This document shows, one piece after another, positions 1 through 53,003 of a stretch of DNA of 53,003 nt (position 1 is its first letter; each line of letters opens with the position of its first letter). The translations under genes were made by a program, and so were the position numbers. A model generated the notes under the pieces. It was not told the origin of the DNA, did not search any database, and worked only from the letters and a program-made list of their open reading frames with translations. Source of the DNA: a virus; the IMG/VR virus record IMGVR_UViG_3300010396_000052, positions 1 through 53,003 of that record. One strand, written 5' to 3'.

Positions 1-221
1 AAAGCGTGACGCTTATCAGGCGTCGCGGCTCTGTGCGGATGTTTTGGATGAAACCTGTTATGGGCTGCTACCGCACGTAGCGCCCGCTTTAGGTTTAATC
101 GTTTAGTTCTATAAATTGGATCAGGTTGCGCATCTTTTATTATTGGAGTTCGGGACTTCCGAGGCGAGGGTTTCCCCTTGCATATACCAAACAGCCTCTC
201 CGGGCTGAGTGTGTTTCGCAT
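1..221 (-). CDS. Partial CDS running off the left edge, basic protein of unknown function
   Basis: The frame is open for 73 codons from an ATG at 221 to the window edge, so the C-terminus is missing. The start is supported by an AGGGGG ribosome site 5 bases upstream. The visible part is rich in Lys, Arg, His and Pro (residues 15-25 and 55-73), which suggests nucleic-acid binding but is not diagnostic. I do not recognise a family. If the two window ends were joined, the frame would stop 9 codons later at a TGA just before an AAAGGAGG motif near 52.98 kb. It follows three tiny membrane-peptide ORFs on the same strand and probably shares their promoter at 705-733. Confidence 0.5.
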   Translation of the reverse strand, partial: MRNTLSPERLFGICKGKPSPRKSRTPIIKDAQPDPIYRTKRLNLKRALRAVAAHNRFHPKHPHRAATPDKRHA

Positions 222-239
222 GAATCCCCCTAAACATAT

Positions 240-374
240 TTACGGCCTAAGTACACGCTTAATCCTGCAAATACACCTATCCAAAATCCAAACCAGTACG
301 CTTATCACCAGATAGGCCGGTGACAGTATTAACGCTACGCCTGTCAGAACGTAGGCTACAGGTTTAGATACCAT
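240..374 (-). CDS. Small membrane peptide (44 aa)
   Basis: A 44-residue ORF starting at an ATG that overlaps the end of the preceding 41-aa ORF by 19 bases. Residues 6-31 are strongly hydrophobic (one long or two short membrane passes) and the C-terminus is basic (RIKRVLRP), fitting a positive cytoplasmic tail. A longer in-frame reading (to 551) exists but would cover the neighbouring ORFs without a ribosome site. No family recognised. Its place in a row of three membrane peptides suggests a joint membrane role, for example holin-like or superinfection exclusion; that is inference. Confidence 0.45.
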   Translation of the reverse strand: MVSKPVAYVLTGVALILSPAYLVISVLVWILDRCICRIKRVLRP

Positions 375-481
375 ATAACACCAAGACAAACTAATAGAGC
401 CGCTGCTAGTAATGCTGTGACAACCGCCATTGCGAATAAAATATCCGCCAAAAGATGCAGAAGATCGTTCGCAGTTACCAT
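356..481 (-). CDS. Small hydrophobic membrane peptide (41 aa)
   Basis: Forty-one residues starting with MVTANDLLHLL and ending WYLNL; residues 10-38 form one long hydrophobic helix rich in Ala, Leu and Val. The ATG lies 5 bases after a GGTGA motif that also carries the stop of the upstream ORF, so coupled translation is likely. It overlaps the following 44-aa ORF by 19 bases in another frame. Clustering of three short membrane ORFs behind one strong promoter is what makes it credible. Confidence 0.45.
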   Translation of the reverse strand: MVTANDLLHLLADILFAMAVVTALLAAALLVCLGVIWYLNL

Positions 482-486
482 AAAGT

Positions 487-693
487 TCACCGCTTTCGAT
501 AGTGTCGATACTCCGCTGCGACCCCGCGCAGAAATAGCAGGGACAACACAATACTTGAAGCTGCGACTATTACTTCTTTAATAATCACGGACTGCGAGCC
601 TTTGCCCCATTTCTCGGGCTGCGAACAGTTTAACCGTTTATCCCTAAATTGCGGGCTGCGATCATTTTTCGATTCCGCTGCCCGTTCTTCCAT
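487..693 (-). CDS. Small protein with C-terminal membrane helix (68 aa or shorter)
   Basis: The frame has a polar N-terminal half and a membrane helix (residues 36-58, starting VIIKEVIVAASSIVL), then a basic tail EYRHYRKR. The start is uncertain: the ATG at 693 would be only about 5 bases from the predicted transcription start of the promoter at 705-733, making it nearly leaderless. A GTG at 588 would give a 33-aa peptide consisting of just the membrane helix and tail. First ORF of a three-peptide membrane cluster. No family recognised. Confidence 0.4.
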   Translation of the reverse strand: MEERAAESKNDRSPQFRDKRLNCSQPEKWGKGSQSVIIKEVIVAASSIVLSLLFLRGVAAEYRHYRKR

Positions 694-704
694 TCTACAC
701 AACC

Positions 705-733
705 ATTATAACATAATATGTGCTTATTGTCAA
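705..733 (-). promoter_or_regulatory. Leftward sigma70 promoter, near-perfect consensus
   Basis: On the minus strand TTGACA (733-728) is followed after exactly 17 bases by TATAAT (710-705). Both hexamers are perfect consensus. Transcription would start near 698 and read into the tiny membrane-peptide ORFs. Recognition by the host housekeeping RNA polymerase implies early expression. Confidence 0.85.
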
Positions 734-802
734 GTTTCTGGTTTGGTGTATTGCTAGGGTGGTGTTGTAGTTGACTATATCACCGCAACGCAACATTTAA
801 GG

Positions 803-841
803 ACAAAAAAAGACCCTAGCCGGAGCGAGCCAGCTAGGGTC
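803..841 (-). terminator. Intrinsic terminator for the leftward 320-aa gene
   Basis: Perfect inverted repeat GACCCTAGC (812-820) / GCTAGGGTC (833-841) with a 12-base loop. On the minus strand the stem is followed by seven U residues (811-805). It lies about 60 bases after the stop of the gene at 901-1863 and upstream of the promoter at 705-733, so it separates two leftward transcription units. Confidence 0.85.
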
Positions 842-846
842 AAAAG

Positions 847-890
847 GCCGACGGTGCGGGAGAATCCGGGGGGGGATTCAAACCGTCGGC
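847..890. repeat. Nested inverted repeat between gene end and terminator
   Basis: Outer arms GCCGACGGT (847-855) and ACCGTCGGC (882-890) enclose inner arms GAATCC (862-867) and GGATTC (874-879) around a run of six G. It starts 10 bases beyond the stop of the 901-1863 gene and abuts the intrinsic terminator. It could act as a first terminator stem or a 3' stabilising hairpin; no U-run follows directly except CCUUUUG on the minus strand. Confidence 0.6.
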
Positions 891-900
891 TAGGGGACGT

Positions 901-1863
901 TTACTTCCGCTTCCGCTTCGGGTTGGGCTTGCCATTCTCCGCGGTCTGTCGCGCAGTCTCGGCAGCGTTGTCACGCTCCAAGGCCTCCGCGGCCTCCGCG
1001 TCTAACTCGGCATTTCCCGTTGTGGCTTCGGCCACCGCTGGATGCGCTTTGATCCAATCCGCATGCATGGTTGCCATGCTATTGGAGAAAGCTTTGATTG
1101 CCTCCACCGCGCGGGGCGCCTCCTCTGTGCTGAACGTCGCGAACACTGCCGCCAGATGCCCGAGAGCGACCGAAATATCGGTATGCATGCCGCGCTCTAC
1201 CAGCGCAAGCTGCAGTTTCTTTCCGGTCGGATCTTTGGTGCCTTCCTGACGATTGCCGCGGCCTTGGTCAGCGCCCGGCTTATCCTTGCCAGCCTTCCGG
1301 TAATCCGCTGCCGTGCTGAACACGAAAGCGTCACCGGCATCGCGCCGCAGAGGATTCAGGTCCGGATTCGTCGCAGCCTTCTGGAGAGTCTTGAGACAGT
1401 CCGACTTGTATGTGCTCCAAGTCGGGCATATCTCGGAAACAGGCTCTTCCTTCAGGCCGTTGGTGTCTTCCTTGTACTTCGATTTCATCGTGTCTTCGGC
1501 TATCTTCAGGCCGACGATGGCGTACCCGTAGGCGTACCGCATATCGTTCCCTGCCTGTTCGACTGCCGCGCGGATGACCCTCAGAACACAGTCGCCCGCG
1601 AGTCCTTTCTTGCTTTCGAGACGGTCGGCCAGTACTCCGATACCGTCTACCTTGTCGAACTGCAGCGCATAGGCCGCTGCACCTTGCTGCTGAGCGAGGG
1701 TACGATAGGCAGGTGTGACCTGCTCTTCCGTTACCTTCACTTCCGGTTCGCTACCAGCACGGCCATTTGGCAGTACCTTCGCGGACTTGACAGCAGGTCC
1801 GTTACCGTCGCCGGCCTCAGTCGCCAGCGCTGCACGGAACTTTCGATCTATGTGAGTGAACAT
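901..1863 (-). CDS. Monocistronic leftward gene, 320-aa protein of unknown function
   Basis: The start is the ATG at 1863 because AGAAGGA sits 7 bases upstream; a GTG 30 bases earlier is in frame but has no such site. The protein has a mixed alpha-helical look, a middle segment with many Lys/Gly/Asp, an Ala/Glu-rich C-terminal third and a very basic tail (KPNPKRKRK). No family recognised. It has its own consensus promoter (2051-2079) about 180 bases upstream and its own terminator, so it is a stand-alone, probably strongly and early expressed gene. Its DNA is visibly richer in G and C than the region from 3.1 kb onward. A nucleic-acid-binding early protein is one guess, based only on charge and position. 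Confidence 0.7.
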   Translation of the reverse strand: MFTHIDRKFRAALATEAGDGNGPAVKSAKVLPNGRAGSEPEVKVTEEQVTPAYRTLAQQQGAAAYALQFDKVDGIGVLADRLESKKGLAGDCVLRVIRAAVEQAGNDMRYAYGYAIVGLKIAEDTMKSKYKEDTNGLKEEPVSEICPTWSTYKSDCLKTLQKAATNPDLNPLRRDAGDAFVFSTAADYRKAGKDKPGADQGRGNRQEGTKDPTGKKLQLALVERGMHTDISVALGHLAAVFATFSTEEAPRAVEAIKAFSNSMATMHADWIKAHPAVAEATTGNAELDAEAAEALERDNAAETARQTAENGKPNPKRKRK

Positions 1864-2050
1864 AAGTGGATTCCTTCTAAATGGTTGACGCACCTATCCC
1901 GCGCCCCGTAGATTTGGGACTCGGTTTCGGTGCGCTAGTTGTTAAAGAACGCTCGACAGAATCACGACAGCGGACCGGGGTCCTACCTTGCCGACTACTA
2001 AGTAGGGGTATCGCTTAGGAAGCGACTGATTCCCTACTGTTCATGCAACC

Positions 2051-2079
2051 AGTATACGCGCATACATGGTCATTGTCAA
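2051..2079 (-). promoter_or_regulatory. Leftward sigma70 promoter with overlapping palindrome
   Basis: On the minus strand TTGACA (2079-2074), a 17-base spacer and TATACT (2056-2051). An imperfect palindrome of 14 bases with GTAT/ATAC ends (2052-2065) covers the -10 box and part of the spacer, a natural place for an operator. It drives the gene at 901-1863 with a leader of about 180 bases. Confidence 0.85.
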
Positions 2080-2206
2080 ATTTCACTTGAAACAATTAGA
2101 ACGTGTCGAGAAGTTAAACGGTTAAGGTTTTGGAATGAGTTTAATAATGTAAGTTGTGGGCAAGAGGCGTGCCAGACGGCTAAGCACCATGCAATGTGCG
2201 TGCCAG

Positions 2207-2224
2207 ACTGTACAGATATACAGT
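2207..2224. repeat. Inverted repeat ACTGTA-N6-TACAGT
   Basis: Perfect 6-base arms with a 6-base spacer, the geometry of a dimeric repressor operator. It lies about 130 bases upstream of the leftward promoter and overlaps one of two TACAGATAT direct repeats. Confidence 0.45.
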
Positions 2225-2307
2225 GCAAACGGCGATCTTTCTTTCTTGGGGGTTAGGTAGCGGGTATCGGGTTAACGGTTTATACGCCCTCCTATTGAGT
2301 CCTAGGC

Positions 2308-2323
2308 GTATGTACGCACATAC
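2308..2323. repeat. Palindrome GTATGTACGCACATAC
   Basis: Sixteen-base palindrome with one mismatched pair near its centre. It shares GTAT and ATAC ends with the palindrome inside the leftward promoter at 2052-2065, which suggests one protein could bind both. Confidence 0.4.
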
Positions 2324-2540
2324 AGATATGGCACAGAATATGCATGCTCGATTCCTTATCTAAAAAACACGCCCAAGTGTCGCATTTAGGTATTGCATCT
2401 TGCGCGCATCGTGCTAGGGTGTGCATGCGACCCTGAGACCCGTAGTAGCTTAGGCGTACGGTATGGCGTTCGCGGGAAAGGCAGCACGGTAGACAATCCG
2501 CGCCCTAGTACCGAAACACTATCAAATAAAGGAGGATTTT

Positions 2541-2873
2541 ATGTTTTACGCGATTGTCCACGTAATGGATACCAACGGGGCATTTCTTGCTACCGTCGAG
2601 TGTTCGAGTCCGCAGTCTTTGGATAGCACACGGGAACGTATGCTCTCTTTGGACTACGTAGGCTCTGTCACTGTCGAGTATCCGGACCCGAGTGAGTACC
2701 TGTCAGATGCACAGATTGACAGTATGATCCGACTCGGCCTAGCGCGGACCTATCACGCGCCCATGTCGGGAGGCATCTTGCCTTTGAGTGGGAGTATCCC
2801 GTTGCCGCTGTATAACGCGCTACGCGCCCTTGCGTCGCGGGTATGGCATAGGGAGGTGGGTTATGGCGAGTAG
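2541..2873 (+). CDS. First rightward gene, 110-aa protein of unknown function
   Basis: The start is set by an excellent ribosome site, AAAGGAGGA, 4 bases before the ATG (2528-2536). The protein begins MFYAIVHVMDTNGAFLATVE, a beta-strand-like segment; residues 60-80 are helical and the C-terminus is Arg-rich. I do not recognise it. It overlaps the next gene by 11 bases. As first gene after the control region it is probably among the earliest rightward products. Confidence 0.7.
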   Translation: MFYAIVHVMDTNGAFLATVECSSPQSLDSTRERMLSLDYVGSVTVEYPDPSEYLSDAQIDSMIRLGLARTYHAPMSGGILPLSGSIPLPLYNALRALASRVWHREVGYGE

Positions 2874-3087
2874 CGTCACCTGCCTTACGTGCAAGCGGCA
2901 CAAGCCTATCCACGCGTATCAGTGTCCGCACTGTGCTCCGCGTCCGCGGTACATCATGCGCGACTGGCGTGACCGTGCGGAGGCACGGAGCGTTAGGGTA
3001 CGGGAGCGGGTAGCGGTCTACATGCTGACCATTGGAGCGGTGCTTGTAGGCTTGCTATGCTTGGGCGTCATGCTGGCAGTAGGCTAG
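2863..3087 (+). CDS. Zinc-ribbon protein with C-terminal membrane helix (74 aa)
   Basis: The ATG at 2863 follows GGAGGTGGG directly inside the end of the previous gene. The N-terminus has two CxxC knuckles (CLTC at residues 7-10 and CPHC at 21-24), a compact zinc ribbon; a basic linker follows, then one hydrophobic helix at residues 51-73. The layout places the zinc ribbon in the cytoplasm and anchors it to the membrane. A longer reading from 2788 lacks a ribosome site. Function unknown. Confidence 0.6.
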   Translation: MASSVTCLTCKRHKPIHAYQCPHCAPRPRYIMRDWRDRAEARSVRVRERVAVYMLTIGAVLVGLLCLGVMLAVG

Positions 3088-3091
3088 GCTA

Positions 3092-3131
3092 GGGCGTACG
3101 GGTCTCCAACGGATTGGGGACCTATACGCCC
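3092..3131 (+). repeat. Hairpin after the first rightward gene pair
   Basis: Arms GGGCGTA (3092-3098) and TACGCCC (3125-3131), with a further imperfect inner pairing. It starts 4 bases after the stop of the zinc-ribbon membrane gene. No T-run follows, so it is either a factor-dependent terminator or an mRNA-stabilising hairpin. Confidence 0.4.
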
Positions 3132-3588
3132 CCTCTGCAATAAGCGCGCCAAGCTGGAGTTGTAGTATTTTCGCAACAAATGGTGGGGCAATTTGCCATA
3201 ATCCCGGCATTTAGGGACCGAAAACCCCCTAGAAATAGGATCCAAGTTCAGGGATCCCGTCTGTACGCCGAGGGCCAAAAAGTGGTTACAGACCTACCGT
3301 GGTTACGGGCAACGTTGGTTTGGGGGCCAATTAGCGCAGTAAGGTACAGTGTAATAAAATCAAGGACTTAGGAAGCGTTTCCTTGCTTTGAAGGAAACGG
3401 TGAAATATATTTTCAAAATAGGGGAACTTTTTCGATTTTGAGTTGTCTAAGTAAACATTATTTTAGTTAAAACTTAACTTTACGTTAGTAATAGTTAAGG
3501 TTAGCTAAGCCTGTAAAAGGTTTAGATAACTAGTGTTGACTTACTGGAATATACCCTAAATTTACCCCCTTATAAGTTATTGATTAAT
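3132..3588. other. AT-rich intergenic region without a credible gene
   Basis: No supportable ORF. Composition changes to AT-rich from about 3370. It contains a 9-base-stem hairpin, CGTTTCCTT (3376-3384) / AAGGAAACG (3391-3399), several GTTAA/TTAAC motifs including AGTTAA-N3-TTAACT around 3467-3481, and a possible weak promoter at 3536-3562. The AT-rich run would suit strand opening at an origin or an UP-element-like promoter region. Confidence 0.45.
3536..3562 (+). promoter_or_regulatory. Possible rightward promoter before the 3589 gene
   Basis: TTGACT (3536-3541) and TAAATT (3557-3562) with a short 15-base spacer. The match is moderate and the spacing suboptimal, but it is the best rightward sigma70-like signal in the gap. 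Confidence 0.3.
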
Positions 3589-3813
3589 ATGGGAAATGTG
3601 GTAGTCCTAGTACCCAAGCAAAGGGTGGATAGGACAGCCTTGGAAGCCAATCTACGGAAAGTAGAGAAAACTATGCCCTTTTTAAGGCGTCACCTTAAAG
3701 AACTGGCGGATAACCCGACTAAGCTCCACTTGGATCAAGTTAAGGCTAGTCTGGACCTAGTAAGACAATCCCTAGACTACATACAGTACACAATAAAGGA
3801 TCTCAAAGTATGA
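3589..3813 (+). CDS. Small helical protein of unknown function (74 aa)
   Basis: Starts MGNVVVLVPKQRVDR and is then almost entirely amphipathic helix (residues 15-74) with evenly spaced Leu and charged residues, likely a helical hairpin or coiled coil. The ATG at 3589 is preferred over a TTG three codons upstream; neither has a clear ribosome site. The stop overlaps the next ATG in an ATGA arrangement. Many tailed phages carry similar short helical proteins ahead of structural genes, but I cannot name the family. Confidence 0.6.
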   Translation: MGNVVVLVPKQRVDRTALEANLRKVEKTMPFLRRHLKELADNPTKLHLDQVKASLDLVRQSLDYIQYTIKDLKV

Positions 3814-4049
3814 CCGACCCTACTCCTGCTCCCGATGCAGTTGCTCAAGCAGCCCCTAAGGTGGAAGCCAAGGCAGAGGCTGCCGTAGCTACTGTGGCCG
3901 CGGATGCTAAGGCCGTAGGTTCCGCAGTTAGCGGGGCTTGGGCTACCGTCAAGAAGTACGCTCCCCACGTAGCCACCGCGTCGGCGGGATACGTAGCCGG
4001 GCACTATACCGGGGCTATCGTCTTCGGAATTATCAAGCACATCGTCTAA
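3810..4049 (+). CDS. Alanine-rich protein with C-terminal hydrophobic segment (79 aa)
   Basis: Residues 8-45 are Ala/Lys/Glu/Val-rich and helical, like phasin or LEA-type sequences; residues 53-79 (from HVATASAGYVAGH) are Gly/Ala-rich and hydrophobic with a small-residue packing pattern, a likely membrane segment. ATGA overlap with the preceding gene. Function unknown; a membrane-associated helical protein is all the sequence supports. Confidence 0.6.
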   Translation: MTDPTPAPDAVAQAAPKVEAKAEAAVATVAADAKAVGSAVSGAWATVKKYAPHVATASAGYVAGHYTGAIVFGIIKHIV

Positions 4050-4052
4050 GGT

Positions 4053-4202
4053 ATGTGCCCGTTCTGCAGATTCATAAGGAATCTGGTAGGACTCCCCACC
4101 GTTAAACAGACCCCGGAAGGGTGGTACTGTTCACTACACGGGGACTTCAAGTCCCGGACCGATAGATGCCCAAGTTGCAAACCCTTACCCGAGATAAGGT
4201 AA
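4053..4202 (+). CDS. Zinc-ribbon mini-protein (49 aa)
   Basis: A 49-residue ORF with CPFC at residues 2-5 and CPSC at 39-42, plus C26 and H29 between them: a complete four-ligand zinc ribbon with spare ligands. The ATG lies 4 bases after the upstream stop and the ORF overlaps the next gene by 37 bases in another frame. The cysteine spacing is too regular for a chance frame. Expression would depend on coupling because the ribosome site is poor. Confidence 0.45.
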   Translation: MCPFCRFIRNLVGLPTVKQTPEGWYCSLHGDFKSRTDRCPSCKPLPEIR

Positions 4203-4366
4203 TCGAATTCTATAGCTGCTCCCACGGGGACCTAGGAAGGCTCCTCCGGGACAAGCTTATGCCATTGCCCGTCCGGATTGAAGGGGAGATCCTCTGGTAC
4301 TTAGATGAACTAGAGGCTAGTAGGGAGAAGGTCTCGAAGATACTCAATTACCGGAAGAAGCACTAA
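4166..4366 (+). CDS. AlpA/MerR-like helix-turn-helix DNA-binding protein (66 aa)
   Basis: Pattern typical of AlpA/excisionase-type winged helix-turn-helix domains: an N-terminal helix-turn-helix (residues 8-30) followed by the wing signature MPLPVRIEGEILWYLDELEA (32-51), then a basic tail YRKKH. Members of this fold bind DNA as transcription or excision factors, and the same fold is used by some small terminase subunits. Here a separate small terminase exists at 9477, so a regulatory role is more likely. It overlaps the upstream zinc-ribbon ORF. Confidence 0.55.
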   Translation: MPKLQTLTRDKVIEFYSCSHGDLGRLLRDKLMPLPVRIEGEILWYLDELEASREKVSKILNYRKKH

Positions 4367-4369
4367 CCT

Positions 4370-5398
4370 ATGCTGTTGATGACTAGTACCTCTGACCTAG
4401 TTCAGGTCGTTACAGGCTCAGCAGGGGCTATTGGGGTCCACGCTTCTTTCATGGATAATAATGCCGGGACTATCACCCCCGGACGTACGGATACAGCTAG
4501 TATTAGTACAGCTACCACTACTACGGTAGTAGCCTCCCCCGGAGCTAGCGTCCAGCGTAACGTTAAAGTCCTTAACATATTCAATACCCACGCCTCGGTA
4601 TCTAACCTTATTACGGTTAAGCACACCGACGGTACGAACCCCGAGACTCTCTGGCAGGGCACCCTCCTAGCCGGGGAATCAGTAGTTATGGATGAGGCTG
4701 GTGTCTGGACTAAGTACAGCGCAGCTGGAGAGCCTCAGATCGTAGGACTCCCGATCACTACCAAAGGGGATGTGATAGGATTCGATACTGCTCCTAATAG
4801 GATAGCAGTAGGTACGGATGGTCAGGTTCTCACCGCAGCCGCTTCCGCCACAGCAGGGGTTAAGTGGGCTACTCCAGTACTGGTTAACGCCTCTACTTCC
4901 ACGGTTTCTGCCTCCTTTGCCTCAGACACCTACCTAGCAGGGTCTAGCATCCTAATGCCGGCAGGCGGGCCAATAGCTAAAAGTATGTACCACTGCGTCT
5001 TTGATATGGTCAAGACGGCAGCAGGTACAGCAGCCTTCACGGTCAATCTTCGTTTCGGTACGGCGGGTACTACAGCCGATACCAGTCTAATTTCTTGGGC
5101 CTTCGCCGCTGGTACAGCCGCAGCTGATACTGGTATGTTCGAGGTCCGAGTCCATTTCCGCACCGTAGGTTCAGGAACCTCGGCGGTGGTTGTGGGCACC
5201 ATATTCTGCTCACACGCTCTAGCCGCGACCGGCCTCATCAGCACGGGGGCGTCAGGTTTCGGCCAGATCACGACCGTGTCGAGCGGATTCAATTCCACCA
5301 CAGCTAATGCCATTCTCGGGTTGTCCGTTAATGGTGGAGCTTCCTTCTCCGGCACGAACACTATCGTTCAGGCGAAGACCCTTAACCTGAGCATCTAA
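4370..5398 (+). CDS. Virion appendage / tail-fibre-like protein (342 aa)
   Basis: Low-charge, Thr/Ser/Ala/Gly-rich beta protein. Residues 129-167 carry the segment TTKGDVIGF...GTDGQVLTA...GVKWA, a linker commonly seen in phage tail-fibre and head-decoration proteins. The C-terminal 170 residues look like a beta-sandwich. Start may be the ATG at 4370 or the one at 4379. It is followed immediately by two further appendage-like genes. Exact position in the virion cannot be told. Confidence 0.55.
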   Translation: MLLMTSTSDLVQVVTGSAGAIGVHASFMDNNAGTITPGRTDTASISTATTTTVVASPGASVQRNVKVLNIFNTHASVSNLITVKHTDGTNPETLWQGTLLAGESVVMDEAGVWTKYSAAGEPQIVGLPITTKGDVIGFDTAPNRIAVGTDGQVLTAAASATAGVKWATPVLVNASTSTVSASFASDTYLAGSSILMPAGGPIAKSMYHCVFDMVKTAAGTAAFTVNLRFGTAGTTADTSLISWAFAAGTAAADTGMFEVRVHFRTVGSGTSAVVVGTIFCSHALAATGLISTGASGFGQITTVSSGFNSTTANAILGLSVNGGASFSGTNTIVQAKTLNLSI

Positions 5399-5399
5399 G

Positions 5400-6131
5400 A
5401 TGGCCTTCGGTGGCTTCGCAGTCACGTCCGCCACGGGCACCACCCTCGCTCTAAATGGGGTCACTGCTGGAGCTACTATCTGTGTACTCCCAGTAGATCT
5501 AAACGGGAATGCCACCAGCTTCGGAGCTACCGAGAATTCAGGAGCGGTAGTTTATAGCACTAGAGGTCCCACCTTTGGTACTTCGGGAGATACGAACTCC
5601 CAGTTGCTAATTCTCACGAATGCAGCCGGCGGCAACAGGACCATATCAGTTACCGCAGCCGGGGATACTGTAGAGGGCTTACTAGCTTTTTGGTACACCG
5701 GGGTGGGGGACGTAGACAACTCCCTTACAGCTTTAATCACTTCTCAGCCCACTATGAGCGCCGTAAAGAATAACGGTACTAGTGGGAACTTTACTCCGAT
5801 TACTCAAGGTTCTACGATTATCGGAGTAGCGATTAATCTCGTTAGTACTACAGCCCCGACTACTGGAACATCACCGTACGCATTTACTAGCCAATCCAGT
5901 GGTAATATCTCAGGCATTAATGGCTATTTAATAGAAGATGCTACTTGGATTAAGGGAACTACTAACGCCGCCTTCCAATACGGAGCAGGTTCTAATGCAA
6001 CCGGAATCGTTGGATTCGCCCTCCAGAATACTGCCCCCGGTGCTAGCAATATAATTACTCCGACCTATCCTCGTAAGAAATCGAGGCAGGGCGGATTGAC
6101 GATGGATCTCAATTTGACTGAGTGGTATTAG
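5400..6131 (+). CDS. Putative structural protein, beta-rich (243 aa)
   Basis: Starts MAFGGFAVTSATGTTLALNG one base after the previous stop. The protein is rich in Gly, Thr, Ser and Asn with alternating hydrophobic residues, typical of an Ig- or lectin-like virion surface protein. The C-terminal 30 residues change character (basic, then DLNLTEWY). No specific family recognised; grouped with the appendage genes on either side by composition and spacing. Confidence 0.5.
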   Translation: MAFGGFAVTSATGTTLALNGVTAGATICVLPVDLNGNATSFGATENSGAVVYSTRGPTFGTSGDTNSQLLILTNAAGGNRTISVTAAGDTVEGLLAFWYTGVGDVDNSLTALITSQPTMSAVKNNGTSGNFTPITQGSTIIGVAINLVSTTAPTTGTSPYAFTSQSSGNISGINGYLIEDATWIKGTTNAAFQYGAGSNATGIVGFALQNTAPGASNIITPTYPRKKSRQGGLTMDLNLTEWY

Positions 6132-6134
6132 GCC

Positions 6135-6908
6135 ATGAAGGACCTGATACTCCAAAAATGGTTCGATTGGGACCTAAATGCTCCGGCAGGGGGTACATTT
6201 ACCCTCAACGTAGCAACTGGGACCTTCGTTGAGACAGGGTTCTCAGCTACATTCAACGTCGGGCTTCCAGCAGCCTTTGGGACTTACGTCCTCACAGGTG
6301 AGATAGCCTTAGTAGGTGCTGGAGATAACGAGTCGGCGGGAGTTTATACCCTAACCGGCGAAACAATCAATTTTGCATTTGGGCTGCTGACCGCCTCCAC
6401 AGGTGTATTCACCTTAACTGGCGAAGCTGTTACTCTAAGTACTACTAGCAACCCAAGCCTTAATGTAGATTTTGGATCATTCTCACTAGCTGGTGAGAAT
6501 ATCACCTTCGGTAATGGTGACAAGGAAGCATTCGATACTTACGCTCTTTCCGGGCCTAGCATCCTAGTGGGAGCCGGAGATAACGAAGCTCGGGGATCCT
6601 ACACCTTAACTGGGGAATCAGTTATCTTCGGATTCAGCCTTAGCTTAGCTACAGGTTCGTACTCCCTAACTGGTTTCGATGCCACTCTCACAGCAGCTAG
6701 TGGCTCAGCATTCCTTCTCCAAGTAACTCCGGGTCTCTTCACCCTAGTTGGAGAACAAGAAGATTTATTCGCTACCGGAATCATAACGTCTGGTGGTGGA
6801 CGAAAGCGAAAGAAGAAACGCAAGTACACGATGGAAGAGATCGAGGCCCGAGAGGAACTCCTAGAACTCTGGGCTAATGGTGAGATAGAGCTAAAGGAAA
6901 AAGAATGA
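6135..6908 (+). CDS. Repeat-containing virion protein with basic C-terminal tail (257 aa)
   Basis: Eight imperfect copies of a G-x-(Y/F)-x-L-(T/A/S/V)-G motif begin near residues 49, 69, 90, 115, 134, 154, 174 and 199, spaced 19-25 residues, suggesting stacked beta-hairpins. Residues 222-230 are almost all Arg/Lys (GRKRKKKRK), followed by a charged helix. The same repeat occurs in the protein at 22607-24094. A basic tail on a virion protein could anchor it to DNA or to an acidic surface. Its stop overlaps the next ATG. Confidence 0.55.
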   Translation: MKDLILQKWFDWDLNAPAGGTFTLNVATGTFVETGFSATFNVGLPAAFGTYVLTGEIALVGAGDNESAGVYTLTGETINFAFGLLTASTGVFTLTGEAVTLSTTSNPSLNVDFGSFSLAGENITFGNGDKEAFDTYALSGPSILVGAGDNEARGSYTLTGESVIFGFSLSLATGSYSLTGFDATLTAASGSAFLLQVTPGLFTLVGEQEDLFATGIITSGGGRKRKKKRKYTMEEIEAREELLELWANGEIELKEKE

Positions 6909-7255
6909 GTTGTGGATTAGCTTGTACGGTTCCCGAGGACAAGGATCTTCCTGTCAATGTCGAGGACCAGTCTAAGAATTTCAGCGGTGCTGATACCCAT
7001 TGCAAGGTTACTTACTTTAAGGCCGGGCAGCAAGGAGTTCAGCATTCCCATAAATACGATCACCTTAGCGTCCTTTTGGATGGTGTGGTAATCGTTAAGG
7101 CCGGAGAACGACAGATGATTATGAAGTCGGAACCCGGCGAGCCTTGCTCCATAGTGGTCAAGGCAGGCGAGGAGCACGTTGTGATTGCGTTAACCGATGC
7201 AATCTGGATGTGCATTCACAATACACTTAACGAAGGGGAGATCCCTCTTGAGTGA
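6905..7255 (+). CDS. Cupin-fold protein (116 aa)
   Basis: A single cupin domain: motif 1 is QHSHKYDHLSVLLDG (residues 46-60) with metal-ligand candidates H47, H49 and H53; the second motif, around VVKAGEEHVVIALTDAIWMCIHNT, gives the last strands and a possible H ligand. A good ribosome site (AAAGGA) lies 6 bases upstream. Cupins bind metals or small molecules and range from sugar epimerases to storage proteins. In this phage it sits among appendage genes; a role in modifying or stabilising surface sugars is possible but unproven. Confidence 0.7.
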   Translation: MSCGLACTVPEDKDLPVNVEDQSKNFSGADTHCKVTYFKAGQQGVQHSHKYDHLSVLLDGVVIVKAGERQMIMKSEPGEPCSIVVKAGEEHVVIALTDAIWMCIHNTLNEGEIPLE

Positions 7256-7382
7256 ACCAGAAAAGAAATATCCCGAGAAGCCCGAACAGGGCCACTATGG
7301 GATAGTTGCAGAAATGGGGAAGATGGTTCCGTTATTTGTCTTCCCGCCTAAAAAGAAAGAGGAAACTAAATCTAATGGCTAA
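7248..7382 (+). CDS. Small Lys/Glu/Pro-rich protein (44 aa)
   Basis: TTG start at 7248 preceded by AAGGGGAG with suitable spacing, overlapping the cupin gene by 8 bases. The 44 residues are rich in Lys, Glu and Pro at both ends with a short hydrophobic middle (IVAEMGKMVPLFVFPP). Its end overlaps the next gene start by 8 bases. Unknown function; the ribosome site and the interlocked overlaps support it. Confidence 0.45.
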   Translation: MSEPEKKYPEKPEQGHYGIVAEMGKMVPLFVFPPKKKEETKSNG

Positions 7383-7692
7383 CCCTACCCAGTTTAATTG
7401 GGTTGTCCCTACTACGAATACTGACGGCACGGCCATCCCTGCCGGCGAAATTACTGGCTACACCATCGGTGTAGGTGCAGCTTCGGGCAAGTATACGATT
7501 ATGACTTCGGTCAGCAATCCGGCTGCCACTAGCGAGCCTATTGCGGATTTGAGTGCAACCCTTGCTCCGGGAACCTACTTTGCGGCTATTCGCGCCGAGT
7601 CTACGGGGGGCCCTTCGGCCTTCTCGAATGAAGTCTCGTTTGCGATTGCTGCTCCGATTCCGAATCCTCCCACGGGTTTTACTGTCGCCTGA
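7375..7692 (+). CDS. Fibronectin type III-like / Ig-like small virion protein (105 aa)
   Basis: Starts MANPTQFNWVVPTTNTDGT and shows the pattern of one Fn3 sandwich: a strand with a conserved Trp, GYTIGVG, then APGTYFAAIRAEST...PSAFSNEVSFAI, where Y-x-A-x-R-A and the SNEV turn are typical Fn3 features. A Pro-rich tail follows (residues 92-105). A GAGGA site lies upstream. Such single Ig-like domains often decorate phage heads or tails and bind sugars. Confidence 0.6.
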   Translation: MANPTQFNWVVPTTNTDGTAIPAGEITGYTIGVGAASGKYTIMTSVSNPAATSEPIADLSATLAPGTYFAAIRAESTGGPSAFSNEVSFAIAAPIPNPPTGFTVA

Positions 7693-7697
7693 TACGG

Positions 7698-7778
7698 ATG
7701 CTCTGCAAGCTCATGTGTATCTTTGGGGGTTGCAGGAACTGTACTCAGTGCGTTAAATGCGGATTCAAATGCCACTAA
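7698..7778 (+). CDS. Cysteine-rich mini-ORF (26 aa), metallothionein-like
   Basis: Twenty-six codons with seven cysteines and a terminal His, arranged CKLMC, GGCRNC, CVKC and KCH. It starts 5 bases after the previous stop and overlaps the next ORF by 10 bases. The ribosome site is weak (ACGG). Density and spacing of Cys fit a small metal-binding peptide. A chance frame cannot be excluded at this length. Confidence 0.35.
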   Translation: MLCKLMCIFGGCRNCTQCVKCGFKCH

Positions 7779-7936
7779 ATAAGAGCAAATCAAAGAAAGC
7801 TGTCTCCGAGAATATTAAGACGGAAATGGCGGCTGGCAAGCCTCAGAAGCAGGCCGTCGCTATAGCCCTTAGTACTCAGAGGCGTGCAGAAAAATCAAAG
7901 CGGGATTCCCGCTACGTTAAATCAGGTAAATATTAA
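7769..7936 (+). CDS. Small conserved phage protein, Lys-rich (55 aa)
   Basis: The protein begins MPLNKSKSKKAVSENIKTEM and contains AAGKPQKQAVAIALSTQRRA. This pattern is a very widespread small phage protein of unknown function usually starting MPL-K; I therefore prefer the ATG at 7769 over an in-frame ATG at 7757. Basic and helical. It forms, with the next two genes, a block of tiny proteins commonly found together in tailed-phage genomes. Confidence 0.65.
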   Translation: MPLNKSKSKKAVSENIKTEMAAGKPQKQAVAIALSTQRRAEKSKRDSRYVKSGKY

Positions 7937-7937
7937 C

Positions 7938-8120
7938 ATGAAGAAATCTGGATATACTGTGCCCGAATCTAAGGGCCAGCACTCGGAAGGTCGTAAGGGC
8001 GTAGCCCCCAAGACGGCATCGCCTGCGGCTGGGCAGTGTGATAGCGGCGGATCGAATGAACTCGCTTCGGCTGCGGCTCGGATTAATTCGCCCAAGTCGG
8101 GCGGGGCTCCGGGCGTCTAA
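7938..8120 (+). CDS. Small Gly/Ser/Ala-rich protein (60 aa)
   Basis: Starts MKKSGYTVPESKGQHSEGRK two bases after the previous stop. Low-complexity, likely disordered, rich in Ser, Gly, Ala and Lys, with one Cys. An AGGT motif lies upstream. No family recognised. Position between two widely conserved small phage proteins supports it as a real gene. Confidence 0.5.
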   Translation: MKKSGYTVPESKGQHSEGRKGVAPKTASPAAGQCDSGGSNELASAAARINSPKSGGAPGV

Positions 8121-8122
8121 TA

Positions 8123-8332
8123 ATGGCGAAGCTAAACGCCGCTGCTAGGAAAAAGATTCCATCCAGCGAGTTTGGCGAACCGGGTTCTCGGAAGTATCCG
8201 ATGCCCGATAAAAGCCACGCCGCTAATGCTAAGGCTAGGGCTACCCAGCAATGGGAAAGAGGTCATATCTCCTCAGCTGAGCGAGAAAAGATCTTCGCTA
8301 AAGCTAACGCAAAATTAAAAGGGCGTAAGTGA
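8123..8332 (+). CDS. Conserved small phage protein with KYPMPDKSHA motif (69 aa)
   Basis: Basic protein with the segments FGEPGSRKYPMPDKSHAANA and KARATQQWERGHISSAERE followed by KIFAKANAKL. The signature R-K-Y-P-M-P-D-K-S-H-A is recurrent in a family of small phage and bacterial proteins of unknown function (DUF6582-like, from memory). Its stop overlaps the next GTG (GTGA). Confidence 0.65.
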   Translation: MAKLNAAARKKIPSSEFGEPGSRKYPMPDKSHAANAKARATQQWERGHISSAEREKIFAKANAKLKGRK

Positions 8333-8400
8333 TAATCGTACGGGTTCGATCTAGCAAGATCCACGTGGTCATGCGGCCCAATCAGGCTCGGCCCATATGA
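8329..8400 (+). CDS. Possible coupled mini-ORF (23 aa)
   Basis: A GTG start overlaps the upstream stop (GTGA at 8329-8332) and the TGA stop overlaps the downstream ATG (ATGA at 8397-8400), exactly filling the gap between two genes. The peptide is basic and hydrophobic (MIIVRVRSSKIHVVMRPNQ). It may be a real peptide or only serve to carry ribosomes to the next gene. Confidence 0.35.
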   Translation: MIIVRVRSSKIHVVMRPNQARPI

Positions 8401-8768
8401 CAATAAATAGCCGAGGTCTAGCTGGGCAGCCTATTCTGCCCTATATAGATTATCGTGCCTATACAGGTACAGATGTTTATCTAGACCTCACTTTCCTTGA
8501 CCACACAGGGGTCGGGAATATTCCCCAGTCTATTAGCTATCAGATAGATGATATGACTAATTCGGTGAATATGGTGCCTATGACCAGTGTGCCTGTAACA
8601 GGGTATCAGCAGACCCTCCAGATACCTGCTAGCGTGTTGACGATGACTCGCCAGTTCCAAGGTAGTCAAATCTGCCAAGTATTAATTACGGCATTGTTGG
8701 GCGATGGCTCCAACGTGTCCACTGTAACCGTTATCGAACTCTGCGCCATCCAGACTCCAAATGGTTAA
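8397..8768 (+). CDS. Putative small structural protein (123 aa)
   Basis: Starts MTINSRGLAGQPILPYIDYR; beta-rich with alternating hydrophobic residues and an Ig-like pattern between residues 25 and 115 (VYLDLTF, ISYQIDD, QTLQIPASVL, CQVLITALL). Stop and next start share bases (TAATG). No specific family, but such proteins near chaperonin-like and terminase genes are often head-associated. Confidence 0.5.
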   Translation: MTINSRGLAGQPILPYIDYRAYTGTDVYLDLTFLDHTGVGNIPQSISYQIDDMTNSVNMVPMTSVPVTGYQQTLQIPASVLTMTRQFQGSQICQVLITALLGDGSNVSTVTVIELCAIQTPNG

Positions 8769-9019
8769 TGAAGTTCCCAATCAAGCTGATTGAGGATCTA
8801 GTAGCTATAACTTACGTACCCCAAGAATCTAAGATCAAGATGCCAGATTGGGCTAAGATCTTAAAGGGGCAAGTAATTGCTAAGGGTCCTAAGGTGAGTG
8901 ATGAAGTTCAGATTGGTGATACCGTTACCTTCGGCGCAGCCAAGGGTATCGAAGCATCTTGTCATGGCTTCTCCGCTCGTATTTTAAGGGAAGATAATCT
9001 AGATGCTGTGTTACTATGA
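8768..9019 (+). CDS. GroES-like co-chaperonin (Cpn10 fold), short form (83 aa)
   Basis: Pattern of the Cpn10 barrel: an N-terminal strand (LIEDLVAITYV), a PQESK mobile-loop region, GQVIAKGPKV (residues 34-43, the K-G-x-V-x-A-x-G-P core), V-Q-I-G-D-T-V-T-F-G (47-56) and the C-terminal strand ARILREDNLDAVLL. At 83 residues it is a little shorter than bacterial GroES (about 97). Phage GroES analogues (T4 gp31 is the classic case) team up with host GroEL to fold the coat protein. It overlaps a second GroES-like gene by 4 bases. Confidence 0.75.
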   Translation: MKFPIKLIEDLVAITYVPQESKIKMPDWAKILKGQVIAKGPKVSDEVQIGDTVTFGAAKGIEASCHGFSARILREDNLDAVLL

Positions 9020-9480
9020 ACTTATCCGCCAAATTAAAGAAGATCTCTCGCAAGGTAAAACCTCTGGGGGATCGGTTGCTGATAAAACGTCTAGAGTATC
9101 AACACCCTGTCCTTGCGGTTGTGGGAATTACACTCCAGAAGGGTATCGTAATAGCGGCTGGACCGGGAAAGCGCCAACGTCGAAAAATCAGATTTGATAA
9201 GGCTATAGGTCACTTATCTAGTGATGGGGCTTTATATTTTGAGGATGGCGAGGAAACAGGCAAAGTATACCCCATGCCTTGCAAAGTTGGGGATATAGTC
9301 GAATTTAGTCCCAGACTCCAAACGGAGTGGGATATTGATGGTGAGAATCTTGTGTGGATTTCGGCTAAGTCGATCTACGGGCTTAGTGATGAAGATACCT
9401 CGAATTCCCTTCTCCACCAAGAATCAGCAGGCCATGATAGGCACGGAAACTTTATGCCCGGTGCTCCGGGAGTAGGATGA
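9016..9480 (+). CDS. GroES-like co-chaperonin, long form (154 aa)
   Basis: A second Cpn10-like protein: VKPLGDRLLIKRL (residues 14-26, the GroES N-terminal signature P-L-x-D-R-(V/L)), GITLQKGIVIAAGPGKRQ (37-54), a roughly 25-residue insertion, then VGDIVEFSP and LVWISAKSIYGL. The C-terminal 30 residues are a disordered extension rich in His, Gly and Pro. With the gene before it, this gives a tandem pair of divergent co-chaperonins and no GroEL, so both must act on host GroEL, perhaps as a mixed ring. Confidence 0.75.
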   Translation: MNLSAKLKKISRKVKPLGDRLLIKRLEYQHPVLAVVGITLQKGIVIAAGPGKRQRRKIRFDKAIGHLSSDGALYFEDGEETGKVYPMPCKVGDIVEFSPRLQTEWDIDGENLVWISAKSIYGLSDEDTSNSLLHQESAGHDRHGNFMPGAPGVG

Positions 9481-10523
9481 CAGAAGTCACTGCATTAATA
9501 GATGTCGGTCCTCTAAAAGACGGGAAGCCAGACCTCTATAATCACATGCCTAATAGGCTTGTGCCCCTCGAAGAGGCTAAGAAGAACGAGTGGACGTACT
9601 TTTATGAAGCGCAGCTTTGTCGGTATGGTCATCAAGCTCCTAGATTCGTGTCTAATCCTCGTCTCTGCGTTGACTGTCACCGCGCTAAGCGTGGTAAGCC
9701 TCCTATTACTGCCGGGACTGCTACTGCTATGGCTGAGTACAAAGCTAAGCCGTATACTGAGAGAAAAGGCACAAACGTACCAATAGAGCCAGATAACAAA
9801 GAAAAGCACTTTCTTGGCATCTATGCACGCGAAAAAGACCTCAAAAAGGCCGCAAAACTGGCCGGATTGAGCGAATCTCAGATCCACTCACGACTTTCTT
9901 GGAGTAAAGTCTTCAAAGAGGCTTTTGAGGCTCTAGAAGACCGCTTAGGGATCAAAACTGTCGTCGAGCCCATCGGAAAATACCGCTGGACTAAGGAAAA
10001 ACGTGAAAGATTCATCGAAATTTTCGTTGATACTGGAGATGCAGCTACAGCCCGCGATTCCATCGCCGTCACTCCAAGTGAATACTTCAGGGAAATCGAG
10101 CGTAATGCTGATTTCGAGGCTGCCGTACTTGCTGCCACTCCCCTTGCCGCTAAAGCACTAGAAGAAAAGGCCATTCAGATGGCCTTAGCAGGTAACGATA
10201 AGTTACTTACTAAGGTTTTGTCAGCAAAAATGCCCGAATATCGAGATCGGGTTAATGTTGATATGAATGTGACGGAAAAACTGGATGATAGACAACTCAA
10301 TTCAAGACTCCTTAGGCTCCTTGGGAAGTTCCAAGGAAGCATTGTCGAAGGAGATTTCCAAGTTATCTCGGAAAGAGAAGATGGATCTTCTGGAGACGCT
10401 GGAAGAGTTGGACAAGAGAGAGTCTCAGAACCAAATCAAGAATTACTTCACTCTGGAGGGACCCTTTCGGAGGGATCTGTACCCGAAACAGTTGGAGTTC
10501 TTCCGTCTAGGGAAGAATCATAA
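9477..10523 (+). CDS. Terminase small subunit-like protein (348 aa)
   Basis: Located directly before the terminase large subunit. An N-terminal zinc-finger-like segment (CRYGHQAPRF...CVDCHRAKRG, residues 48-73) is followed by two helix-turn-helix-like regions (about 115-150 and 170-215) and the typical coiled segment KALEEKAIQMALAGNDKLLTKVL then MPEYRDR, seen in many phage small terminases. These proteins recognise packaging sites and load the large subunit. Strong GGAG ribosome site, ATGA overlap upstream. Its last 80 codons overlap the large-subunit gene in another frame and are low-complexity, so this tail may be under weak constraint. Confidence 0.75.
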   Translation: MTEVTALIDVGPLKDGKPDLYNHMPNRLVPLEEAKKNEWTYFYEAQLCRYGHQAPRFVSNPRLCVDCHRAKRGKPPITAGTATAMAEYKAKPYTERKGTNVPIEPDNKEKHFLGIYAREKDLKKAAKLAGLSESQIHSRLSWSKVFKEAFEALEDRLGIKTVVEPIGKYRWTKEKRERFIEIFVDTGDAATARDSIAVTPSEYFREIERNADFEAAVLAATPLAAKALEEKAIQMALAGNDKLLTKVLSAKMPEYRDRVNVDMNVTEKLDDRQLNSRLLRLLGKFQGSIVEGDFQVISEREDGSSGDAGRVGQERVSEPNQELLHSGGTLSEGSVPETVGVLPSREES

Positions 10524-11064
10524 CGAACGTGCGCTATTGGGCGGCAATAGATCCGGCAAGACTGTCGCCGGAGGTTATGAAATGGCGTGCCACCTTACCG
10601 GTATATACCCGGATTGGTGGGAAGGCAAGAGATTTGACCACCCTATTGATGCGTGGTCTTGCGGCGATATCGCGAAGAACGTCCGGGATATTAACCAGAG
10701 GCGGATGATTGGCCCAGTAGGCTCTCAGGGCACCGGGATGATTCCCGGAGACATGATAGAGCGTTGCACCGTTAAGCATGGTATAGCGGATGCAGTAGAG
10801 TCGTGCTTCGTCAAGCACATTGCTGGCGGAAACTCCATGCTCCAATTTAAGAGCTATGACCAAGGTCGTGAAGCGTTTCAAGGTGTTTCTTGTCATGTCA
10901 TTCATCTTGACGAAGAATGCCCTATGGAGATTTACACAGAGTGTCTTCTCCGTACAATGACAGTTGACGGTATCTTATACCTCACAGCTACTCCACTCCT
11001 TGGGTTAACAGATATTATGCTGGCCTTTTTGCCGCATCTGGCCCCAGCGCCGGAAGTTAATTGA
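10285..11064 (+). CDS. terL: Terminase large subunit, ATPase part (split gene)
   Basis: Packaging-motor ATPase domain. Walker A GGNRSGKT at residues 86-93, Walker B VIHLDE at 205-210 and the coupling motif TATP at 234-237. The helical segment before residue 55 (LSRKEKMDLLETLEELDKRE) matches TerL N-termini, so the ATG at 10285 is kept although it lies 239 bases inside the small-subunit gene; an ATG at 10381 is the alternative. The frame ends at TGA 11062-11064, just where the linker to the nuclease domain starts, and the nuclease domain continues in the -1 frame from a TTG that overlaps this stop. Nothing appears to be missing between the halves. Confidence 0.85.
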   Translation: MIDNSIQDSLGSLGSSKEALSKEISKLSRKEKMDLLETLEELDKRESQNQIKNYFTLEGPFRRDLYPKQLEFFRLGKNHNERALLGGNRSGKTVAGGYEMACHLTGIYPDWWEGKRFDHPIDAWSCGDIAKNVRDINQRRMIGPVGSQGTGMIPGDMIERCTVKHGIADAVESCFVKHIAGGNSMLQFKSYDQGREAFQGVSCHVIHLDEECPMEIYTECLLRTMTVDGILYLTATPLLGLTDIMLAFLPHLAPAPEVN

Positions 11065-11792
11065 AGGCCACAGTATTAGTCGGGTGGGACGATGTCCCTC
11101 ACCTGTCTAAGGATAAGAAGGACACCATTCTAGCATCTACTCCGCCTTGGCAGAGGGATGCGCGTACAAAGGGAATCCCGGAACTTGGTAAGGGTGCAGT
11201 TTTCACCATACCGGAATCTGACATTGTCGTTACCGGGTTCGATATCCCCAAACACTGGCCGAGAGCATATGGATTGGATGTTGGCTGGAACCGGACCGCA
11301 GCAGTATGGGGAGCCATCGACCGAGACACAGGCTCTGTGTATATCTACGACGAGTACTACCGGGGTCAGGCGGAACCCAGTGTCCACGCAGCTGCTATTA
11401 AATCCCGCGGTGATTGGATACCGGGAGCTATTGACCCAGCCTCACGAGGGCGTACTCAAACGGATGGTGCGCAGCTTCTCGAACTTTACACGCAGCTTGG
11501 GCTGCACGTTGATATTGCTTACAATGTCCGTGAAGCGGGTATTTACACGGTCTGGGAAATGCTCAGCCAAGGCCGATTGAAGATTTTCAACCACTGCAAG
11601 AATGTAATGGCTGAGTACCGAATCTACCGCAGAGACGAAAAGGGACAAGTCGTCAAAAAGAACGATCACCTTATGGACGCTCTCAGGTACTTCGTAATGA
11701 CAGGAATGGAAATAGCTAAGGTCCAGCCCACAGGTCGTGCGGATGGTAGACCTTGGTGGTATTGGTCCCCGCCAGAAGTGTGGGCCGGGTGA
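11061..11792 (+). CDS. terL: Terminase large subunit, nuclease part (split gene)
   Basis: RNase H-fold headful or site-specific nuclease domain of TerL. It begins KATVLVGWDDVPHLS, the usual continuation of TerL, includes P-x-W-Q-R-D-A-R-T-K-G-I-P (residues 29-40) and has acidic metal ligands D73 (YGLDVGWN), D125 (GAIDPAS) and D202/D206 (NDHLMDAL). The only start is TTG at 11061 inside TTGA; the codon before it in this frame is TAA, so a fused product needs a -1 slip within a few bases, or one missing T in this sequence. Together the two ORFs make a normal-length TerL of about 500 residues. Confidence 0.85.
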   Translation: MKATVLVGWDDVPHLSKDKKDTILASTPPWQRDARTKGIPELGKGAVFTIPESDIVVTGFDIPKHWPRAYGLDVGWNRTAAVWGAIDRDTGSVYIYDEYYRGQAEPSVHAAAIKSRGDWIPGAIDPASRGRTQTDGAQLLELYTQLGLHVDIAYNVREAGIYTVWEMLSQGRLKIFNHCKNVMAEYRIYRRDEKGQVVKKNDHLMDALRYFVMTGMEIAKVQPTGRADGRPWWYWSPPEVWAG

Positions 11793-11804
11793 GAAAGAGA
11801 AATT

Positions 11805-12011
11805 ATGGCAACTAGCGTAGTTATTAAAAATTCAAACGTCCGAAACTATCTAAAGATTGTGTCACAGGTCCCGGATACCAACAAGGTTGGTGTTAAGGTG
11901 GCTGGCAAGTGGAAGGATTCGGGCGCGGATAAGTTTGTTCCTCCGGGAGAGGTAGCTGAGATCTGGGTAGCAGCAGAACAGCGCTTTCTCATCGAGGAAA
12001 TGCCGACGTAA
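11805..12011 (+). CDS. Small protein before the portal (68 aa)
   Basis: Starts MATSVVIKNSNVRNYLKIVS after an AAAGAGAAA ribosome region. A compact beta-strand pattern with GKWKDSGADKFVPPGEVAEI resembles small head proteins between TerL and portal in podoviruses. Stop overlaps the portal ATG (TAATG). Function unknown. Confidence 0.55.
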   Translation: MATSVVIKNSNVRNYLKIVSQVPDTNKVGVKVAGKWKDSGADKFVPPGEVAEIWVAAEQRFLIEEMPT

Positions 12012-14320
12012 TGGATCGAACTCCGCCGAATCTATCTCCTCCAGACAATGAGACCTTAATCCAGCCGGATAAGGAGAATCTCATTGATCCAGAGGAGCTA
12101 CTCTCTCGTGTACGAGCAAGATACGATGATGGAGTAGGGGCGTTTGAGGAAAATCGGAGAATGCACTCCGAAGACCTCAATTTCGTCTATAATTCGGAGG
12201 CGATGGGTCAATGGGACCCAGTTGTTCTAGAAGCTCGTAGAGGCAAGCCCTGCTATACATTCAATAGGGTACTTGGACCTGTTAACTTAGTAGTTGCAGA
12301 TATGCGGCAGACCAGACCTGATATCAAGGTCCGGCCGGCATCCAAAGCAGCTAGCGAAGCAGTAGCGGATATCTTTGAAGGATTGATCCGGAGTATCGAC
12401 CAAGCCTCTAGAGCATCAGTTATTTATAAGAACCAGTTCAAGTTCGCTGTAGCTGGTGGATTTGGAGCTTGGCGAATCCTGCCGGAATATGCAGGAGAAG
12501 ATACCTTCGATCAGGTGCTTAGGATCAGGGATATCCCCAATCCTCAGACTGTGATTTGGGATCCAGAGTGCAGCGATGCCTGCGCCGGTGATGCGATGTG
12601 GTGCATCATTGGGGATCGTATCTCCAAAGAGAAGTACCGGACCTTATACCCGGATGCAGATTCAGAAAGCGCATTCCAGATCTCCCGCGACTCCTATGGT
12701 TGGTTTACCGACAAGGAAGTTCGCGTAGTCGAGTACATGGAACGTGTGCCGTTCAAGAAGATGATTGCGCTCTTGGACGATGGTCGAGTCGTAGATTACG
12801 ATTCTAAGACTAAGGCAGCAGCTGAACATATGGCTGATGCCCCCAATTCTCCCAAGATTATCAGCACTCGTGAAGTCCTTAAGTGGAGAGTAATGTGGTG
12901 TAAAGTGGATGGCGGACAACTATTAGAAGGCCCCATTTACTACGATTGGAAGCGTATTCCAGTTGTCCGAGTTCCCGGCCGATATATCAATATTGAAGGC
13001 CGTAAGAAGCTTCAATCCTTGGTGCGTCACACCAAAGATGCCCAGAGAGACTACAACACGATGCGGTCAGCAATGATCGAACGTGCTGCGATGATACCGA
13101 AAGCGCCCTACCTAGTTACAGAAACTATGGTTAAGGGCTATGAGTCCGAATGGGCTCAATCGAACACTTCTCCTCGTCCGTACCTGCCGTTTAATGTAGA
13201 TCCCAAGGCCAGTGAAATGGGCCGCGGGGGTCCAGAACGTGTCCCGCCTATTGACGTTCCTCAAGGCTCTATTGCCTTGGTTGAGCAGTCGGCGCAGGAC
13301 ATTCAGGCTACTATTGGATACTTCGATCCCGCAATGGGCAACGCGGAGGATATGAACCGCGTCTCGGGTAAGGCTCTCGTTCAACATACACGTCGTTCTG
13401 ACCTAAGCTCCTTCGAGTTCATCGACGGCTTAGGGGATGCCTTACAGCTTACCGGGGAAATGGAACTTGATATGATTCCCACCATTTATGTGGGAGAGCG
13501 TATTGAGCGCATTGTCAGCGGGGATGATATTGAGAAACTAATCACCATCAACCAGCAACAGGATGATGGCCAGATTGTTAATGATTTAAAAGCTGGTGCT
13601 TACGATTGTTCGGTTAATATCGGACCTAGCTACCAGACGGCACGTCAGGAAACCCTCCAGACCCTCATTGATGCGGCTGGAACTATACCGATGATTGCCC
13701 AAGTGGCTCCGGATCTCATTGCCAAGAATATTGATTCCCCGGATGCAGATGAACTGTCTCGTAGACTTCGTATCCCTCTAATCCATAATGGGATCATTAA
13801 GCCTACTGAGGAAGAGGCCAAGAATATGCCTCCTCCGCCTCCGCCTGATCCCCTCCAGCAGGCTGAGACAGAGCGTATGCAGGCTCTAGCCAAGCGTGAT
13901 GGCGCTAATGCTATTCTTGCTCAGAATGAGGTTCAGAACCTCCCACTTAAGAATAACAAGTTACTGTATGAGACCGCAGGGAAGCACTTAGATAACCTAA
14001 AGACTGGGGCTGATATGGGCAACTCTCAGGCTGCTGCACAAGCGGAAGCCCAGCAGGCCCAGCAGGAAGCCCAACAGAGTGCCCAGCAGCATCAACAGGA
14101 TATGGCTCAACAGCAGTCCGAAGGTGCTCAAGGTCTAGCTCAACAGACTGTCCAAGGCGCGATGGATCTCCATCAAGCCAATCAGCAACACAATGCTGAA
14201 ATGACTCGTACTGAACAGAAACACAAACAAGCAATGCAGCATGCCGAAGAGAAGCATGCTCAAGCTCTCAAACATGCCAAAGCCTTAGCTGCGGCAAAGC
14301 CTAAATCCACTTCTAAATAA
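12011..14320 (+). CDS. Portal protein, P22-like (769 aa)
   Basis: Twelve-subunit portal at the packaging vertex. The large size, the segment RYDDGVGAFEENRRMHSEDLN followed by W-D-P-x-V near residue 60-75, GKPCYTFNRV, ADMRQTRP and the wing/stem region GYFDPAMGNAEDMNRVSGKA place it in the P22 portal family. The C-terminal 150 residues are an extended Gln/Ala/Met/His-rich helix (residues 615-769), like the P22 barrel helices that reach into the head and sense packing. It is directly followed by the scaffold and coat genes. Confidence 0.85.
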   Translation: MDRTPPNLSPPDNETLIQPDKENLIDPEELLSRVRARYDDGVGAFEENRRMHSEDLNFVYNSEAMGQWDPVVLEARRGKPCYTFNRVLGPVNLVVADMRQTRPDIKVRPASKAASEAVADIFEGLIRSIDQASRASVIYKNQFKFAVAGGFGAWRILPEYAGEDTFDQVLRIRDIPNPQTVIWDPECSDACAGDAMWCIIGDRISKEKYRTLYPDADSESAFQISRDSYGWFTDKEVRVVEYMERVPFKKMIALLDDGRVVDYDSKTKAAAEHMADAPNSPKIISTREVLKWRVMWCKVDGGQLLEGPIYYDWKRIPVVRVPGRYINIEGRKKLQSLVRHTKDAQRDYNTMRSAMIERAAMIPKAPYLVTETMVKGYESEWAQSNTSPRPYLPFNVDPKASEMGRGGPERVPPIDVPQGSIALVEQSAQDIQATIGYFDPAMGNAEDMNRVSGKALVQHTRRSDLSSFEFIDGLGDALQLTGEMELDMIPTIYVGERIERIVSGDDIEKLITINQQQDDGQIVNDLKAGAYDCSVNIGPSYQTARQETLQTLIDAAGTIPMIAQVAPDLIAKNIDSPDADELSRRLRIPLIHNGIIKPTEEEAKNMPPPPPPDPLQQAETERMQALAKRDGANAILAQNEVQNLPLKNNKLLYETAGKHLDNLKTGADMGNSQAAAQAEAQQAQQEAQQSAQQHQQDMAQQQSEGAQGLAQQTVQGAMDLHQANQQHNAEMTRTEQKHKQAMQHAEEKHAQALKHAKALAAAKPKSTSK

Positions 14321-14362
14321 CCGTCCTCGTCAAGACGTTAACTCGACGTATTGGAGAAAGTA

Positions 14363-15373
14363 ATGGCTTTTACTCGTGAAGATCTGGCTGCCTATGAAGC
14401 GCAGCCTGTCGCTACCCCGGAGGCGTCAAGTCCGGAAACTGAAGCTGAGCCAGTTGTTGAAACTCAGCCTGAGGCCGAGGCATCGTCCACCACGGAAACT
14501 CAGACGGCGCAGACCGAACCTGCAAGTGACGGTTCTCAGGTCGAACAGGTAGAAGCGACCACTACCCCCGCTGAACTTGACAGCGAAACGCAACCCACTG
14601 AGGAAACTAATGACGGTTCTCCTCGCAAGGGCTCTGCTCAAGAACGCATTGAAGAGCTTGTTACTGAGCGCAATGCACTTAGGAAGTATGGAGAGTATCT
14701 CCTAGACCAGCTTAAGGTAAAGCCAGCACCGGCGGTTGAAGCCCCGGCTAAGGCTCCAGAGGAAGCGAAGTCTACTCCCCCGACCTTGGAGGAGCATAAC
14801 TACGATCCCGTTGCCTTTAATAAGGCTTTGGTTGAGTGGAATGATAAGGAGATTGATCGTCGAGTTGCAGCCAAAGTTCAGGAAGTTGAGGCTAAGCGCT
14901 CAGATCAGAATGTGCGTGAGGCTTTTGAATCTCGTACCAATGAGTTTCGTAAGCAGCATTCAGACTTTGATTTGATAGTGTCTAATCCTTCTCTCCCAGT
15001 TCTTGGGCAAGATGCAGCGATGGCGATTGTGAAATCTGAGAATGGCCCGGCCATCCTTTACCATCTAGCCAAAAATCCGGACCTTGCTGTGAGAATATCA
15101 CGCATGGACCCGGATATGAAGAAGATGGCACTAGGACGGGTTGAAGCTCAGATTACCGCCCCAGCACCTAAGCCTGTTGCTGTTAAGACACAAGAGACCA
15201 ATGTGAAAAGAACCGTTGCACAGGTACCTCCGCCGCCCCCGAAGCCAGTTTCGTCCACTGCTGCGCCCGTTAAGACCGGGCCTATGAATATGGATGAATT
15301 TGTGGCTCAGGAGCGAGCGAAGAAACTCGCAGAAAAAGAGGCGCGACAACGCCTCAGGAAATCTCTGCGCTAG
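14363..15373 (+). CDS. Scaffolding protein (336 aa)
   Basis: The ATG at 14363 has GGAGAAAG 3-10 bases upstream; a TTG four codons earlier is less likely. Residues 10-95 are acidic and Pro/Thr/Ser/Glu-rich, the middle (residues 90-260) is helical with a coiled-coil look, and the C-terminus (EFVAQERAKKLAEKEARQRL...) is a strongly basic helix. That is the layout of tailed-phage scaffolds, whose basic C-terminal helix binds coat. Position between portal and coat fits. Confidence 0.8.
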   Translation: MAFTREDLAAYEAQPVATPEASSPETEAEPVVETQPEAEASSTTETQTAQTEPASDGSQVEQVEATTTPAELDSETQPTEETNDGSPRKGSAQERIEELVTERNALRKYGEYLLDQLKVKPAPAVEAPAKAPEEAKSTPPTLEEHNYDPVAFNKALVEWNDKEIDRRVAAKVQEVEAKRSDQNVREAFESRTNEFRKQHSDFDLIVSNPSLPVLGQDAAMAIVKSENGPAILYHLAKNPDLAVRISRMDPDMKKMALGRVEAQITAPAPKPVAVKTQETNVKRTVAQVPPPPPKPVSSTAAPVKTGPMNMDEFVAQERAKKLAEKEARQRLRKSLR

Positions 15374-15398
15374 CAGTTAGAAAAGGTTAATAAGCCAA

Positions 15399-16661
15399 AT
15401 GGCTAATTCTCTCTTAACGGCACAGTGGGTCGCCCGCAAGGCACTCATCCTGTTGCACGCTAAGTCTAATATGACGGGTCGCACGAACCGCGACTACCAG
15501 TCGCTACTCCCCGGTCCAATTCAGGGTGTTGCACTAGGTCAGGTTCTTAGCATCCGGCTGCCGTTCCAGTACGTGGGACGTAAGGGTAACTTGATGAACG
15601 CTGAAAACAGCGTCCAGCGCTTTACTCAGTTGAACGTAAGTAATCAGCGTGGTGTTGATATCAACTTCACCAGCGTTGAGCGTGCAATGCAGTTGAATAA
15701 CTTCGAGGAGCAGGTGCTTGAGCCAGCAATGGCCAAGGTCGCTGCTCTGCTTGAGATCGACGTGGCCTCTCTGGTCAATCAGGTCCCGAAATTTGTTGGC
15801 ACGACCAGCACTTCAGTCTCTTTCAGCACGGTCCTCCAGTCCGAGCGGTTCTTGACGGAAGCTCTGGCCCCCGAAGACGACAAGCGTACGCTTACGGCAA
15901 ATCCGCAGGCTTCGTACGAGTTCGTCCTCGACAACAAGGCGCTGTTCAATCCTACGACCGAGATCTCCGATCAGTGGTTGGAGGGTGTCATTGCGGATAA
16001 GGTGGCGGGATACGTCGTCTTCCGTAATACGAAGCTGCCGGCTCATACCATTGGTGTCGTGACGGGTTCTACCCCGACCGTATCCGGTGCTGGGCAGGGC
16101 AATAGCGGCTTCGGCAACGCTTTCATCAGTTCAACGAGCCTCGTGACCAGCGGCTGGGCTTCTGGTGCTACTACCCTTCAGGCTGGAGACGTAATCACGA
16201 TCTCCAACGTGAATGATGTGGACCCGGAATCTAAGGTATCGCTTGGTCGTCTGAAGCAGTTCGTCGTGAATAGCACGGTCTCTGACACTGCCGGTGGAAT
16301 CACCGTCTCTATCAGTCCGGGCATTATGTACGGCGGATCGTATCAGAATGTGGACTCCCAGCCTGCGGCTGCTGCAACTATCACCGTGATGGGTGACGTG
16401 CCGGCCAACGTCTCGGGTGTGACGGTTAAGCAGTCTCTGGCTTGGTATCGCGACGCAATCGTGTTTGCCAATCCTCCGATGCTCGACCTGTCGCAGGTTG
16501 TCAAGTTTACCGCTCAGGAGAGCTTCGAGGGCTACAACCTTCGCTTTGCTCAACAGTGGGATGTGAACAGTGACCTGCTCCCGGCTCGCCTAGACACCAT
16601 TTCCGGTGAAACTCTTTCGTACCCCGAACTCGCGGTCCGAATGATTCATAAGCCGGCTTAA
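15399..16661 (+). CDS. Major coat protein, P22 gp5-like (420 aa)
   Basis: The N-terminus MANSLLTAQWVARKALILLH and the segments GQVLSIRLPFQYVGRKG, RGVDINFTSVERAMQLN and VLEPAMAKVAALLEIDV match the P22-type coat protein (HK97 fold). Length is close to P22 coat (430). Residues 215-330 form a Gly/Thr/Ser-rich stretch at the place of the P22 insertion domain. The C-terminal part (SGETLSYPELAVRMIHK) is conserved. The gene is more GC-rich and uses stronger codons than its neighbours, fitting high expression. Confidence 0.9.
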   Translation: MANSLLTAQWVARKALILLHAKSNMTGRTNRDYQSLLPGPIQGVALGQVLSIRLPFQYVGRKGNLMNAENSVQRFTQLNVSNQRGVDINFTSVERAMQLNNFEEQVLEPAMAKVAALLEIDVASLVNQVPKFVGTTSTSVSFSTVLQSERFLTEALAPEDDKRTLTANPQASYEFVLDNKALFNPTTEISDQWLEGVIADKVAGYVVFRNTKLPAHTIGVVTGSTPTVSGAGQGNSGFGNAFISSTSLVTSGWASGATTLQAGDVITISNVNDVDPESKVSLGRLKQFVVNSTVSDTAGGITVSISPGIMYGGSYQNVDSQPAAAATITVMGDVPANVSGVTVKQSLAWYRDAIVFANPPMLDLSQVVKFTAQESFEGYNLRFAQQWDVNSDLLPARLDTISGETLSYPELAVRMIHKPA

Positions 16662-16677
16662 TAGGAGGTAACTAACT

Positions 16678-16926
16678 ATGGCTGTTAATCAGCTTGGTGA
16701 CGGAGGCACGGACGGCGTTCTAGTTGGCGACGTTGGAACCCAGATTGGGTTTTACGGTATCGGACCTGTTTTGCAGCAGTCTGGTACTGGTAATACCTCG
16801 ACGGGTGCCGCGGGTGCGACTAGCACGGTGTTCCTCAATACTACCTTTACGGGTGGTAGTGCGGGCACAGCCTACACGATTGGCGATATCGTCAAAGCGT
16901 TGAAGGCTTACGGTCTACTCAAGTAA
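16678..16926 (+). CDS. Small head decoration/fibre-like protein (82 aa)
   Basis: Perfect AGGAGGT ribosome site 8 bases before the ATG, expected for an abundant virion protein next to coat. Contains GTDGVLVGDVGTQIGFYGIGPVLQQ-type sequence (split here: residues 9-20 and 21-33), a pattern of small phage proteins in which an N-terminal strand is followed by a 'GFYG-P-V-Q' turn and a C-terminal helix (IVKALKAYGLL). Likely a capsid surface or fibre protein. Confidence 0.65.
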   Translation: MAVNQLGDGGTDGVLVGDVGTQIGFYGIGPVLQQSGTGNTSTGAAGATSTVFLNTTFTGGSAGTAYTIGDIVKALKAYGLLK

Positions 16927-16942
16927 ACCAAAAAACTCTTTT

Positions 16943-16972
16943 GGGGTGGAGTCTAAACACCCCTCCTAATTC
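16943..16972 (+). terminator. Possible terminator after the coat operon
   Basis: Stem GGGGTG (16943-16948) / CACCCC (16958-16963) with a 9-base loop, followed by TCCTAATTCT. The T-run is interrupted, so termination would be partial, which would lower expression of the downstream glycosyltransferase genes relative to coat. Confidence 0.4.
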
Positions 16973-16995
16973 TAATAAAGATAGGTGAGACTATA

Positions 16996-17682
16996 ATGGA
17001 GCTTGACGACTTCAAGCACGTGATGGTGGCAACGCCGTCGTATTCAGGGGATGTGTGCATGGACTTTACTTGGTCCTTGCTCCAATCCCAAATGTTGTGC
17101 CTAGGACATAAGATCCTACTGGACCTCGAATGGGTCCAAAACCTCTCAATCGTAGAGGCTGCTAGGAACTATCTCCTATACGTCTTTCTTAAGAAGACTA
17201 AGTATACCCATATCATGTTTATTGATGGGGACTTGGGTTGGCAACCGGACGCCATTCACCGAATGGTCGAGCGCCAAAAATACGTAATTGGCGGAGTCTA
17301 TCCTCGTAAGAATGATAAAGCGGAGTATCCGTATGTTCCACTGCAGGATCACACGGACGTGGCTTTAAGGCTTCCTACCGGCTTTATGCTGTGCGCTCGT
17401 ACCGCTATTGAAGCAGTCTGCGAAGACGCTCCGCGCTTCAAGATGCCATACGATGGTGAGATACACGAAGTCCCAAGAATCTTCGAGTTCAAAATTGATG
17501 GGGAACGGAACTTAGTATCTGAGGATTACGTATTCTCAGACAAGCTCCGGGATGAGGGATTTAGGTTATTCGTTGAGCCTAATATTAACTTTGTACACTC
17601 CGGCCGTAATGGTTGGAGAGGCAATCTAGATAAGCAAACCATACCAGCAGTGTGGGAAGCTATTCGGAGGCCAAATGTATAA
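16996..17682 (+). CDS. GT-A-fold glycosyltransferase (228 aa)
   Basis: Starts with an ATPSYSGDV nucleotide-sugar-binding strand (residues 12-20) and has the metal-binding DxD motif in MFIDGDLGWQPDAI (D77, D79), then RKNDKAEYPYVPL, an acceptor-side acid in VSEDYVFSDKLRDEGF and a C-terminal aromatic/basic tail. Residues SIVEAARNYL are typical of Anp1/Mnn9-like GT-A enzymes. RBS AGGTGAG. Its paralog lies at 18496, with a methyltransferase between. The set most likely builds a sugar on a virion or host surface target. Confidence 0.75.
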   Translation: MELDDFKHVMVATPSYSGDVCMDFTWSLLQSQMLCLGHKILLDLEWVQNLSIVEAARNYLLYVFLKKTKYTHIMFIDGDLGWQPDAIHRMVERQKYVIGGVYPRKNDKAEYPYVPLQDHTDVALRLPTGFMLCARTAIEAVCEDAPRFKMPYDGEIHEVPRIFEFKIDGERNLVSEDYVFSDKLRDEGFRLFVEPNINFVHSGRNGWRGNLDKQTIPAVWEAIRRPNV

Positions 17683-18187
17683 AGAATTACTCTTGGGGTG
17701 CGGCAACTCTCGTGAGAAGCGCATTGGACGATCCGGGGCAGTGTCTTGGGTTAATCTTACTACTCTGGACGTGGATCCTGATACTAAGCCCAATGTACTC
17801 CATGACCTGAATGTACATCCTCTCCCTTTTGCTGACAACAGCTTCGATGAGCTACATGCTTATGAAGTTCTTGAACACATTGGCAAGCAAGGGGATTGGC
17901 GGGCGTTTTTTGAAGAATTTACCGACTATTGGCGTATCCTTAAGCCCAACGGAATACTTTGCGCAACTTGTCCTTCTCGGAATAGTGTGTGGGCTTGGGG
18001 TGATCCCGGCCATGTACGAATTATTCAGCCTGAAACACTTATCTTCCTTTCCCAAAAAGCCTACGAACTTGGAATAGGCAAGACTCCGATTACCGATTAC
18101 CGACATATTTATAAAGCCGACTTTGAGCCTCTTCAAGGGCACGATGATGGCGAAAACTTTAGATTCATACTCAAGGCAGTTAAATAG
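17675..18187 (+). CDS. SAM-dependent methyltransferase (170 aa)
   Basis: Class I methyltransferase core: motif I LLLGCGNSREK (residues 5-15), the acidic end of strand 2 in TLDVDP (29-34), PLPFADNSFDEL then EVLEHIG (motif IV region, residues 48-70) and WRILKPNGIL (post-motif). Short (170) because the C-terminal beta-sheet extension is small. It overlaps the glycosyltransferase gene by 8 bases. Such proteins commonly methylate sugars in surface-glycan clusters, which fits its place between two glycosyltransferases; the substrate is not visible from sequence. Confidence 0.75.
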   Translation: MYKELLLGCGNSREKRIGRSGAVSWVNLTTLDVDPDTKPNVLHDLNVHPLPFADNSFDELHAYEVLEHIGKQGDWRAFFEEFTDYWRILKPNGILCATCPSRNSVWAWGDPGHVRIIQPETLIFLSQKAYELGIGKTPITDYRHIYKADFEPLQGHDDGENFRFILKAVK

Positions 18188-18214
18188 GCTATGCCAGAAC
18201 CATTCCCTACCATT

Positions 18215-18292
18215 CTGGGCGTAGCTCAGTCTGATTAGAGCGCCCGGCCCGGAACCGGGAGGCCGTGGGTTTGAATCCTACCGTCCAGACCA
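18215..18292 (+). tRNA. tRNA-Pro (anticodon CGG), with encoded CCA
   Basis: Full cloverleaf: acceptor CTGGGCG/CGTCCAG (one G-U), D stem GCTC/GAGC with a 10-base loop, anticodon stem CCCGG/CCGGG, variable loop of 5, T stem GTGGG/CCTAC, discriminator A and CCA at 18290-18292. The anticodon loop is CCCGGAA, so the anticodon reads CGG (18250-18252). Two oddities: position 33 is C instead of the near-universal U, and the T loop is TTTGAAT with T for C56. Confidence 0.75.
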
Positions 18293-18297
18293 AATTT

Positions 18298-18373
18298 GCG
18301 TTATAGCACGCGGGTCGTGCCGCCAGCCTTCCAAGCTGTGTAGATCAGGGTTCGATTCCCTAATGACGCTCCA
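18298..18373 (+). tRNA. tRNA-Gly (anticodon TCC), irregular D arm, encoded CCA
   Basis: Seven acceptor pairs GCGTTAT/ATGACGC (one G-U), anticodon loop CTTCCAA giving TCC, canonical T loop TTCGATT, discriminator T and CCA at 18371-18373; 76 bases in all, the normal size. The anticodon stem CCAGC/GCTGT and T stem each have one mismatch at their outer pair and the D arm folds with a short loop, so it is divergent. It starts 6 bases after the first tRNA. Confidence 0.65.
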
Positions 18374-18376
18374 AAC

Positions 18377-18498
18377 TTGCTCAGTCGGATATCTCACCCC
18401 GACTAGCACTAGGTAACGGAACCTAGAGTTAACCCGTCGGGACCGTGACTTTTCGCACCTTTTCAGAGCAAAAGCCTGCGCTTATTTGGTGAGATATG
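18377..18498 (+). ncRNA. Structured leader RNA with pseudoknot that covers a ribosome site
   Basis: The hairpin AGTCGG (18383-18388) / CCGACT (18399-18404) has a 10-base loop, ATATCTCACC (18389-18398), that is perfectly complementary to GGTGAGATAT (18488-18497), which is the ribosome site plus the first bases of the start codon of the next gene. Between them lie the hairpins CTAGGT (18409-18414) / ACCTAG (18421-18426) and CTTTT (18459-18463) / AAAAG (18470-18474). CCGAC can also pair with GTCGG (18436-18440), offering a second fold. This looks like a translation-controlling switch; ligand and state are unknown. Confidence 0.55.
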
Positions 18499-19251
18499 TC
18501 TAAGCCTAAAGCTCATATAATAACAGCAACCCCCACTTATACTGGGGATGTCTGCTGCGATTACGCAAACTGCCTCTCTCTGGCTGGAATGCACTGTATT
18601 TTACGCAACGTGTGGATCGAGCCTCGCTTCGCAGCTGGGTTCTCCCTTGTAGAGTACGCCCGAAATTGGCTGGTAGCTGAGTTCCTTCAGAATAAGGCAG
18701 CAACCCACCTATTTTGGATAGATTCCGACCTCTTCTTCCAACCAGATGCCGTCTATAAGATGGTTGCGAGAGGAAAAGATGTAATTGCTGGTGTTTACTC
18801 AACTAAACACGAGACTAGCCCAGTATTCCCCTATACCGCACTCGGTCCAGTAGTGGACGGATTGCAGGAAGCTGAGAGGGTCCCCGGTGGATTCCTCTGT
18901 ATGACTAGGAAAGCCGTTGAAAAGGTCGTTTCGACCTGTGAATGGCACGAGATCGACCACAACGGGGAGCAACGAATGTCTCCGAGGTTCTTCGATTTGC
19001 GATTAGATGGGAAACACTTAGTCGGTGAAGACTACATAGCCTCCGAGCGGCTTCGGAAGGCTGGTTTCAAGATCTACGTTGAAACAGATATTTCTTTCAA
19101 GCATTATGGCCGCAAGGCTTGGAATGCGAATCTAGCTAAGACTCTCCAAAAAGAGAAAGAGCAGGGATTCGAGGGCCAAGGCAGCGATACCGCTTGGGAG
19201 AAAAATGCAAAAGTGGCAGAGAATCCTGCCTTACTTGATAAACTTTACTAG
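18496..19251 (+). CDS. GT-A-fold glycosyltransferase, second paralog (251 aa)
   Basis: Paralog of the protein at 16996: ATPTYTGDVCCDYANCL (residues 11-27) aligns with ATPSYSGDVCMDFTWSL, the DxD motif is WIDSDLFFQPDAV (D76, D78), and VGEDYIASERLRKAGF matches VSEDYVFSDKLRDEGF. It has an extra charged helical tail (residues 215-251). Predicted to transfer a nucleotide-activated sugar. Its GGTGAG ribosome site and start codon are predicted to be masked by the upstream structured RNA, so its translation may be controlled separately from the first paralog. Confidence 0.75.
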   Translation: MSKPKAHIITATPTYTGDVCCDYANCLSLAGMHCILRNVWIEPRFAAGFSLVEYARNWLVAEFLQNKAATHLFWIDSDLFFQPDAVYKMVARGKDVIAGVYSTKHETSPVFPYTALGPVVDGLQEAERVPGGFLCMTRKAVEKVVSTCEWHEIDHNGEQRMSPRFFDLRLDGKHLVGEDYIASERLRKAGFKIYVETDISFKHYGRKAWNANLAKTLQKEKEQGFEGQGSDTAWEKNAKVAENPALLDKLY

Positions 19252-19269
19252 AAGGTAAAATAAAGACAA

Positions 19270-19698
19270 ATGGCTTCTTTTAATAAGTTCCAGATCTTTG
19301 TGCAGAACCTCGCAAACGGTGTGCACAACTTAGGTTCGGACTCTCTGAAGATCGCGCTTACGAATACTGCTCCGACCGCTACCAATACTATTTTCTCGAA
19401 TATTACCGAGATCGCGGCTGGTAACGGATATACGGCCGGCGGTGCAACTGTTACCGTCACTACGTCTACGGAGACTTCGGGCACCTACAGCCTCATCGGC
19501 TCCGCTGCGAATCCGACGTGGACTGCATCTGGCTCGGTTGGTCCGTTCCGATATGTGGTTCTCTACGATTCAACTCCCACTACTCCGCTTAAGCCTTTGA
19601 TTGGGTATTGGGACTACGGCTCAAATCTCACCCTCTCGACTGGTAACACCTTCACGGTTGCTTTCGACGCTGTAAACGGCATTATTCAGATTAGTTAA
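19270..19698 (+). CDS. Conserved virion protein (142 aa)
   Basis: Starts MASFNKFQIFVQNLANGVHN and contains LGSDSLKIALTNTAPTATNT and ITEIAAGNGYTAGGATVTVT, then SVGPFRYVVLYDST. This is a widespread tailed-phage protein family with a conserved F-N-K-F...H-N-L-G-S-D-x-L-K-V-A-L-T-N core, normally found among head-tail genes; its exact role is not established. It lies between the glycosyltransferases and a series of appendage genes. Confidence 0.65.
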   Translation: MASFNKFQIFVQNLANGVHNLGSDSLKIALTNTAPTATNTIFSNITEIAAGNGYTAGGATVTVTTSTETSGTYSLIGSAANPTWTASGSVGPFRYVVLYDSTPTTPLKPLIGYWDYGSNLTLSTGNTFTVAFDAVNGIIQIS

Positions 19699-19710
19699 GG
19701 CCATATATAA

Positions 19711-19887
19711 ATGGCCGCCAGTAACTTTCTTATAGTTGCTGCGCCTACTCTAGTAAATGTCGTAGGTGCGAAATCGACAAGCGACCTACAGCTTGATGCT
19801 GCTAAGGGCGCAGTTGGACTCGCTGGAAAGACTGTTGTCTTCCCGGTTAAGATTCCGGCTGCGCCCTTAAATTTTAGAGTTGGATAA
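19711..19887 (+). CDS. Small protein of unknown function (58 aa)
   Basis: A 58-residue ORF starting MAASNFLIVAAPTLVNVVGA and ending APLNFRVG; its TAA is directly followed by the ATG of the next gene. Hydrophobic beta-strand pattern without a membrane helix. Tight spacing on both sides (12 bases and 0 bases) supports a real gene in the structural block. Confidence 0.5.
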   Translation: MAASNFLIVAAPTLVNVVGAKSTSDLQLDAAKGAVGLAGKTVVFPVKIPAAPLNFRVG

Positions 19888-21084
19888 ATGGCCCATCGGA
19901 TCAATATAGGATTTGGTGTGACCCCGCTTACATTGCAAACCTCTCCCGGAAAATTCTGGACAGCTGGTCTAGGAACTCCGGGCGGTAGTCAGGGGTCGGG
20001 GTTCAATCCAGTTCCCGGAGTGACCTTTACAGGTAATTTCGCGGATGGCCAGACGATGACTATTAATCTCTTAGGTGGAGGTTTAGGAGCCAGAATTAAT
20101 CCTTTACCTTTAGTTTATTATCCTTTTGAGACAGATTTTTCGACACACCCAACTCTTTCTAGAACCGCGAACACAATGATCGGTTCTACACCGAATACTA
20201 AAATTCAATCGACTATTATGCCGGCGAACGCCGCTGGATCCGTGGCATATATTCCTGTGTCGGGAGTCAATCCTAAGAGTTCTGCGTTTAGCGCCAACGG
20301 CTCAACAGGTCAACCTCTTTGTGACCTGAATTCTACTGGTGCTGGTTTTACTATGTACTCATTCCAAAAGCGGTACTACGGCTTCGCCAGCAATCCCAAT
20401 AATGACAAGATGTTTCGTATCTGGGAGATCCCTTCCTCAGGCGGCTATCCGAACTGCTATTTCGGATTTCTGTCTGTAAGCGGCCATATTGGAAACGTGG
20501 AGAATGACCAAGGTACGGATCGTGCAAACTTAGGGGGAGGCGGAGTTGTAGGCGGGAATAGTAATAATTGCGGTCCTATGCCGGGTCCTGAAATAAATAC
20601 TTGGCACACAGATGAATTTTATGGACGGGAGGCTACGGTAGATACCATAGATGGTATCTGGAATTGGGCCAGACAAGGTTCTTTTGCGTACGCACTCGCG
20701 GGACGATGGACGATGAATTCTACTACAGTGCTGGGCGTCAGCGGTCAGTCACAAAACAATAATTGCTTCCGGGGTTGTTTTCTGGATGAGGTAACTAATA
20801 GTCCTCCGGACGGTATAAGCGATACAGGTTATACTGGAATAACAGTTGTTGATGACTCATGGCTGCAGCTGATTATTACAGATGAGGCTGGCACATATAG
20901 TTGGGGACAGTCTGGTACGCCACAGGCGGTCGTTGCTAGTCGCGAGTGGCAGCCCCAATTATCGCGTAGTGATACTTCCATAAAATTCAAGGTTAGACAA
21001 GGCTCCCATACTAGTTTAGTCGGGAAGAGTCTTATTGCTATCACTGGATATGGTACTAGTGTGAATTTAGGAGTGGGCTTTTAG
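19888..21084 (+). CDS. Virion appendage protein, first of three paralogs (398 aa)
   Basis: Begins MAHRINIGFGVTPLTLQTSP followed by G-K-F-W, an N-terminal tag shared with the proteins at 21085 and 24095. It then has GGLGARINPLP and, in the C-terminal third, DSWLQLIITDEAGTYS, REWQPQLSRSDTSIKFKVRQ and GSHTSLVGK...ITGYGTSVNLGVGF, all closely matched in the next gene. Aromatic, Gly/Asn/Thr-rich, low charge: a beta-sandwich surface protein, possibly sugar-binding. The shared tag may dock these proteins to one site on the virion. Confidence 0.55.
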   Translation: MAHRINIGFGVTPLTLQTSPGKFWTAGLGTPGGSQGSGFNPVPGVTFTGNFADGQTMTINLLGGGLGARINPLPLVYYPFETDFSTHPTLSRTANTMIGSTPNTKIQSTIMPANAAGSVAYIPVSGVNPKSSAFSANGSTGQPLCDLNSTGAGFTMYSFQKRYYGFASNPNNDKMFRIWEIPSSGGYPNCYFGFLSVSGHIGNVENDQGTDRANLGGGGVVGGNSNNCGPMPGPEINTWHTDEFYGREATVDTIDGIWNWARQGSFAYALAGRWTMNSTTVLGVSGQSQNNNCFRGCFLDEVTNSPPDGISDTGYTGITVVDDSWLQLIITDEAGTYSWGQSGTPQAVVASREWQPQLSRSDTSIKFKVRQGSHTSLVGKSLIAITGYGTSVNLGVGF

Positions 21085-22251
21085 TTGGCTCATAAACTAA
21101 ACGTTGGCTTTGCATTGGTCCCTACAACTCTCCAAGCTTCTGTGGGAAAAGTGTGGACTTATGGATCGTCTACCGCTGGAAATAATAATGGCGGATTTGC
21201 CCCAAATTCCAACCTTAGCATAACTGCTAGTGGAAATTTTGCAAACGGCCAGACCATGACTGTTAATCTGCCGGGAGGAGGGTTGGGAGCCCGCAGTCAG
21301 GCTAAGCCTCTGTATTACTTTCCGATGGGCGAAGATGGTACTACGCACACCCATACCGACAATACTATTAGCCGAACCAATGCTACGTTAACTCCCTTTA
21401 ACGCTAATACCTTTATCCAAAATACAGTAACACCTGTGAATGCTTTAGGAGCTTGCACAGCTACTCCTCAAGCGGGTATAGGAAATCCAGCCCAAGCATT
21501 CCAAAGCCCCGGTCAACCTTGGTTCACTTTAGCCCCTAATCCGGATAATGGATTGAACCAAGCGTACGTTTGGAGCAAACGAGCCCAGTTTTTCGCAGCC
21601 CAGCCTGATAACGTTAAGTTCCCTAGGTGGTGGCCTGCTAGCATAGGAAGCCTGCCTGACGCATTTATCGGATATGTAGGGACTCCGTCTTTCGAGTTCG
21701 TCATTAAATCCGCGAGTGGAGACGCCGGTAATATCCACCAAACAGGTATAGCAGATACTTTCTGGCCGTGCCCATCTACCTTAAATACTTGGTTCACCGA
21801 TGAACAATGGTGGCAAGAAGGTACAACGGATAATATCGACGGCATCATAAACGCTGCCCGTAATTCTGGAATGGCTGTGCCTTGGGCTGGTAGGTGGGAA
21901 ATGGGGACAACCGCCAATCCGGGTCCTATGCACAATTTGGTCTTGGATGAATATAGTTCTGGAGCTACCGGGAGTCCTAATGGAACTACTGATAGACTCT
22001 ATTATGGGGCTATGTTCGTGGATGATAGTCCTCTACAGCTTGTGATTACTGATGAAGGTGGGACTTTCCAAACAGCTTTATGGTCCGGCGCCGCTGCGAG
22101 CCATAATAGAGAAATACAATTGCAAATATCGCGTTCCGACACATCTGTAACTTTTAGAGTTCGTCAGGGTAGCCACGGGTCCTTGACTGGTAAGCATTTG
22201 CTAGCCTATACTGGCTATGGGACTGCTATTGATTTAGGAGTTGGGACGTAA
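21085..22251 (+). CDS. Virion appendage protein, second paralog (388 aa)
   Basis: Start is TTG at 21085, directly after the upstream TAG, with AGGAGTG upstream; no ATG fits. The protein (AHKLNVGFALVPTTLQASVG...) is a full-length tandem duplicate of the preceding one: GGGLGAR, NTW(H/F)TDE, AGRW, VDDSPLQLVITDEGGTFQ, REIQLQISRSDTSVTFRVRQ and GSHGSLTGKHL match. Divergence is greatest in the middle (residues 90-230), where receptor-binding variation would be expected. A tandem copy lets one phage carry two surface specificities. Confidence 0.55.
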   Translation: MAHKLNVGFALVPTTLQASVGKVWTYGSSTAGNNNGGFAPNSNLSITASGNFANGQTMTVNLPGGGLGARSQAKPLYYFPMGEDGTTHTHTDNTISRTNATLTPFNANTFIQNTVTPVNALGACTATPQAGIGNPAQAFQSPGQPWFTLAPNPDNGLNQAYVWSKRAQFFAAQPDNVKFPRWWPASIGSLPDAFIGYVGTPSFEFVIKSASGDAGNIHQTGIADTFWPCPSTLNTWFTDEQWWQEGTTDNIDGIINAARNSGMAVPWAGRWEMGTTANPGPMHNLVLDEYSSGATGSPNGTTDRLYYGAMFVDDSPLQLVITDEGGTFQTALWSGAAASHNREIQLQISRSDTSVTFRVRQGSHGSLTGKHLLAYTGYGTAIDLGVGT

Positions 22252-22253
22252 TT

Positions 22254-22616
22254 ATGGCTCCAACGAATCTATTCGGACGAAAAAAGTACGACGTTGCGTC
22301 CACTATAGTTAATGTGCCGAACGGCGCTAGCATCGCACGCATAAGTTTTTCTAGACATTGTACTGCTAGTCCTACTGGATGGAATGACCCCAAAGATGAA
22401 TTGACTTGGAAAGTAGAACAGTTCTCGAATAATGCATGGATACTTTTGGGATCATCCACCACGATGGGTGGGATTATAACTGAGCCCACGGGAGAAGAAA
22501 ATACAATTAGTTGGGACGAGACTCCGCTACTTCCGGGCGGTGATCGAAGACTAAGAATTAGTCTCCGTCCTAATGGTATGCCTGTTGATACCGAAGGCTT
22601 TATTGAATGGCTTTAG
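22254..22616 (+). CDS. Putative virion protein (120 aa)
   Basis: Starts MAPTNLFGRKKYDVASTIVN two bases after the previous stop. A beta-sandwich pattern with ARISFSRHC, LTWKVEQFSNNAWILLG and RRLRISLRPNGMP. Ends overlapping the next gene by 10 bases. Composition matches the neighbouring appendage proteins. No named family. Confidence 0.5.
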   Translation: MAPTNLFGRKKYDVASTIVNVPNGASIARISFSRHCTASPTGWNDPKDELTWKVEQFSNNAWILLGSSTTMGGIITEPTGEENTISWDETPLLPGGDRRLRISLRPNGMPVDTEGFIEWL

Positions 22617-24094
22617 TACAATCAGCCTTTAAATCTGCTGGAGCAGTAACCAGCTCGACGCTAGCTTTCCCGAGTGCAGTTGTCGGCGGGCACGCCAAAT
22701 TTTGCATATTATTTATTGGGCAAGGCACAGCTACTGCAGCAGCTTCTGATAATTTAGATGGCTCGTATTCAGTTGATGTTTCATTAGTTGCTAGTAGCAC
22801 CGAAGCTGCTATTGCCTCAAAGCTTAATGCAACTGCTGGTTCAACTACTGTAACTGCTACTCAAACTAGCGGCGCGGGGCAGTTGCGCTTCATTATTGCT
22901 GAGCGCGATGATATCGCCACTTCAGCAGCATTAGACCAGACTGCCAGCGCTACTAACACTTTCGCTTCCGTATTTCAATGTGGTACTACAGCTACTACTA
23001 CTTTCGCCAGCGAAATAGGCATAGTTGCAGCTTTATTCAATGCTTCTCCCGCCGCAGTAACGCCGTCGTCCGGTTGGACCATTGATCCTACTAGTAATAC
23101 TAAAGTTTGGGCAGCTTATCAGACCTTTACTAGCACAGGTGCCCAGACAGCCTCGTTTACGATTACTCCACCGCCCAGTACAGTAGCCGGTCCCGGAGTT
23201 ATCGCCACTTATAAGTCTATATCAGCTACTCCTCCCACACTTACCGCCGGGGTGGGTACTTTCGCTTTATCAGGCGAGATTGCTACTCTTTCAACAAGTA
23301 ATGGGTCTTTTAGCCTGCCGCTGGCTGTAGGCAGTTTCTCCTTTGTCGGGGAAAGCGTCACCCTAATACAGACGGGCAGTTTCACTATAGTCGCCCAGCC
23401 GGGATCTTTCGATTTAATCGGAGGTTTGGGAAATAGTGATTACGCAATTGATGCGTCAGTAACTTCTTTCGCACTATTTGGTCCTCCGGTAACTCTAACT
23501 GGCCCCAGTGGTACTGTATTCTCTCTTACTACGTCTCCGGGACTTTTTGGAGTCTCTGGTTTTAGCTCGACAGGCTCTCAGAGCATACAGTTCTCCTTAG
23601 TCCTCCTCGGGCAAACTTACAGCACTTTAGGGTTCGATATCTCAGGATCGCTGCAAAGCGGCCAATGTGTAGGGGGCATCCCGCTTCCGGGACAGTTACT
23701 CAACATAGAAATCATTACCGATGCTTTCCAGAAGATTGGTATTGTGGACGAGACTTCCGTACCGTCCGCGGAACAAGGAGCTAACGGACTGCGAATCCTA
23801 AATGATTACTTACTTAATCAAGCAGCGGACGGCCTTCGCCTTGGGTGGTTTAAGCAGACAGATCTTTCAGCTATAGCGCCCCTTAGGCAAGAAGATGTAT
23901 TTGGAGTCAAATTGCTTCTGGCTAGACAGTTAGCTACTCACTACGGCATAACTGTTCAGGATCCAATTCTTCTTCAGAATATGGAAGAAGCAGAACGTAT
24001 GCTGACTAAGCGCTCTCTGGCTTACTTCGAGAGTGATCTATCTGAACTCTCGCGGCCGCAAGGCGGACCGTGGGGCGGCCCAAACTGGTTCTAA
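22607..24094 (+). CDS. Fusion: decorated repeat protein with P22 gp4-like adaptor domain (495 aa)
   Basis: Residues 1-205 are a Thr/Ala-rich beta domain. Residues 214-320 hold about five copies of the G-(T/S)-F-x-L-x-G motif found in the protein at 6135. Residues 365-475 (IEIITDAFQKIGIVDET, PSAEQGANGLRILNDYLLNQ, DVFGVKLLLARQLATHYGI, MEEAERMLTKRSL) show the helical pattern of P22 gp4-type tail accessory / head-completion factors, which seal the portal. Normally that domain is a separate protein of about 160 residues; here it is the C-terminal part of a larger surface protein. The following hub gene (25186) supports the adaptor role. Confidence 0.65.
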   Translation: MALVQSAFKSAGAVTSSTLAFPSAVVGGHAKFCILFIGQGTATAAASDNLDGSYSVDVSLVASSTEAAIASKLNATAGSTTVTATQTSGAGQLRFIIAERDDIATSAALDQTASATNTFASVFQCGTTATTTFASEIGIVAALFNASPAAVTPSSGWTIDPTSNTKVWAAYQTFTSTGAQTASFTITPPPSTVAGPGVIATYKSISATPPTLTAGVGTFALSGEIATLSTSNGSFSLPLAVGSFSFVGESVTLIQTGSFTIVAQPGSFDLIGGLGNSDYAIDASVTSFALFGPPVTLTGPSGTVFSLTTSPGLFGVSGFSSTGSQSIQFSLVLLGQTYSTLGFDISGSLQSGQCVGGIPLPGQLLNIEIITDAFQKIGIVDETSVPSAEQGANGLRILNDYLLNQAADGLRLGWFKQTDLSAIAPLRQEDVFGVKLLLARQLATHYGITVQDPILLQNMEEAERMLTKRSLAYFESDLSELSRPQGGPWGGPNWF

Positions 24095-25189
24095 ATGCCT
24101 CGTAGACTTAATATCAATTTCGGCGGCGCTCCGATTACCTTTCAGGCTTCAGTCGGCAGATCGTGGGTACAAGGCGCTCCTCAAGCCCTTTCTACTACTC
24201 AACCCGCTAGTGCTTGTAATCTAGCTACCCCGCTGCACACAGTTACTGCTAATAATGGTGGGGCTCACGCTTTCGATTACTTTGGCCCCTTTACAGGAGT
24301 CCAAGGACCAACTGCGAAGTACACAGTCCAGATTGATGACTGGGGTCCCATTACCGGACCGTTGACTCTCAACTGTAACGACCATACTTGCTGGAATTCT
24401 ATCATTACCCTGACTTCAGATCAGGGAACTAGTTGCTATCCTGACGTTACTCGTGGTTGGACTTTCAATAGTCAAATCATGTTGGACAACTCCACGTCTG
24501 GTAATAACTGGACTACCCTATCAGGGATGGGAGTTCAAGTTTCAGCGCTGACTAAGTGCCACATTAAGTGGGGCATGACAGTTCCTACAGCGGTTAATAC
24601 TAATAATAAAGTCCACCGCTGGGATGCCTTAATAGACACTTATCTGCACAATACACAGACTCCGAGTGCTGCTACTAATCCTATTACTGATATCCAGATT
24701 ATGCAGACTCTATCCGACCAGCCTTTGGCCGGCCAGCCTGCGAACCAGTCCGGATTCTGGGCATCCTCTCTAGCCACTTCTCATGGTTTCCTAAAGACCA
24801 TTGGAGGAGTCCAATACGCTATGGCAATTGATATGTCAGGGACTTCAAGTTTCGTTGCCGCGGGTGGGCATGTTATGACCTTATTCCCAACGCCCACCAG
24901 CTGGAGTTCTAGTAGTGGCATTAGTGGAACCTTCTGGGGTCAACAGAATCTAGTCCACGATATGGACCAGATCATTGCGTACTTCAATTCTTCTAACCCT
25001 ACGGACGATAATGGCACTCCTATTAAGAACGCAGCGGGAACCACGATTACTAGTCCGTTAATTGCTTCTACTCAGTTCCTTACGGCTGTGAACGCTGGAT
25101 ATGAATTAGACTTCGGATCGGCCGGCAACTTTACTTGGACCACCAATAGTTTTGGTGTAGCCATGCAGAATGAGCCCGATAACTTTTGA
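24095..25189 (+). CDS. Virion appendage protein, third paralog by N-terminus (364 aa)
   Basis: The N-terminus MPRRLNINFGGAPITFQASV followed by G-R-x-W repeats the tag of the proteins at 19888 and 21085, but the body is different: YFGPFTG, YTVQIDDWGPITGP, CHIKWGMTVPTAVNTN, VQYAMAIDMSGTSSF, and a C-terminal strand series ending TWTTNSFGVAMQNEP. The body has the look of a lectin or glycanase-like jelly roll (a GH12-like fold crossed my mind, without visible catalytic pair). Suggests a modular design: constant docking tag, exchangeable body. Confidence 0.5.
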   Translation: MPRRLNINFGGAPITFQASVGRSWVQGAPQALSTTQPASACNLATPLHTVTANNGGAHAFDYFGPFTGVQGPTAKYTVQIDDWGPITGPLTLNCNDHTCWNSIITLTSDQGTSCYPDVTRGWTFNSQIMLDNSTSGNNWTTLSGMGVQVSALTKCHIKWGMTVPTAVNTNNKVHRWDALIDTYLHNTQTPSAATNPITDIQIMQTLSDQPLAGQPANQSGFWASSLATSHGFLKTIGGVQYAMAIDMSGTSSFVAAGGHVMTLFPTPTSWSSSSGISGTFWGQQNLVHDMDQIIAYFNSSNPTDDNGTPIKNAAGTTITSPLIASTQFLTAVNAGYELDFGSAGNFTWTTNSFGVAMQNEPDNF

Positions 25190-26640
25190 AAAAGCAAATT
25201 AAATTAGCCCTACCCACCGGCTCTTATCAGACTAGAGATCCTAGGGCTAGTTCTAAGCGTTTGATTAATGCCTTTAGCGAGATCCAGCCGCAAACCGCGA
25301 TGATGGATCTCAAGCAGATTATGCCGCCGATCACCATTCGTAGGATGGCCGGCATTACTGAATTTTGTGACGATGGTACAGGTAATCCCCTTCGCGGTAT
25401 TTGGGAAATGGCTGGCAATGTGTACGTTGTTATTGGACCTACCTTATACTACGTTACTCCCTCTGGGACTCTACAACAGGTAGGTACAGGCATAACTGGA
25501 ACCAGCTTTGTCCGCATGTCGGACAATACAGCTTGCTTATTTATACTAGTACCCAACAGTTCATCGGCATGGGTTTACACGGCTCAAAATGGATTCTCAC
25601 AATTCACCGATCCTACGTTCTTACAGAACGGGGCCATAGATGTTTGGTTCCTAGATTCCTATTTCGTCTTCTTAGCCCTCACAGGTAGAACATTTTATAA
25701 CGACGACGGCCAAGTTGTCTCGGGGCAAGGATATCCCACGTTCGTCTCCGGCGCTGAGTTCCCTAGAGAATTCGGCACCGATCCTTTTGTAGGATTCTGT
25801 ATAGACCACAGAGAGGCGCTATTCTTCGGTAGGTATACTTCGGAGGGATTCGTTAATGCCGGGAATCCTGCCTTTAGCCCTTTCGGTAGTGCTCCTGATA
25901 GTTTTATGCAGATTGGTTGCCATCCCGATTGCGCCTATACAATTGCGCTCCAAGACCAGTCCGTATTCTGGGTAGCAAACGACAGAACAGTGCGCAGGCG
26001 CAACGGACAGACCCCAATGCGAGTATCGAATTCGGGCATCGAGTCTTTATTAGAGACCGCTGATCTAACAGGTTCCTACGCTCTATGTCCTACGATTGCC
26101 GGCCACGCCTTATGGGTGCTCACAATGCCGCAAGAAGGCAAGAGTATCGCCTACGATTGCCTAACCACCGAGTGGTTTGAGCTTTCTAGTTTTAAACTAG
26201 GATACTGGAGACCACTAGCCTACAAGAACGTGCTGGGTAAGCAATTTGTGGGGGATTCTAAGTCCGGTAAATTAGGGTTCCTAGATACCACGGTGTTCAC
26301 TGAATTTGGGGAAACGATAGCTACCGAGTTTGAGACCCAATCCGTATATGAAGACCACAACCGCATTACTCATAGAAGGGTAGAAGTTGTTATGACTGCC
26401 GGTAGTGGTTCTGATTTAACCACCCCTACTAGAATTACGTTGCTTAGTTCGGATGATTCTGGAGTCACTTTCAGGGCTAATGCGCCTAAAGATTTAGGCT
26501 TACCGGGAGAACGAGTGACTAGGGCTGTATGGACAAACTTAGGGCAGAGCAGAGATCGAGTCTACAAGGTCGAAATCAGCGATCCCAGCGTCTTGTTCGC
26601 AGTAGATATAACGGCTGAGATAGATGTCAATTATCACTAA
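25186..26640 (+). CDS. Tail hub / DNA-stabilisation protein, P22 gp10-like (484 aa)
   Basis: TTG start overlapping the upstream TGA (TTGA). N-terminus IKLALPTGSYQTRDPRASSK then RLINAFSEIQP, a beta-propeller-like middle with repeated short strands (GNVYVVIGPTLYYVTPSG, NGAIDVWFLDSYFVF) and FGRYTSEGFVNAGN...FMQIGCHPDC match the P22 gp10 packaged-DNA-stabilisation family. Length (484) is close to P22 gp10 (472). It sits below the adaptor in the tail and holds the needle and spikes. Directly after the gp4-like fusion gene, as in P22-type tails. Confidence 0.8.
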   Translation: MKKQIKLALPTGSYQTRDPRASSKRLINAFSEIQPQTAMMDLKQIMPPITIRRMAGITEFCDDGTGNPLRGIWEMAGNVYVVIGPTLYYVTPSGTLQQVGTGITGTSFVRMSDNTACLFILVPNSSSAWVYTAQNGFSQFTDPTFLQNGAIDVWFLDSYFVFLALTGRTFYNDDGQVVSGQGYPTFVSGAEFPREFGTDPFVGFCIDHREALFFGRYTSEGFVNAGNPAFSPFGSAPDSFMQIGCHPDCAYTIALQDQSVFWVANDRTVRRRNGQTPMRVSNSGIESLLETADLTGSYALCPTIAGHALWVLTMPQEGKSIAYDCLTTEWFELSSFKLGYWRPLAYKNVLGKQFVGDSKSGKLGFLDTTVFTEFGETIATEFETQSVYEDHNRITHRRVEVVMTAGSGSDLTTPTRITLLSSDDSGVTFRANAPKDLGLPGERVTRAVWTNLGQSRDRVYKVEISDPSVLFAVDITAEIDVNYH

Positions 26641-27107
26641 TGGGCACTAAACTACAAGTCAAGCCGGGCCTTAGTGCCCCCCAAGTAACAAGCATCCCAG
26701 ATAAATGGGACCCACAATGGTTCCGAAGATTCATTACTAATTATCTTGGGGCTCAAGCTGGAACTGTCTCTATAACTGGGGGAGGGTTTAGCCCTGTGCC
26801 CACGGGGGTATTAAATTATACTTATGTCCCCGGAGCTTTCGCTATCGTTAATCTTGGTTTATTTGGCACCAGCGCTGCTAATACTTTCACGTTGAGTCCA
26901 TTACCCAATTATTTAATACCTAAAACTATGTCTACTCAGACTATGCCTGCCTTAATTGAAGATAATGGGGTGGAGGTTGTTGGGGGGGCTTTAGGGGTAA
27001 GCGCAGGAAGTAATATAATAACTATGTTTCTCAACGGCAGTACTACTGGTTGGACCCCCTCTGGTGCTAAAGGAATGGATGGTAACTATGTTTGGCTTCT
27101 CACATGA
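26640..27107 (+). CDS. Putative tail-associated protein (155 aa)
   Basis: Starts MGTKLQVKPGLSAPQVTSIP one base overlapping the hub stop. An N-terminal helix (KWDPQWFRRFITNYLGAQ) precedes a Gly/Thr/Ser-rich beta region from residue 42. Between hub and lysis genes, where some P22-like phages carry the needle or a small spike-tip protein; no needle-like heptads are visible, so I leave it as a probable tail protein. Confidence 0.45.
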   Translation: MGTKLQVKPGLSAPQVTSIPDKWDPQWFRRFITNYLGAQAGTVSITGGGFSPVPTGVLNYTYVPGAFAIVNLGLFGTSAANTFTLSPLPNYLIPKTMSTQTMPALIEDNGVEVVGGALGVSAGSNIITMFLNGSTTGWTPSGAKGMDGNYVWLLT

Positions 27108-27340
27108 TATATCTCGATGACCACCGTCCGGCCCTACTGGCTACCGGAGCTTCCTTAGGAACCGCAGCAATACACTCAATGCTTACTTCCGATATTCCAC
27201 ATAATTTAGAAATGCTGCGCTTTTGGTTAGGCGTTGGCGGGCAGGTTGCTGGTATCCTTTCAGGTCTTGCTGCTTTAACTTGGTATGCCTACAGTATATA
27301 CAAGAAGAGTAAAGATAATGGATCAGAGACTGATCAATGA
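27104..27340 (+). CDS. Holin-like membrane protein (78 aa)
   Basis: ATG at 27104 overlapping the upstream TGA (ATGA). Two hydrophobic segments, about residues 11-27 and 43-65, separated by a charged turn, and a hydrophilic charged C-terminus (YKKSKDNGSETDQ). Size, topology and position directly before the endolysin fit a class II holin, which would form the membrane hole that releases endolysin. A second candidate follows the endolysin. Confidence 0.6.
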   Translation: MIYLDDHRPALLATGASLGTAAIHSMLTSDIPHNLEMLRFWLGVGGQVAGILSGLAALTWYAYSIYKKSKDNGSETDQ

Positions 27341-27761
27341 CGTACAGGCTGCAGAAGGACTACGTCTTAGGGCCTATCGAGATTCAAAAGGATTTTGGAC
27401 AATTGGGTACGGCCACTATTTGTTACCCCAAGATCGAGACTGGAGTAGCTACAGTATTTCCTCCGACGACGCTAACATTTTTCTGCAATCCGATTTACGG
27501 GATGCCTATCACGACGGACTTACCTTGCCTGAGTGGGGAAGTCTCGATACCGATTGCAGACAAAACTCAATCATCGAGTTAGTATTTAATTTAGGGTATC
27601 ACAAGTGGATACCGTTCAAGAAGACCCGAGCTTGCATCCAGATTCAGGACTGGCCGGGAGCCCACGACAATCTTCTGGACAGCGACTGGGCTACCGAAGT
27701 GGGCACAACGAGATCAAACCGATTAGCAAACTACTTACTAAAGGGTTCCTATCCAAGCTGA
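27318..27761 (+). CDS. Endolysin, T4-lysozyme-like (GH24) muramidase (147 aa)
   Basis: The catalytic triad E13, D22 and T28 is in AAEGLRLRAYRDSKGFWTIG with exactly the E-x8-D-x5-T spacing of T4 lysozyme; GYGHYL follows. The ATG at 27318 is chosen because it places the triad at the usual distance; an upstream in-frame start at 27285 would add an odd basic leader. There is no signal sequence, so export needs a holin. It overlaps the holin-like gene by 23 bases. Confidence 0.85.
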   Translation: MDQRLINDVQAAEGLRLRAYRDSKGFWTIGYGHYLLPQDRDWSSYSISSDDANIFLQSDLRDAYHDGLTLPEWGSLDTDCRQNSIIELVFNLGYHKWIPFKKTRACIQIQDWPGAHDNLLDSDWATEVGTTRSNRLANYLLKGSYPS

Positions 27762-27931
27762 TGATCCTCGGTCTAATGACCGGAATGCATATCTCGGCTA
27801 CGGTATTCCTTTTCATGTACCCCACACCGGCTAATTTCTTAACTTGGTCTGGAGTCACCACAGCTATTATTGGCGTGGTCCACTATTTCTTAACTAGACA
27901 AGAGTGCCACGATGCTGACTCTAAGCCTTAG
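27761..27931 (+). CDS. Small two-helix membrane protein, holin/antiholin candidate (56 aa)
   Basis: The ATG at 27761 overlaps the endolysin stop (TGATG). Two membrane segments at residues 2-20 and 27-45, then a polar tail RQECHDADSKP. With the protein at 27104 this brackets the endolysin with two membrane proteins, a typical holin plus antiholin arrangement. Which is which cannot be decided here. Confidence 0.55.
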   Translation: MILGLMTGMHISATVFLFMYPTPANFLTWSGVTTAIIGVVHYFLTRQECHDADSKP

Positions 27932-28367
27932 GGACTATCTATACCTAGCTATTATAGCAATAGTAGGTTTCTGTGCTTGGGATCTCTACCACCACGGAGA
28001 ATTAAAAGTAGAAGCCAAAGATAAGGCTTTAGTAGAAGCTCAAAAAGTTCATGTTGCTGAAGTCAAATCTCAAGTCCAAATTCAACTACAAAAGGCAATC
28101 GCCGACTATGAAGCTGCTCACTCTACTCCCATTGTCGATCCTCCTAGCCTCGTGTGCCGCGTTTCAGCGCCCCGTAGTAGCACCGTGCCCCACGATGGAA
28201 GCTCCTCCAGCAAAGGCAATGGAGGAACCTCAGTACCAGACGAGAGTACGGTCCCATTTAACCCCGCCCCAGCCGTCCTCGAAGACGGACGAGACGCAGA
28301 CGCCCAAGTGAAGCTTCTACAGGACTATATTAGAACTTGTCAATCAGTAGGGATATGTAAGAAATGA
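27912..28367 (+). CDS. i-spanin (Rz-like), inner-membrane subunit (151 aa)
   Basis: N-terminal membrane anchor (residues 8-26, YLYLAIIAIVGFCAWDLY) followed by a long charged helix (residues 29-70) and a C-terminal periplasmic part ending in a short helix with two Cys. The lipoprotein ORF at 28108-28311 lies entirely inside it in another frame, the classical embedded Rz/Rz1 layout. Spanins fuse inner and outer membranes in the last step of lysis of Gram-negative hosts. Confidence 0.75.
   Translation: MLTLSLRDYLYLAIIAIVGFCAWDLYHHGELKVEAKDKALVEAQKVHVAEVKSQVQIQLQKAIADYEAAHSTPIVDPPSLVCRVSAPRSSTVPHDGSSSSKGNGGTSVPDESTVPFNPAPAVLEDGRDADAQVKLLQDYIRTCQSVGICKK
28108..28311 (+). CDS. o-spanin (Rz1-like) lipoprotein embedded in the i-spanin gene (67 aa)
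   Basis: Starts MKLLTLLPLSILLASCAAF: a short lipoprotein signal with lipobox LLAS-C (C16). The mature part is Pro-rich (APCPTMEAPPAK, HLTPPQPSS), as in Rz1 proteins. It is wholly contained in the +1 frame of the i-spanin gene. An in-frame upstream ATG at 28051 would bury the signal peptide, so the start at 28108 is used. Confidence 0.75.
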   Translation: MKLLTLLPLSILLASCAAFQRPVVAPCPTMEAPPAKAMEEPQYQTRVRSHLTPPQPSSKTDETQTPK

Positions 28368-28996
28368 TGGAGCATATCTACCACAAGGAGGGCCAAGCTG
28401 GAGTCCTTCACATGCGAGAAGTAGGGGCTATCCATCCTATGACTTTAGCCGAGATTAATCACGAACTGGACCAGCATCCCGAATTATGGAACGAGTACCG
28501 ATACCGCACAGAGCACAAGCTTAGTCCGCATCGGGAAGCGGACGATATCTGGTTCCGTTACAACGATATCAAGAATTTAGATCCAGAGAACCCAAAAGCT
28601 TTTAATGACGAACACGTGGCTGTCTGGTATCCCAATATAGAAAAATGCCCCTCAGTCCGGCTGCTAGTGGAACAAGTAGCCTTCGAACTGGGGGCAAATA
28701 CAATCGGTGCAGTTTTAGTGACTAGGGTGCCTGCATATAAACAAATCTATTGGCACGCGGATGCGGGCTGGCACGCAGAAGCCCACCGAAAATTCCTAGT
28801 CCTTATTCGGGGCAATAAAGAGCAAAGCTTCGAGTTCGAAGATGAACAGATGTTTGCTAATCAAGGGGATTGTTTCGAGTTCCAGAACGAATTCCCTCAC
28901 AGAGTCCTTAATCCTACAGATCAGGAAAGGATCTCATTAATCATCTGTTTAAGAGATTTCAATAAGGAGAGTACAGTATGCCATGGGGCGCACTAG
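28364..28996 (+). CDS. Aspartyl/asparaginyl beta-hydroxylase-like 2OG-Fe(II) enzyme (210 aa)
   Basis: Double-stranded beta-helix with the iron ligands H131-x-D133 in IYWHADAGWH and H179 in FPHRVLN, and a likely 2-oxoglutarate-binding Arg at 189 (QERISLIICLR). The pattern fits the aspartyl/asparaginyl hydroxylase family, which hydroxylates protein side chains. The gene sits between spanin and ejection protein genes and overlaps both neighbours, so it belongs to the late unit. Likely substrates are virion proteins or the host surface; not visible from sequence. Confidence 0.7.
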   Translation: MMEHIYHKEGQAGVLHMREVGAIHPMTLAEINHELDQHPELWNEYRYRTEHKLSPHREADDIWFRYNDIKNLDPENPKAFNDEHVAVWYPNIEKCPSVRLLVEQVAFELGANTIGAVLVTRVPAYKQIYWHADAGWHAEAHRKFLVLIRGNKEQSFEFEDEQMFANQGDCFEFQNEFPHRVLNPTDQERISLIICLRDFNKESTVCHGAH

Positions 28997-29934
28997 TTGG
29001 TGGTGCATTAGGCTTAGTCGGCGCGAGCATGCAGTCGTCGGCGGCCTCCGATGCTGCCAACGCGCAAACTCAGGCTAGTCAGAATTCAATAGCTGAGCAA
29101 GAACGCGAATTTAACCTCATTCAGCAGATGCTGGGTCCGCAAAGGAACCTAGGTTATGGTGCTATGGGGCAACTTGCTGGCCTATTTGGTCTGCCTAATC
29201 CAAACGCTACTTCTACGAATAGTTTATTCCCGGCCAATCCCTCTAATAGTATTGGCCCGCAGTCCGGTGGTGCATTTGGAAGTCCTTTAATGCAAGGTGG
29301 CTTCGGACCTCAGGCCGCGGCAGTTGCCGGGGGTGGCGGGGCTCCGGGAGGGGGATTTGGAATCCTTCATTCCCCGGCTTTGAAAGGTGCAGGTGGGACG
29401 GGCATTCTGTCTGGAAGCCCAACTCCAGCCTCGCCGTCAACTAATGGCGGACCAAACTATTCTAGCTTCTTTAACACTCCGGGATTTGGATTTACTCTCA
29501 ATACCGGCCTTCAGGCAATCAATAGGAATGCTTCCGCCAATGGCGGACTCTACACTCCCAATACAATGAATGCATTGGGCAACTATGCCGAAGGCGTAGC
29601 TAGCACTCAGTATAATAACTACGTAAACCAGCTACTTCAGATGGCAGGACTCGGCGGAGCGGCTGTCAGCGGTACAGCTGGGGCAGCGCAAGGGGTTGGT
29701 AATAATATTTCCAGCAATCTGCTCAGCGCCGGCAATGCGAATGCCAGCGGCATCCTCGGAAGTTCCAATGCTTGGGGTTCTGCCATTAAACAAATTGGCG
29801 GCAGCATTACAGCTGGAAACTTTAATGGACTCTTTAGCGGAGGAGGCGGTGGCGGCGCAGGATGGCTTGGAGCGGGAACCGGAGGTACTCCGGGAGCCGG
29901 GGATCCTAGCGCCTACGATGGAGGCTTCTCTTAA
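28978..29934 (+). CDS. DNA ejection protein, P22 gp7-like (318 aa)
   Basis: Begins MPWGALVGGALGLVGASMQS, a glycine-zipper hydrophobic segment, followed by DAANAQTQASQNSIAEQERE-type helix (NAQTQ...) and a very Gly/Ala/Ser/Asn-rich body with runs of six Gly near residue 285. This is the usual look of the first ejection protein in P22-like phages. Followed by two larger ejection proteins, the same order of three as in P22 (7-20-16). It would be expelled into the host envelope ahead of DNA. Confidence 0.65.
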   Translation: MPWGALVGGALGLVGASMQSSAASDAANAQTQASQNSIAEQEREFNLIQQMLGPQRNLGYGAMGQLAGLFGLPNPNATSTNSLFPANPSNSIGPQSGGAFGSPLMQGGFGPQAAAVAGGGGAPGGGFGILHSPALKGAGGTGILSGSPTPASPSTNGGPNYSSFFNTPGFGFTLNTGLQAINRNASANGGLYTPNTMNALGNYAEGVASTQYNNYVNQLLQMAGLGGAAVSGTAGAAQGVGNNISSNLLSAGNANASGILGSSNAWGSAIKQIGGSITAGNFNGLFSGGGGGGAGWLGAGTGGTPGAGDPSAYDGGFS

Positions 29935-31823
29935 TGGCTGATTTACCAGTAACTCCTCTCGCTGACTTCGGGACACTGATGGGCAACGAACCGCAGACTA
30001 TGAGCGGTGCGGCCAATCAGTACGCCAATGTCAATGTAGAGAAGCAGCAGGCTCAGGGCTTGGCCCTACAAAACCAGTTTACTCGGATGAAGCTAGCTTT
30101 CTTGAATAGCCAGCTGGCCCAAATGCCGGGTCTAAACGATAGCGCGCCTCGTTATCCGGGTGCTCCGAATGATTACATCAATCCGGAAGGTACTACTTTA
30201 GAGGAAGCGGGTATTGATCCTCAGAGTATTGCAGCCCACGCTCAGCAGCAGTACGCTGTTAAAGAAAACTGGACTCCAGACGAAGAGCGCAAGCTACAGT
30301 TAGCTCCTATTTGGGGAGCTATGGGCGTGCCCGGACAAGACCAAGTTGCGATGCAGATGCATGCTGCTCGTATGGCTAATCTTAAGGGGCAAGCTCAACT
30401 CGGGGCAGATCAAGCTTACCAGTTAGCTGATAAGATCACTAAGCCCGGCGTGGAAGGTTCCTTTAGTAGACTGCAGTGGAGTAATCCTAAAGCTGCTGCT
30501 GCTCTACAGAATGTCGCTGAGAAAAAGGGAATGGATGAAAGTAAGCTAGACCAATTAGCTTACGAATATGCTGGAACCGTAGCCTCTTCGACTTGGCAAT
30601 ATGCTGGGCGTGAAGGCTACGTGGGCAAAGACGGTCAGCTGCGAGATAAATTGAATGATCGCGTAATCCCCAACGGCAACCCAGAAGGACTTAGCCCAGA
30701 ACAATATGCTAAAGGTCTGGATGATGCTAATTCTCCAGTCCAGAGATATATTAATGGTCAGCTAGTTACTAAGACTAAAGCTGAATGGATGAATATGAGT
30801 CCCGGCCATTATGTGGGGTATATGGCGCATCTTCAGAGAGTTGAACAGGCTAGGACAGCAGGAGTTCCGAGTCCTGACGATGAGCCCCAACAGGGCGCAC
30901 CGGGAACTCAGGGAGCTACACCGCCCCCAGTTCCGGGAAGTTCCCCAGCGACAGCGGGAAATCCGGGCGGAGGGATCGGTAGACCTCCAGCACCATTCGA
31001 CAATAGCCAGTTTACTCCGGATCAACAGAAGTTTCTTAACACTTCCACGAAAGATCAGCCTAATTTCCTGAATTCGGGTACAGGCGCCCCTAAGCCCGTT
31101 CAAGAACAGCAACAGAAGAAGTACGCAGATAAGTACGATGAACTCTACACTGAGTTTGGTAAGAATCAAGCTTTAGCTCGCCAGCAGATGCTGGATGTTA
31201 ACCGATCCTTAAACCTCATGGCTAAAAATCCTTATACGGGTCCGGGGTGGCAGGGATTAGCTAACATGCAGAATCTTGTTGCTAAAATGCTTCCTTCTTT
31301 CTTCAGCGATTCTTCGCACAGCATGGAAGACCAAGCGTCTATTATGCAAGCCTTAGGTAAAGGACTTAATCAGGACCAGCTTAAAAGTATTCTGATGCAG
31401 TTTCACAATGAGGGTGCTCAGGTTCGCCTAGGCGCCTATGAAACCCGCATTATTCTTAATGCTCTTAGCGCGAATCCTGAAATGGCTATGCCTGCGATTA
31501 AGCAACTTCTGACTTGGGAAGCCTCTGAGGCTAAGTACCAGTCGGATAAGGCTAATATGGGCACCCGCTATCTAGATATGGGCGGCAATCCTATGAACTT
31601 CGAGAATAAGTATGAATCGAAGTTTAAGCGTGACGAACTCATAGACTTTGATGTGGGTATAGGTAAGGAAGGCAGCAAACCTGCTGCGCAGGTTCCTTCA
31701 CAGAAAATGATGCCTGCTGATGATAAACTTCAGGCTTACGCAAATGCCCACCCTGAATTTGGTGGCGATAAAGAAAAGGCGAGGCAATTCCTCTTAAAGC
31801 ATGGCTACGCCCAGCAACAGTAA
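29934..31823 (+). CDS. Ejection protein / internal virion protein (629 aa)
   Basis: Gln/Ala/Met-rich helical protein with a Pro/Gly-rich hinge at residues 315-350 and helical regions either side (residues 110-200, 390-540). By position, second of three ejection proteins (P22 gp20 place). It overlaps the previous stop by one base and the next gene by 23. There is no lysozyme or protease motif that I can see. Confidence 0.6.
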   Translation: MADLPVTPLADFGTLMGNEPQTMSGAANQYANVNVEKQQAQGLALQNQFTRMKLAFLNSQLAQMPGLNDSAPRYPGAPNDYINPEGTTLEEAGIDPQSIAAHAQQQYAVKENWTPDEERKLQLAPIWGAMGVPGQDQVAMQMHAARMANLKGQAQLGADQAYQLADKITKPGVEGSFSRLQWSNPKAAAALQNVAEKKGMDESKLDQLAYEYAGTVASSTWQYAGREGYVGKDGQLRDKLNDRVIPNGNPEGLSPEQYAKGLDDANSPVQRYINGQLVTKTKAEWMNMSPGHYVGYMAHLQRVEQARTAGVPSPDDEPQQGAPGTQGATPPPVPGSSPATAGNPGGGIGRPPAPFDNSQFTPDQQKFLNTSTKDQPNFLNSGTGAPKPVQEQQQKKYADKYDELYTEFGKNQALARQQMLDVNRSLNLMAKNPYTGPGWQGLANMQNLVAKMLPSFFSDSSHSMEDQASIMQALGKGLNQDQLKSILMQFHNEGAQVRLGAYETRIILNALSANPEMAMPAIKQLLTWEASEAKYQSDKANMGTRYLDMGGNPMNFENKYESKFKRDELIDFDVGIGKEGSKPAAQVPSQKMMPADDKLQAYANAHPEFGGDKEKARQFLLKHGYAQQQ

Positions 31824-33870
31824 CAATATAGATATTAGCGATCTGCCTAGTCCCTCTAGCAGTCCACCAGATATCAGTGATTTGCCAGATCCGGGTCCCC
31901 ATCCCGTAACTGCTGAACTCACTAGCCTTCTTACGAATGAGGCCAAAGCGCTGCCACGTAATATTATGACAGGTACTGGGCAGCTAGCTGACTTCGCTGG
32001 TAGCGTGTGGGATACGGCTTTCCACCCTGAAGGCGTTAACGATGGGGCGGATGATGGCACAAACTATCGCAGAGAGCCCGGCAAAGCTCCGGCTCCCCAC
32101 GAACATCCTATGTTTACGGCTATCGCTAACGAAGTTGCGGACAGACTAGGCTTACCTAAGGCCGAAGGTACTCCTCTGGAACGTAGCATGAGTGCTGGTG
32201 TCCGTGGAGCGGTAGGAGCAGTTCCTTTTGGTCCCGAGGCTGTGATTCCTTCTTTTGTGTCTGGAGTATCTCAGCAAGGAGCAGCTGAAGCAGGGTTTGG
32301 TCCAGTTGGACAAACTATTGCAGGGTTAGCGCCCCTTGGTCCGGCAGGAATTGCTGGAACCACTCGTAGACTCCTTAGAGGCCCTGCCGAAGTTAACGCC
32401 AATCTAAACGGTAATCTGGATATGTTTGAGCAGGCCGGAGTATCTCCGGAAATGGCTCAAGTGCAGGCCACTAAGAACCCAGTTACTGGTAAATATGAGC
32501 CGGGCCCTAGCGGAAATATGTCCTCACCCAAAGTACTTGGCGGGAGTCCGCTAACCAAAACTAGGGGTAAGCAGGCCGAACAAGCTCAAACTACAATTGA
32601 AGATGCCGCTCAGCAACAGGCTCCGGGAGTTCCTACTACCGCTTCCTTGAGCCCTACTACCGGAGGCGCAGCCCTTAATGATGCATTCCAAGTCCACAGA
32701 GCTAAGATGGCAGCTGATGAAAATGCTGTCTATGAAAGAGTCGGCGATTTAATAAACGCAAAAGGTCCAAATGGGGAGACAATATCTGCCCATATGGATG
32801 CTCCTAATTTTATGGGGACTCTCAAGGACGTAACGACCCCTACTGGTATCCCGGTAGTGGATCAATTCTTGACTAGCGCGAAGTCTAGAAAATTAGCAGG
32901 GGGAATAGGGTTTACTGCTGATATTAATGCCCCACCGCCCACAGGTCCTGATTTCACTTTTGACTCTCTCCGTCAAATGAGAAGTACTGTAGGTCAGAAT
33001 ATTGATTGGGGGCTTAGCCCTGCTAAACCGGGGCCTAATGGAGAACTCAAAAGACTTTATACAGCCTTAGGTCAGGATATTAGCCAAGGTGTGGCAAAAG
33101 TGGGCCCAGAAGCCCAGCAAGCATACTCCGAAGCTAATAATCTATATAAGGCCAATTCCATAACGCGTATGAGAATTGATCCTCTTATTGATAAAGACAA
33201 GCTGGGGGGACCCGAGGCAGTTTTTCAGGCAGCCACTAATGGCACGAAATTAGGTGCCACCAAACTCAATACTTTTTTAAATGCTGCTACTCCAGAACAG
33301 CAAGGAATTCTTAAGGGCGTAGTCCTTAACCGCATGGGGCATCCTAGCGGAGCCTTAGATAAACCTTGGAATGAGAATACATTTCTTGATAATTGGCAGT
33401 CGATGGATGGGGGGGCTAAAGATACCTTATTCGGTAAGGCTGGCACCCCACTCCGGGATCAAGTCAACGCTGTTGAAGGAGTCCTGCAACTCCGCAGAAA
33501 TCTTGGCTATTCGTCCAGTAATTTTGCTCAAGGCGTCGAACAAGGGACGAAGCATCTACATGGTGGGATAACAGCTACTGCCGGCGGAGCTATAGCTTTA
33601 GGATTGGATAAACTAGTTGAACATTTGGCTTCTAGCGAACATGGTATTACAGCGGGCGTAGTCGGCGGCATGGGCACCGCTGCTGGTATGGGCTATAACG
33701 CAGTAATGTCTAGAGTTATGACTAATCCAACCGCGCTACGATGGTTGGCCCAAACAACCAAAATGCCTAAATCCGCTGCTCCTATATTAATTAATCAACT
33801 TAGCCACATGGGCCAGCAGGGTAAAGATATTCAAGCAATGATTCAGGGACAAGACAATGGCAATCAATAA
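31801..33870 (+). CDS. Ejection protein, large (689 aa), gp16-like by position
   Basis: Disordered acidic N-terminus with repeated ISDLP (residues 12-30), then helical regions, a hydrophobic Gly/Ala stretch at 130-180 and another at 595-640 (ITATAGGAIALGL, GITAGVVGGMGTAAGM) that could enter the membrane. This fits P22 gp16, which helps DNA cross the inner membrane. It overlaps the upstream gene by 23 bases and the tailspike gene by 14. Confidence 0.6.
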   Translation: MATPSNSNNIDISDLPSPSSSPPDISDLPDPGPHPVTAELTSLLTNEAKALPRNIMTGTGQLADFAGSVWDTAFHPEGVNDGADDGTNYRREPGKAPAPHEHPMFTAIANEVADRLGLPKAEGTPLERSMSAGVRGAVGAVPFGPEAVIPSFVSGVSQQGAAEAGFGPVGQTIAGLAPLGPAGIAGTTRRLLRGPAEVNANLNGNLDMFEQAGVSPEMAQVQATKNPVTGKYEPGPSGNMSSPKVLGGSPLTKTRGKQAEQAQTTIEDAAQQQAPGVPTTASLSPTTGGAALNDAFQVHRAKMAADENAVYERVGDLINAKGPNGETISAHMDAPNFMGTLKDVTTPTGIPVVDQFLTSAKSRKLAGGIGFTADINAPPPTGPDFTFDSLRQMRSTVGQNIDWGLSPAKPGPNGELKRLYTALGQDISQGVAKVGPEAQQAYSEANNLYKANSITRMRIDPLIDKDKLGGPEAVFQAATNGTKLGATKLNTFLNAATPEQQGILKGVVLNRMGHPSGALDKPWNENTFLDNWQSMDGGAKDTLFGKAGTPLRDQVNAVEGVLQLRRNLGYSSSNFAQGVEQGTKHLHGGITATAGGAIALGLDKLVEHLASSEHGITAGVVGGMGTAAGMGYNAVMSRVMTNPTALRWLAQTTKMPKSAAPILINQLSHMGQQGKDIQAMIQGQDNGNQ

Positions 33871-34837
33871 CGTCGGCATTCTTTTCTATGGTCCTAGGGA
33901 CAAACCTACTTCAAGCCTAGGGGCATTTCAGGCGGGATGCTTCCGTCAGTTCTTCTTCTCACAAACTACCACTCTAGCTTCCGTTTACGGCGATGCTGGA
34001 CTAACTGCTCAGATCTCTAACCCAGTCTTTGCCGCGTCTGATGGTAGATTCCCTATCATCTATATGGATCCGAGTATCCCCTATAGAGTTCAGTTGCTAG
34101 ATAGGAACGGTAACTTACTAGAGGACACGGACCCGTATGTACTTCCCCCGACTATCCAAGCGGTTCAATTTGCTGTTGAAGCCGACTTTGCTAACCCTGC
34201 TAATAATTTTGGTGCCGATCTGGTGGCTAATGGAGTTAGGACTTATGATACGGTCGCAGATCTCAAAGCTGCTCCGGTCCCGATCTTAGCTACAGGAGAG
34301 ACCCGATCAGTTATCGTACAGGGCCTTACGGTGCCAAATGATAACGGCGGCGGGATATTTATGTGGAATCCTACCGTCGCAAACTTGGCGGATGATGGTG
34401 GCGTAACTACCATAATTCCTAATGCTTTAGTCGCAATTCCTGGATCTGCCGGTAGGTATCTTAGACAGTTTGCCAGTAGTTTGGGTACTTTTTCTATATC
34501 CTTTAACGGAGGCCCCTCAGGCAACGTCTCCTACACTCGGGTAGGTAATTTGGTAAATATATGGTCAAATGCCTCCATCGTTGGTAATTCTACCGGCATT
34601 GTATCCTCGTCTCCACTACCATCTTCTTTAGCGTGTAATACTATTAATCCTGTAGTGCCCTGTTATAGTCTACTTAACGGAGCAGGAGTTTTTAGGTCTG
34701 GACTATGCAGTATTAGCCAGTCCCTAAGCCTGTCATTACTCACTGTTACTGGCTCTAATGTGACTACTGGTAATTTTACTAGCTCAACTAATTGTGGAAT
34801 AGGACCCGGATGGACTATTACTTACTCTACCAATTAA
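33857..34837 (+). CDS. Tailspike/tail-fibre protein with head-binding N-terminus (326 aa)
   Basis: Residues 30-95 (FFFSQTTTLASVYGDAG, FAASDGRFPIIYMDPS, YRVQLLDRNGNLLEDTDPY) match a widespread tail-attachment domain of podovirus tailspikes. Residues 125-190 (VRTYDTVADLKAAP, GGGIFMWNP) match the linker that precedes many receptor-binding domains. The C-terminal 110 residues are Ser/Asn/Thr-rich beta structure. The receptor part is short, without an obvious beta-helix depolymerase, so it may only bind. Confidence 0.7.
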   Translation: MAINNVGILFYGPRDKPTSSLGAFQAGCFRQFFFSQTTTLASVYGDAGLTAQISNPVFAASDGRFPIIYMDPSIPYRVQLLDRNGNLLEDTDPYVLPPTIQAVQFAVEADFANPANNFGADLVANGVRTYDTVADLKAAPVPILATGETRSVIVQGLTVPNDNGGGIFMWNPTVANLADDGGVTTIIPNALVAIPGSAGRYLRQFASSLGTFSISFNGGPSGNVSYTRVGNLVNIWSNASIVGNSTGIVSSSPLPSSLACNTINPVVPCYSLLNGAGVFRSGLCSISQSLSLSLLTVTGSNVTTGNFTSSTNCGIGPGWTITYSTN

Positions 34838-34846
34838 AAGTGGACC

Positions 34847-35176
34847 GTGAGGATCCAGTCCTTAAAGCAGCTTTGGAGGCAATTGAACTCCGAATGCTTC
34901 GGGGATAAATTGACTGAGATTCCTATACTCATAACACGCGCCCGAAAGTATTGGGGACAATTCGAGTATCACCAATCAGGACTAAATACCGCAATATATC
35001 TAAGTGGTTGCTTGAATAAAACACCATCAGATTGGCGAGATAGTCTATTACACGAAATGGTTCATCAAAGCCTGCAAGAAACCGAAGGAAATCCGGATCC
35101 GGAACATGGCGAAGCTTTTCTTCGAGAAGCTCGTCGATTGAACTTGCGACTACATCCATACGATTCTCCCTGTTAA
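34847..35176 (+). CDS. SprT-like zinc metallopeptidase (109 aa)
   Basis: Zincin with H69-E-x-x-H73 (LLHEMVHQSL) and third ligand H87 in PEHGEAF, the SprT/Spartan pattern; LWRQLNSECFGDKL at the N-terminus is the family's opening helix. GTG start at 34847; the ribosome site is modest. Spartan-type proteases cut DNA-protein crosslinks in eukaryotes, but for phage copies the role is open: processing of head proteins or host inactivation. It is the last gene before the bidirectional terminator. Confidence 0.75.
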   Translation: MRIQSLKQLWRQLNSECFGDKLTEIPILITRARKYWGQFEYHQSGLNTAIYLSGCLNKTPSDWRDSLLHEMVHQSLQETEGNPDPEHGEAFLREARRLNLRLHPYDSPC

Positions 35177-35195
35177 ATTAGGTCCACAAAAAGCT

Positions 35196-35221
35196 AAAGG
35201 CCCGCAAATGCGGGCCTTTTT
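35196..35221. terminator. Bidirectional intrinsic terminator between the two arms
   Basis: Stem AAAGGCCCGC (35196-35205) / GCGGGCCTTT (35210-35219) with a four-base loop and T-run to 35221; on the other strand the flanking A-run gives a U-run as well. It ends the rightward unit 20 bases after the protease gene. Leftward genes end at 35299, 78 bases on the other side, so it can stop both converging units. Confidence 0.9.
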
Positions 35222-35298
35222 ATTTCTACGTGTTTTTAAGTGGATGCGATAGTCCCCACCTTTACGGATTAATCGGAAATGGATTCAGTTGGCATCAC

Positions 35299-35640
35299 CT
35301 ACCTATTGTCTCCATTGCCACGGAGTACTCCCCTGTCCCTGCGAGAACTAAGCTTCTCCATGTTCGTTAAAATGATATCCTCTAAACTGATTCCGAAGTA
35401 GTTGGCAATCTTGGTCCAGTAAAAGATAACATCCCCTAGCTCCTTCTTAAGGGCATTCAGGTCCGGGAAGCCATCCCCACGGATATACTTCTTGATGATT
35501 TCTGTTACTTCTCCAGTCTCGCCAGCCATACCCAACTGGGCTACTGCGATACCAAGTTCTAAAGGCTTATCCTTGCCTGAAAACCACATTCGTTCCACAA
35601 AGGCAGTATATTCGTCTAATAGCTTAGGATCTTCGGTCAT
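35299..35640 (-). CDS. MazG-like nucleotide pyrophosphohydrolase (113 aa)
   Basis: All-alpha NTP-PPase fold: GETGEVTEIIKKYIRGDG (first acidic E-x2-E helix) and LKKELGDVIFYWTKIANYFG (second E-x2-D helix), the four metal-binding acidic residues of MazG-type enzymes, followed by the usual NMEKLSSRRDRGV turn. Hydrolyses nucleoside triphosphates to monophosphate and PPi; in phages thought to help adjust nucleotide or alarmone pools. Last gene of the leftward unit. ATGA overlap with the upstream gene. Confidence 0.8.
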   Translation of the reverse strand: MTEDPKLLDEYTAFVERMWFSGKDKPLELGIAVAQLGMAGETGEVTEIIKKYIRGDGFPDLNALKKELGDVIFYWTKIANYFGISLEDIILTNMEKLSSRRDRGVLRGNGDNR

Positions 35641-35882
35641 GATAGATAAAGTGCCGTTGTAAGAGCTTTAAAGGAATTTAGGATTCTCTCCTGTCTCTGC
35701 CACTCTGGTAGTTTTTGGTAAAGTTTATCTACAATAACAGTCACTGCGCTGTAGACATATTCTTTCTTACACTGGTGATTGTCTGTGTGGCAAGTATAAC
35801 TCTCTCCGCAGAACTCGCACTTAATTAACGAATTTTGATACCCGTATCCGTTGGGGTATCCCACATACATATTATTACTCAT
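35637..35882 (-). CDS. Small zinc-binding protein (81 aa)
   Basis: N-terminal CEFCGESYTCHTDNHQC (residues 22-38) gives CxxC plus C/H ligands, a zinc knuckle; the rest is a helical pair (YSAVTVIVDKLYQKLPEWQRQ...). ATGA overlaps on both ends show tight coupling. No family recognised; part of the group of small zinc-ribbon proteins scattered in this arm. Confidence 0.55.
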   Translation of the reverse strand: MSNNMYVGYPNGYGYQNSLIKCEFCGESYTCHTDNHQCKKEYVYSAVTVIVDKLYQKLPEWQRQERILNSFKALTTALYLS

Positions 35883-36403
35883 TGTAGTCTAATACTCACT
35901 GTTGCTGCTTGTCTCCCGAGGTTCACTGGCGTCGTTCCCGCATCAGATATATGAGTAATATCGAAACTAGAGATACGATACTTACCGAACTTATAAGAGA
36001 GAATAAGATTATAGTTAGTGTGCGCACCGTTTAGTCTGTCCACGTCTTGGAGATATACAGCGCCCAAGCTAGCGCACAGATTCCCACGACAAGCACGAAT
36101 CCCACTATGCCAATCCCAATTATTAGCCCCACCACCTTTAGAACTGCCACCGCCCCATAACATAGTTCCTGCATAAAAATCTACGTCCTTAAGACCAGCG
36201 ATAGGATGATAGTAATTGATACCCAAAACAGGGCCAGAGCTATGCCCAAAAGACGCTCCTGCCACAGCGTCGATTTCATCGGCTTGAGCAGTGCTACAGT
36301 GAGAAATACAAAGGTACACAATAGCAATGAAGCTAAAGATACCGATAGTTGCTCCACGATTATTCCCTACTAGGGAGCCTAGCCATTTAAAGAACTTGCT
36401 CAT
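35879..36403 (-). CDS. Outer-membrane barrel protein, PagL/acyloxyacyl-hydrolase-like (174 aa)
   Basis: An N-terminal signal segment (residues 18-41, ending STAQADE) is followed by a small beta-barrel pattern with alternating aromatic residues and a C-terminal outer-membrane strand (AATVSIRLQ). SYKFGKYRISSFDITHISDA resembles the lipid A 3-O-deacylase PagL active-site region, where His and Ser lie in H-x-S. At the place expected for the catalytic Glu (14 residues after the His) I read Gln, so it may be inactive or aligned wrongly. Could modify lipopolysaccharide to block secondary infection. Confidence 0.5.
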   Translation of the reverse strand: MSKFFKWLGSLVGNNRGATIGIFSFIAIVYLCISHCSTAQADEIDAVAGASFGHSSGPVLGINYYHPIAGLKDVDFYAGTMLWGGGSSKGGGANNWDWHSGIRACRGNLCASLGAVYLQDVDRLNGAHTNYNLILSYKFGKYRISSFDITHISDAGTTPVNLGRQAATVSIRLQ

Positions 36404-36620
36404 TGCTCACCGTTGCACTGCCCTGCTGACCCGCCCCCGGAATAACTGTACCTTTAAATGGGTCAATACAGAAGCCCTTAAGCACCAAGTCTGGGTGCTT
36501 CTTCCTAGTATCATCAATTGCTTGAGTGCAATACTTGTAGTTCTGAAATAAAGCTACATCGTAGTTATCAATCTTATCGCCAGTAAAGGCGATCATCAGC
36601 AATATCCACACACCGTGCAT
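36387..36620 (-). CDS. Small exported protein of unknown function (77 aa)
   Basis: Starts MHGVWILLMIAFTGDKIDNY, a short hydrophobic signal-like N-terminus, followed by a soluble part with a Cys pair (C31, C51) that could form a disulfide in the periplasm. It overlaps the PagL-like gene by 17 bases and shares TAATG with the upstream ORF. Function unknown; it may be co-exported with the barrel protein. Confidence 0.5.
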   Translation of the reverse strand: MHGVWILLMIAFTGDKIDNYDVALFQNYKYCTQAIDDTRKKHPDLVLKGFCIDPFKGTVIPGAGQQGSATVSNEQVL

Positions 36621-36772
36621 TAGAGGTCCTCCTCAACGCCTTGGAAGTTAATGAATTTCTTGTGGCCCTGCCGCCGCATTTCGTCCTTGATAAGCTCGTC
36701 CAGTTCCTTATCCGTCTTATTACGCACAAAATTGAGAGCTTGCTGCTCTTCTTCTTTAGTATAACTTGTCAT
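36620..36772 (-). CDS. Small charged helical protein (50 aa)
   Basis: A 50-residue ORF starting MTSYTKEEEQQALNFVRNKT with many Glu, Lys and Asp residues and an amphipathic helix at residues 6-35. Its stop overlaps the next ATG (TAATG) and its start overlaps the lipoprotein gene by 17 bases, leaving no gap. Function unknown. Confidence 0.5.
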   Translation of the reverse strand: MTSYTKEEEQQALNFVRNKTDKELDELIKDEMRRQGHKKFINFQGVEEDL

Positions 36773-36995
36773 CTTTTGTAATTCCTAAACATTCAATCAA
36801 TAGGCCATCTTCATCCCTATAGGGAATCTGATTGCCGCAGTCTACGGGCTGGTGGCCCTGTATATCAATCTCGTTCATCGGTCGGGATGGGAGATTTGTC
36901 TTTGCACACGAGGCAGCGGATGCGGCTATTACCAATATAGCCGTCATCGCAACCAATACAGTTACTTGATCCTTTCTTGTTTTCCGCTGTTCCAT
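36756..36995 (-). CDS. Predicted lipoprotein overlapping two other genes (79 aa)
   Basis: Starts MEQRKTRKDQVTVLVAMTAI and has a lipobox ASAASC (C30) after the hydrophobic segment; the mature part has a Cys pair and is acidic. The ATG at 36995 is used because it gives a normal basic n-region. It overlaps the membrane zinc-ribbon gene by 131 bases and, for 34 bases (36962-36995), also the exonuclease gene, each in a different frame. Layout recalls an i-spanin/o-spanin pair but far from the lysis genes. Confidence 0.55.
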   Translation of the reverse strand: MEQRKTRKDQVTVLVAMTAILVIAASAASCAKTNLPSRPMNEIDIQGHQPVDCGNQIPYRDEDGLLIECLGITKDDKLY

Positions 36996-37146
36996 GTTCC
37001 GCACTCTTTGCATTGGAATCTTTGAATTCTAAAGCACTTCGTAAGGCGATGACCTCTAGACTCAAGGCGCGTGCTACCGCAAGCAAAACAACTACCAATA
37101 ACCCCTGAACAATTAGGGTGGTCATTAATAAGAGGTCTGATATCAC
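36865..37146 (-). CDS. Membrane-anchored zinc-ribbon protein (93 aa)
   Basis: An N-terminal membrane helix (residues 4-28, LLLMTTLIVQGLLVVVLLAV), a charged linker, then a zinc ribbon CIGCDDGYIGNSRIRCLVC (residues 63-81, two CxxC). It overlaps the exonuclease gene by 185 bases and the lipoprotein gene by 131 in two other frames. The combination of a clear helix and a clear zinc ribbon in one frame argues against a shadow frame. Function unknown. Confidence 0.55.
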   Translation of the reverse strand: MISDLLLMTTLIVQGLLVVVLLAVARALSLEVIALRSALEFKDSNAKSAEHGTAENKKGSSNCIGCDDGYIGNSRIRCLVCKDKSPIPTDERD

Positions 37147-37681
37147 GATATACTTCCTCTAACCCGAGAACATCATTCTCGTTGTACTTCTGCATCAACT
37201 TTAGAGACTTCGGGTGCCCATATCTAGCCAGCAAAATAGTCTCAGTATCTAGATGGTACTTCTTGTGTTTTACCTGAAAAATATCACATAAAGAAGCCAA
37301 CCTATTAGACTGGAGAGCCAAATTGTTGCGAGCGTAACGCCAAGTGTCAAGGAGCTTTGTAGGCGCGGGGGGAGCAATGCCGTGTACAAGAGCCCGAGTA
37401 AGTAGGAACCTGCGGTCAAAACGCTCACCATAATGAGCCACAGAAGCGTCAGCCTCGTTAAGAAGCTCCACAAGAGGTCGAACAATTCCTGCATCATACA
37501 TGTAGCTCTCAGGTGTTTCTCCGTAGCCCGGAGTTTCATCTATTCGCATAGAGAGTGCGAATTTGGGCTCGTTGAACCACTTAGCGGCGGCACAGATTAT
37601 AAACCCGTGGCTGGCCTTAAGATCGGTTGTTTCGAGGTCCCAAATTAGAATCTTACTATGTTCTTTATTCTTCTTTTTCAA
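36962..37681 (-). CDS. RNase H-fold 3'-5' exonuclease with C-terminal zinc ribbon (239 aa)
   Basis: A DEDD-type nuclease of the YprB/RNase_H_2 kind: D15 and E17 in LIWDLETTDL, AHYGERFDRRFLLTRAL, LLDTWRYARNNLALQSNRLA, and YNENDVLGLEEVYRDIRPL with the last Asp. A zinc ribbon (CFACGSTRLESRG...CKECGTW) ends the protein, probably for nucleic-acid binding. TTG start at 37681 has AAGGA 5 bases before it. Likely role: trimming DNA or RNA ends in replication or repair. Confidence 0.75.
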   Translation of the reverse strand: MKKKNKEHSKILIWDLETTDLKASHGFIICAAAKWFNEPKFALSMRIDETPGYGETPESYMYDAGIVRPLVELLNEADASVAHYGERFDRRFLLTRALVHGIAPPAPTKLLDTWRYARNNLALQSNRLASLCDIFQVKHKKYHLDTETILLARYGHPKSLKLMQKYNENDVLGLEEVYRDIRPLINDHPNCSGVIGSCFACGSTRLESRGHRLTKCFRIQRFQCKECGTWNSGKQERIK

Positions 37682-37814
37682 GTATTTCCTTAGCTTGGAG
37701 CATTAGGTCCTCTAACTCCCAAGTTATTCCAACGTCGTCGTGTTTAATGACGTATTCTAGTTCTTCGACTAGTTCCTTAAGTTTTGACAATTCTTGTAGT
37801 TTTAGCTTTTCCAT
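37665..37814 (-). CDS. Small coiled-coil protein (49 aa)
   Basis: Starts MEKLKLQELSKLKELVEELE: heptad-like Leu spacing over residues 1-22, a short break at HDDVGITW, and a second helix to the end (AKEILEKEE). A helical hairpin, possibly a subunit-interaction peptide. It overlaps the exonuclease start by 17 bases and the upstream gene by 38. Function unknown. Confidence 0.45.
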   Translation of the reverse strand: MEKLKLQELSKLKELVEELEYVIKHDDVGITWELEDLMLQAKEILEKEE

Positions 37815-38205
37815 TTCTAATCAACAGTTCGAGTCTAGCAAGGGCGTTCCAAGCCACTTGTGCTGCGTGGTGAAATCCTGACTCCGGATCTAAGCCGTCC
37901 ACGTCCACGAACTCCCCGTTGAGGTGCCGTTCCAAGGCGTCACTGTAACGGTTGTACCCGTCTGGTACGCGTAACCAATTAACGTCGGAATAGACCAAGG
38001 AGTACTTGTCAAGACCGTATTTGGATACGTTTGCGACGGCTGTGAGGGCGTTTGGGAAATATTGTCTGAGTCCTTGGTAGAGAGGAGTTCTGCCACTGTC
38101 ATATTTCTTACCCGGATTTGGGCTTATTAAGCCACCTTCTTGGGATGGTTCCAACGGCGTAATCAAAGCCGTGTTTTGTGCACCAATCACTGTATCTTTG
38201 CTCAC
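37777..38205 (-). CDS. DUF5664-like dATP/dGTP diphosphohydrolase-type protein (142 aa)
   Basis: Residues 33-130 (GKKYDSGRTPLYQGL, ANVSKYGLDKYS, NRYSDALERHLNGEF, ESGFHHAAQVAWNALARLEL) carry the HD-like helical pattern of the family called dATP/dGTP diphosphohydrolase (DUF5664), which includes MazZ-type enzymes. These cleave dNTPs to dNMP and PPi; in Z-genome phages they serve base replacement, elsewhere pool control. GTG start at 38205 overlapping the endonuclease gene by 98 bases. No PurZ-like partner is visible in this window. Confidence 0.7.
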   Translation of the reverse strand: MSKDTVIGAQNTALITPLEPSQEGGLISPNPGKKYDSGRTPLYQGLRQYFPNALTAVANVSKYGLDKYSLVYSDVNWLRVPDGYNRYSDALERHLNGEFVDVDGLDPESGFHHAAQVAWNALARLELLIRNGKAKTTRIVKT

Positions 38206-38557
38206 TATTCTTTTGTAGTTTATTATCTGTAGCGAAGTAGAGTACTATCTTTCGATCTGGATTAGATTCCCGCACTGCGAGCATCTTTGCTCGGTCGGAG
38301 GCGGTGAATCTCCCCTTGACTTCCATGATGATTCCGTTATCGAGGACGAAGTCTGGGGTGTAGGTCGCTTCTTTGTAGACGAGTTTGCTGCCACAAGTCT
38401 GACAAATTCCCTTGCGCACTCTCTTTTTAACCACAAGCCGAAGAGATTCATACTCGAATCCCACGGCTTTGGTCCCGAGAGTTTCTGCAACTTTCTCTTC
38501 GAGCCCACTGCGATATCCCGACTTCCGCTTCTTACCCCATTGCCAATTCCTTGGCAT
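38108..38557 (-). CDS. Endonuclease I, T7 gp3-like Holliday-junction resolvase (149 aa)
   Basis: PD-(D/E)xK fold with E20 (RSGLEEKVA), D69 (YTPDF), E79 and K81 (IIMEVKGRF); the D-x9-E-x-K spacing equals T7 endonuclease I (D55, E65, K67). An extra loop with CQTC (residues 52-55) separates E20 and D69 and may bind zinc. PRRWL at the C-terminus is also typical. Length equals the T7 enzyme (149). It resolves branched DNA before packaging and helps degrade host DNA. Confidence 0.85.
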   Translation of the reverse strand: MPRNWQWGKKRKSGYRSGLEEKVAETLGTKAVGFEYESLRLVVKKRVRKGICQTCGSKLVYKEATYTPDFVLDNGIIMEVKGRFTASDRAKMLAVRESNPDRKIVLYFATDNKLQKNSEQRYSDWCTKHGFDYAVGTIPRRWLNKPKSG

Positions 38558-39039
38558 TAGGCGACGGCAGCCGTCGATGCCAATTGCGCAACCTTCTCTC
38601 CCTTATGATTGACAAGGTTTACGAACATACTATCGTGTACCATATCCAGCACTAATTCTGGAGTAATATCCAATAGCACCATAGTACCATTCGGCAGGAA
38701 GTCGATAGCCTTAAACTCGAACCCATTCAGGAGTCCAACCGTAGCTTCGAGCTTCGCTCCACGGCTACTAGTCCAGCGTGGCAGAAAGACGATTCCTCCA
38801 ATCCCACCGTCAGCGAGTAGCTTAACGTCCCGCGCAAGGAAATCACCCCACGACTTGTCTGACTTAGTGAGTATGCCATCGGTAGACTGGAGGGCCTTGC
38901 CCTTATCCTCCGAATCATCAATCTCAGCTGGGCTGACAATGTCATAACCCTTCTCACGTAGGAATGCTGCTGCCTTAAAGAACAGCGGGAAATTATACTG
39001 GGGGATACCCTGCATAGGACCTGCGAGGTAATACTTCAT
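38557..39039 (-). CDS. DUF4406-like / nucleoside deoxyribosyltransferase-like protein (160 aa)
   Basis: Starts MKYYLAGPMQGIPQYNFPLF followed by AAAFLREKGYDIVSPAEID, DFLARDVKLLAD, IVFLPRWTSSRGAKLEATVG: the Rossmann-like pattern of nucleoside 2-deoxyribosyltransferases (Y-L-A-G-P and G-A-x-x-E) and their DUF4406 relatives. The family works on nucleosides or nucleotides, exact reaction open. A C-terminal extension (residues 115-160) is unusual for DUF4406. Grouped with two other nucleotide-pool proteins. Confidence 0.7.
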   Translation of the reverse strand: MKYYLAGPMQGIPQYNFPLFFKAAAFLREKGYDIVSPAEIDDSEDKGKALQSTDGILTKSDKSWGDFLARDVKLLADGGIGGIVFLPRWTSSRGAKLEATVGLLNGFEFKAIDFLPNGTMVLLDITPELVLDMVHDSMFVNLVNHKGEKVAQLASTAAVA

Positions 39040-39278
39040 CGGTAAACGTCTCCATTTTGCTTTAGTTTTGTATCTTCGTATCCGGCGACGAGTCTTCGGT
39101 AGAGTTCCAGTTTCGCAGACTCCAGAGCCCCCATCGCATCATTGAAACGACTGTAGTTAGGATTAGCACCAAGGTAAGCACCAACGACACGAGTAATAGC
39201 ATAGTTCAGTTGGCCTGTAGTCTTAGGTTGTCCTTCATATCGCAGTCCTTCTCGTTCATCCTTAGGAATGTATGGCAT
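39036..39278 (-). CDS. Conserved phage protein, DUF6899-like (80 aa)
   Basis: MPYIPKDEREGLRYEGQPKT is followed by GQLNYAITRVVGAYLG, YSRFNDAMGALESAKLELYR and a tail YEDTKLKQNGDVY. This combination is a well-conserved small phage family of unknown function (DUF6899 from memory), often next to thymidylate or nucleotide-metabolism genes. Short 4-base overlap with the next gene. Confidence 0.65.
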   Translation of the reverse strand: MPYIPKDEREGLRYEGQPKTTGQLNYAITRVVGAYLGANPNYSRFNDAMGALESAKLELYRRLVAGYEDTKLKQNGDVYR

Positions 39279-39470
39279 CTATTTATCTCCCAATCCCTTT
39301 AATGCTTTAGCATATTTCTTGCCCATTTTCTCAAAAATCTCTTGGTTTTTCTTAGATGGAGGGCGCTTCTGGTAAGGTCCCCAACCACAACAAGGCATGA
39401 AATGCCTCATACCCGGATTAGCGTGACATTCACAAGAGCAAACCTTTGGATCGACTTTACAGTTAATCAT
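39279..39470 (-). CDS. Small Cys-rich, basic protein (63 aa)
   Basis: MINCKVDPKVCSCECHANPG then HFMPCCGWGPYQKRPPSKK: six Cys and two His in the first 30 residues, then a basic helix. The C-x6-C-x-C-x-C-H pattern resembles metal-binding knuckles found in small phage proteins of unknown role. Start overlaps the stop of the exonuclease gene (ATGA-like). Confidence 0.55.
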   Translation of the reverse strand: MINCKVDPKVCSCECHANPGMRHFMPCCGWGPYQKRPPSKKNQEIFEKMGKKYAKALKGLGDK

Positions 39471-40207
39471 TGTAATTCTATAGGTGCTTGAAAACTGTCG
39501 TTTTCCCGTCGGTGGATATAGACAAGATTGGCTTGTTCAAGGAAGTACCCTCTGGGGTCGCTGTGACCAGAAGCTTTATAGGCATTCCAAGCTCTCTGGC
39601 AAAGGTCACTACTGCTTTGCGCACCTTCAAGAAGTTCACTCGCCCCCGCCGGGCCGACTCCGTAGAGTCCTGGGATATTGTCTGTAGTATCTCCAGTAAG
39701 TAACTGGGTATACAACTTAAAGTCTCCAGCTTTTCGGGAGACCCATTGTGACTGATTTCTAACCCAATTGTGATGCCATCCCGATATCTGAAGGAGATCT
39801 TTGTCGATACTGACAACAACACTCCCTTGAGGATCTCTGGCAAGCCGGATTCCGAGTTCATCATCGGCTTCTCGTCCTTCGGTACTATATTTAGCTCCAT
39901 ATCTTTCTACTAGGTAGTCTTTTGCTTCTTGGAAATAGAGAGGTTTAGGTTGTCCTTCACGATTGCCTTTGTAAGGCTTAGTTGTGCTAAGAGCTTTCCT
40001 AAAACTGTCACTCGAACTGAGGATAAGTTCGCCGGGAGATTCCGGACTAAGTCCTGTAATGCTGTCGAGTGTGACATCAATAAACTCTCGTACGTGGTCA
40101 AATCCGAGGTCAACTTCTTCTTCATTTTTCCTTCTAGGATGCGCTGCCCAACAGCAGCGATAAACAATTACATCAGCATCAATTAACAGGTATTTTCCAT
40201 TAATCAT
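39467..40207 (-). CDS. 5'-3' exonuclease (PolA 5'-nuclease / FEN fold), 246 aa
   Basis: A FEN-type nuclease: LLIDADVIVYR (residues 7-17, first acidic), READDELGIRLA (E-A-D-D metal site), VVSIDKDLLQISG (D-x-D-L) and LLTGDTTDNIPGLYGVGP (T-G-D-x-x-D-N-x-P plus helix-hairpin DNA-binding motif G-V-G-P). It corresponds to T7 gp6 and to the N-terminal domain of bacterial Pol I, which the phage polymerase here lacks. Role: removing RNA primers and degrading DNA from 5' ends. A long-range inverted repeat (40217-40248) lies just before the start. Confidence 0.85.
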   Translation of the reverse strand: MINGKYLLIDADVIVYRCCWAAHPRRKNEEEVDLGFDHVREFIDVTLDSITGLSPESPGELILSSSDSFRKALSTTKPYKGNREGQPKPLYFQEAKDYLVERYGAKYSTEGREADDELGIRLARDPQGSVVVSIDKDLLQISGWHHNWVRNQSQWVSRKAGDFKLYTQLLTGDTTDNIPGLYGVGPAGASELLEGAQSSSDLCQRAWNAYKASGHSDPRGYFLEQANLVYIHRRENDSFQAPIELQ

Positions 40208-40216
40208 AAATTTGGA

Positions 40217-40248
40217 CAGCCTTTTTGGTGTTCTTACTGGAAAGGCTG
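40217..40248 (-). promoter_or_regulatory. Inverted repeat just upstream of the 5'-3' exonuclease gene
   Basis: CAGCCTTT (40217-40224) and AAAGGCTG (40241-40248), perfect 8-base arms with a 16-base loop, ending 9 bases before the ATG. A hairpin here would lie right at the ribosome footprint of a gene without a clear ribosome site. CCGGG/CCCGG arms (around 40268-40282) form a second small hairpin in the same 83-base gap. Confidence 0.4.
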
Positions 40249-40290
40249 AGTCCCATAACCAGATCAGCCGGGAGCTACCCGGATCATGCT

Positions 40291-40566
40291 TTAGTTAGTT
40301 TGAAGCTTGAGCAGATTATCTAGACTTTCAGCAGGACCTGTTTCGTCAGCCAGAACCACAAAGTGGGCCAACCACTCCTTAACAAAGAACAGATTCTCGT
40401 TGAAAAACTCGACAACCTTAGTATCCCGATTCATACACATATAGATCGGGAGTTCATCCTCCTTAGCTGATGCTATATATACGTTAAAGTTAGCCTTATG
40501 GCCGTCCCTCACATCTGTAGCAAGCTCTGCTACTTCACCGTAGATAATGGGCAGTTTAACTTCCAT
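40291..40566 (-). CDS. Protein of unknown function after the SSB (91 aa)
   Basis: The ATG at 40566 overlaps the SSB stop (TAATG). MEVKLPIIYGEVAELATDVR, then VYIASAKEDELPIYMCMNRD and a helical C-terminus (EWLAHFVVLADET). A compact alpha/beta protein. No family recognised; the tight coupling to the SSB suggests a replication-related role. Confidence 0.5.
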   Translation of the reverse strand: MEVKLPIIYGEVAELATDVRDGHKANFNVYIASAKEDELPIYMCMNRDTKVVEFFNENLFFVKEWLAHFVVLADETGPAESLDNLLKLQTN

Positions 40567-41111
40567 TAGGCCCAATCCTCCTCTTCGGTGCTAGTCTTAG
40601 GAGCCTCAAACGGGATCTCCGCATCGGCGTCCACAGGGGCACTTGACCCCATAAGCTTCTGGGTATACTTGTCCAGTACCTCCCAAAGGACAGCCTCTTT
40701 ATCGGCCTGCTTGGCCGGGAGCTTAATAGCCTCTGCCTTAAGCATTAGCTCGATAACTGCGATAGCCGTATTACGGCTGGCGCCTAGCTCACGGAGAGCG
40801 TCATTACGGGCCTCTCGGGCTTCCTTGCGCTCCCAGTACCCCTTCTCCGAAGTCGTCTTAGGGGCTGCCTTAGCGACGCTGGCAGACTGGGGCTCTCCGT
40901 CCGTCTTGTACTGGATGGTCTTGGTATTGACCTCAAGATAGCCCTTATCGTTGGGCTCAGCCTCGAACTCTACCGTAGCACCCGTAGCCGGGGGCTTCTT
41001 GATACCAGTATTGAAGAAACCATCCTGTCCGGACAGCGTAAACGAGTAGAAAGTCTTATTGCCCCAATTCTTATCAAAATGGCGCTGAACAACGCCTGTA
41101 AACGTACTCAC
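40566..41111 (-). CDS. Single-stranded DNA-binding protein-like, OB-fold (181 aa)
   Basis: Residues 1-70 (FTGVVQRHFDKNWGNKTFYSF, GQDGFFNTGIKKPPATGATV) have the strand pattern of an OB-fold with aromatic residues for base stacking. Residues 90-150 are helical, and the protein ends in an acidic tail with a terminal aromatic (STEEEDWA), as in SSBs that recruit polymerase and helicase through their C-terminus. Position between polymerase and exonuclease genes supports it. Confidence 0.65.
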   Translation of the reverse strand: MSTFTGVVQRHFDKNWGNKTFYSFTLSGQDGFFNTGIKKPPATGATVEFEAEPNDKGYLEVNTKTIQYKTDGEPQSASVAKAAPKTTSEKGYWERKEAREARNDALRELGASRNTAIAVIELMLKAEAIKLPAKQADKEAVLWEVLDKYTQKLMGSSAPVDADAEIPFEAPKTSTEEEDWA

Positions 41112-41117
41112 CTGTAG

Positions 41118-41378
41118 TTAACCCTTTAATTTTCTTATTCTTTTTATCATCCCGGCCGGAATGAAATGATGGCCGAGATATGTATCATCGTCGCAGCCTA
41201 CTGCAATACTTAGAGTGACCCCCCTTTTATCTTTTTTAGCTAAATAACCTATTGATTTTACTGGGTATCCTTTGTTATGCTGCTCCTCTATGTCTTTTAT
41301 ATCACACCATCTACTGCCGCTTGCGGCGTCTCCCCACTCGACTTCCACGATTGGGATTTTGGTTATTTTCGGTTTCAC
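41118..41378 (-). CDS. Conserved small phage protein, beta-barrel-like (86 aa)
   Basis: VEVEWGDAASGSRWCDIKDI, then SIGYLAKKDKRGVTLSIAVG and HHFIPAGMIKRIRKL form a pattern I have seen in many tailed phages as a small protein of unknown function with 'VEVxWxDA...SxGYLxxxD...IPxxxIxxIxxL'. Likely an SH3-like barrel. It overlaps the upstream zinc-ribbon gene by 68 bases. Confidence 0.6.
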   Translation of the reverse strand: MKPKITKIPIVEVEWGDAASGSRWCDIKDIEEQHNKGYPVKSIGYLAKKDKRGVTLSIAVGCDDDTYLGHHFIPAGMIKRIRKLKG

Positions 41379-41595
41379 CCTTATTAGACAACTCAGAGAC
41401 GGAAAAGTTCCGTGTTGGCTGAATATTTTTATAGGGTTCGCTAAGTCTTTGATTTATCTCATCTAATTCGTCACAGGAAGGACAAGTGCCATCCCGAAGA
41501 ATGGTCTCTCCACACTCGTCACAGCACTCCATAGTGCCCGCAAGTCTCAGGATCTCCATTTCATCAAGATTTTCGGTTAGCTTATTCACAAGCAA
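41311..41595 (-). CDS. Zinc-ribbon protein with basic tail (94 aa)
   Basis: CCDECGETILRDGTCPSC (residues 24-41) is a complete zinc ribbon, preceded by a short helix and followed by a disordered Asn/Arg-rich tail ending RVGRRRKRQ. The tail lies in the 68-base overlap with the next gene, so it may be a by-product of the overlap. Probably binds nucleic acid. Function unknown. Confidence 0.5.
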   Translation of the reverse strand: MLVNKLTENLDEMEILRLAGTMECCDECGETILRDGTCPSCDELDEINQRLSEPYKNIQPTRNFSVSELSNKGETENNQNPNRGSRVGRRRKRQ

Positions 41596-41783
41596 CTTCC
41601 TCCGTCGCCTTCACACAAATCATAGGCAGCAAATGAAATCGTCAAAACACCAATCCCTATTACCAATCCTATAGCTACTCTAGGATGGTCAAAAATAAGC
41701 CACCCGAATCCGAAAACGGCAGGTACGAAGACTGCCCATCCTAAAATGATCCACCCGACGCATTTCCAATTAACCTTTAACAC
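41586..41783 (-). CDS. Two-helix membrane protein (65 aa)
   Basis: Two hydrophobic helices, residues 8-29 (CVGWIILGWAVFVPAVFGFGW) and 35-53 (AIGLVIGIGVLTISF), with a short basic start and a C-terminal tail with two Cys (CEGDGGSC). Overlaps RtcB by 14 bases. Unknown function; one of several short membrane proteins in this arm. Confidence 0.55.
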   Translation of the reverse strand: MLKVNWKCVGWIILGWAVFVPAVFGFGWLIFDHPRVAIGLVIGIGVLTISFAAYDLCEGDGGSCL

Positions 41784-42999
41784 ATAGCACCTGTTTCAGT
41801 TCAGCTACGATTTCTACTAGGTCTGATTGATTGTCCATAACCTCTTGGATATCTTTGTACGCAGCGGGGATTTCGTCGATAACATCCTTATCTTTGCGAC
41901 ACTCAACGCCTTTCGTTTGTTCCTCCAAGTCTTGGACGGTGAATTGAGCTTTAGCAGAACCTCTAGACATTCTCCGGCCTGCACCGTGCGAGCAAGAGCA
42001 GAAAGAGTCTTCATTTCCCTTTCCTCGGACGATAAAGGATCGTGCTCCCATGCTACCGGGGATAATTCCGAGATCGCCCGTTCTAGCTCGTACCGCACCC
42101 TTGCGAGTAACGTAGATATTTCGGCCAAAGTGATTCTCCTTAGCCACATAGTTGTGGTGACACTCGATAGCAGTCTGGTCGGACCCTAAAGCTCGAATAT
42201 CAGTGTGTTCAGCGACTGCCTTTTTGGCTGCCTCCATCATCAGGTAACGATTCATTGCTGCGTAATCTTGGCACCACGACAAAGCATCCCAATAGTCCTG
42301 AAAGTATTGGGAACCTTCTGGCAAGTAAGCTAGGTCGGCATCGGGGAGAACAATGTGCCATCTCTCCATCTCTTCCTTGGCCTTCGTGATAAAGTAGCGT
42401 CCGATAGCATTCCCTATACCACGGGAGCCGGAGTGGAGCATGAGCCATACGTTGTCCTCCTTATCTAGACAAAGTTCAACAAAGTGGTTTCCCGTCCCCA
42501 AGGTCCCAAGATGATTCCCGGCTCGCTTGTGGCTGCGAGTCAAGTGATGATGCTTGGAGTCCAGCAGAGCAAAACGAGGATCTTCGGACAACCAAGTCCA
42601 CGTCTTGACTACCTCCTCGGGCATAGTTCCCCAAGCCCCGTGATCGTTCGGACCACCGTTGTCGGTTCTTCCATGAGGTATAACCTTCTCCAACGAAGAC
42701 CTGATTCCACTCAAGGTATCCGGAAGGTCCGAGGCACGTAATGTCAGCTTGTGAGCCGTCATCCCACACCCAATATCTACGCCCACACTGGCAGGTATAA
42801 TCGCCCGATAGGTGGGAATCACACTCCCCACGGTAGATCCTTGTCCCCAGTGCACATCCGGCATCACCGCTATGTGGTGATGGATAAAGGGGAGCGAAGC
42901 AACGTTCCTCAACTGCTCCATCGCTCCTTCTTCCACATCGGTAGTCCATATCTTCACCGGAGCCTTTCCTTCATCTTTGAAGGCTAGTTTGATAGTCAT
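41770..42999 (-). CDS. rtcB: RNA 3'-phosphate ligase RtcB (409 aa)
   Basis: Complete RtcB: manganese and active-site motifs MPDVHWGQG (residues 46-54), GVDIGCGM with D75 and C78, GTLGTGNHF (164-172), HSGSRGIGN (188-196) and the guanylylated histidine H337 in CSHGAGRRMSRG. It joins 2',3'-cyclic phosphate and 5'-OH RNA ends using GTP, the ends made by anticodon nucleases and toxin RNases. Length is normal for the bacterial enzyme (408 in E. coli). Together with the second RNA ligase at 45492 and two tRNA genes it points to tRNA repair against host defence. Confidence 0.9.
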   Translation of the reverse strand: MTIKLAFKDEGKAPVKIWTTDVEEGAMEQLRNVASLPFIHHHIAVMPDVHWGQGSTVGSVIPTYRAIIPASVGVDIGCGMTAHKLTLRASDLPDTLSGIRSSLEKVIPHGRTDNGGPNDHGAWGTMPEEVVKTWTWLSEDPRFALLDSKHHHLTRSHKRAGNHLGTLGTGNHFVELCLDKEDNVWLMLHSGSRGIGNAIGRYFITKAKEEMERWHIVLPDADLAYLPEGSQYFQDYWDALSWCQDYAAMNRYLMMEAAKKAVAEHTDIRALGSDQTAIECHHNYVAKENHFGRNIYVTRKGAVRARTGDLGIIPGSMGARSFIVRGKGNEDSFCSCSHGAGRRMSRGSAKAQFTVQDLEEQTKGVECRKDKDVIDEIPAAYKDIQEVMDNQSDLVEIVAELKQVLCVKG

Positions 43000-43205
43000 T
43001 AATGCACCACGTGTTCAACTAGCGGGTCTTGTAGTACAGGATACGGAGAATCACCTAATCCTGCCTCTCTCCACAAGCGTGTTCTATACGGGCAATCCAG
43101 CCCATATCCGTCTCCATTATCGTGGCATTGCATACACCACCGAAGATGGTGACAAAGATCTTCCAGTAGTTTGTTATGCCGCTTTAGCAATTGGATCGTA
43201 GTCAT
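42999..43205 (-). CDS. Small Cys/His-rich protein (68 aa)
   Basis: MTTIQLLKRHNKLLEDLCHH is followed by CMQCHDNGDGYGLDCPYRTRLW: C-x2-C-H and C with nearby His give a possible metal site. Helical N-terminus. Overlaps the polymerase end by 32 bases and shares TAATG with RtcB. No family recognised. Confidence 0.5.
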   Translation of the reverse strand: MTTIQLLKRHNKLLEDLCHHLRWCMQCHDNGDGYGLDCPYRTRLWREAGLGDSPYPVLQDPLVEHVVH

Positions 43206-45066
43206 ATTTACGCTCCTTTCCAGTGGACCAATGTGTTCCTACTTTCGTCTCTGCCCCGAGAGGACACACAAGATCGAGGTTATAGACCATACTAAGATAC
43301 CGAAAAACATCCACGGTAAAACATCGGTTTGCAAGATCTCTAAAAGCTTCTGATTCATCTTCTGGCAACTCCGCTATAACGGAATCGTGAACGGTATTAA
43401 CCAGAAACATCTTCAGCCCTTCGGCCTTAATCCTGTGCCAGAAGTAGACGATGGATATTGGTATAATATCCGCCGTAGCCAAGGACTGGACGGGATAATT
43501 GAAGATAGAAGTTCTATTGCGAATGTACCCTCTGCCATCGCGTGTGGGCTCGATTTGCGTATCGGGCCAGTAAAATATAAGTCCCGTCTCCGTTCGTAGT
43601 TTCTTTTCCTTAAGGACTTCATAGGTCCACCTTGTTTGAGTATCGTAGATAGCGCTATACCGCTTCTGGAAGAACTCAATATAAGCTCGTTCCTGTTTAT
43701 TTCCCGACATAGCTCCATATAGCGGCCTAAATGTATAGGGCTTTGCGAGACGGCGATCCTCCTTAGTAAGATCTTTCCGCGACTTTCCAGTACGCTCTTC
43801 TGCAGTCTGCCAATGAGCGTCAAAATCGGGGTTCCGTATGTCGGATAAAGCGACAGGATCCCGGCCAAGATGAGCTGCGACTCGAAACTCAAGTTGAACG
43901 CCATCTGCCTCACCAATGAGCCAACCAGCAGTTCTAGCTCGAAATAGTTTCTTAATAGTATTGTCAATGTTCTGGAACTGCACCTTGTGACGAAGTCCAG
44001 AACTGGATAAACGATGGGTTCCCGTAACGGCTTGGTTAAGCTTGGCATACAGGCGTCCATCATCTTCCTCAATACACTTAAGAAGTTTCTCTAAGTTCTG
44101 GTGTCTCTTCTCAAGCTTCTTAAATTCCTTGAATGTCTCAAGAAAAAGTGCTTGTTCCTTCGACTCTGCTCGGAGCTTACCAAGTGCTTCAGCGTCTGTA
44201 AGTCGTTGTCCCGTAGGAGTCCTAAGAGGATTTTTACCTTTTCGGATTTCAGAGAACCGGAGGCGGTCATAAAGGAACTGAGCCACTTGTTGTGGACTAT
44301 TCCAATTGATGCCTCCATCGGACGAACTAAGAGATTCACAACTTCTCTCCAAGTCAATAGCCGATTGCTCATACTCTTTCTTGACCTGCTCTGCGTCTAG
44401 CTGGACCCCGTGCATTTCTATGTCGGCGAGCACAGGTGTAAGCAGACACCGGGTGAACATTACGGGCAAAAGGCCCTCTGCCGCAAGAACCTCTCGTTGC
44501 TTCAAAAATACTTGATGACATAGGTTCGTGTCTTCTGCGCCATACTCTACTAGCCAATCCTTTGGGATCTCTGAAGGACATACACCGCTTTCTATTAGTT
44601 TTGAGACTAGACTCTTTTTGCCGGGCAATCCGTATCTGTAGGCTGTTCCTTCGAGGGACAAATCCCATCTTCTATTGCCAGCGAGGACGTACTCGGCGAG
44701 CATTGTGTCCCAAACAAGTAAAGTGCTGATTTCAACCCCAGCACGGAGGAGCCATTGAAGCTCAAACTTAGCGTGATGGGCGACAAGGAGTCCAGTACGG
44801 CCCAAAGAGTTCGCAATTTCTGTTTGGTGTAATTCGTCTCCCCATTTGTATGAAACACCATTATATAATTTCCGGGATCTACGCAGAGATACTTTGCCCT
44901 GCATTGGTACAGAACGTTCCAACCAAGTCCCAAGAACAATGCGATTTGCTCGGTTGAGAGCGGATCCTTTGTCTCGATTCGTAGTCTCAAAGTCGGCAAC
45001 CGTATATCCAAGGCTGTCATCGAGATACCTCTGAGGATTTGGATTCGTCAGGAATTCTGGTAGCAT
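43174..45066 (-). CDS. DNA polymerase, family A (3'-5' exonuclease plus polymerase, 630 aa)
   Basis: Proofreading domain: D25 and E27 in YTVADFETT, Exo II-like VAHHAKFELQ (with E where Asp is usual) and Y175-x3-D179 in VEYGAEDT. Polymerase domain: motif A EADGVQLEFR (D388, E393), motif B RRLAKPYTFRPLYG (residues 438-451) and motif C VHDS (H560, D561), where most family members have H-D-E. A 5'-nuclease domain is absent but encoded separately at 39467, as in T7-like systems. No thioredoxin-binding loop is obvious. It is the replicative polymerase of the phage. Confidence 0.9.
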   Translation of the reverse strand: MLPEFLTNPNPQRYLDDSLGYTVADFETTNRDKGSALNRANRIVLGTWLERSVPMQGKVSLRRSRKLYNGVSYKWGDELHQTEIANSLGRTGLLVAHHAKFELQWLLRAGVEISTLLVWDTMLAEYVLAGNRRWDLSLEGTAYRYGLPGKKSLVSKLIESGVCPSEIPKDWLVEYGAEDTNLCHQVFLKQREVLAAEGLLPVMFTRCLLTPVLADIEMHGVQLDAEQVKKEYEQSAIDLERSCESLSSSDGGINWNSPQQVAQFLYDRLRFSEIRKGKNPLRTPTGQRLTDAEALGKLRAESKEQALFLETFKEFKKLEKRHQNLEKLLKCIEEDDGRLYAKLNQAVTGTHRLSSSGLRHKVQFQNIDNTIKKLFRARTAGWLIGEADGVQLEFRVAAHLGRDPVALSDIRNPDFDAHWQTAEERTGKSRKDLTKEDRRLAKPYTFRPLYGAMSGNKQERAYIEFFQKRYSAIYDTQTRWTYEVLKEKKLRTETGLIFYWPDTQIEPTRDGRGYIRNRTSIFNYPVQSLATADIIPISIVYFWHRIKAEGLKMFLVNTVHDSVIAELPEDESEAFRDLANRCFTVDVFRYLSMVYNLDLVCPLGAETKVGTHWSTGKERKYDYDPIAKAA

Positions 45067-45259
45067 CTTCTTCTTGTTCTTCTATATGTACTAAATCTTC
45101 TAACTTGGTCTGATTCCCCAGTCCGCAGACCTCCGGATATGATTTACCGACTGCGAGCGCCTCGTCGCACAAACAGCGTTCAAATCTAGCATTCCACGGG
45201 CAACTAAGTAACTGTTCTGGCCTATACCCAGCCATAAGTAACGTAGTAGCGTCTATCAT
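45017..45259 (-). CDS. Protein of unknown function (80 aa)
   Basis: MIDATTLLMAGYRPEQLLSC begins a helical part with three Cys (C20, C29, C31), then an acidic tail. The last 50 bases overlap the polymerase start in another frame. Start overlaps the upstream stop. No family recognised. Confidence 0.45.
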   Translation of the reverse strand: MIDATTLLMAGYRPEQLLSCPWNARFERCLCDEALAVGKSYPEVCGLGNQTKLEDLVHIEEQEEDATRIPDESKSSEVSR

Positions 45260-45495
45260 ACGTCCTCCCCTTCGGACGTATCTTCATACCCAGCACCTAT
45301 CCGACGGATATATGAATGTCCTCCATCCACACCAAATCGAAATGTCTCCTCACCACTAGGGACCAATTTATCTCCTTCCCATTTAAACCCCGGTTGTGGC
45401 TCTATCTTACAATAATGCACTCTGAAATCATGCACATGCCTTGATTCTATCTCCACTCCGCAAGCAGTGCATTTCGCGCTATTTCGAGTAATCAT
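45256..45495 (-). CDS. Zinc-binding conserved phage protein, DUF7695-like (79 aa)
   Basis: KCTACGVEIESRHVHDFRVH (residues 8-27) and C29, followed by FGVDGGHSYIRRIG, matches a common small phage family with C-x2-C, H-x-H-D-F and V-D-G-G-x-x-Y-I-R-R. The ATG at 45495 has AAGGA 9 bases upstream and overlaps the RNA ligase stop (ATGA). Function unknown, zinc binding likely. Confidence 0.65.
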   Translation of the reverse strand: MITRNSAKCTACGVEIESRHVHDFRVHYCKIEPQPGFKWEGDKLVPSGEETFRFGVDGGHSYIRRIGAGYEDTSEGEDV

Positions 45496-46124
45496 GCTGC
45501 TATTCCTTGCTGAGCTTTCTTCCACTTACCACCATCATCCTTAAAGGTACGCTTATACAGCTGACGGGATGCTGTGTGGTAGATCACAATACCTTCCGGA
45601 TTCTTGTAGCCGGGAGCAATCACCGATCCTCCGGCATCTAAATCCCCCATCACCTTGTCATCGTCTACATTTTCCCCGAAGGCAAGGACCGGAACAACTC
45701 CACAACAGTCTGGTTTGTTGGGGTTATTGGGATTCCACCTGACTGTATTAAAAAGTGCAAATCGCTTATCCGGGAGATCATAGCCCCTCTGAATACCCAA
45801 TCCGTACCACTCGCCAAAGTGGGAGCCTTCTCCAAGTTTGAAGAGATCATCGGCGTGGGCAATGCACCAAGCGCGGAATCCGTAATTATCCGGACCTTCT
45901 CTTTGAATCCATCCCGTTCTCCGGCCACACAGAAGAGCCATTGCGATACCTTCCGGAGTAGTCTTCGTAAGAATGACATTAGGATCAGAACTAGTGAAGG
46001 CAATCTCCTGATCCAATGGAATAGGAACCCACTTAATCTGAGCATTAGTGCCGTCTACCTTCTCAGTAATAAACACAGTCCGCTTTAAGCGGGCTATCTT
46101 AGGAAACTCTTCAAATTCAAACAT
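45492..46124 (-). CDS. ATP-dependent RNA ligase, Rnl2-like fold (210 aa)
   Basis: A nucleotidyltransferase domain: motif I EKVDGTN with adenylated K22, motif III-like FGEWYGLGIQRGY, motif IV PEGIVIYHT and motif V LYKRTF. The short length without a clear C-terminal domain resembles compact Rnl5/DRB0094- or Rnl2-type ligases, which seal 3'-OH/5'-phosphate RNA ends or nicks. It complements RtcB, which needs the opposite end chemistry. A polynucleotide kinase-phosphatase is not visible in the window. Confidence 0.8.
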   Translation of the reverse strand: MFEFEEFPKIARLKRTVFITEKVDGTNAQIKWVPIPLDQEIAFTSSDPNVILTKTTPEGIAMALLCGRRTGWIQREGPDNYGFRAWCIAHADDLFKLGEGSHFGEWYGLGIQRGYDLPDKRFALFNTVRWNPNNPNKPDCCGVVPVLAFGENVDDDKVMGDLDAGGSVIAPGYKNPEGIVIYHTASRQLYKRTFKDDGGKWKKAQQGIAA

Positions 46125-46129
46125 AGTTA

Positions 46130-46537
46130 TTATTCCTTTACGAAAACCTTACGTGCTAAGCACGTCCAACATTCCCCGCAGGGTCCTATGGATAGATATT
46201 TATTGGATATTTCGCAATCCATACCAGCAATATCTTCAATAAAAGGCCGCGCCCTCTCCAACTGGTTTTCAAGACGCCGTAGCTCGATCTCGCGATCTTT
46301 AGCAGCCCCATCAGCTATCAGACCCTCGGTCATGTCGTTCAGCGTATCCACCCTCAGCAGCAGTGCCTCGTTGCTGCAACGGTGGAACGGTATCTGCGGG
46401 CACAGACAGGTAGGACATACCTGCTGTTTTGAGGACGGCTGCTCTAAGTGCCACGGGTTGCTGCAAATGGTCGGACGCTCATCGAAGCGTCCTTTGCAGG
46501 TGGGGCACCGCTGATCCTTGGACAGATGCTCAGTCAT
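46130..46537 (-). CDS. Multi-zinc-ribbon protein with coiled coil (135 aa)
   Basis: The N-terminus has CPTCKGRFDERPTIC and CPTCLCPQIPFHRC (two zinc ribbons in the first 55 residues), then a coiled coil (residues 58-100, LRVDTLNDMTEGLIAD...LRRLENQLERA), and a C-terminal CGECWTC knuckle. Likely a dimeric zinc protein. Similar phage proteins are usually annotated only as hypothetical. Confidence 0.55.
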   Translation of the reverse strand: MTEHLSKDQRCPTCKGRFDERPTICSNPWHLEQPSSKQQVCPTCLCPQIPFHRCSNEALLLRVDTLNDMTEGLIADGAAKDREIELRRLENQLERARPFIEDIAGMDCEISNKYLSIGPCGECWTCLARKVFVKE

Positions 46538-46712
46538 AGCTGCAATGCATCCTTAAGCCGTCGTCGGTCTGCTGCCAGTAGCAGCAGTCATCCGCCTCTG
46601 TGCGTTGACACCCTGTCAGTAGAAGCAGGAAGCAAACTAGCACGAATGCGAACAAGACTGCGCGTAAGTCCTCACCGCGGGTGTCTTCCGCGCTAATCTT
46701 AGTAGTCGTCAT
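46530..46712 (-). CDS. Predicted lipoprotein (60 aa)
   Basis: A hydrophobic segment LFAFVLVCFLLLLTGC ends in a lipobox (LTGC, C35) after a long charged n-region; the 25-residue mature part has three more Cys (CCYWQQ, HCSYD). ATG at 46712 overlaps the acidic ORF by 14 bases. A second short lipoprotein of this arm, role unknown. Confidence 0.5.
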   Translation of the reverse strand: MTTTKISAEDTRGEDLRAVLFAFVLVCFLLLLTGCQRTEADDCCYWQQTDDGLRMHCSYD

Positions 46713-46839
46713 ACTCTGGTTCCTCGTCATCTTCCAGATAGTCTAGGTAATAATCGTCCCTAGTCTCGTCCCACTCCCATTGATCGTCGGCAACGGGCTC
46801 CTCGTGCCACACCAGATCAGATTCTCCCGGCCCACTCAT
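46699..46839 (-). CDS. Highly acidic small protein (46 aa)
   Basis: From the ATG at 46839, ATGA-coupled to the upstream gene: MSGPGESDLVWHEEPVADDQ then alternating Asp/Glu/Tyr/Trp to the end (LEDDEEPEYDDY). About half the residues are Asp, Glu or Tyr and there is almost no Lys or Arg. Extreme acidity in a small early phage protein fits a DNA mimic (as in anti-restriction or anti-histone-like proteins), but it could equally be a disordered tail-like peptide. Confidence 0.5.
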   Translation of the reverse strand: MSGPGESDLVWHEEPVADDQWEWDETRDDYYLDYLEDDEEPEYDDY

Positions 46840-47006
46840 GCTGCTTCTCCATCGTCCCAAGGAGGAGCAGAGTTCGACCACTTGCCGCACTTAATACAGA
46901 AAGCAGGCTTGGTGTCACCTGTCATTCCCAACCAAATCTCGTGACCGTACTCGTCCTTGCACTTGGAATCCTTAAGTTCTTGGTAGGTCTTGAATTTCTT
47001 TTTCAT
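46836..47006 (-). CDS. Small zinc-binding protein (56 aa)
   Basis: Starts MKKKFKTYQELKDSKCKDEY and contains GHEIW then CIKCGKWSNSAPPW: C16, H22 and the CxxC at 37-40 make a plausible zinc site. ATGA overlap with the acidic ORF and 4-base overlap with the upstream gene. Family not recognised. Confidence 0.5.
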   Translation of the reverse strand: MKKKFKTYQELKDSKCKDEYGHEIWLGMTGDTKPAFCIKCGKWSNSAPPWDDGEAA

Positions 47007-47263
47007 GTCCATTCCTTAAGTTGCTTTTGGATTTCATTCAATTTGTATTGGAGTTCAGCTATATACTCCATGTGACTATCATAGACATGTTTTATAGCTT
47101 GCGCCTTAGTGCTGCCCTCCCACCCGCAATCGTTGATATAAACTAAATTCCCCCATTCATCTTTGTTATCGTTGCGAAGATTACAAGGATAAACTTCTCC
47201 TATCGCGCGGCCTAAATAGTATACAGCCTCACCGAGACGATAAATAGGTTTGAACTTCTTCAT
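47003..47263 (-). CDS. C2H2-like zinc protein (86 aa)
   Basis: ATG at 47263 (preceded by GAGGAAAGAGG) rather than the longer reading from 47329. MKKFKPIYRLGEAVYYLGRA is followed by YPCNLRND...NDCGWEGSTKAQAIKHVYDSH: two Cys and an H-x4-H in the style of a C2H2 finger (CGWEGST-x-H-x4-H). C-terminal helix. Likely nucleic-acid binding. Confidence 0.5.
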   Translation of the reverse strand: MKKFKPIYRLGEAVYYLGRAIGEVYPCNLRNDNKDEWGNLVYINDCGWEGSTKAQAIKHVYDSHMEYIAELQYKLNEIQKQLKEWT

Positions 47264-47541
47264 ACCTCTTTCCTCGTATCTACTTCCACGTACCAATTGC
47301 ACCCACAAGGACCACAGGTCTCGCACCAATCTGTTTCTTGGTCATGGCCGACTGTGATATTCTTTAGCGGAACCCCTAGCTCTTGAGAAAGCCAAATAAA
47401 GGCTGGCAATACCGGGAGGCCGTACATTTTCGTGTGGAATCCATTTTTAATTTCCTTGGTATTATTCGCTAATCCGCCTAGCCCCAAATGAAACTCGGTA
47501 TCCCAACGTTCTATAACTATCTTAAATTCCTTGAGGCTCAT
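47260..47541 (-). CDS. Protein of unknown function with Cys cluster (93 aa)
   Basis: ATG at 47541, ATGA-coupled to the upstream gene. MSLKEFKIVIERWDTEFHLG, a helical middle (LPAFIWLSQELGVPLKNITV) and CETCGPCGCNWYVEVD with four Cys near the end. Not recognised. Confidence 0.5.
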   Translation of the reverse strand: MSLKEFKIVIERWDTEFHLGLGGLANNTKEIKNGFHTKMYGLPVLPAFIWLSQELGVPLKNITVGHDQETDWCETCGPCGCNWYVEVDTRKEV

Positions 47542-47878
47542 ACTTCTCCGCCTCCTCAAAGAGAGTATCTGTCATTTCCAATAGATCTTCTGAGCAGCAA
47601 GCTTTTAGATCCTTTAAAGACTGTGCCCTATCTCCGTCCCAAGAGAAGCTCTCAAGAGGCCCATAACAAGAACAATGAGCCAAATGTTCCAGTTGCCACC
47701 TATTGTCCTTACGAATAAGCGCCTGCCCGTCACCTTCGTAATTACCGGCTGCGTACCAATAGATTATAAGATCTGCCCCAGCATTGAGCACGGAATCAAG
47801 TGCACACTCAGAACTTAATTCACTATCTTCATCACACCAAGTATAATCTGTTGGGGTTTTAACGTGAATAATTTCCAT
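47522..47878 (-). CDS. Conserved phage protein with HCSCYGP motif (118 aa)
   Basis: ADLIIYWYAAGNYEGDGQAL, then WQLEHLAHCSCYGPLESFSW: the (Y-E-G-x-G)...(H-C-S-C-Y-G-P) pair recurs in small phage and bacterial proteins of unknown function. The N-terminus and C-terminus are acidic. Directly after the helicase gene with a one-base overlap. Confidence 0.55.
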   Translation of the reverse strand: MEIIHVKTPTDYTWCDEDSELSSECALDSVLNAGADLIIYWYAAGNYEGDGQALIRKDNRWQLEHLAHCSCYGPLESFSWDGDRAQSLKDLKACCSEDLLEMTDTLFEEAEKYEPQGI

Positions 47879-49089
47879 TATCTATTCTCCACTACCATAC
47901 TTAATTGGGGGTCAATCGTTATTGCGATTGAATCGTGATCTCCACTAATTTTGTTCTTGGGGAACGATAAGGTTCGAACATTCATCTTTTCGTCCTCTTC
48001 AGTTCCACCCATACCGATCATTAGGTCCATCTGACCCGGAATTCCAACGTTACTTCCGTCAACGTCCCCCCGTGTGAGGATTCGCTTACCGCTGGCACTA
48101 TCCGCAGCTTGAGACACGGAAACCACGAGAAGGTTATTACGTTTGGCAAGGTTCCGGCCTTCCGTCGCTGCCTTCTCAAGTGCTTGAGTTCGGTGCTCAC
48201 TATCGACATCAATATTGCGCAACTGATCCAGCACAACCACCTTAGGTTCGTATCGACGAACCAGCCTGTCAATCGTCGTAAAGTTTCCGGGGGCGAGAGG
48301 AGCGAAAATGACGTTTTCATAGCCTCGTTTCTCTAATAGTTCTTGGGCTGCGTCGGGGTGGGCAAGTACCTGTGCCTTATTCATTAGGGTAAGGCGATTT
48401 ATGTACCGCATCATAAGGTCCTGCACCGGGTCTTCATTGCCGATGTACAAGACTCGCAGTTTGGCCTTTACCCACCCCGCCAGCATATTAATAACTAATA
48501 ACGTCTTTCCCATTTCGGTGGGGGCGAATACAAGAATGTGATGCCCCGGCCTAAGCCCACCACCAAGATGCTCATTAAGAGCCTTAGGAAGGACGGGGAT
48601 AAGTTGAGACTGGTCAAATGACTTTTCGACGAGATCTTTGACCTTGAACCGCTCAAAGACTTCATCACCAACTTCCTCCGTGGAAGGAATCGTAGTTGCT
48701 AGGTTCTGATACTCCCCCATTAAACGGAGCAGGGTCTGTGGTTCCTCCCCTTGTAGCAAAGATCCCGACAACTTGAGTCCAATATTGTGTAGCTTGACTG
48801 AAATGATCTCGGATGCGATGTTCTCCGGACTTACTTCCGGTAAATTCCGCAACACACCCTGTAGCATAGAGACGTGCTTCGGATTGGAAAATTTCCGACC
48901 AAGTGACGACCCAATTATATCCACATCCACACTGGCCGCTTTGGAATCCTTTTCGTAATACTCGGCTATAATTGACAATAGCGCGGCAGTGTCCGCACCT
49001 AATTCTGAGAGTTGTAAGTTCTCCGACAGTAGTTCCCACGCTTTGCGGGACTTCACTACGGCTGCGAGAATTTTGTTGTCTGCAATCAT
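47878..49089 (-). CDS. Replicative DNA helicase, DnaB/RecA-like (403 aa)
   Basis: The C-terminal RecA-fold motor begins near residue 160: Walker A APTEMGKT (189-196), H1a-like LYIGNED, Walker B VVVLDQ (284-289), and VVSVSQ (motif H3-like Q). An N-terminal helical part (1-150) replaces the DnaB N-domain. It unwinds DNA ahead of the polymerase; the Toprim primase is a separate gene at 49478, unlike T7 gp4 where the two are fused. The core motifs are intact. Confidence 0.85.
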   Translation of the reverse strand: MIADNKILAAVVKSRKAWELLSENLQLSELGADTAALLSIIAEYYEKDSKAASVDVDIIGSSLGRKFSNPKHVSMLQGVLRNLPEVSPENIASEIISVKLHNIGLKLSGSLLQGEEPQTLLRLMGEYQNLATTIPSTEEVGDEVFERFKVKDLVEKSFDQSQLIPVLPKALNEHLGGGLRPGHHILVFAPTEMGKTLLVINMLAGWVKAKLRVLYIGNEDPVQDLMMRYINRLTLMNKAQVLAHPDAAQELLEKRGYENVIFAPLAPGNFTTIDRLVRRYEPKVVVLDQLRNIDVDSEHRTQALEKAATEGRNLAKRNNLLVVSVSQAADSASGKRILTRGDVDGSNVGIPGQMDLMIGMGGTEEDEKMNVRTLSFPKNKISGDHDSIAITIDPQLSMVVENR

Positions 49090-49094
49090 TCATA

Positions 49095-49481
49095 TCACCA
49101 CTTCCGCTTTGAGGCCATTAAAGCCTCTATTTGTTTCTTCTTAGCATTAAATTTCTTACGGAAGGGATTAGACGGTCTCCACATATATGCCTTAATCGTG
49201 AAATTCGGTGCGCTGTCGTTCATGTTTAGCGACCAAGGCGTTTCGTAAAGCTTCTCTCCCTGTTCCCGCAACCACGCAGCAAATGCGTGGGGACCACAAT
49301 CATCAGCTTTCTGCTCTCTATTGCCTGAAAATATAACTATTCCCGGTAGATTTGTGCTCTCATTGTCCCAGTTAATCCCCGCCATAATCGCTAAAGGATC
49401 ATCGCCGAGATAGCTCTGAAAGAAAGCATACTCCATCCCACAATTTCCTGTGGCCTGATAGGAGTAGAACATAGTCTTCAC
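49095..49481 (-). CDS. Protein of unknown function between helicase and primase (128 aa)
   Basis: MKTMFYSYQATGNCGMEYAF, then LPGIVIFSGNREQKADDCGP-type segment (GIVIFSG, HAFAAWLREQGE) and a basic C-terminus (RKKFNAKKKQ...KRKW). Alpha/beta pattern. Its place between helicase and primase and 4-base overlap with primase suggest a replisome-related role. Not recognised. Confidence 0.5.
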   Translation of the reverse strand: MKTMFYSYQATGNCGMEYAFFQSYLGDDPLAIMAGINWDNESTNLPGIVIFSGNREQKADDCGPHAFAAWLREQGEKLYETPWSLNMNDSAPNFTIKAYMWRPSNPFRKKFNAKKKQIEALMASKRKW

Positions 49482-50329
49482 TTTGCGTCCTCCACTATTT
49501 TTCTGATTCTTTCGTCGTCTTCGTATTTGAGGTCTTTATCCAATACGGCCACCCTGAAATCAGCATATAAACCCCACTCTTTGAGAAGCTTATAAGATTT
49601 GAGAGTGGCGTCTTGATCCAGCGCGATGACGATGATTTTACCTTCTTCGACAATCTCTTCAAGCTTCGCTCGGCCAAGATTTGTGCCGTGCAGACACGCA
49701 GAGGTATATGCCCTCGCCACCTTCGTAGCCGATAGCATATCTTCGACAACGACAACCCTCCTATCTCGTGTTCTTCTAGGGCGAAGAAAGGAACACGCGC
49801 CAGCAGCGCTTGTACAATAAAGTTTCGTTTTTCGTCGAACGTTTTCTCCATCCAAGTAGAATCTTCTAGACTTGAGTTCAGAACCCCTTCGTACCTCATT
49901 TCTATCGTAGAGAGGCAATACGAGGTCCCCAGTACCAGTATCCGTGCCCCATCCTTGCCTAATGTAATCACTGGGTGTAATACCGTACCTTCCGCTAAGG
50001 TGGGCTTGCCATGCGCCATCCACCGGGGCCGTGACACCAGTATACAATCTTTCAGGCGGCACTTCTCTTTGGTTGGTACTAGTATCACTTCGTCCCAGTA
50101 CAAAACCGCGCTCAGCCACCCGTCCAGACGCACCACAAGAGGCTCGGTGACAATGATAGAGCGCTTCATCCTCTGCCACGCGGGTAATTGAAAAGGAAGA
50201 CTCCCTTGTAAGACCGCCGCCGCAAAAGACACAAACCAACCCGTTTCGTGATTCACCCAAACGGAGTTCGGCAGCGATGGATCGTATCCCTGCAGTACGT
50301 CCCGGACTAGCTTTCCCATATGTCCTCAC
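49478..50329 (-). CDS. DNA primase, zinc ribbon plus Toprim (283 aa)
   Basis: Zinc ribbon C33-x2-C36 ... C60-x4-C65 (CVFCGGG, YHCHRASCGASG), then the Toprim core VVVVEDMLSATKVARAY with E196 and IALDQD with D238/D240. Between them FYLDGENVRRKTKLY is part of the polymerising domain. GTG start overlaps the upstream TGA (GTGA). Makes RNA primers for lagging-strand synthesis with the helicase at 47878. About the size of the T7 gp4 primase half. Confidence 0.85.
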   Translation of the reverse strand: MRTYGKASPGRTAGIRSIAAELRLGESRNGLVCVFCGGGLTRESSFSITRVAEDEALYHCHRASCGASGRVAERGFVLGRSDTSTNQREVPPERLYTGVTAPVDGAWQAHLSGRYGITPSDYIRQGWGTDTGTGDLVLPLYDRNEVRRGSELKSRRFYLDGENVRRKTKLYCTSAAGACSFLRPRRTRDRRVVVVEDMLSATKVARAYTSACLHGTNLGRAKLEEIVEEGKIIVIALDQDATLKSYKLLKEWGLYADFRVAVLDKDLKYEDDERIRKIVEDAK

Positions 50330-50718
50330 GCAGGTGCGCCGTATCTATTTGGATCTTCTGGGTCCCCTTGTTCTTCGGGGATTACCGGGGTAAAAGATAC
50401 GTCCACCACGGCGGGGAATATCTGCTGAGTTTTACGAGCCTGCCTACGAATCTCCTCAACCTCGCAGATATCAATAGCTTCTGCATCCAACTCGATTGCG
50501 CTCTTAGCTCCCGGCCTTTCAATTTGTTCATCCTCTACATCTTCTACGTCTTCTTCATCCAGACGTAGATCTACGACATTGTCCTGCTCGACGTAGTAGA
50601 ACCCCATTGGACCGAATAGGGGGATCTCTGCATTAAGCTCGTCTACCATTACAAATACTTCAGCATCATCCGGACAGAGGTCCAAGCATTCCCTCATCTG
50701 TCTCACTGTCATGGTCAT
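50326..50718 (-). CDS. Acidic protein of unknown function (130 aa)
   Basis: ATG at 50718 with GGGGAG 7 bases upstream. The start TMTVRQMRECLDLCPDDAEV resembles the short 'M-T-V-x-E-L-x-x-x-L-x-x-x-P-x-D-A-x-V' module found in many phage and bacterial proteins. Residues 45-85 are very acidic (RLDEEDVEDVEDEQ). Overlaps the SLOG gene by 53 bases. Role unknown. Confidence 0.55.
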   Translation of the reverse strand: MTMTVRQMRECLDLCPDDAEVFVMVDELNAEIPLFGPMGFYYVEQDNVVDLRLDEEDVEDVEDEQIERPGAKSAIELDAEAIDICEVEEIRRQARKTQQIFPAVVDVSFTPVIPEEQGDPEDPNRYGAPA

Positions 50719-51181
50719 CTTCGTACTCCCCAATTATAACGGTGGAAGCCGGTTTATCGAGTGATCTCGCAAATTTGCACGTCCAGCAGCCGCCACTCTT
50801 GATATGTTGATCCCGCCTCTTCGTTGGTCGGCAGTGGTAGCAATAAGGAAACCTGAGACCTTGGTAGTCTTTGGGAAATGTGCGAACCGCAATGCAGAGT
50901 ACTTTATCAGCTGCCTGCGCAATCTGGATGTTCCTAAGGCGATAGCCTGTAGACCACTTGCGCTCTTTCGGCAGGTATATTCGAGAAGGTACTCCCATAA
51001 AGTCGGCATATTCAATGGCCCACGCATCTACTCCTCCTAAGTGGCAACCACCGGATATTACTTCCGATGGACTGTAGTCTTGAATCCACTCTGATATTAA
51101 CTGTCGAGCCGTAGCCTCAGTATTGGCATCGAATTTATCAGCAGCAGCCCCTACGATAGCTAATTTTAGCCCGTCGCTCAT
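50666..51181 (-). CDS. SLOG-family Rossmann-like protein with zinc ribbon (171 aa)
   Basis: KLAIVGAAADKF (residues 6-17, phosphate loop), ISGGCHLGGVDAWAIEYADF and RIYLPKERKWSTGYRLRNIQ then AADKVLCIAV are the pattern of YspA/DprA-like SLOG proteins, which bind nucleotides or nucleotide-derived signals. Residues 112-136 add CYHC...CWTC, a zinc ribbon. The last part is acidic and overlaps the next gene by 53 bases. SLOG proteins often sense nucleotide signals in phage conflicts, so it could act on host alarm molecules. Confidence 0.65.
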   Translation of the reverse strand: MSDGLKLAIVGAAADKFDANTEATARQLISEWIQDYSPSEVISGGCHLGGVDAWAIEYADFMGVPSRIYLPKERKWSTGYRLRNIQIAQAADKVLCIAVRTFPKDYQGLRFPYCYHCRPTKRRDQHIKSGGCWTCKFARSLDKPASTVIIGEYEDDHDSETDEGMLGPLSG

Positions 51182-51522
51182 AGTTCATCATCGTCCCACT
51201 CGGTAATGATCCCACTCTCGTTTAGCATACGATCTTGAGCCTGCAACTCTTCCAAATCTTCGTTAGCCAAAAGCTCTACGTCATCCGGGCCTAGGGGCTC
51301 TAAATCAGGAAGCTGATGGTCAAAATCATCCTCAAAAGTGTGGGCTTCGTATTCTCGCATCGCGTCAGTAAAATCTAGTTCTCCTTCAGGTACATCTAGA
51401 ATAAGGTCTTCTGAATCTTCCCCACCCACTGGATCATCACATACACACCACTCAGCAGGTTGGTGACAAGTATCACAGACTGATCCATCCATATCCTTAG
51501 CCTTTATATTAGTTATAGTCAT
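51178..51522 (-). CDS. Acidic protein with N-terminal zinc knuckle (114 aa)
   Basis: CDTCHQPAEWCVC (residues 16-28) followed by a very acidic body (VGGEDSEDLILDVPEGELD, LEPLGPDDVELLANEDLEEL, ending EWDDDEL). About a third of residues are Asp or Glu. The first gene after the hairpin at 51539-51560. Function unknown; acidic DNA-mimic or protein-interaction role possible. Confidence 0.5.
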   Translation of the reverse strand: MTITNIKAKDMDGSVCDTCHQPAEWCVCDDPVGGEDSEDLILDVPEGELDFTDAMREYEAHTFEDDFDHQLPDLEPLGPDDVELLANEDLEELQAQDRMLNESGIITEWDDDEL

Positions 51523-51538
51523 AGCCGTAATAAGGGGA

Positions 51539-51560
51539 AGAGGCCCCGGAGGGGGCCTCT
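51539..51560 (-). terminator. GC-rich hairpin, possible attenuator in the leftward unit
   Basis: AGAGGCCCC (51539-51547) / GGGGCCTCT (51552-51560), 9-base stem with a 4-base loop. On the minus strand it is followed by UCCCCUUAUU, a poor U-run, so it would terminate only partly between the ATP-grasp-linked genes and the replication genes. Confidence 0.5.
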
Positions 51561-51571
51561 CTTAGACATTT

Positions 51572-52081
51572 CTAAGCGGCAAAAGTTCCCTCAGAAAATG
51601 CATTATCTTGTACCTTATTGATTCCCTTGAGATTATTTTTATTTTGCTTGCAATACCAATCCCAGAGAGCCTCATTGTTAACGTACCACATCCAAAGGGC
51701 TATTGGGTTGTCTGTATTTGGGTTCTTGAAGGTACGCCCCTTCAGTACTTCCCCAAGCTGCAACCTCTTGATTAACTTAGCAAAATCGAAGCACCAATTG
51801 GAGTATGTCTTGCCCAGTTTTTCACGGTGGTCCACATTGGAGAACAGAATCAATCCTTTACGCGAACCCACAAACGGGTATGGTGGAGTTCCGTGCACCA
51901 CACCACAATTCTTGCACGAGCCCGCAGCGGCGCTGTAAGCCTCATGGTCTTTGTGGCGACCGGGATTATCCCAAAAACTCTTGCAGACCTCTAAAAGGGT
52001 CTGCTCTGCGTTGTGGCCATGCCCATCTTCATTATACAACTGCAGCATGCCACACGAAATTGGGGTAGTTACTAAGGCCAT
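51572..52081 (-). CDS. Unknown protein, paralog of its neighbour, linked to ATP-grasp gene (169 aa)
   Basis: Shares with the protein at 52084 a C-terminal pattern K-(G/A)-L-I-(L/I)-(F/W)-S ... (L)-x-L-G-x-V ... F-x-N-P-x-T ... W-x-W; here KGLILFSNVDH, LQLGEVLKGRTFKNPNTDNP and LWMWYVNNEALWDWY. An N-terminal SCGMLQLYN and a CKNCGVVHGTPPYP knuckle-like part precede it. I recall similar short proteins near ATP-grasp genes in phages, without known function. Possibly partner or substrate-handling subunit of the ATP-grasp ligase. Confidence 0.5.
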   Translation of the reverse strand: MALVTTPISCGMLQLYNEDGHGHNAEQTLLEVCKSFWDNPGRHKDHEAYSAAAGSCKNCGVVHGTPPYPFVGSRKGLILFSNVDHREKLGKTYSNWCFDFAKLIKRLQLGEVLKGRTFKNPNTDNPIALWMWYVNNEALWDWYCKQNKNNLKGINKVQDNAFSEGTFAA

Positions 52082-52083
52082 GA

Positions 52084-52677
52084 TTAGGCTCCTACCGCGC
52101 CTGCGGCTACCGCTGCATCAGAGGTTACTGTCGGAGTAAGTTCCCAAGGAGTCTTGTACCACCCCTTATTCTCAATTTCTGGCACCCCGCGCTTAGCCAC
52201 TTCTGCCTTGTACCATGCCTCGAACTTTGGACGGTCAATAAGCCACGACCAGAAGCAGATATCCCTACTATTAGTGCAGGGATTGAAATATGGGCCTATA
52301 CGGTGCACAGACCCTAATTCGAGAGTCTCTACTTGCTTTTGTAAGGTGTCCCCCCACCCTCTCGGACCGGTGTGATCGCTCCAAATAATCAATGCCTTAG
52401 GACCGAGGTATTGGCCGTGATCCCCGTTGTAGTGGGTATACCCTTCTTTCAGAAAGCCATATCGGGCTGTGCCACCATTGGGCGGATATTGTGTTTCCTG
52501 AACAGTGCCACGATACTGAGTAGCGATGAATCCAATCGAACAAGTAGCATCGCCTTTTCTCGGAGCACGATAGATAGAGTGCGCCAACCCGAACAAAGGT
52601 GCCAAATTCTTCAACTCAAAGCTGCCAAACCCGGACAGTTCAGCTATGGAACAGGACATATACGAATGAGCTTGCAT
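52084..52677 (-). CDS. Unknown protein, paralog of its neighbour, linked to ATP-grasp gene (197 aa)
   Basis: Begins MQAHSYMSCSIAELSGFGSF; the C-terminal half has KALIIWSDHTG, LELGSVHRIGPYFNPCTNSR and CFWSWLIDRPKFEAWYK, which align with the protein at 51572. One-base overlap with the ATP-grasp stop, 2-base gap to the paralog, so the three genes are co-translated. A start at the ATG of MSCSIAEL would place a Cys third, but I see no firm family. Function unknown. Confidence 0.5.
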   Translation of the reverse strand: MQAHSYMSCSIAELSGFGSFELKNLAPLFGLAHSIYRAPRKGDATCSIGFIATQYRGTVQETQYPPNGGTARYGFLKEGYTHYNGDHGQYLGPKALIIWSDHTGPRGWGDTLQKQVETLELGSVHRIGPYFNPCTNSRDICFWSWLIDRPKFEAWYKAEVAKRGVPEIENKGWYKTPWELTPTVTSDAAVAAGAVGA

Positions 52678-53003
52678 TATCGAGACTCCTTTAGACGCAG
52701 TATTGCGTTTGCATATGCTTGAATTGTCTGGGTATTTTCCAGACCGGGACCAGTATTCACTTCACAGATACGGAAACCAGTTAAGTGTCTTTCAGCATCA
52801 AGGCAGGCAAGTATGTCCACAGCGCCGAAGTCAAGGCCAAGGCGGTCAATGCACTGTACACTAGCTTTGCCCATGTGCTGTACTGCGGATTGATCCACAT
52901 CGAGATCGCTATGAGCATGGACCCAGCCGTTAGCAAGACTACGCACAACTCGGTTAGCATTTCCATTTGGACCTCCTTTCAGCTTTTTCTGAGTAAAATC
53001 AAT
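52677..53003 (-). CDS. ATP-grasp ligase, C-terminal part, cut by the right edge
   Basis: An open frame of 108 codons running to the window end. IDFTQKKLKGG...NRVVRSLANGWVHAHSDL, LGLDFGAVDILACLD and CEVNTGPGLENTQTIQAYAN are the C-terminal ATP-grasp signatures of RimK-like phage ligases: the strand after the nucleotide-binding lysine, the D-x-x-A-V-D metal site and E-V-N-T-x-P-G-L. Such enzymes join a carboxylate to an amine using ATP. The N-terminal two-thirds lies outside. A GTG at 52946 could start a short version, but the upstream residues also match the family, so I treat it as truncated. Confidence 0.7.
   Translation of the reverse strand: MDFTQKKLKGGPNGNANRVVRSLANGWVHAHSDLDVDQSAVQHMGKASVQCIDRLGLDFGAVDILACLDAERHLTGFRICEVNTGPGLENTQTIQAYANAILRLKESR

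Follow-up and report, generated by a model that had tools for sequence, protein, structure and literature searches.

Riboswitches of the preQ1 and SAM-II type are leaders in which a pseudoknot masks the ribosome site, and Mu-gpT-DE (Rfam RF03012) is an orphan structured RNA located downstream of a head gene in Mu-like phages. The put RNA of phage HK022 (putL/putR) demonstrates that a phage RNA alone can act on transcription, that is, in cis it suppresses both pausing and termination by RNA polymerase (PMC9378689). The element described here occupies positions 18379-18498 of the window (the whole 53,003-nucleotide stretch of viral DNA that was analysed), and comparison with related phages makes it almost certain that this element belongs to a conserved family of structured RNAs, encoded in cis and carried on the late transcripts of phages with a P22-type coat protein. 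This RNA family is apparently new and undescribed: the element has no match among the Rfam 15 models, which agrees with the preliminary description, in which no known riboswitch class was recognised, and no description of it was found in the open-access literature, subscription papers lying outside the search. The element and its neighbours in the window are arranged as follows.

15399-16661, plus strand: P22-type major coat protein, the upstream marker of the syntenic site
18215-18292, plus strand: tRNA-Pro(CGG), context
18298-18373, plus strand: tRNA-Gly(TCC), context
18379-18407, plus strand: hairpin 1 (H1), GCT-c-AGTCGG / CCGACT-AGC, a covarying stem in the 20-sequence alignment and matched by model R2
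18383-18388 with 18399-18404, plus strand: inner stem of H1, AGTCGG / CCGACT, closing the loop ATATCTCACC at 18389-18398
18409-18426, plus strand: hairpin 2 (H2), CTAGGT[AACGGA]ACCTAG, identical in L001; its stem and its loop pairing covary in relatives
18416-18419, plus strand: H2-loop bases ACGG, which form one side of the conserved pseudoknot
18433-18441, plus strand: optional small linker hairpin CCC-GTC-GGG, from by-eye reading of aligned sequences
18443-18449, plus strand: pseudoknot strand CCGT (18443-18446), then the conserved GAC (18447-18449), from covariation
18454-18480, plus strand: hairpin 3 (H3), CGCA..CTTTT[CAGAGC]AAAAG..TGCG, from alignment and covariation
18488-18497, plus strand: ribosome site and first start-codon bases GGTGAGATAT, the exact complement of the H1 loop
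18496-19251, plus strand: downstream gene, phrog_1574, a glycosyltransferase-like protein of 251 aa

The H1 stem, its 10-nt loop and the exact complement in the ribosome site, from which the preliminary description started, are all present where it had placed them, and the two upstream tRNA genes were likewise confirmed. It had further held that such a match was very unlikely by chance, and this is only half borne out. Within the window the loop 10-mer is indeed rare, being absent elsewhere (2 matches on both strands versus 0.12 expected), but a scan of 1.1 Mb of sequence, with about 16,000 possible starts, for loops complementary to a start region gave 584 hits of at least 6 bp, and the window ranks about 6th, in the midst of chance hits. 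Because chance matches between hairpin loops and starts are so common, a lone window sequence could not decide whether the element is real, and a generic loop-to-ribosome-site detector proved too noisy for discovery. The same frequency is what speaks for a fortuitous complementarity in an unconstrained spacer; as an account of the element itself, however, this is very improbable and is refuted by covariation, synteny and model searches. That is to say, it is the comparison of related sequences, rather than the single 10-base match, that shows the element to be real; the 10-bp match in the window may itself be chance, but the element is not.

A relative of the phrog_1574 glycosyltransferase-like protein is found in the IMG/VR contig L001 (66% identical), whose equivalent place reads CTAGGTAACGGAACCTAG...GGGACCGTGACTT with a different first hairpin; two further relatives, L110 and L054, were reached through the glycosyltransferase and the coat protein. 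The same architecture was found downstream of the coat gene in many coat-protein relatives. H1 comes first, followed by H2 (with a loop pseudoknot of 4-5 bp), the invariant GAC and H3, whose loop is of the GAGAGA type; a short linker then leads to the next gene's start. The folded RNA is about 110 letters in size. In the aligned members the H3 loop follows the consensus xARAGx and is GAGAGA in most. With model R1, the element was detected in 66 of the 83 coat-protein loci searched in related metagenomic phages, between the coat module and the neck genes, and as a single copy in each of eight contigs searched whole. A degenerate-pattern scan of IMG/VR returned 44 contigs, 41 of them with the same gene order, and an exact-motif scan returned only the contig of L001 and three chance hits in coding sequence (L026-L028). 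The cultured P22-coat phages examined gave no match at the coat/neck boundary, and one metagenomic relative, L032, seems no longer to carry the element. Eight members of the window's subgroup, the window itself excluded, went into model R2, whose sole window match is at 18372-18498 (43.1 bits, E 8e-12), a match which is not wholly independent since R2 includes the close relative L001. R2 also matches the canonical members L060, L051, L042 and L086, and this ties the two subgroups together.

The glycosyltransferase gene, which had been taken as the partner of the element, is not the usual one. In most relatives the gene just 3′ of the element encodes a protein of 133-141 aa that matches the head-tail adaptor Ad3 (phrog_637). 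In the window the adaptor homologue is located at 23702-24091, about 5 kb from its usual place beside the element; it is 69% identical to Ad3 of L001 and sits C-terminally in an open frame of 495 aa (22607-24094), at its end. The window carries two phrog_1574 glycosyltransferase-like genes, at 16996-17682 and 18496-19251, which are about 40% identical, and a methyltransferase gene and the two tRNA genes lie between this pair, inside the structural gene block. Since glycosyltransferase, methyltransferase and tRNA genes have been inserted around the element in the window, neither neighbour is fixed. The suggestion that the adjoining tRNA genes matter to the RNA fares in two ways: neither L001 nor most of the family has a tRNA gene next to the element, but the core module described below is often found beside tRNA genes elsewhere.

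Base pairs were counted across related phages, and their covariation came out clearly in favour of a structured RNA. In the 20-member alignment, 82.8% of cells are paired over the whole structure versus 61.8% after shuffling, and the covariation score is 0.458 versus 0.146. It can also be seen there that the H1 loop is CCCUCACC, that about five bases of the H2 loop recur as their reverse complement directly 5′ of GAC, and that the H3 loop is GAGAGA. The preliminary description had called the RNA pseudoknot-like; it is conserved and does contain a pseudoknot, but the pairing that defines the family, namely that of the H2 loop with the strand before GAC, had been missed. In the window this contact joins ACGG (18416-18419) to CCGU (CCGT at 18443-18446), immediately 5′ of the invariant GAC. 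Across 58 distinct rows, 92% of the pseudoknot cells are paired and 13 further pair types occur; the covariation score is 0.310 versus 0.083 for shuffled alignments (reached in 0 of 500 shuffles), with 36 double-changed cells versus 9.5, and both sides have changed in 4 of the 5 pairs. The pseudoknot was absent from the search model R1, so the alignment (A8) was not fitted to it. The pair sets include ACGUC:GACGU, AAGCC:GGCUU, ACGCC:GGCGU, ACGCG:CGCGU, AUGUC:GACAU and ACGAC:GUCGU; the window and L001 share ACGG:CCGU, and L031 has AAUG:CAUU. Even when the strand was chosen automatically, the H2-loop match was recovered in 42 of 54 non-redundant members, against a permuted mean of 13.7 and a maximum of 23. 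In the family alignment G-U pairs outnumber A-C pairs (29 versus 13), which favours the strand in the coding direction as the RNA.

Other pairings were less consistent. The competing fold proposed earlier, CCGAC (18399-18403) with GTCGG (18436-18440), can form, and in the minimum-energy fold of the window it is present alongside the pairing of the loop with the ribosome site (z -2.4), but it is no feature of the family; GTCGG falls inside the small linker hairpin, for which differently sequenced counterparts were read by eye in L031, L052, L030, L035, L044 and L042. The H1 loop is usually CCCUCACC, while that of the window, AUAUCUCACC, shares only CUCACC with it; the loop is also different in L001, L030 and L031 (CCCUUCUC type), so that CCCUCACC is a majority feature and not a defining one. 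No partner was found for this conserved loop in the family comparison, and this was counted against the best explanation given below. A kissing contact between the H1 loop (CUC) and the H3 loop (GAG) was rejected because the H3 loops CAAAGC, GAAAGA and ACAG co-occur with an unchanged H1 loop. An outer helix between the 5′ flank of H1 and the linker before the ribosome site is striking in L031, L042, L067 and L082, and it is not claimed since its partner permutation gave p 0.12, in a test whose window row, misread from the reverse strand, is to be disregarded. The adaptor gene contains a site complementary to the H1 loop, located within its coding sequence. As for individual variants, L033 (5862-6030) carries a hairpin of about 30 nt inserted in the H1 loop, and L036 (9304-9412) and L037 have an A/T-rich H1 without CUC in its loop and a reduced pseudoknot (ACGG versus CCGA).

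The idea that the H1 loop masks the ribosome site finds support in one lineage and not across the family. Four glycosyltransferase-type members are known, and in these the loop and the site differ together: AUAUCUCACC:GGUGAGAUAU in the window (10 bp), CCCUCAC:GUGAGGG in L110 (7 bp), CCUCAC:GUGAGG in L054 (6 bp) and UUCUC:GAGAA in L001 (5 bp). Pairing of at least 5 bp is thus present in 4 of 4 glycosyltransferase-type members versus 6 of 51 adaptor-type members. A loop complement of at least 5 bp in the start region occurs in 10 of all 55 non-redundant members, compared with 4.3 expected from shuffles; among the 51 adaptor-type members the 6 cases stand at chance level (3.8 expected, p 0.19), and the partner permutation with the window left out gave p 0.40. 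The minimum-energy fold of the window, at -40.7 kcal/mol, buries the ribosome site, and the family fold with the ribosome site open amounts to -28.3 kcal/mol, the energy of the pseudoknot being uncounted. On these sequence comparisons, masking is credible for the glycosyltransferase lineage but not what the family was selected for, and whether it is real in that lineage seems to us an evenly balanced question.

It may be asked whether the whole family is a translational control leader, riboswitch-like or protein-responsive, in which the H1 loop covers the ribosome site of whichever gene follows and keeps the synthesis of adaptor or glycosyltransferase far below that of coat protein. This would fit the position of the element, which is immediately 5′ of the adaptor or glycosyltransferase start codon in nearly all members, as well as the 10/7/6/5 bp series above; adaptor ribosome sites also pair with the H1 loop somewhat better than coat or head-closure sites do (-5.6 kcal/mol versus -3.9 for coat and -2.9 kcal/mol for head-closure sites, in a set from which the window was absent). 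However, complementarity across the family is no better than chance, and the core copies before tRNA genes have nothing to mask, which leaves the leader possible but doubtful.

These core copies were encountered because R1 also matches bacterial contigs, which share with the family the pseudoknot strand, GAC and the GAGAGA hairpin; in many cases the loop that pairs can be recognised as well (ACACC:GGUGU, ACCGC:GCGGU, AACGCC:GGCGU). In phage P1 one copy is located between tRNA-Ile and ban (885-939 of L192, NC_005856 70261-72097) and reads GGAT[TCACC]ATCC...GGTG-TGAC-A-GCCGG...CCGGC; no RNA is annotated there, and the P1-like phage D6 has the same. The core lies inside the tRNA clusters of the roseophages MD18 (Phaeobacter) and RpAliso (Ruegeria), about 12 nt before tRNA-Leu, and it was also found in Marinobacter phage PS3, on a Microbulbifer plasmid, in prophage-like contigs beside C4 and isrK RNAs, and as two copies in a Planktothrix phage (a cyanophage). 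In the latter (L195, 1092-1697) both copies are directly 5′ of a gene annotated as a Cas9/Csn1-family endonuclease. Some bacterial contigs carry several copies around tRNA-Ser, tRNA-Pro and tRNA-Met, some of them directly before tRNA-Pro or tRNA-Met; L178 and L208 have about four cores of GAC and a GAGAGA/GAAAGA hairpin within about 0.5 to 1.3 kb, one of which directly precedes a tRNA gene. Taken singly, core matches outside the coat-phage family have modest E values, from 1e-7 to 5 with BLAST and from about 1e-11 to 1e-4 per genome with the model; the loose loop-pairing test also gives a positive result at 34% of random positions, and weak R3 matches in bacterial genomes (E 0.001-0.01) were treated as unproven. 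Given the short shared motif, the modest matches and the permissive test, the extension to this wider core is likely rather than proven; that is, the coat-phage family and the wider core likely belong together.

Two further explanations bear on these contexts. The RNA might be a processing or stability element, which would shield RNA of the coat module, or RNA with tRNAs in it, from exonucleases, or mark a cleavage site, and so uncouple the flanking blocks; its persistence at the coat/neck boundary despite accessory genes inserted on either side (the window and L001), its occurrence within tRNA clusters and the A/U-rich linker 3′ of H3 in most members all agree with this, but the conserved loops and GAC suggest specific recognition instead of simple stability, and we regard this explanation as unlikely. 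The release from the late transcript of an RNA acting in trans or as a catalyst (small RNA, packaging RNA or ribozyme) would suit the compact pseudoknotted fold with invariant unpaired bases and the several copies on some contigs; yet the element has no Rfam ribozyme or sRNA match, and the family copy is always in cis, at the same operon site and on the coding strand, so this is improbable.

Core copies directly before tRNA genes make masking of a ribosome site impossible for those copies, and we infer that all contexts are best accounted for by a transcript-level role (readthrough, pausing or processing), any ribosome-site masking being a lineage-specific addition. The module would fold on the nascent transcript as it emerges and, like HK022 put or nut sites, could change RNA polymerase readthrough or pausing, where one block of an operon gives way to another or where untranslated tRNA stretches are crossed. 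In the glycosyltransferase-bearing lineage (the window and three relatives), the H1 loop would additionally pair with the ribosome site and lower the translation of the glycosyltransferase. The joint explanation, namely a conserved cis-RNA, action on the transcript and lineage-specific masking, carries about even confidence; the transcription-level role of the conserved RNA, taken separately, is put forward tentatively. Equally tentative is the broader proposal that an undescribed RNA module of loop pseudoknot, GAC and GAGAGA hairpin serves as a cis signal on its own transcripts in unrelated proteobacterial and cyanobacterial phages, with the P1 copy between a tRNA gene and ban, and that it possibly represents a new class of RNA antiterminator or a processing signal. 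If control of readthrough or processing were true, it would mean an RNA-based balancing of coat versus neck protein output and of tRNA-cluster expression, and the glycosyltransferase lineage would be a case in which such an element has acquired ribosome-site masking as a second function. In any case, dozens of environmental phages carry, at the same operon boundary, a covarying pseudoknot that is absent from Rfam, and its core is present in the laboratory phage P1.

Compared with the known systems, the preQ1/SAM-II type leaders resemble the window in the possible contact between its hairpin loop and the ribosome site, but the new RNA has no Rfam match, its masking is not conserved in the family and its core copies stand before tRNA genes. 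Mu-gpT-DE shares with it the orphan status, the structured fold and the vicinity of a phage head gene, but it comprises 53 positions, belongs to another phage group and gave nothing above its gathering cut-off in six member genomes. Neither R1 nor R3 nor the core pattern matches HK022, so the new RNA is not of the put family; put consists of two stem-loops with a triplex, whereas the new RNA combines a loop pseudoknot, GAC and a GAGAGA hairpin. Put is nevertheless comparable as a phage cis-RNA of about 70 nt whose stem-loops lie within transcripts and which works without a dedicated protein factor, and its action at the level of RNA polymerase would suit the core copies before tRNAs.
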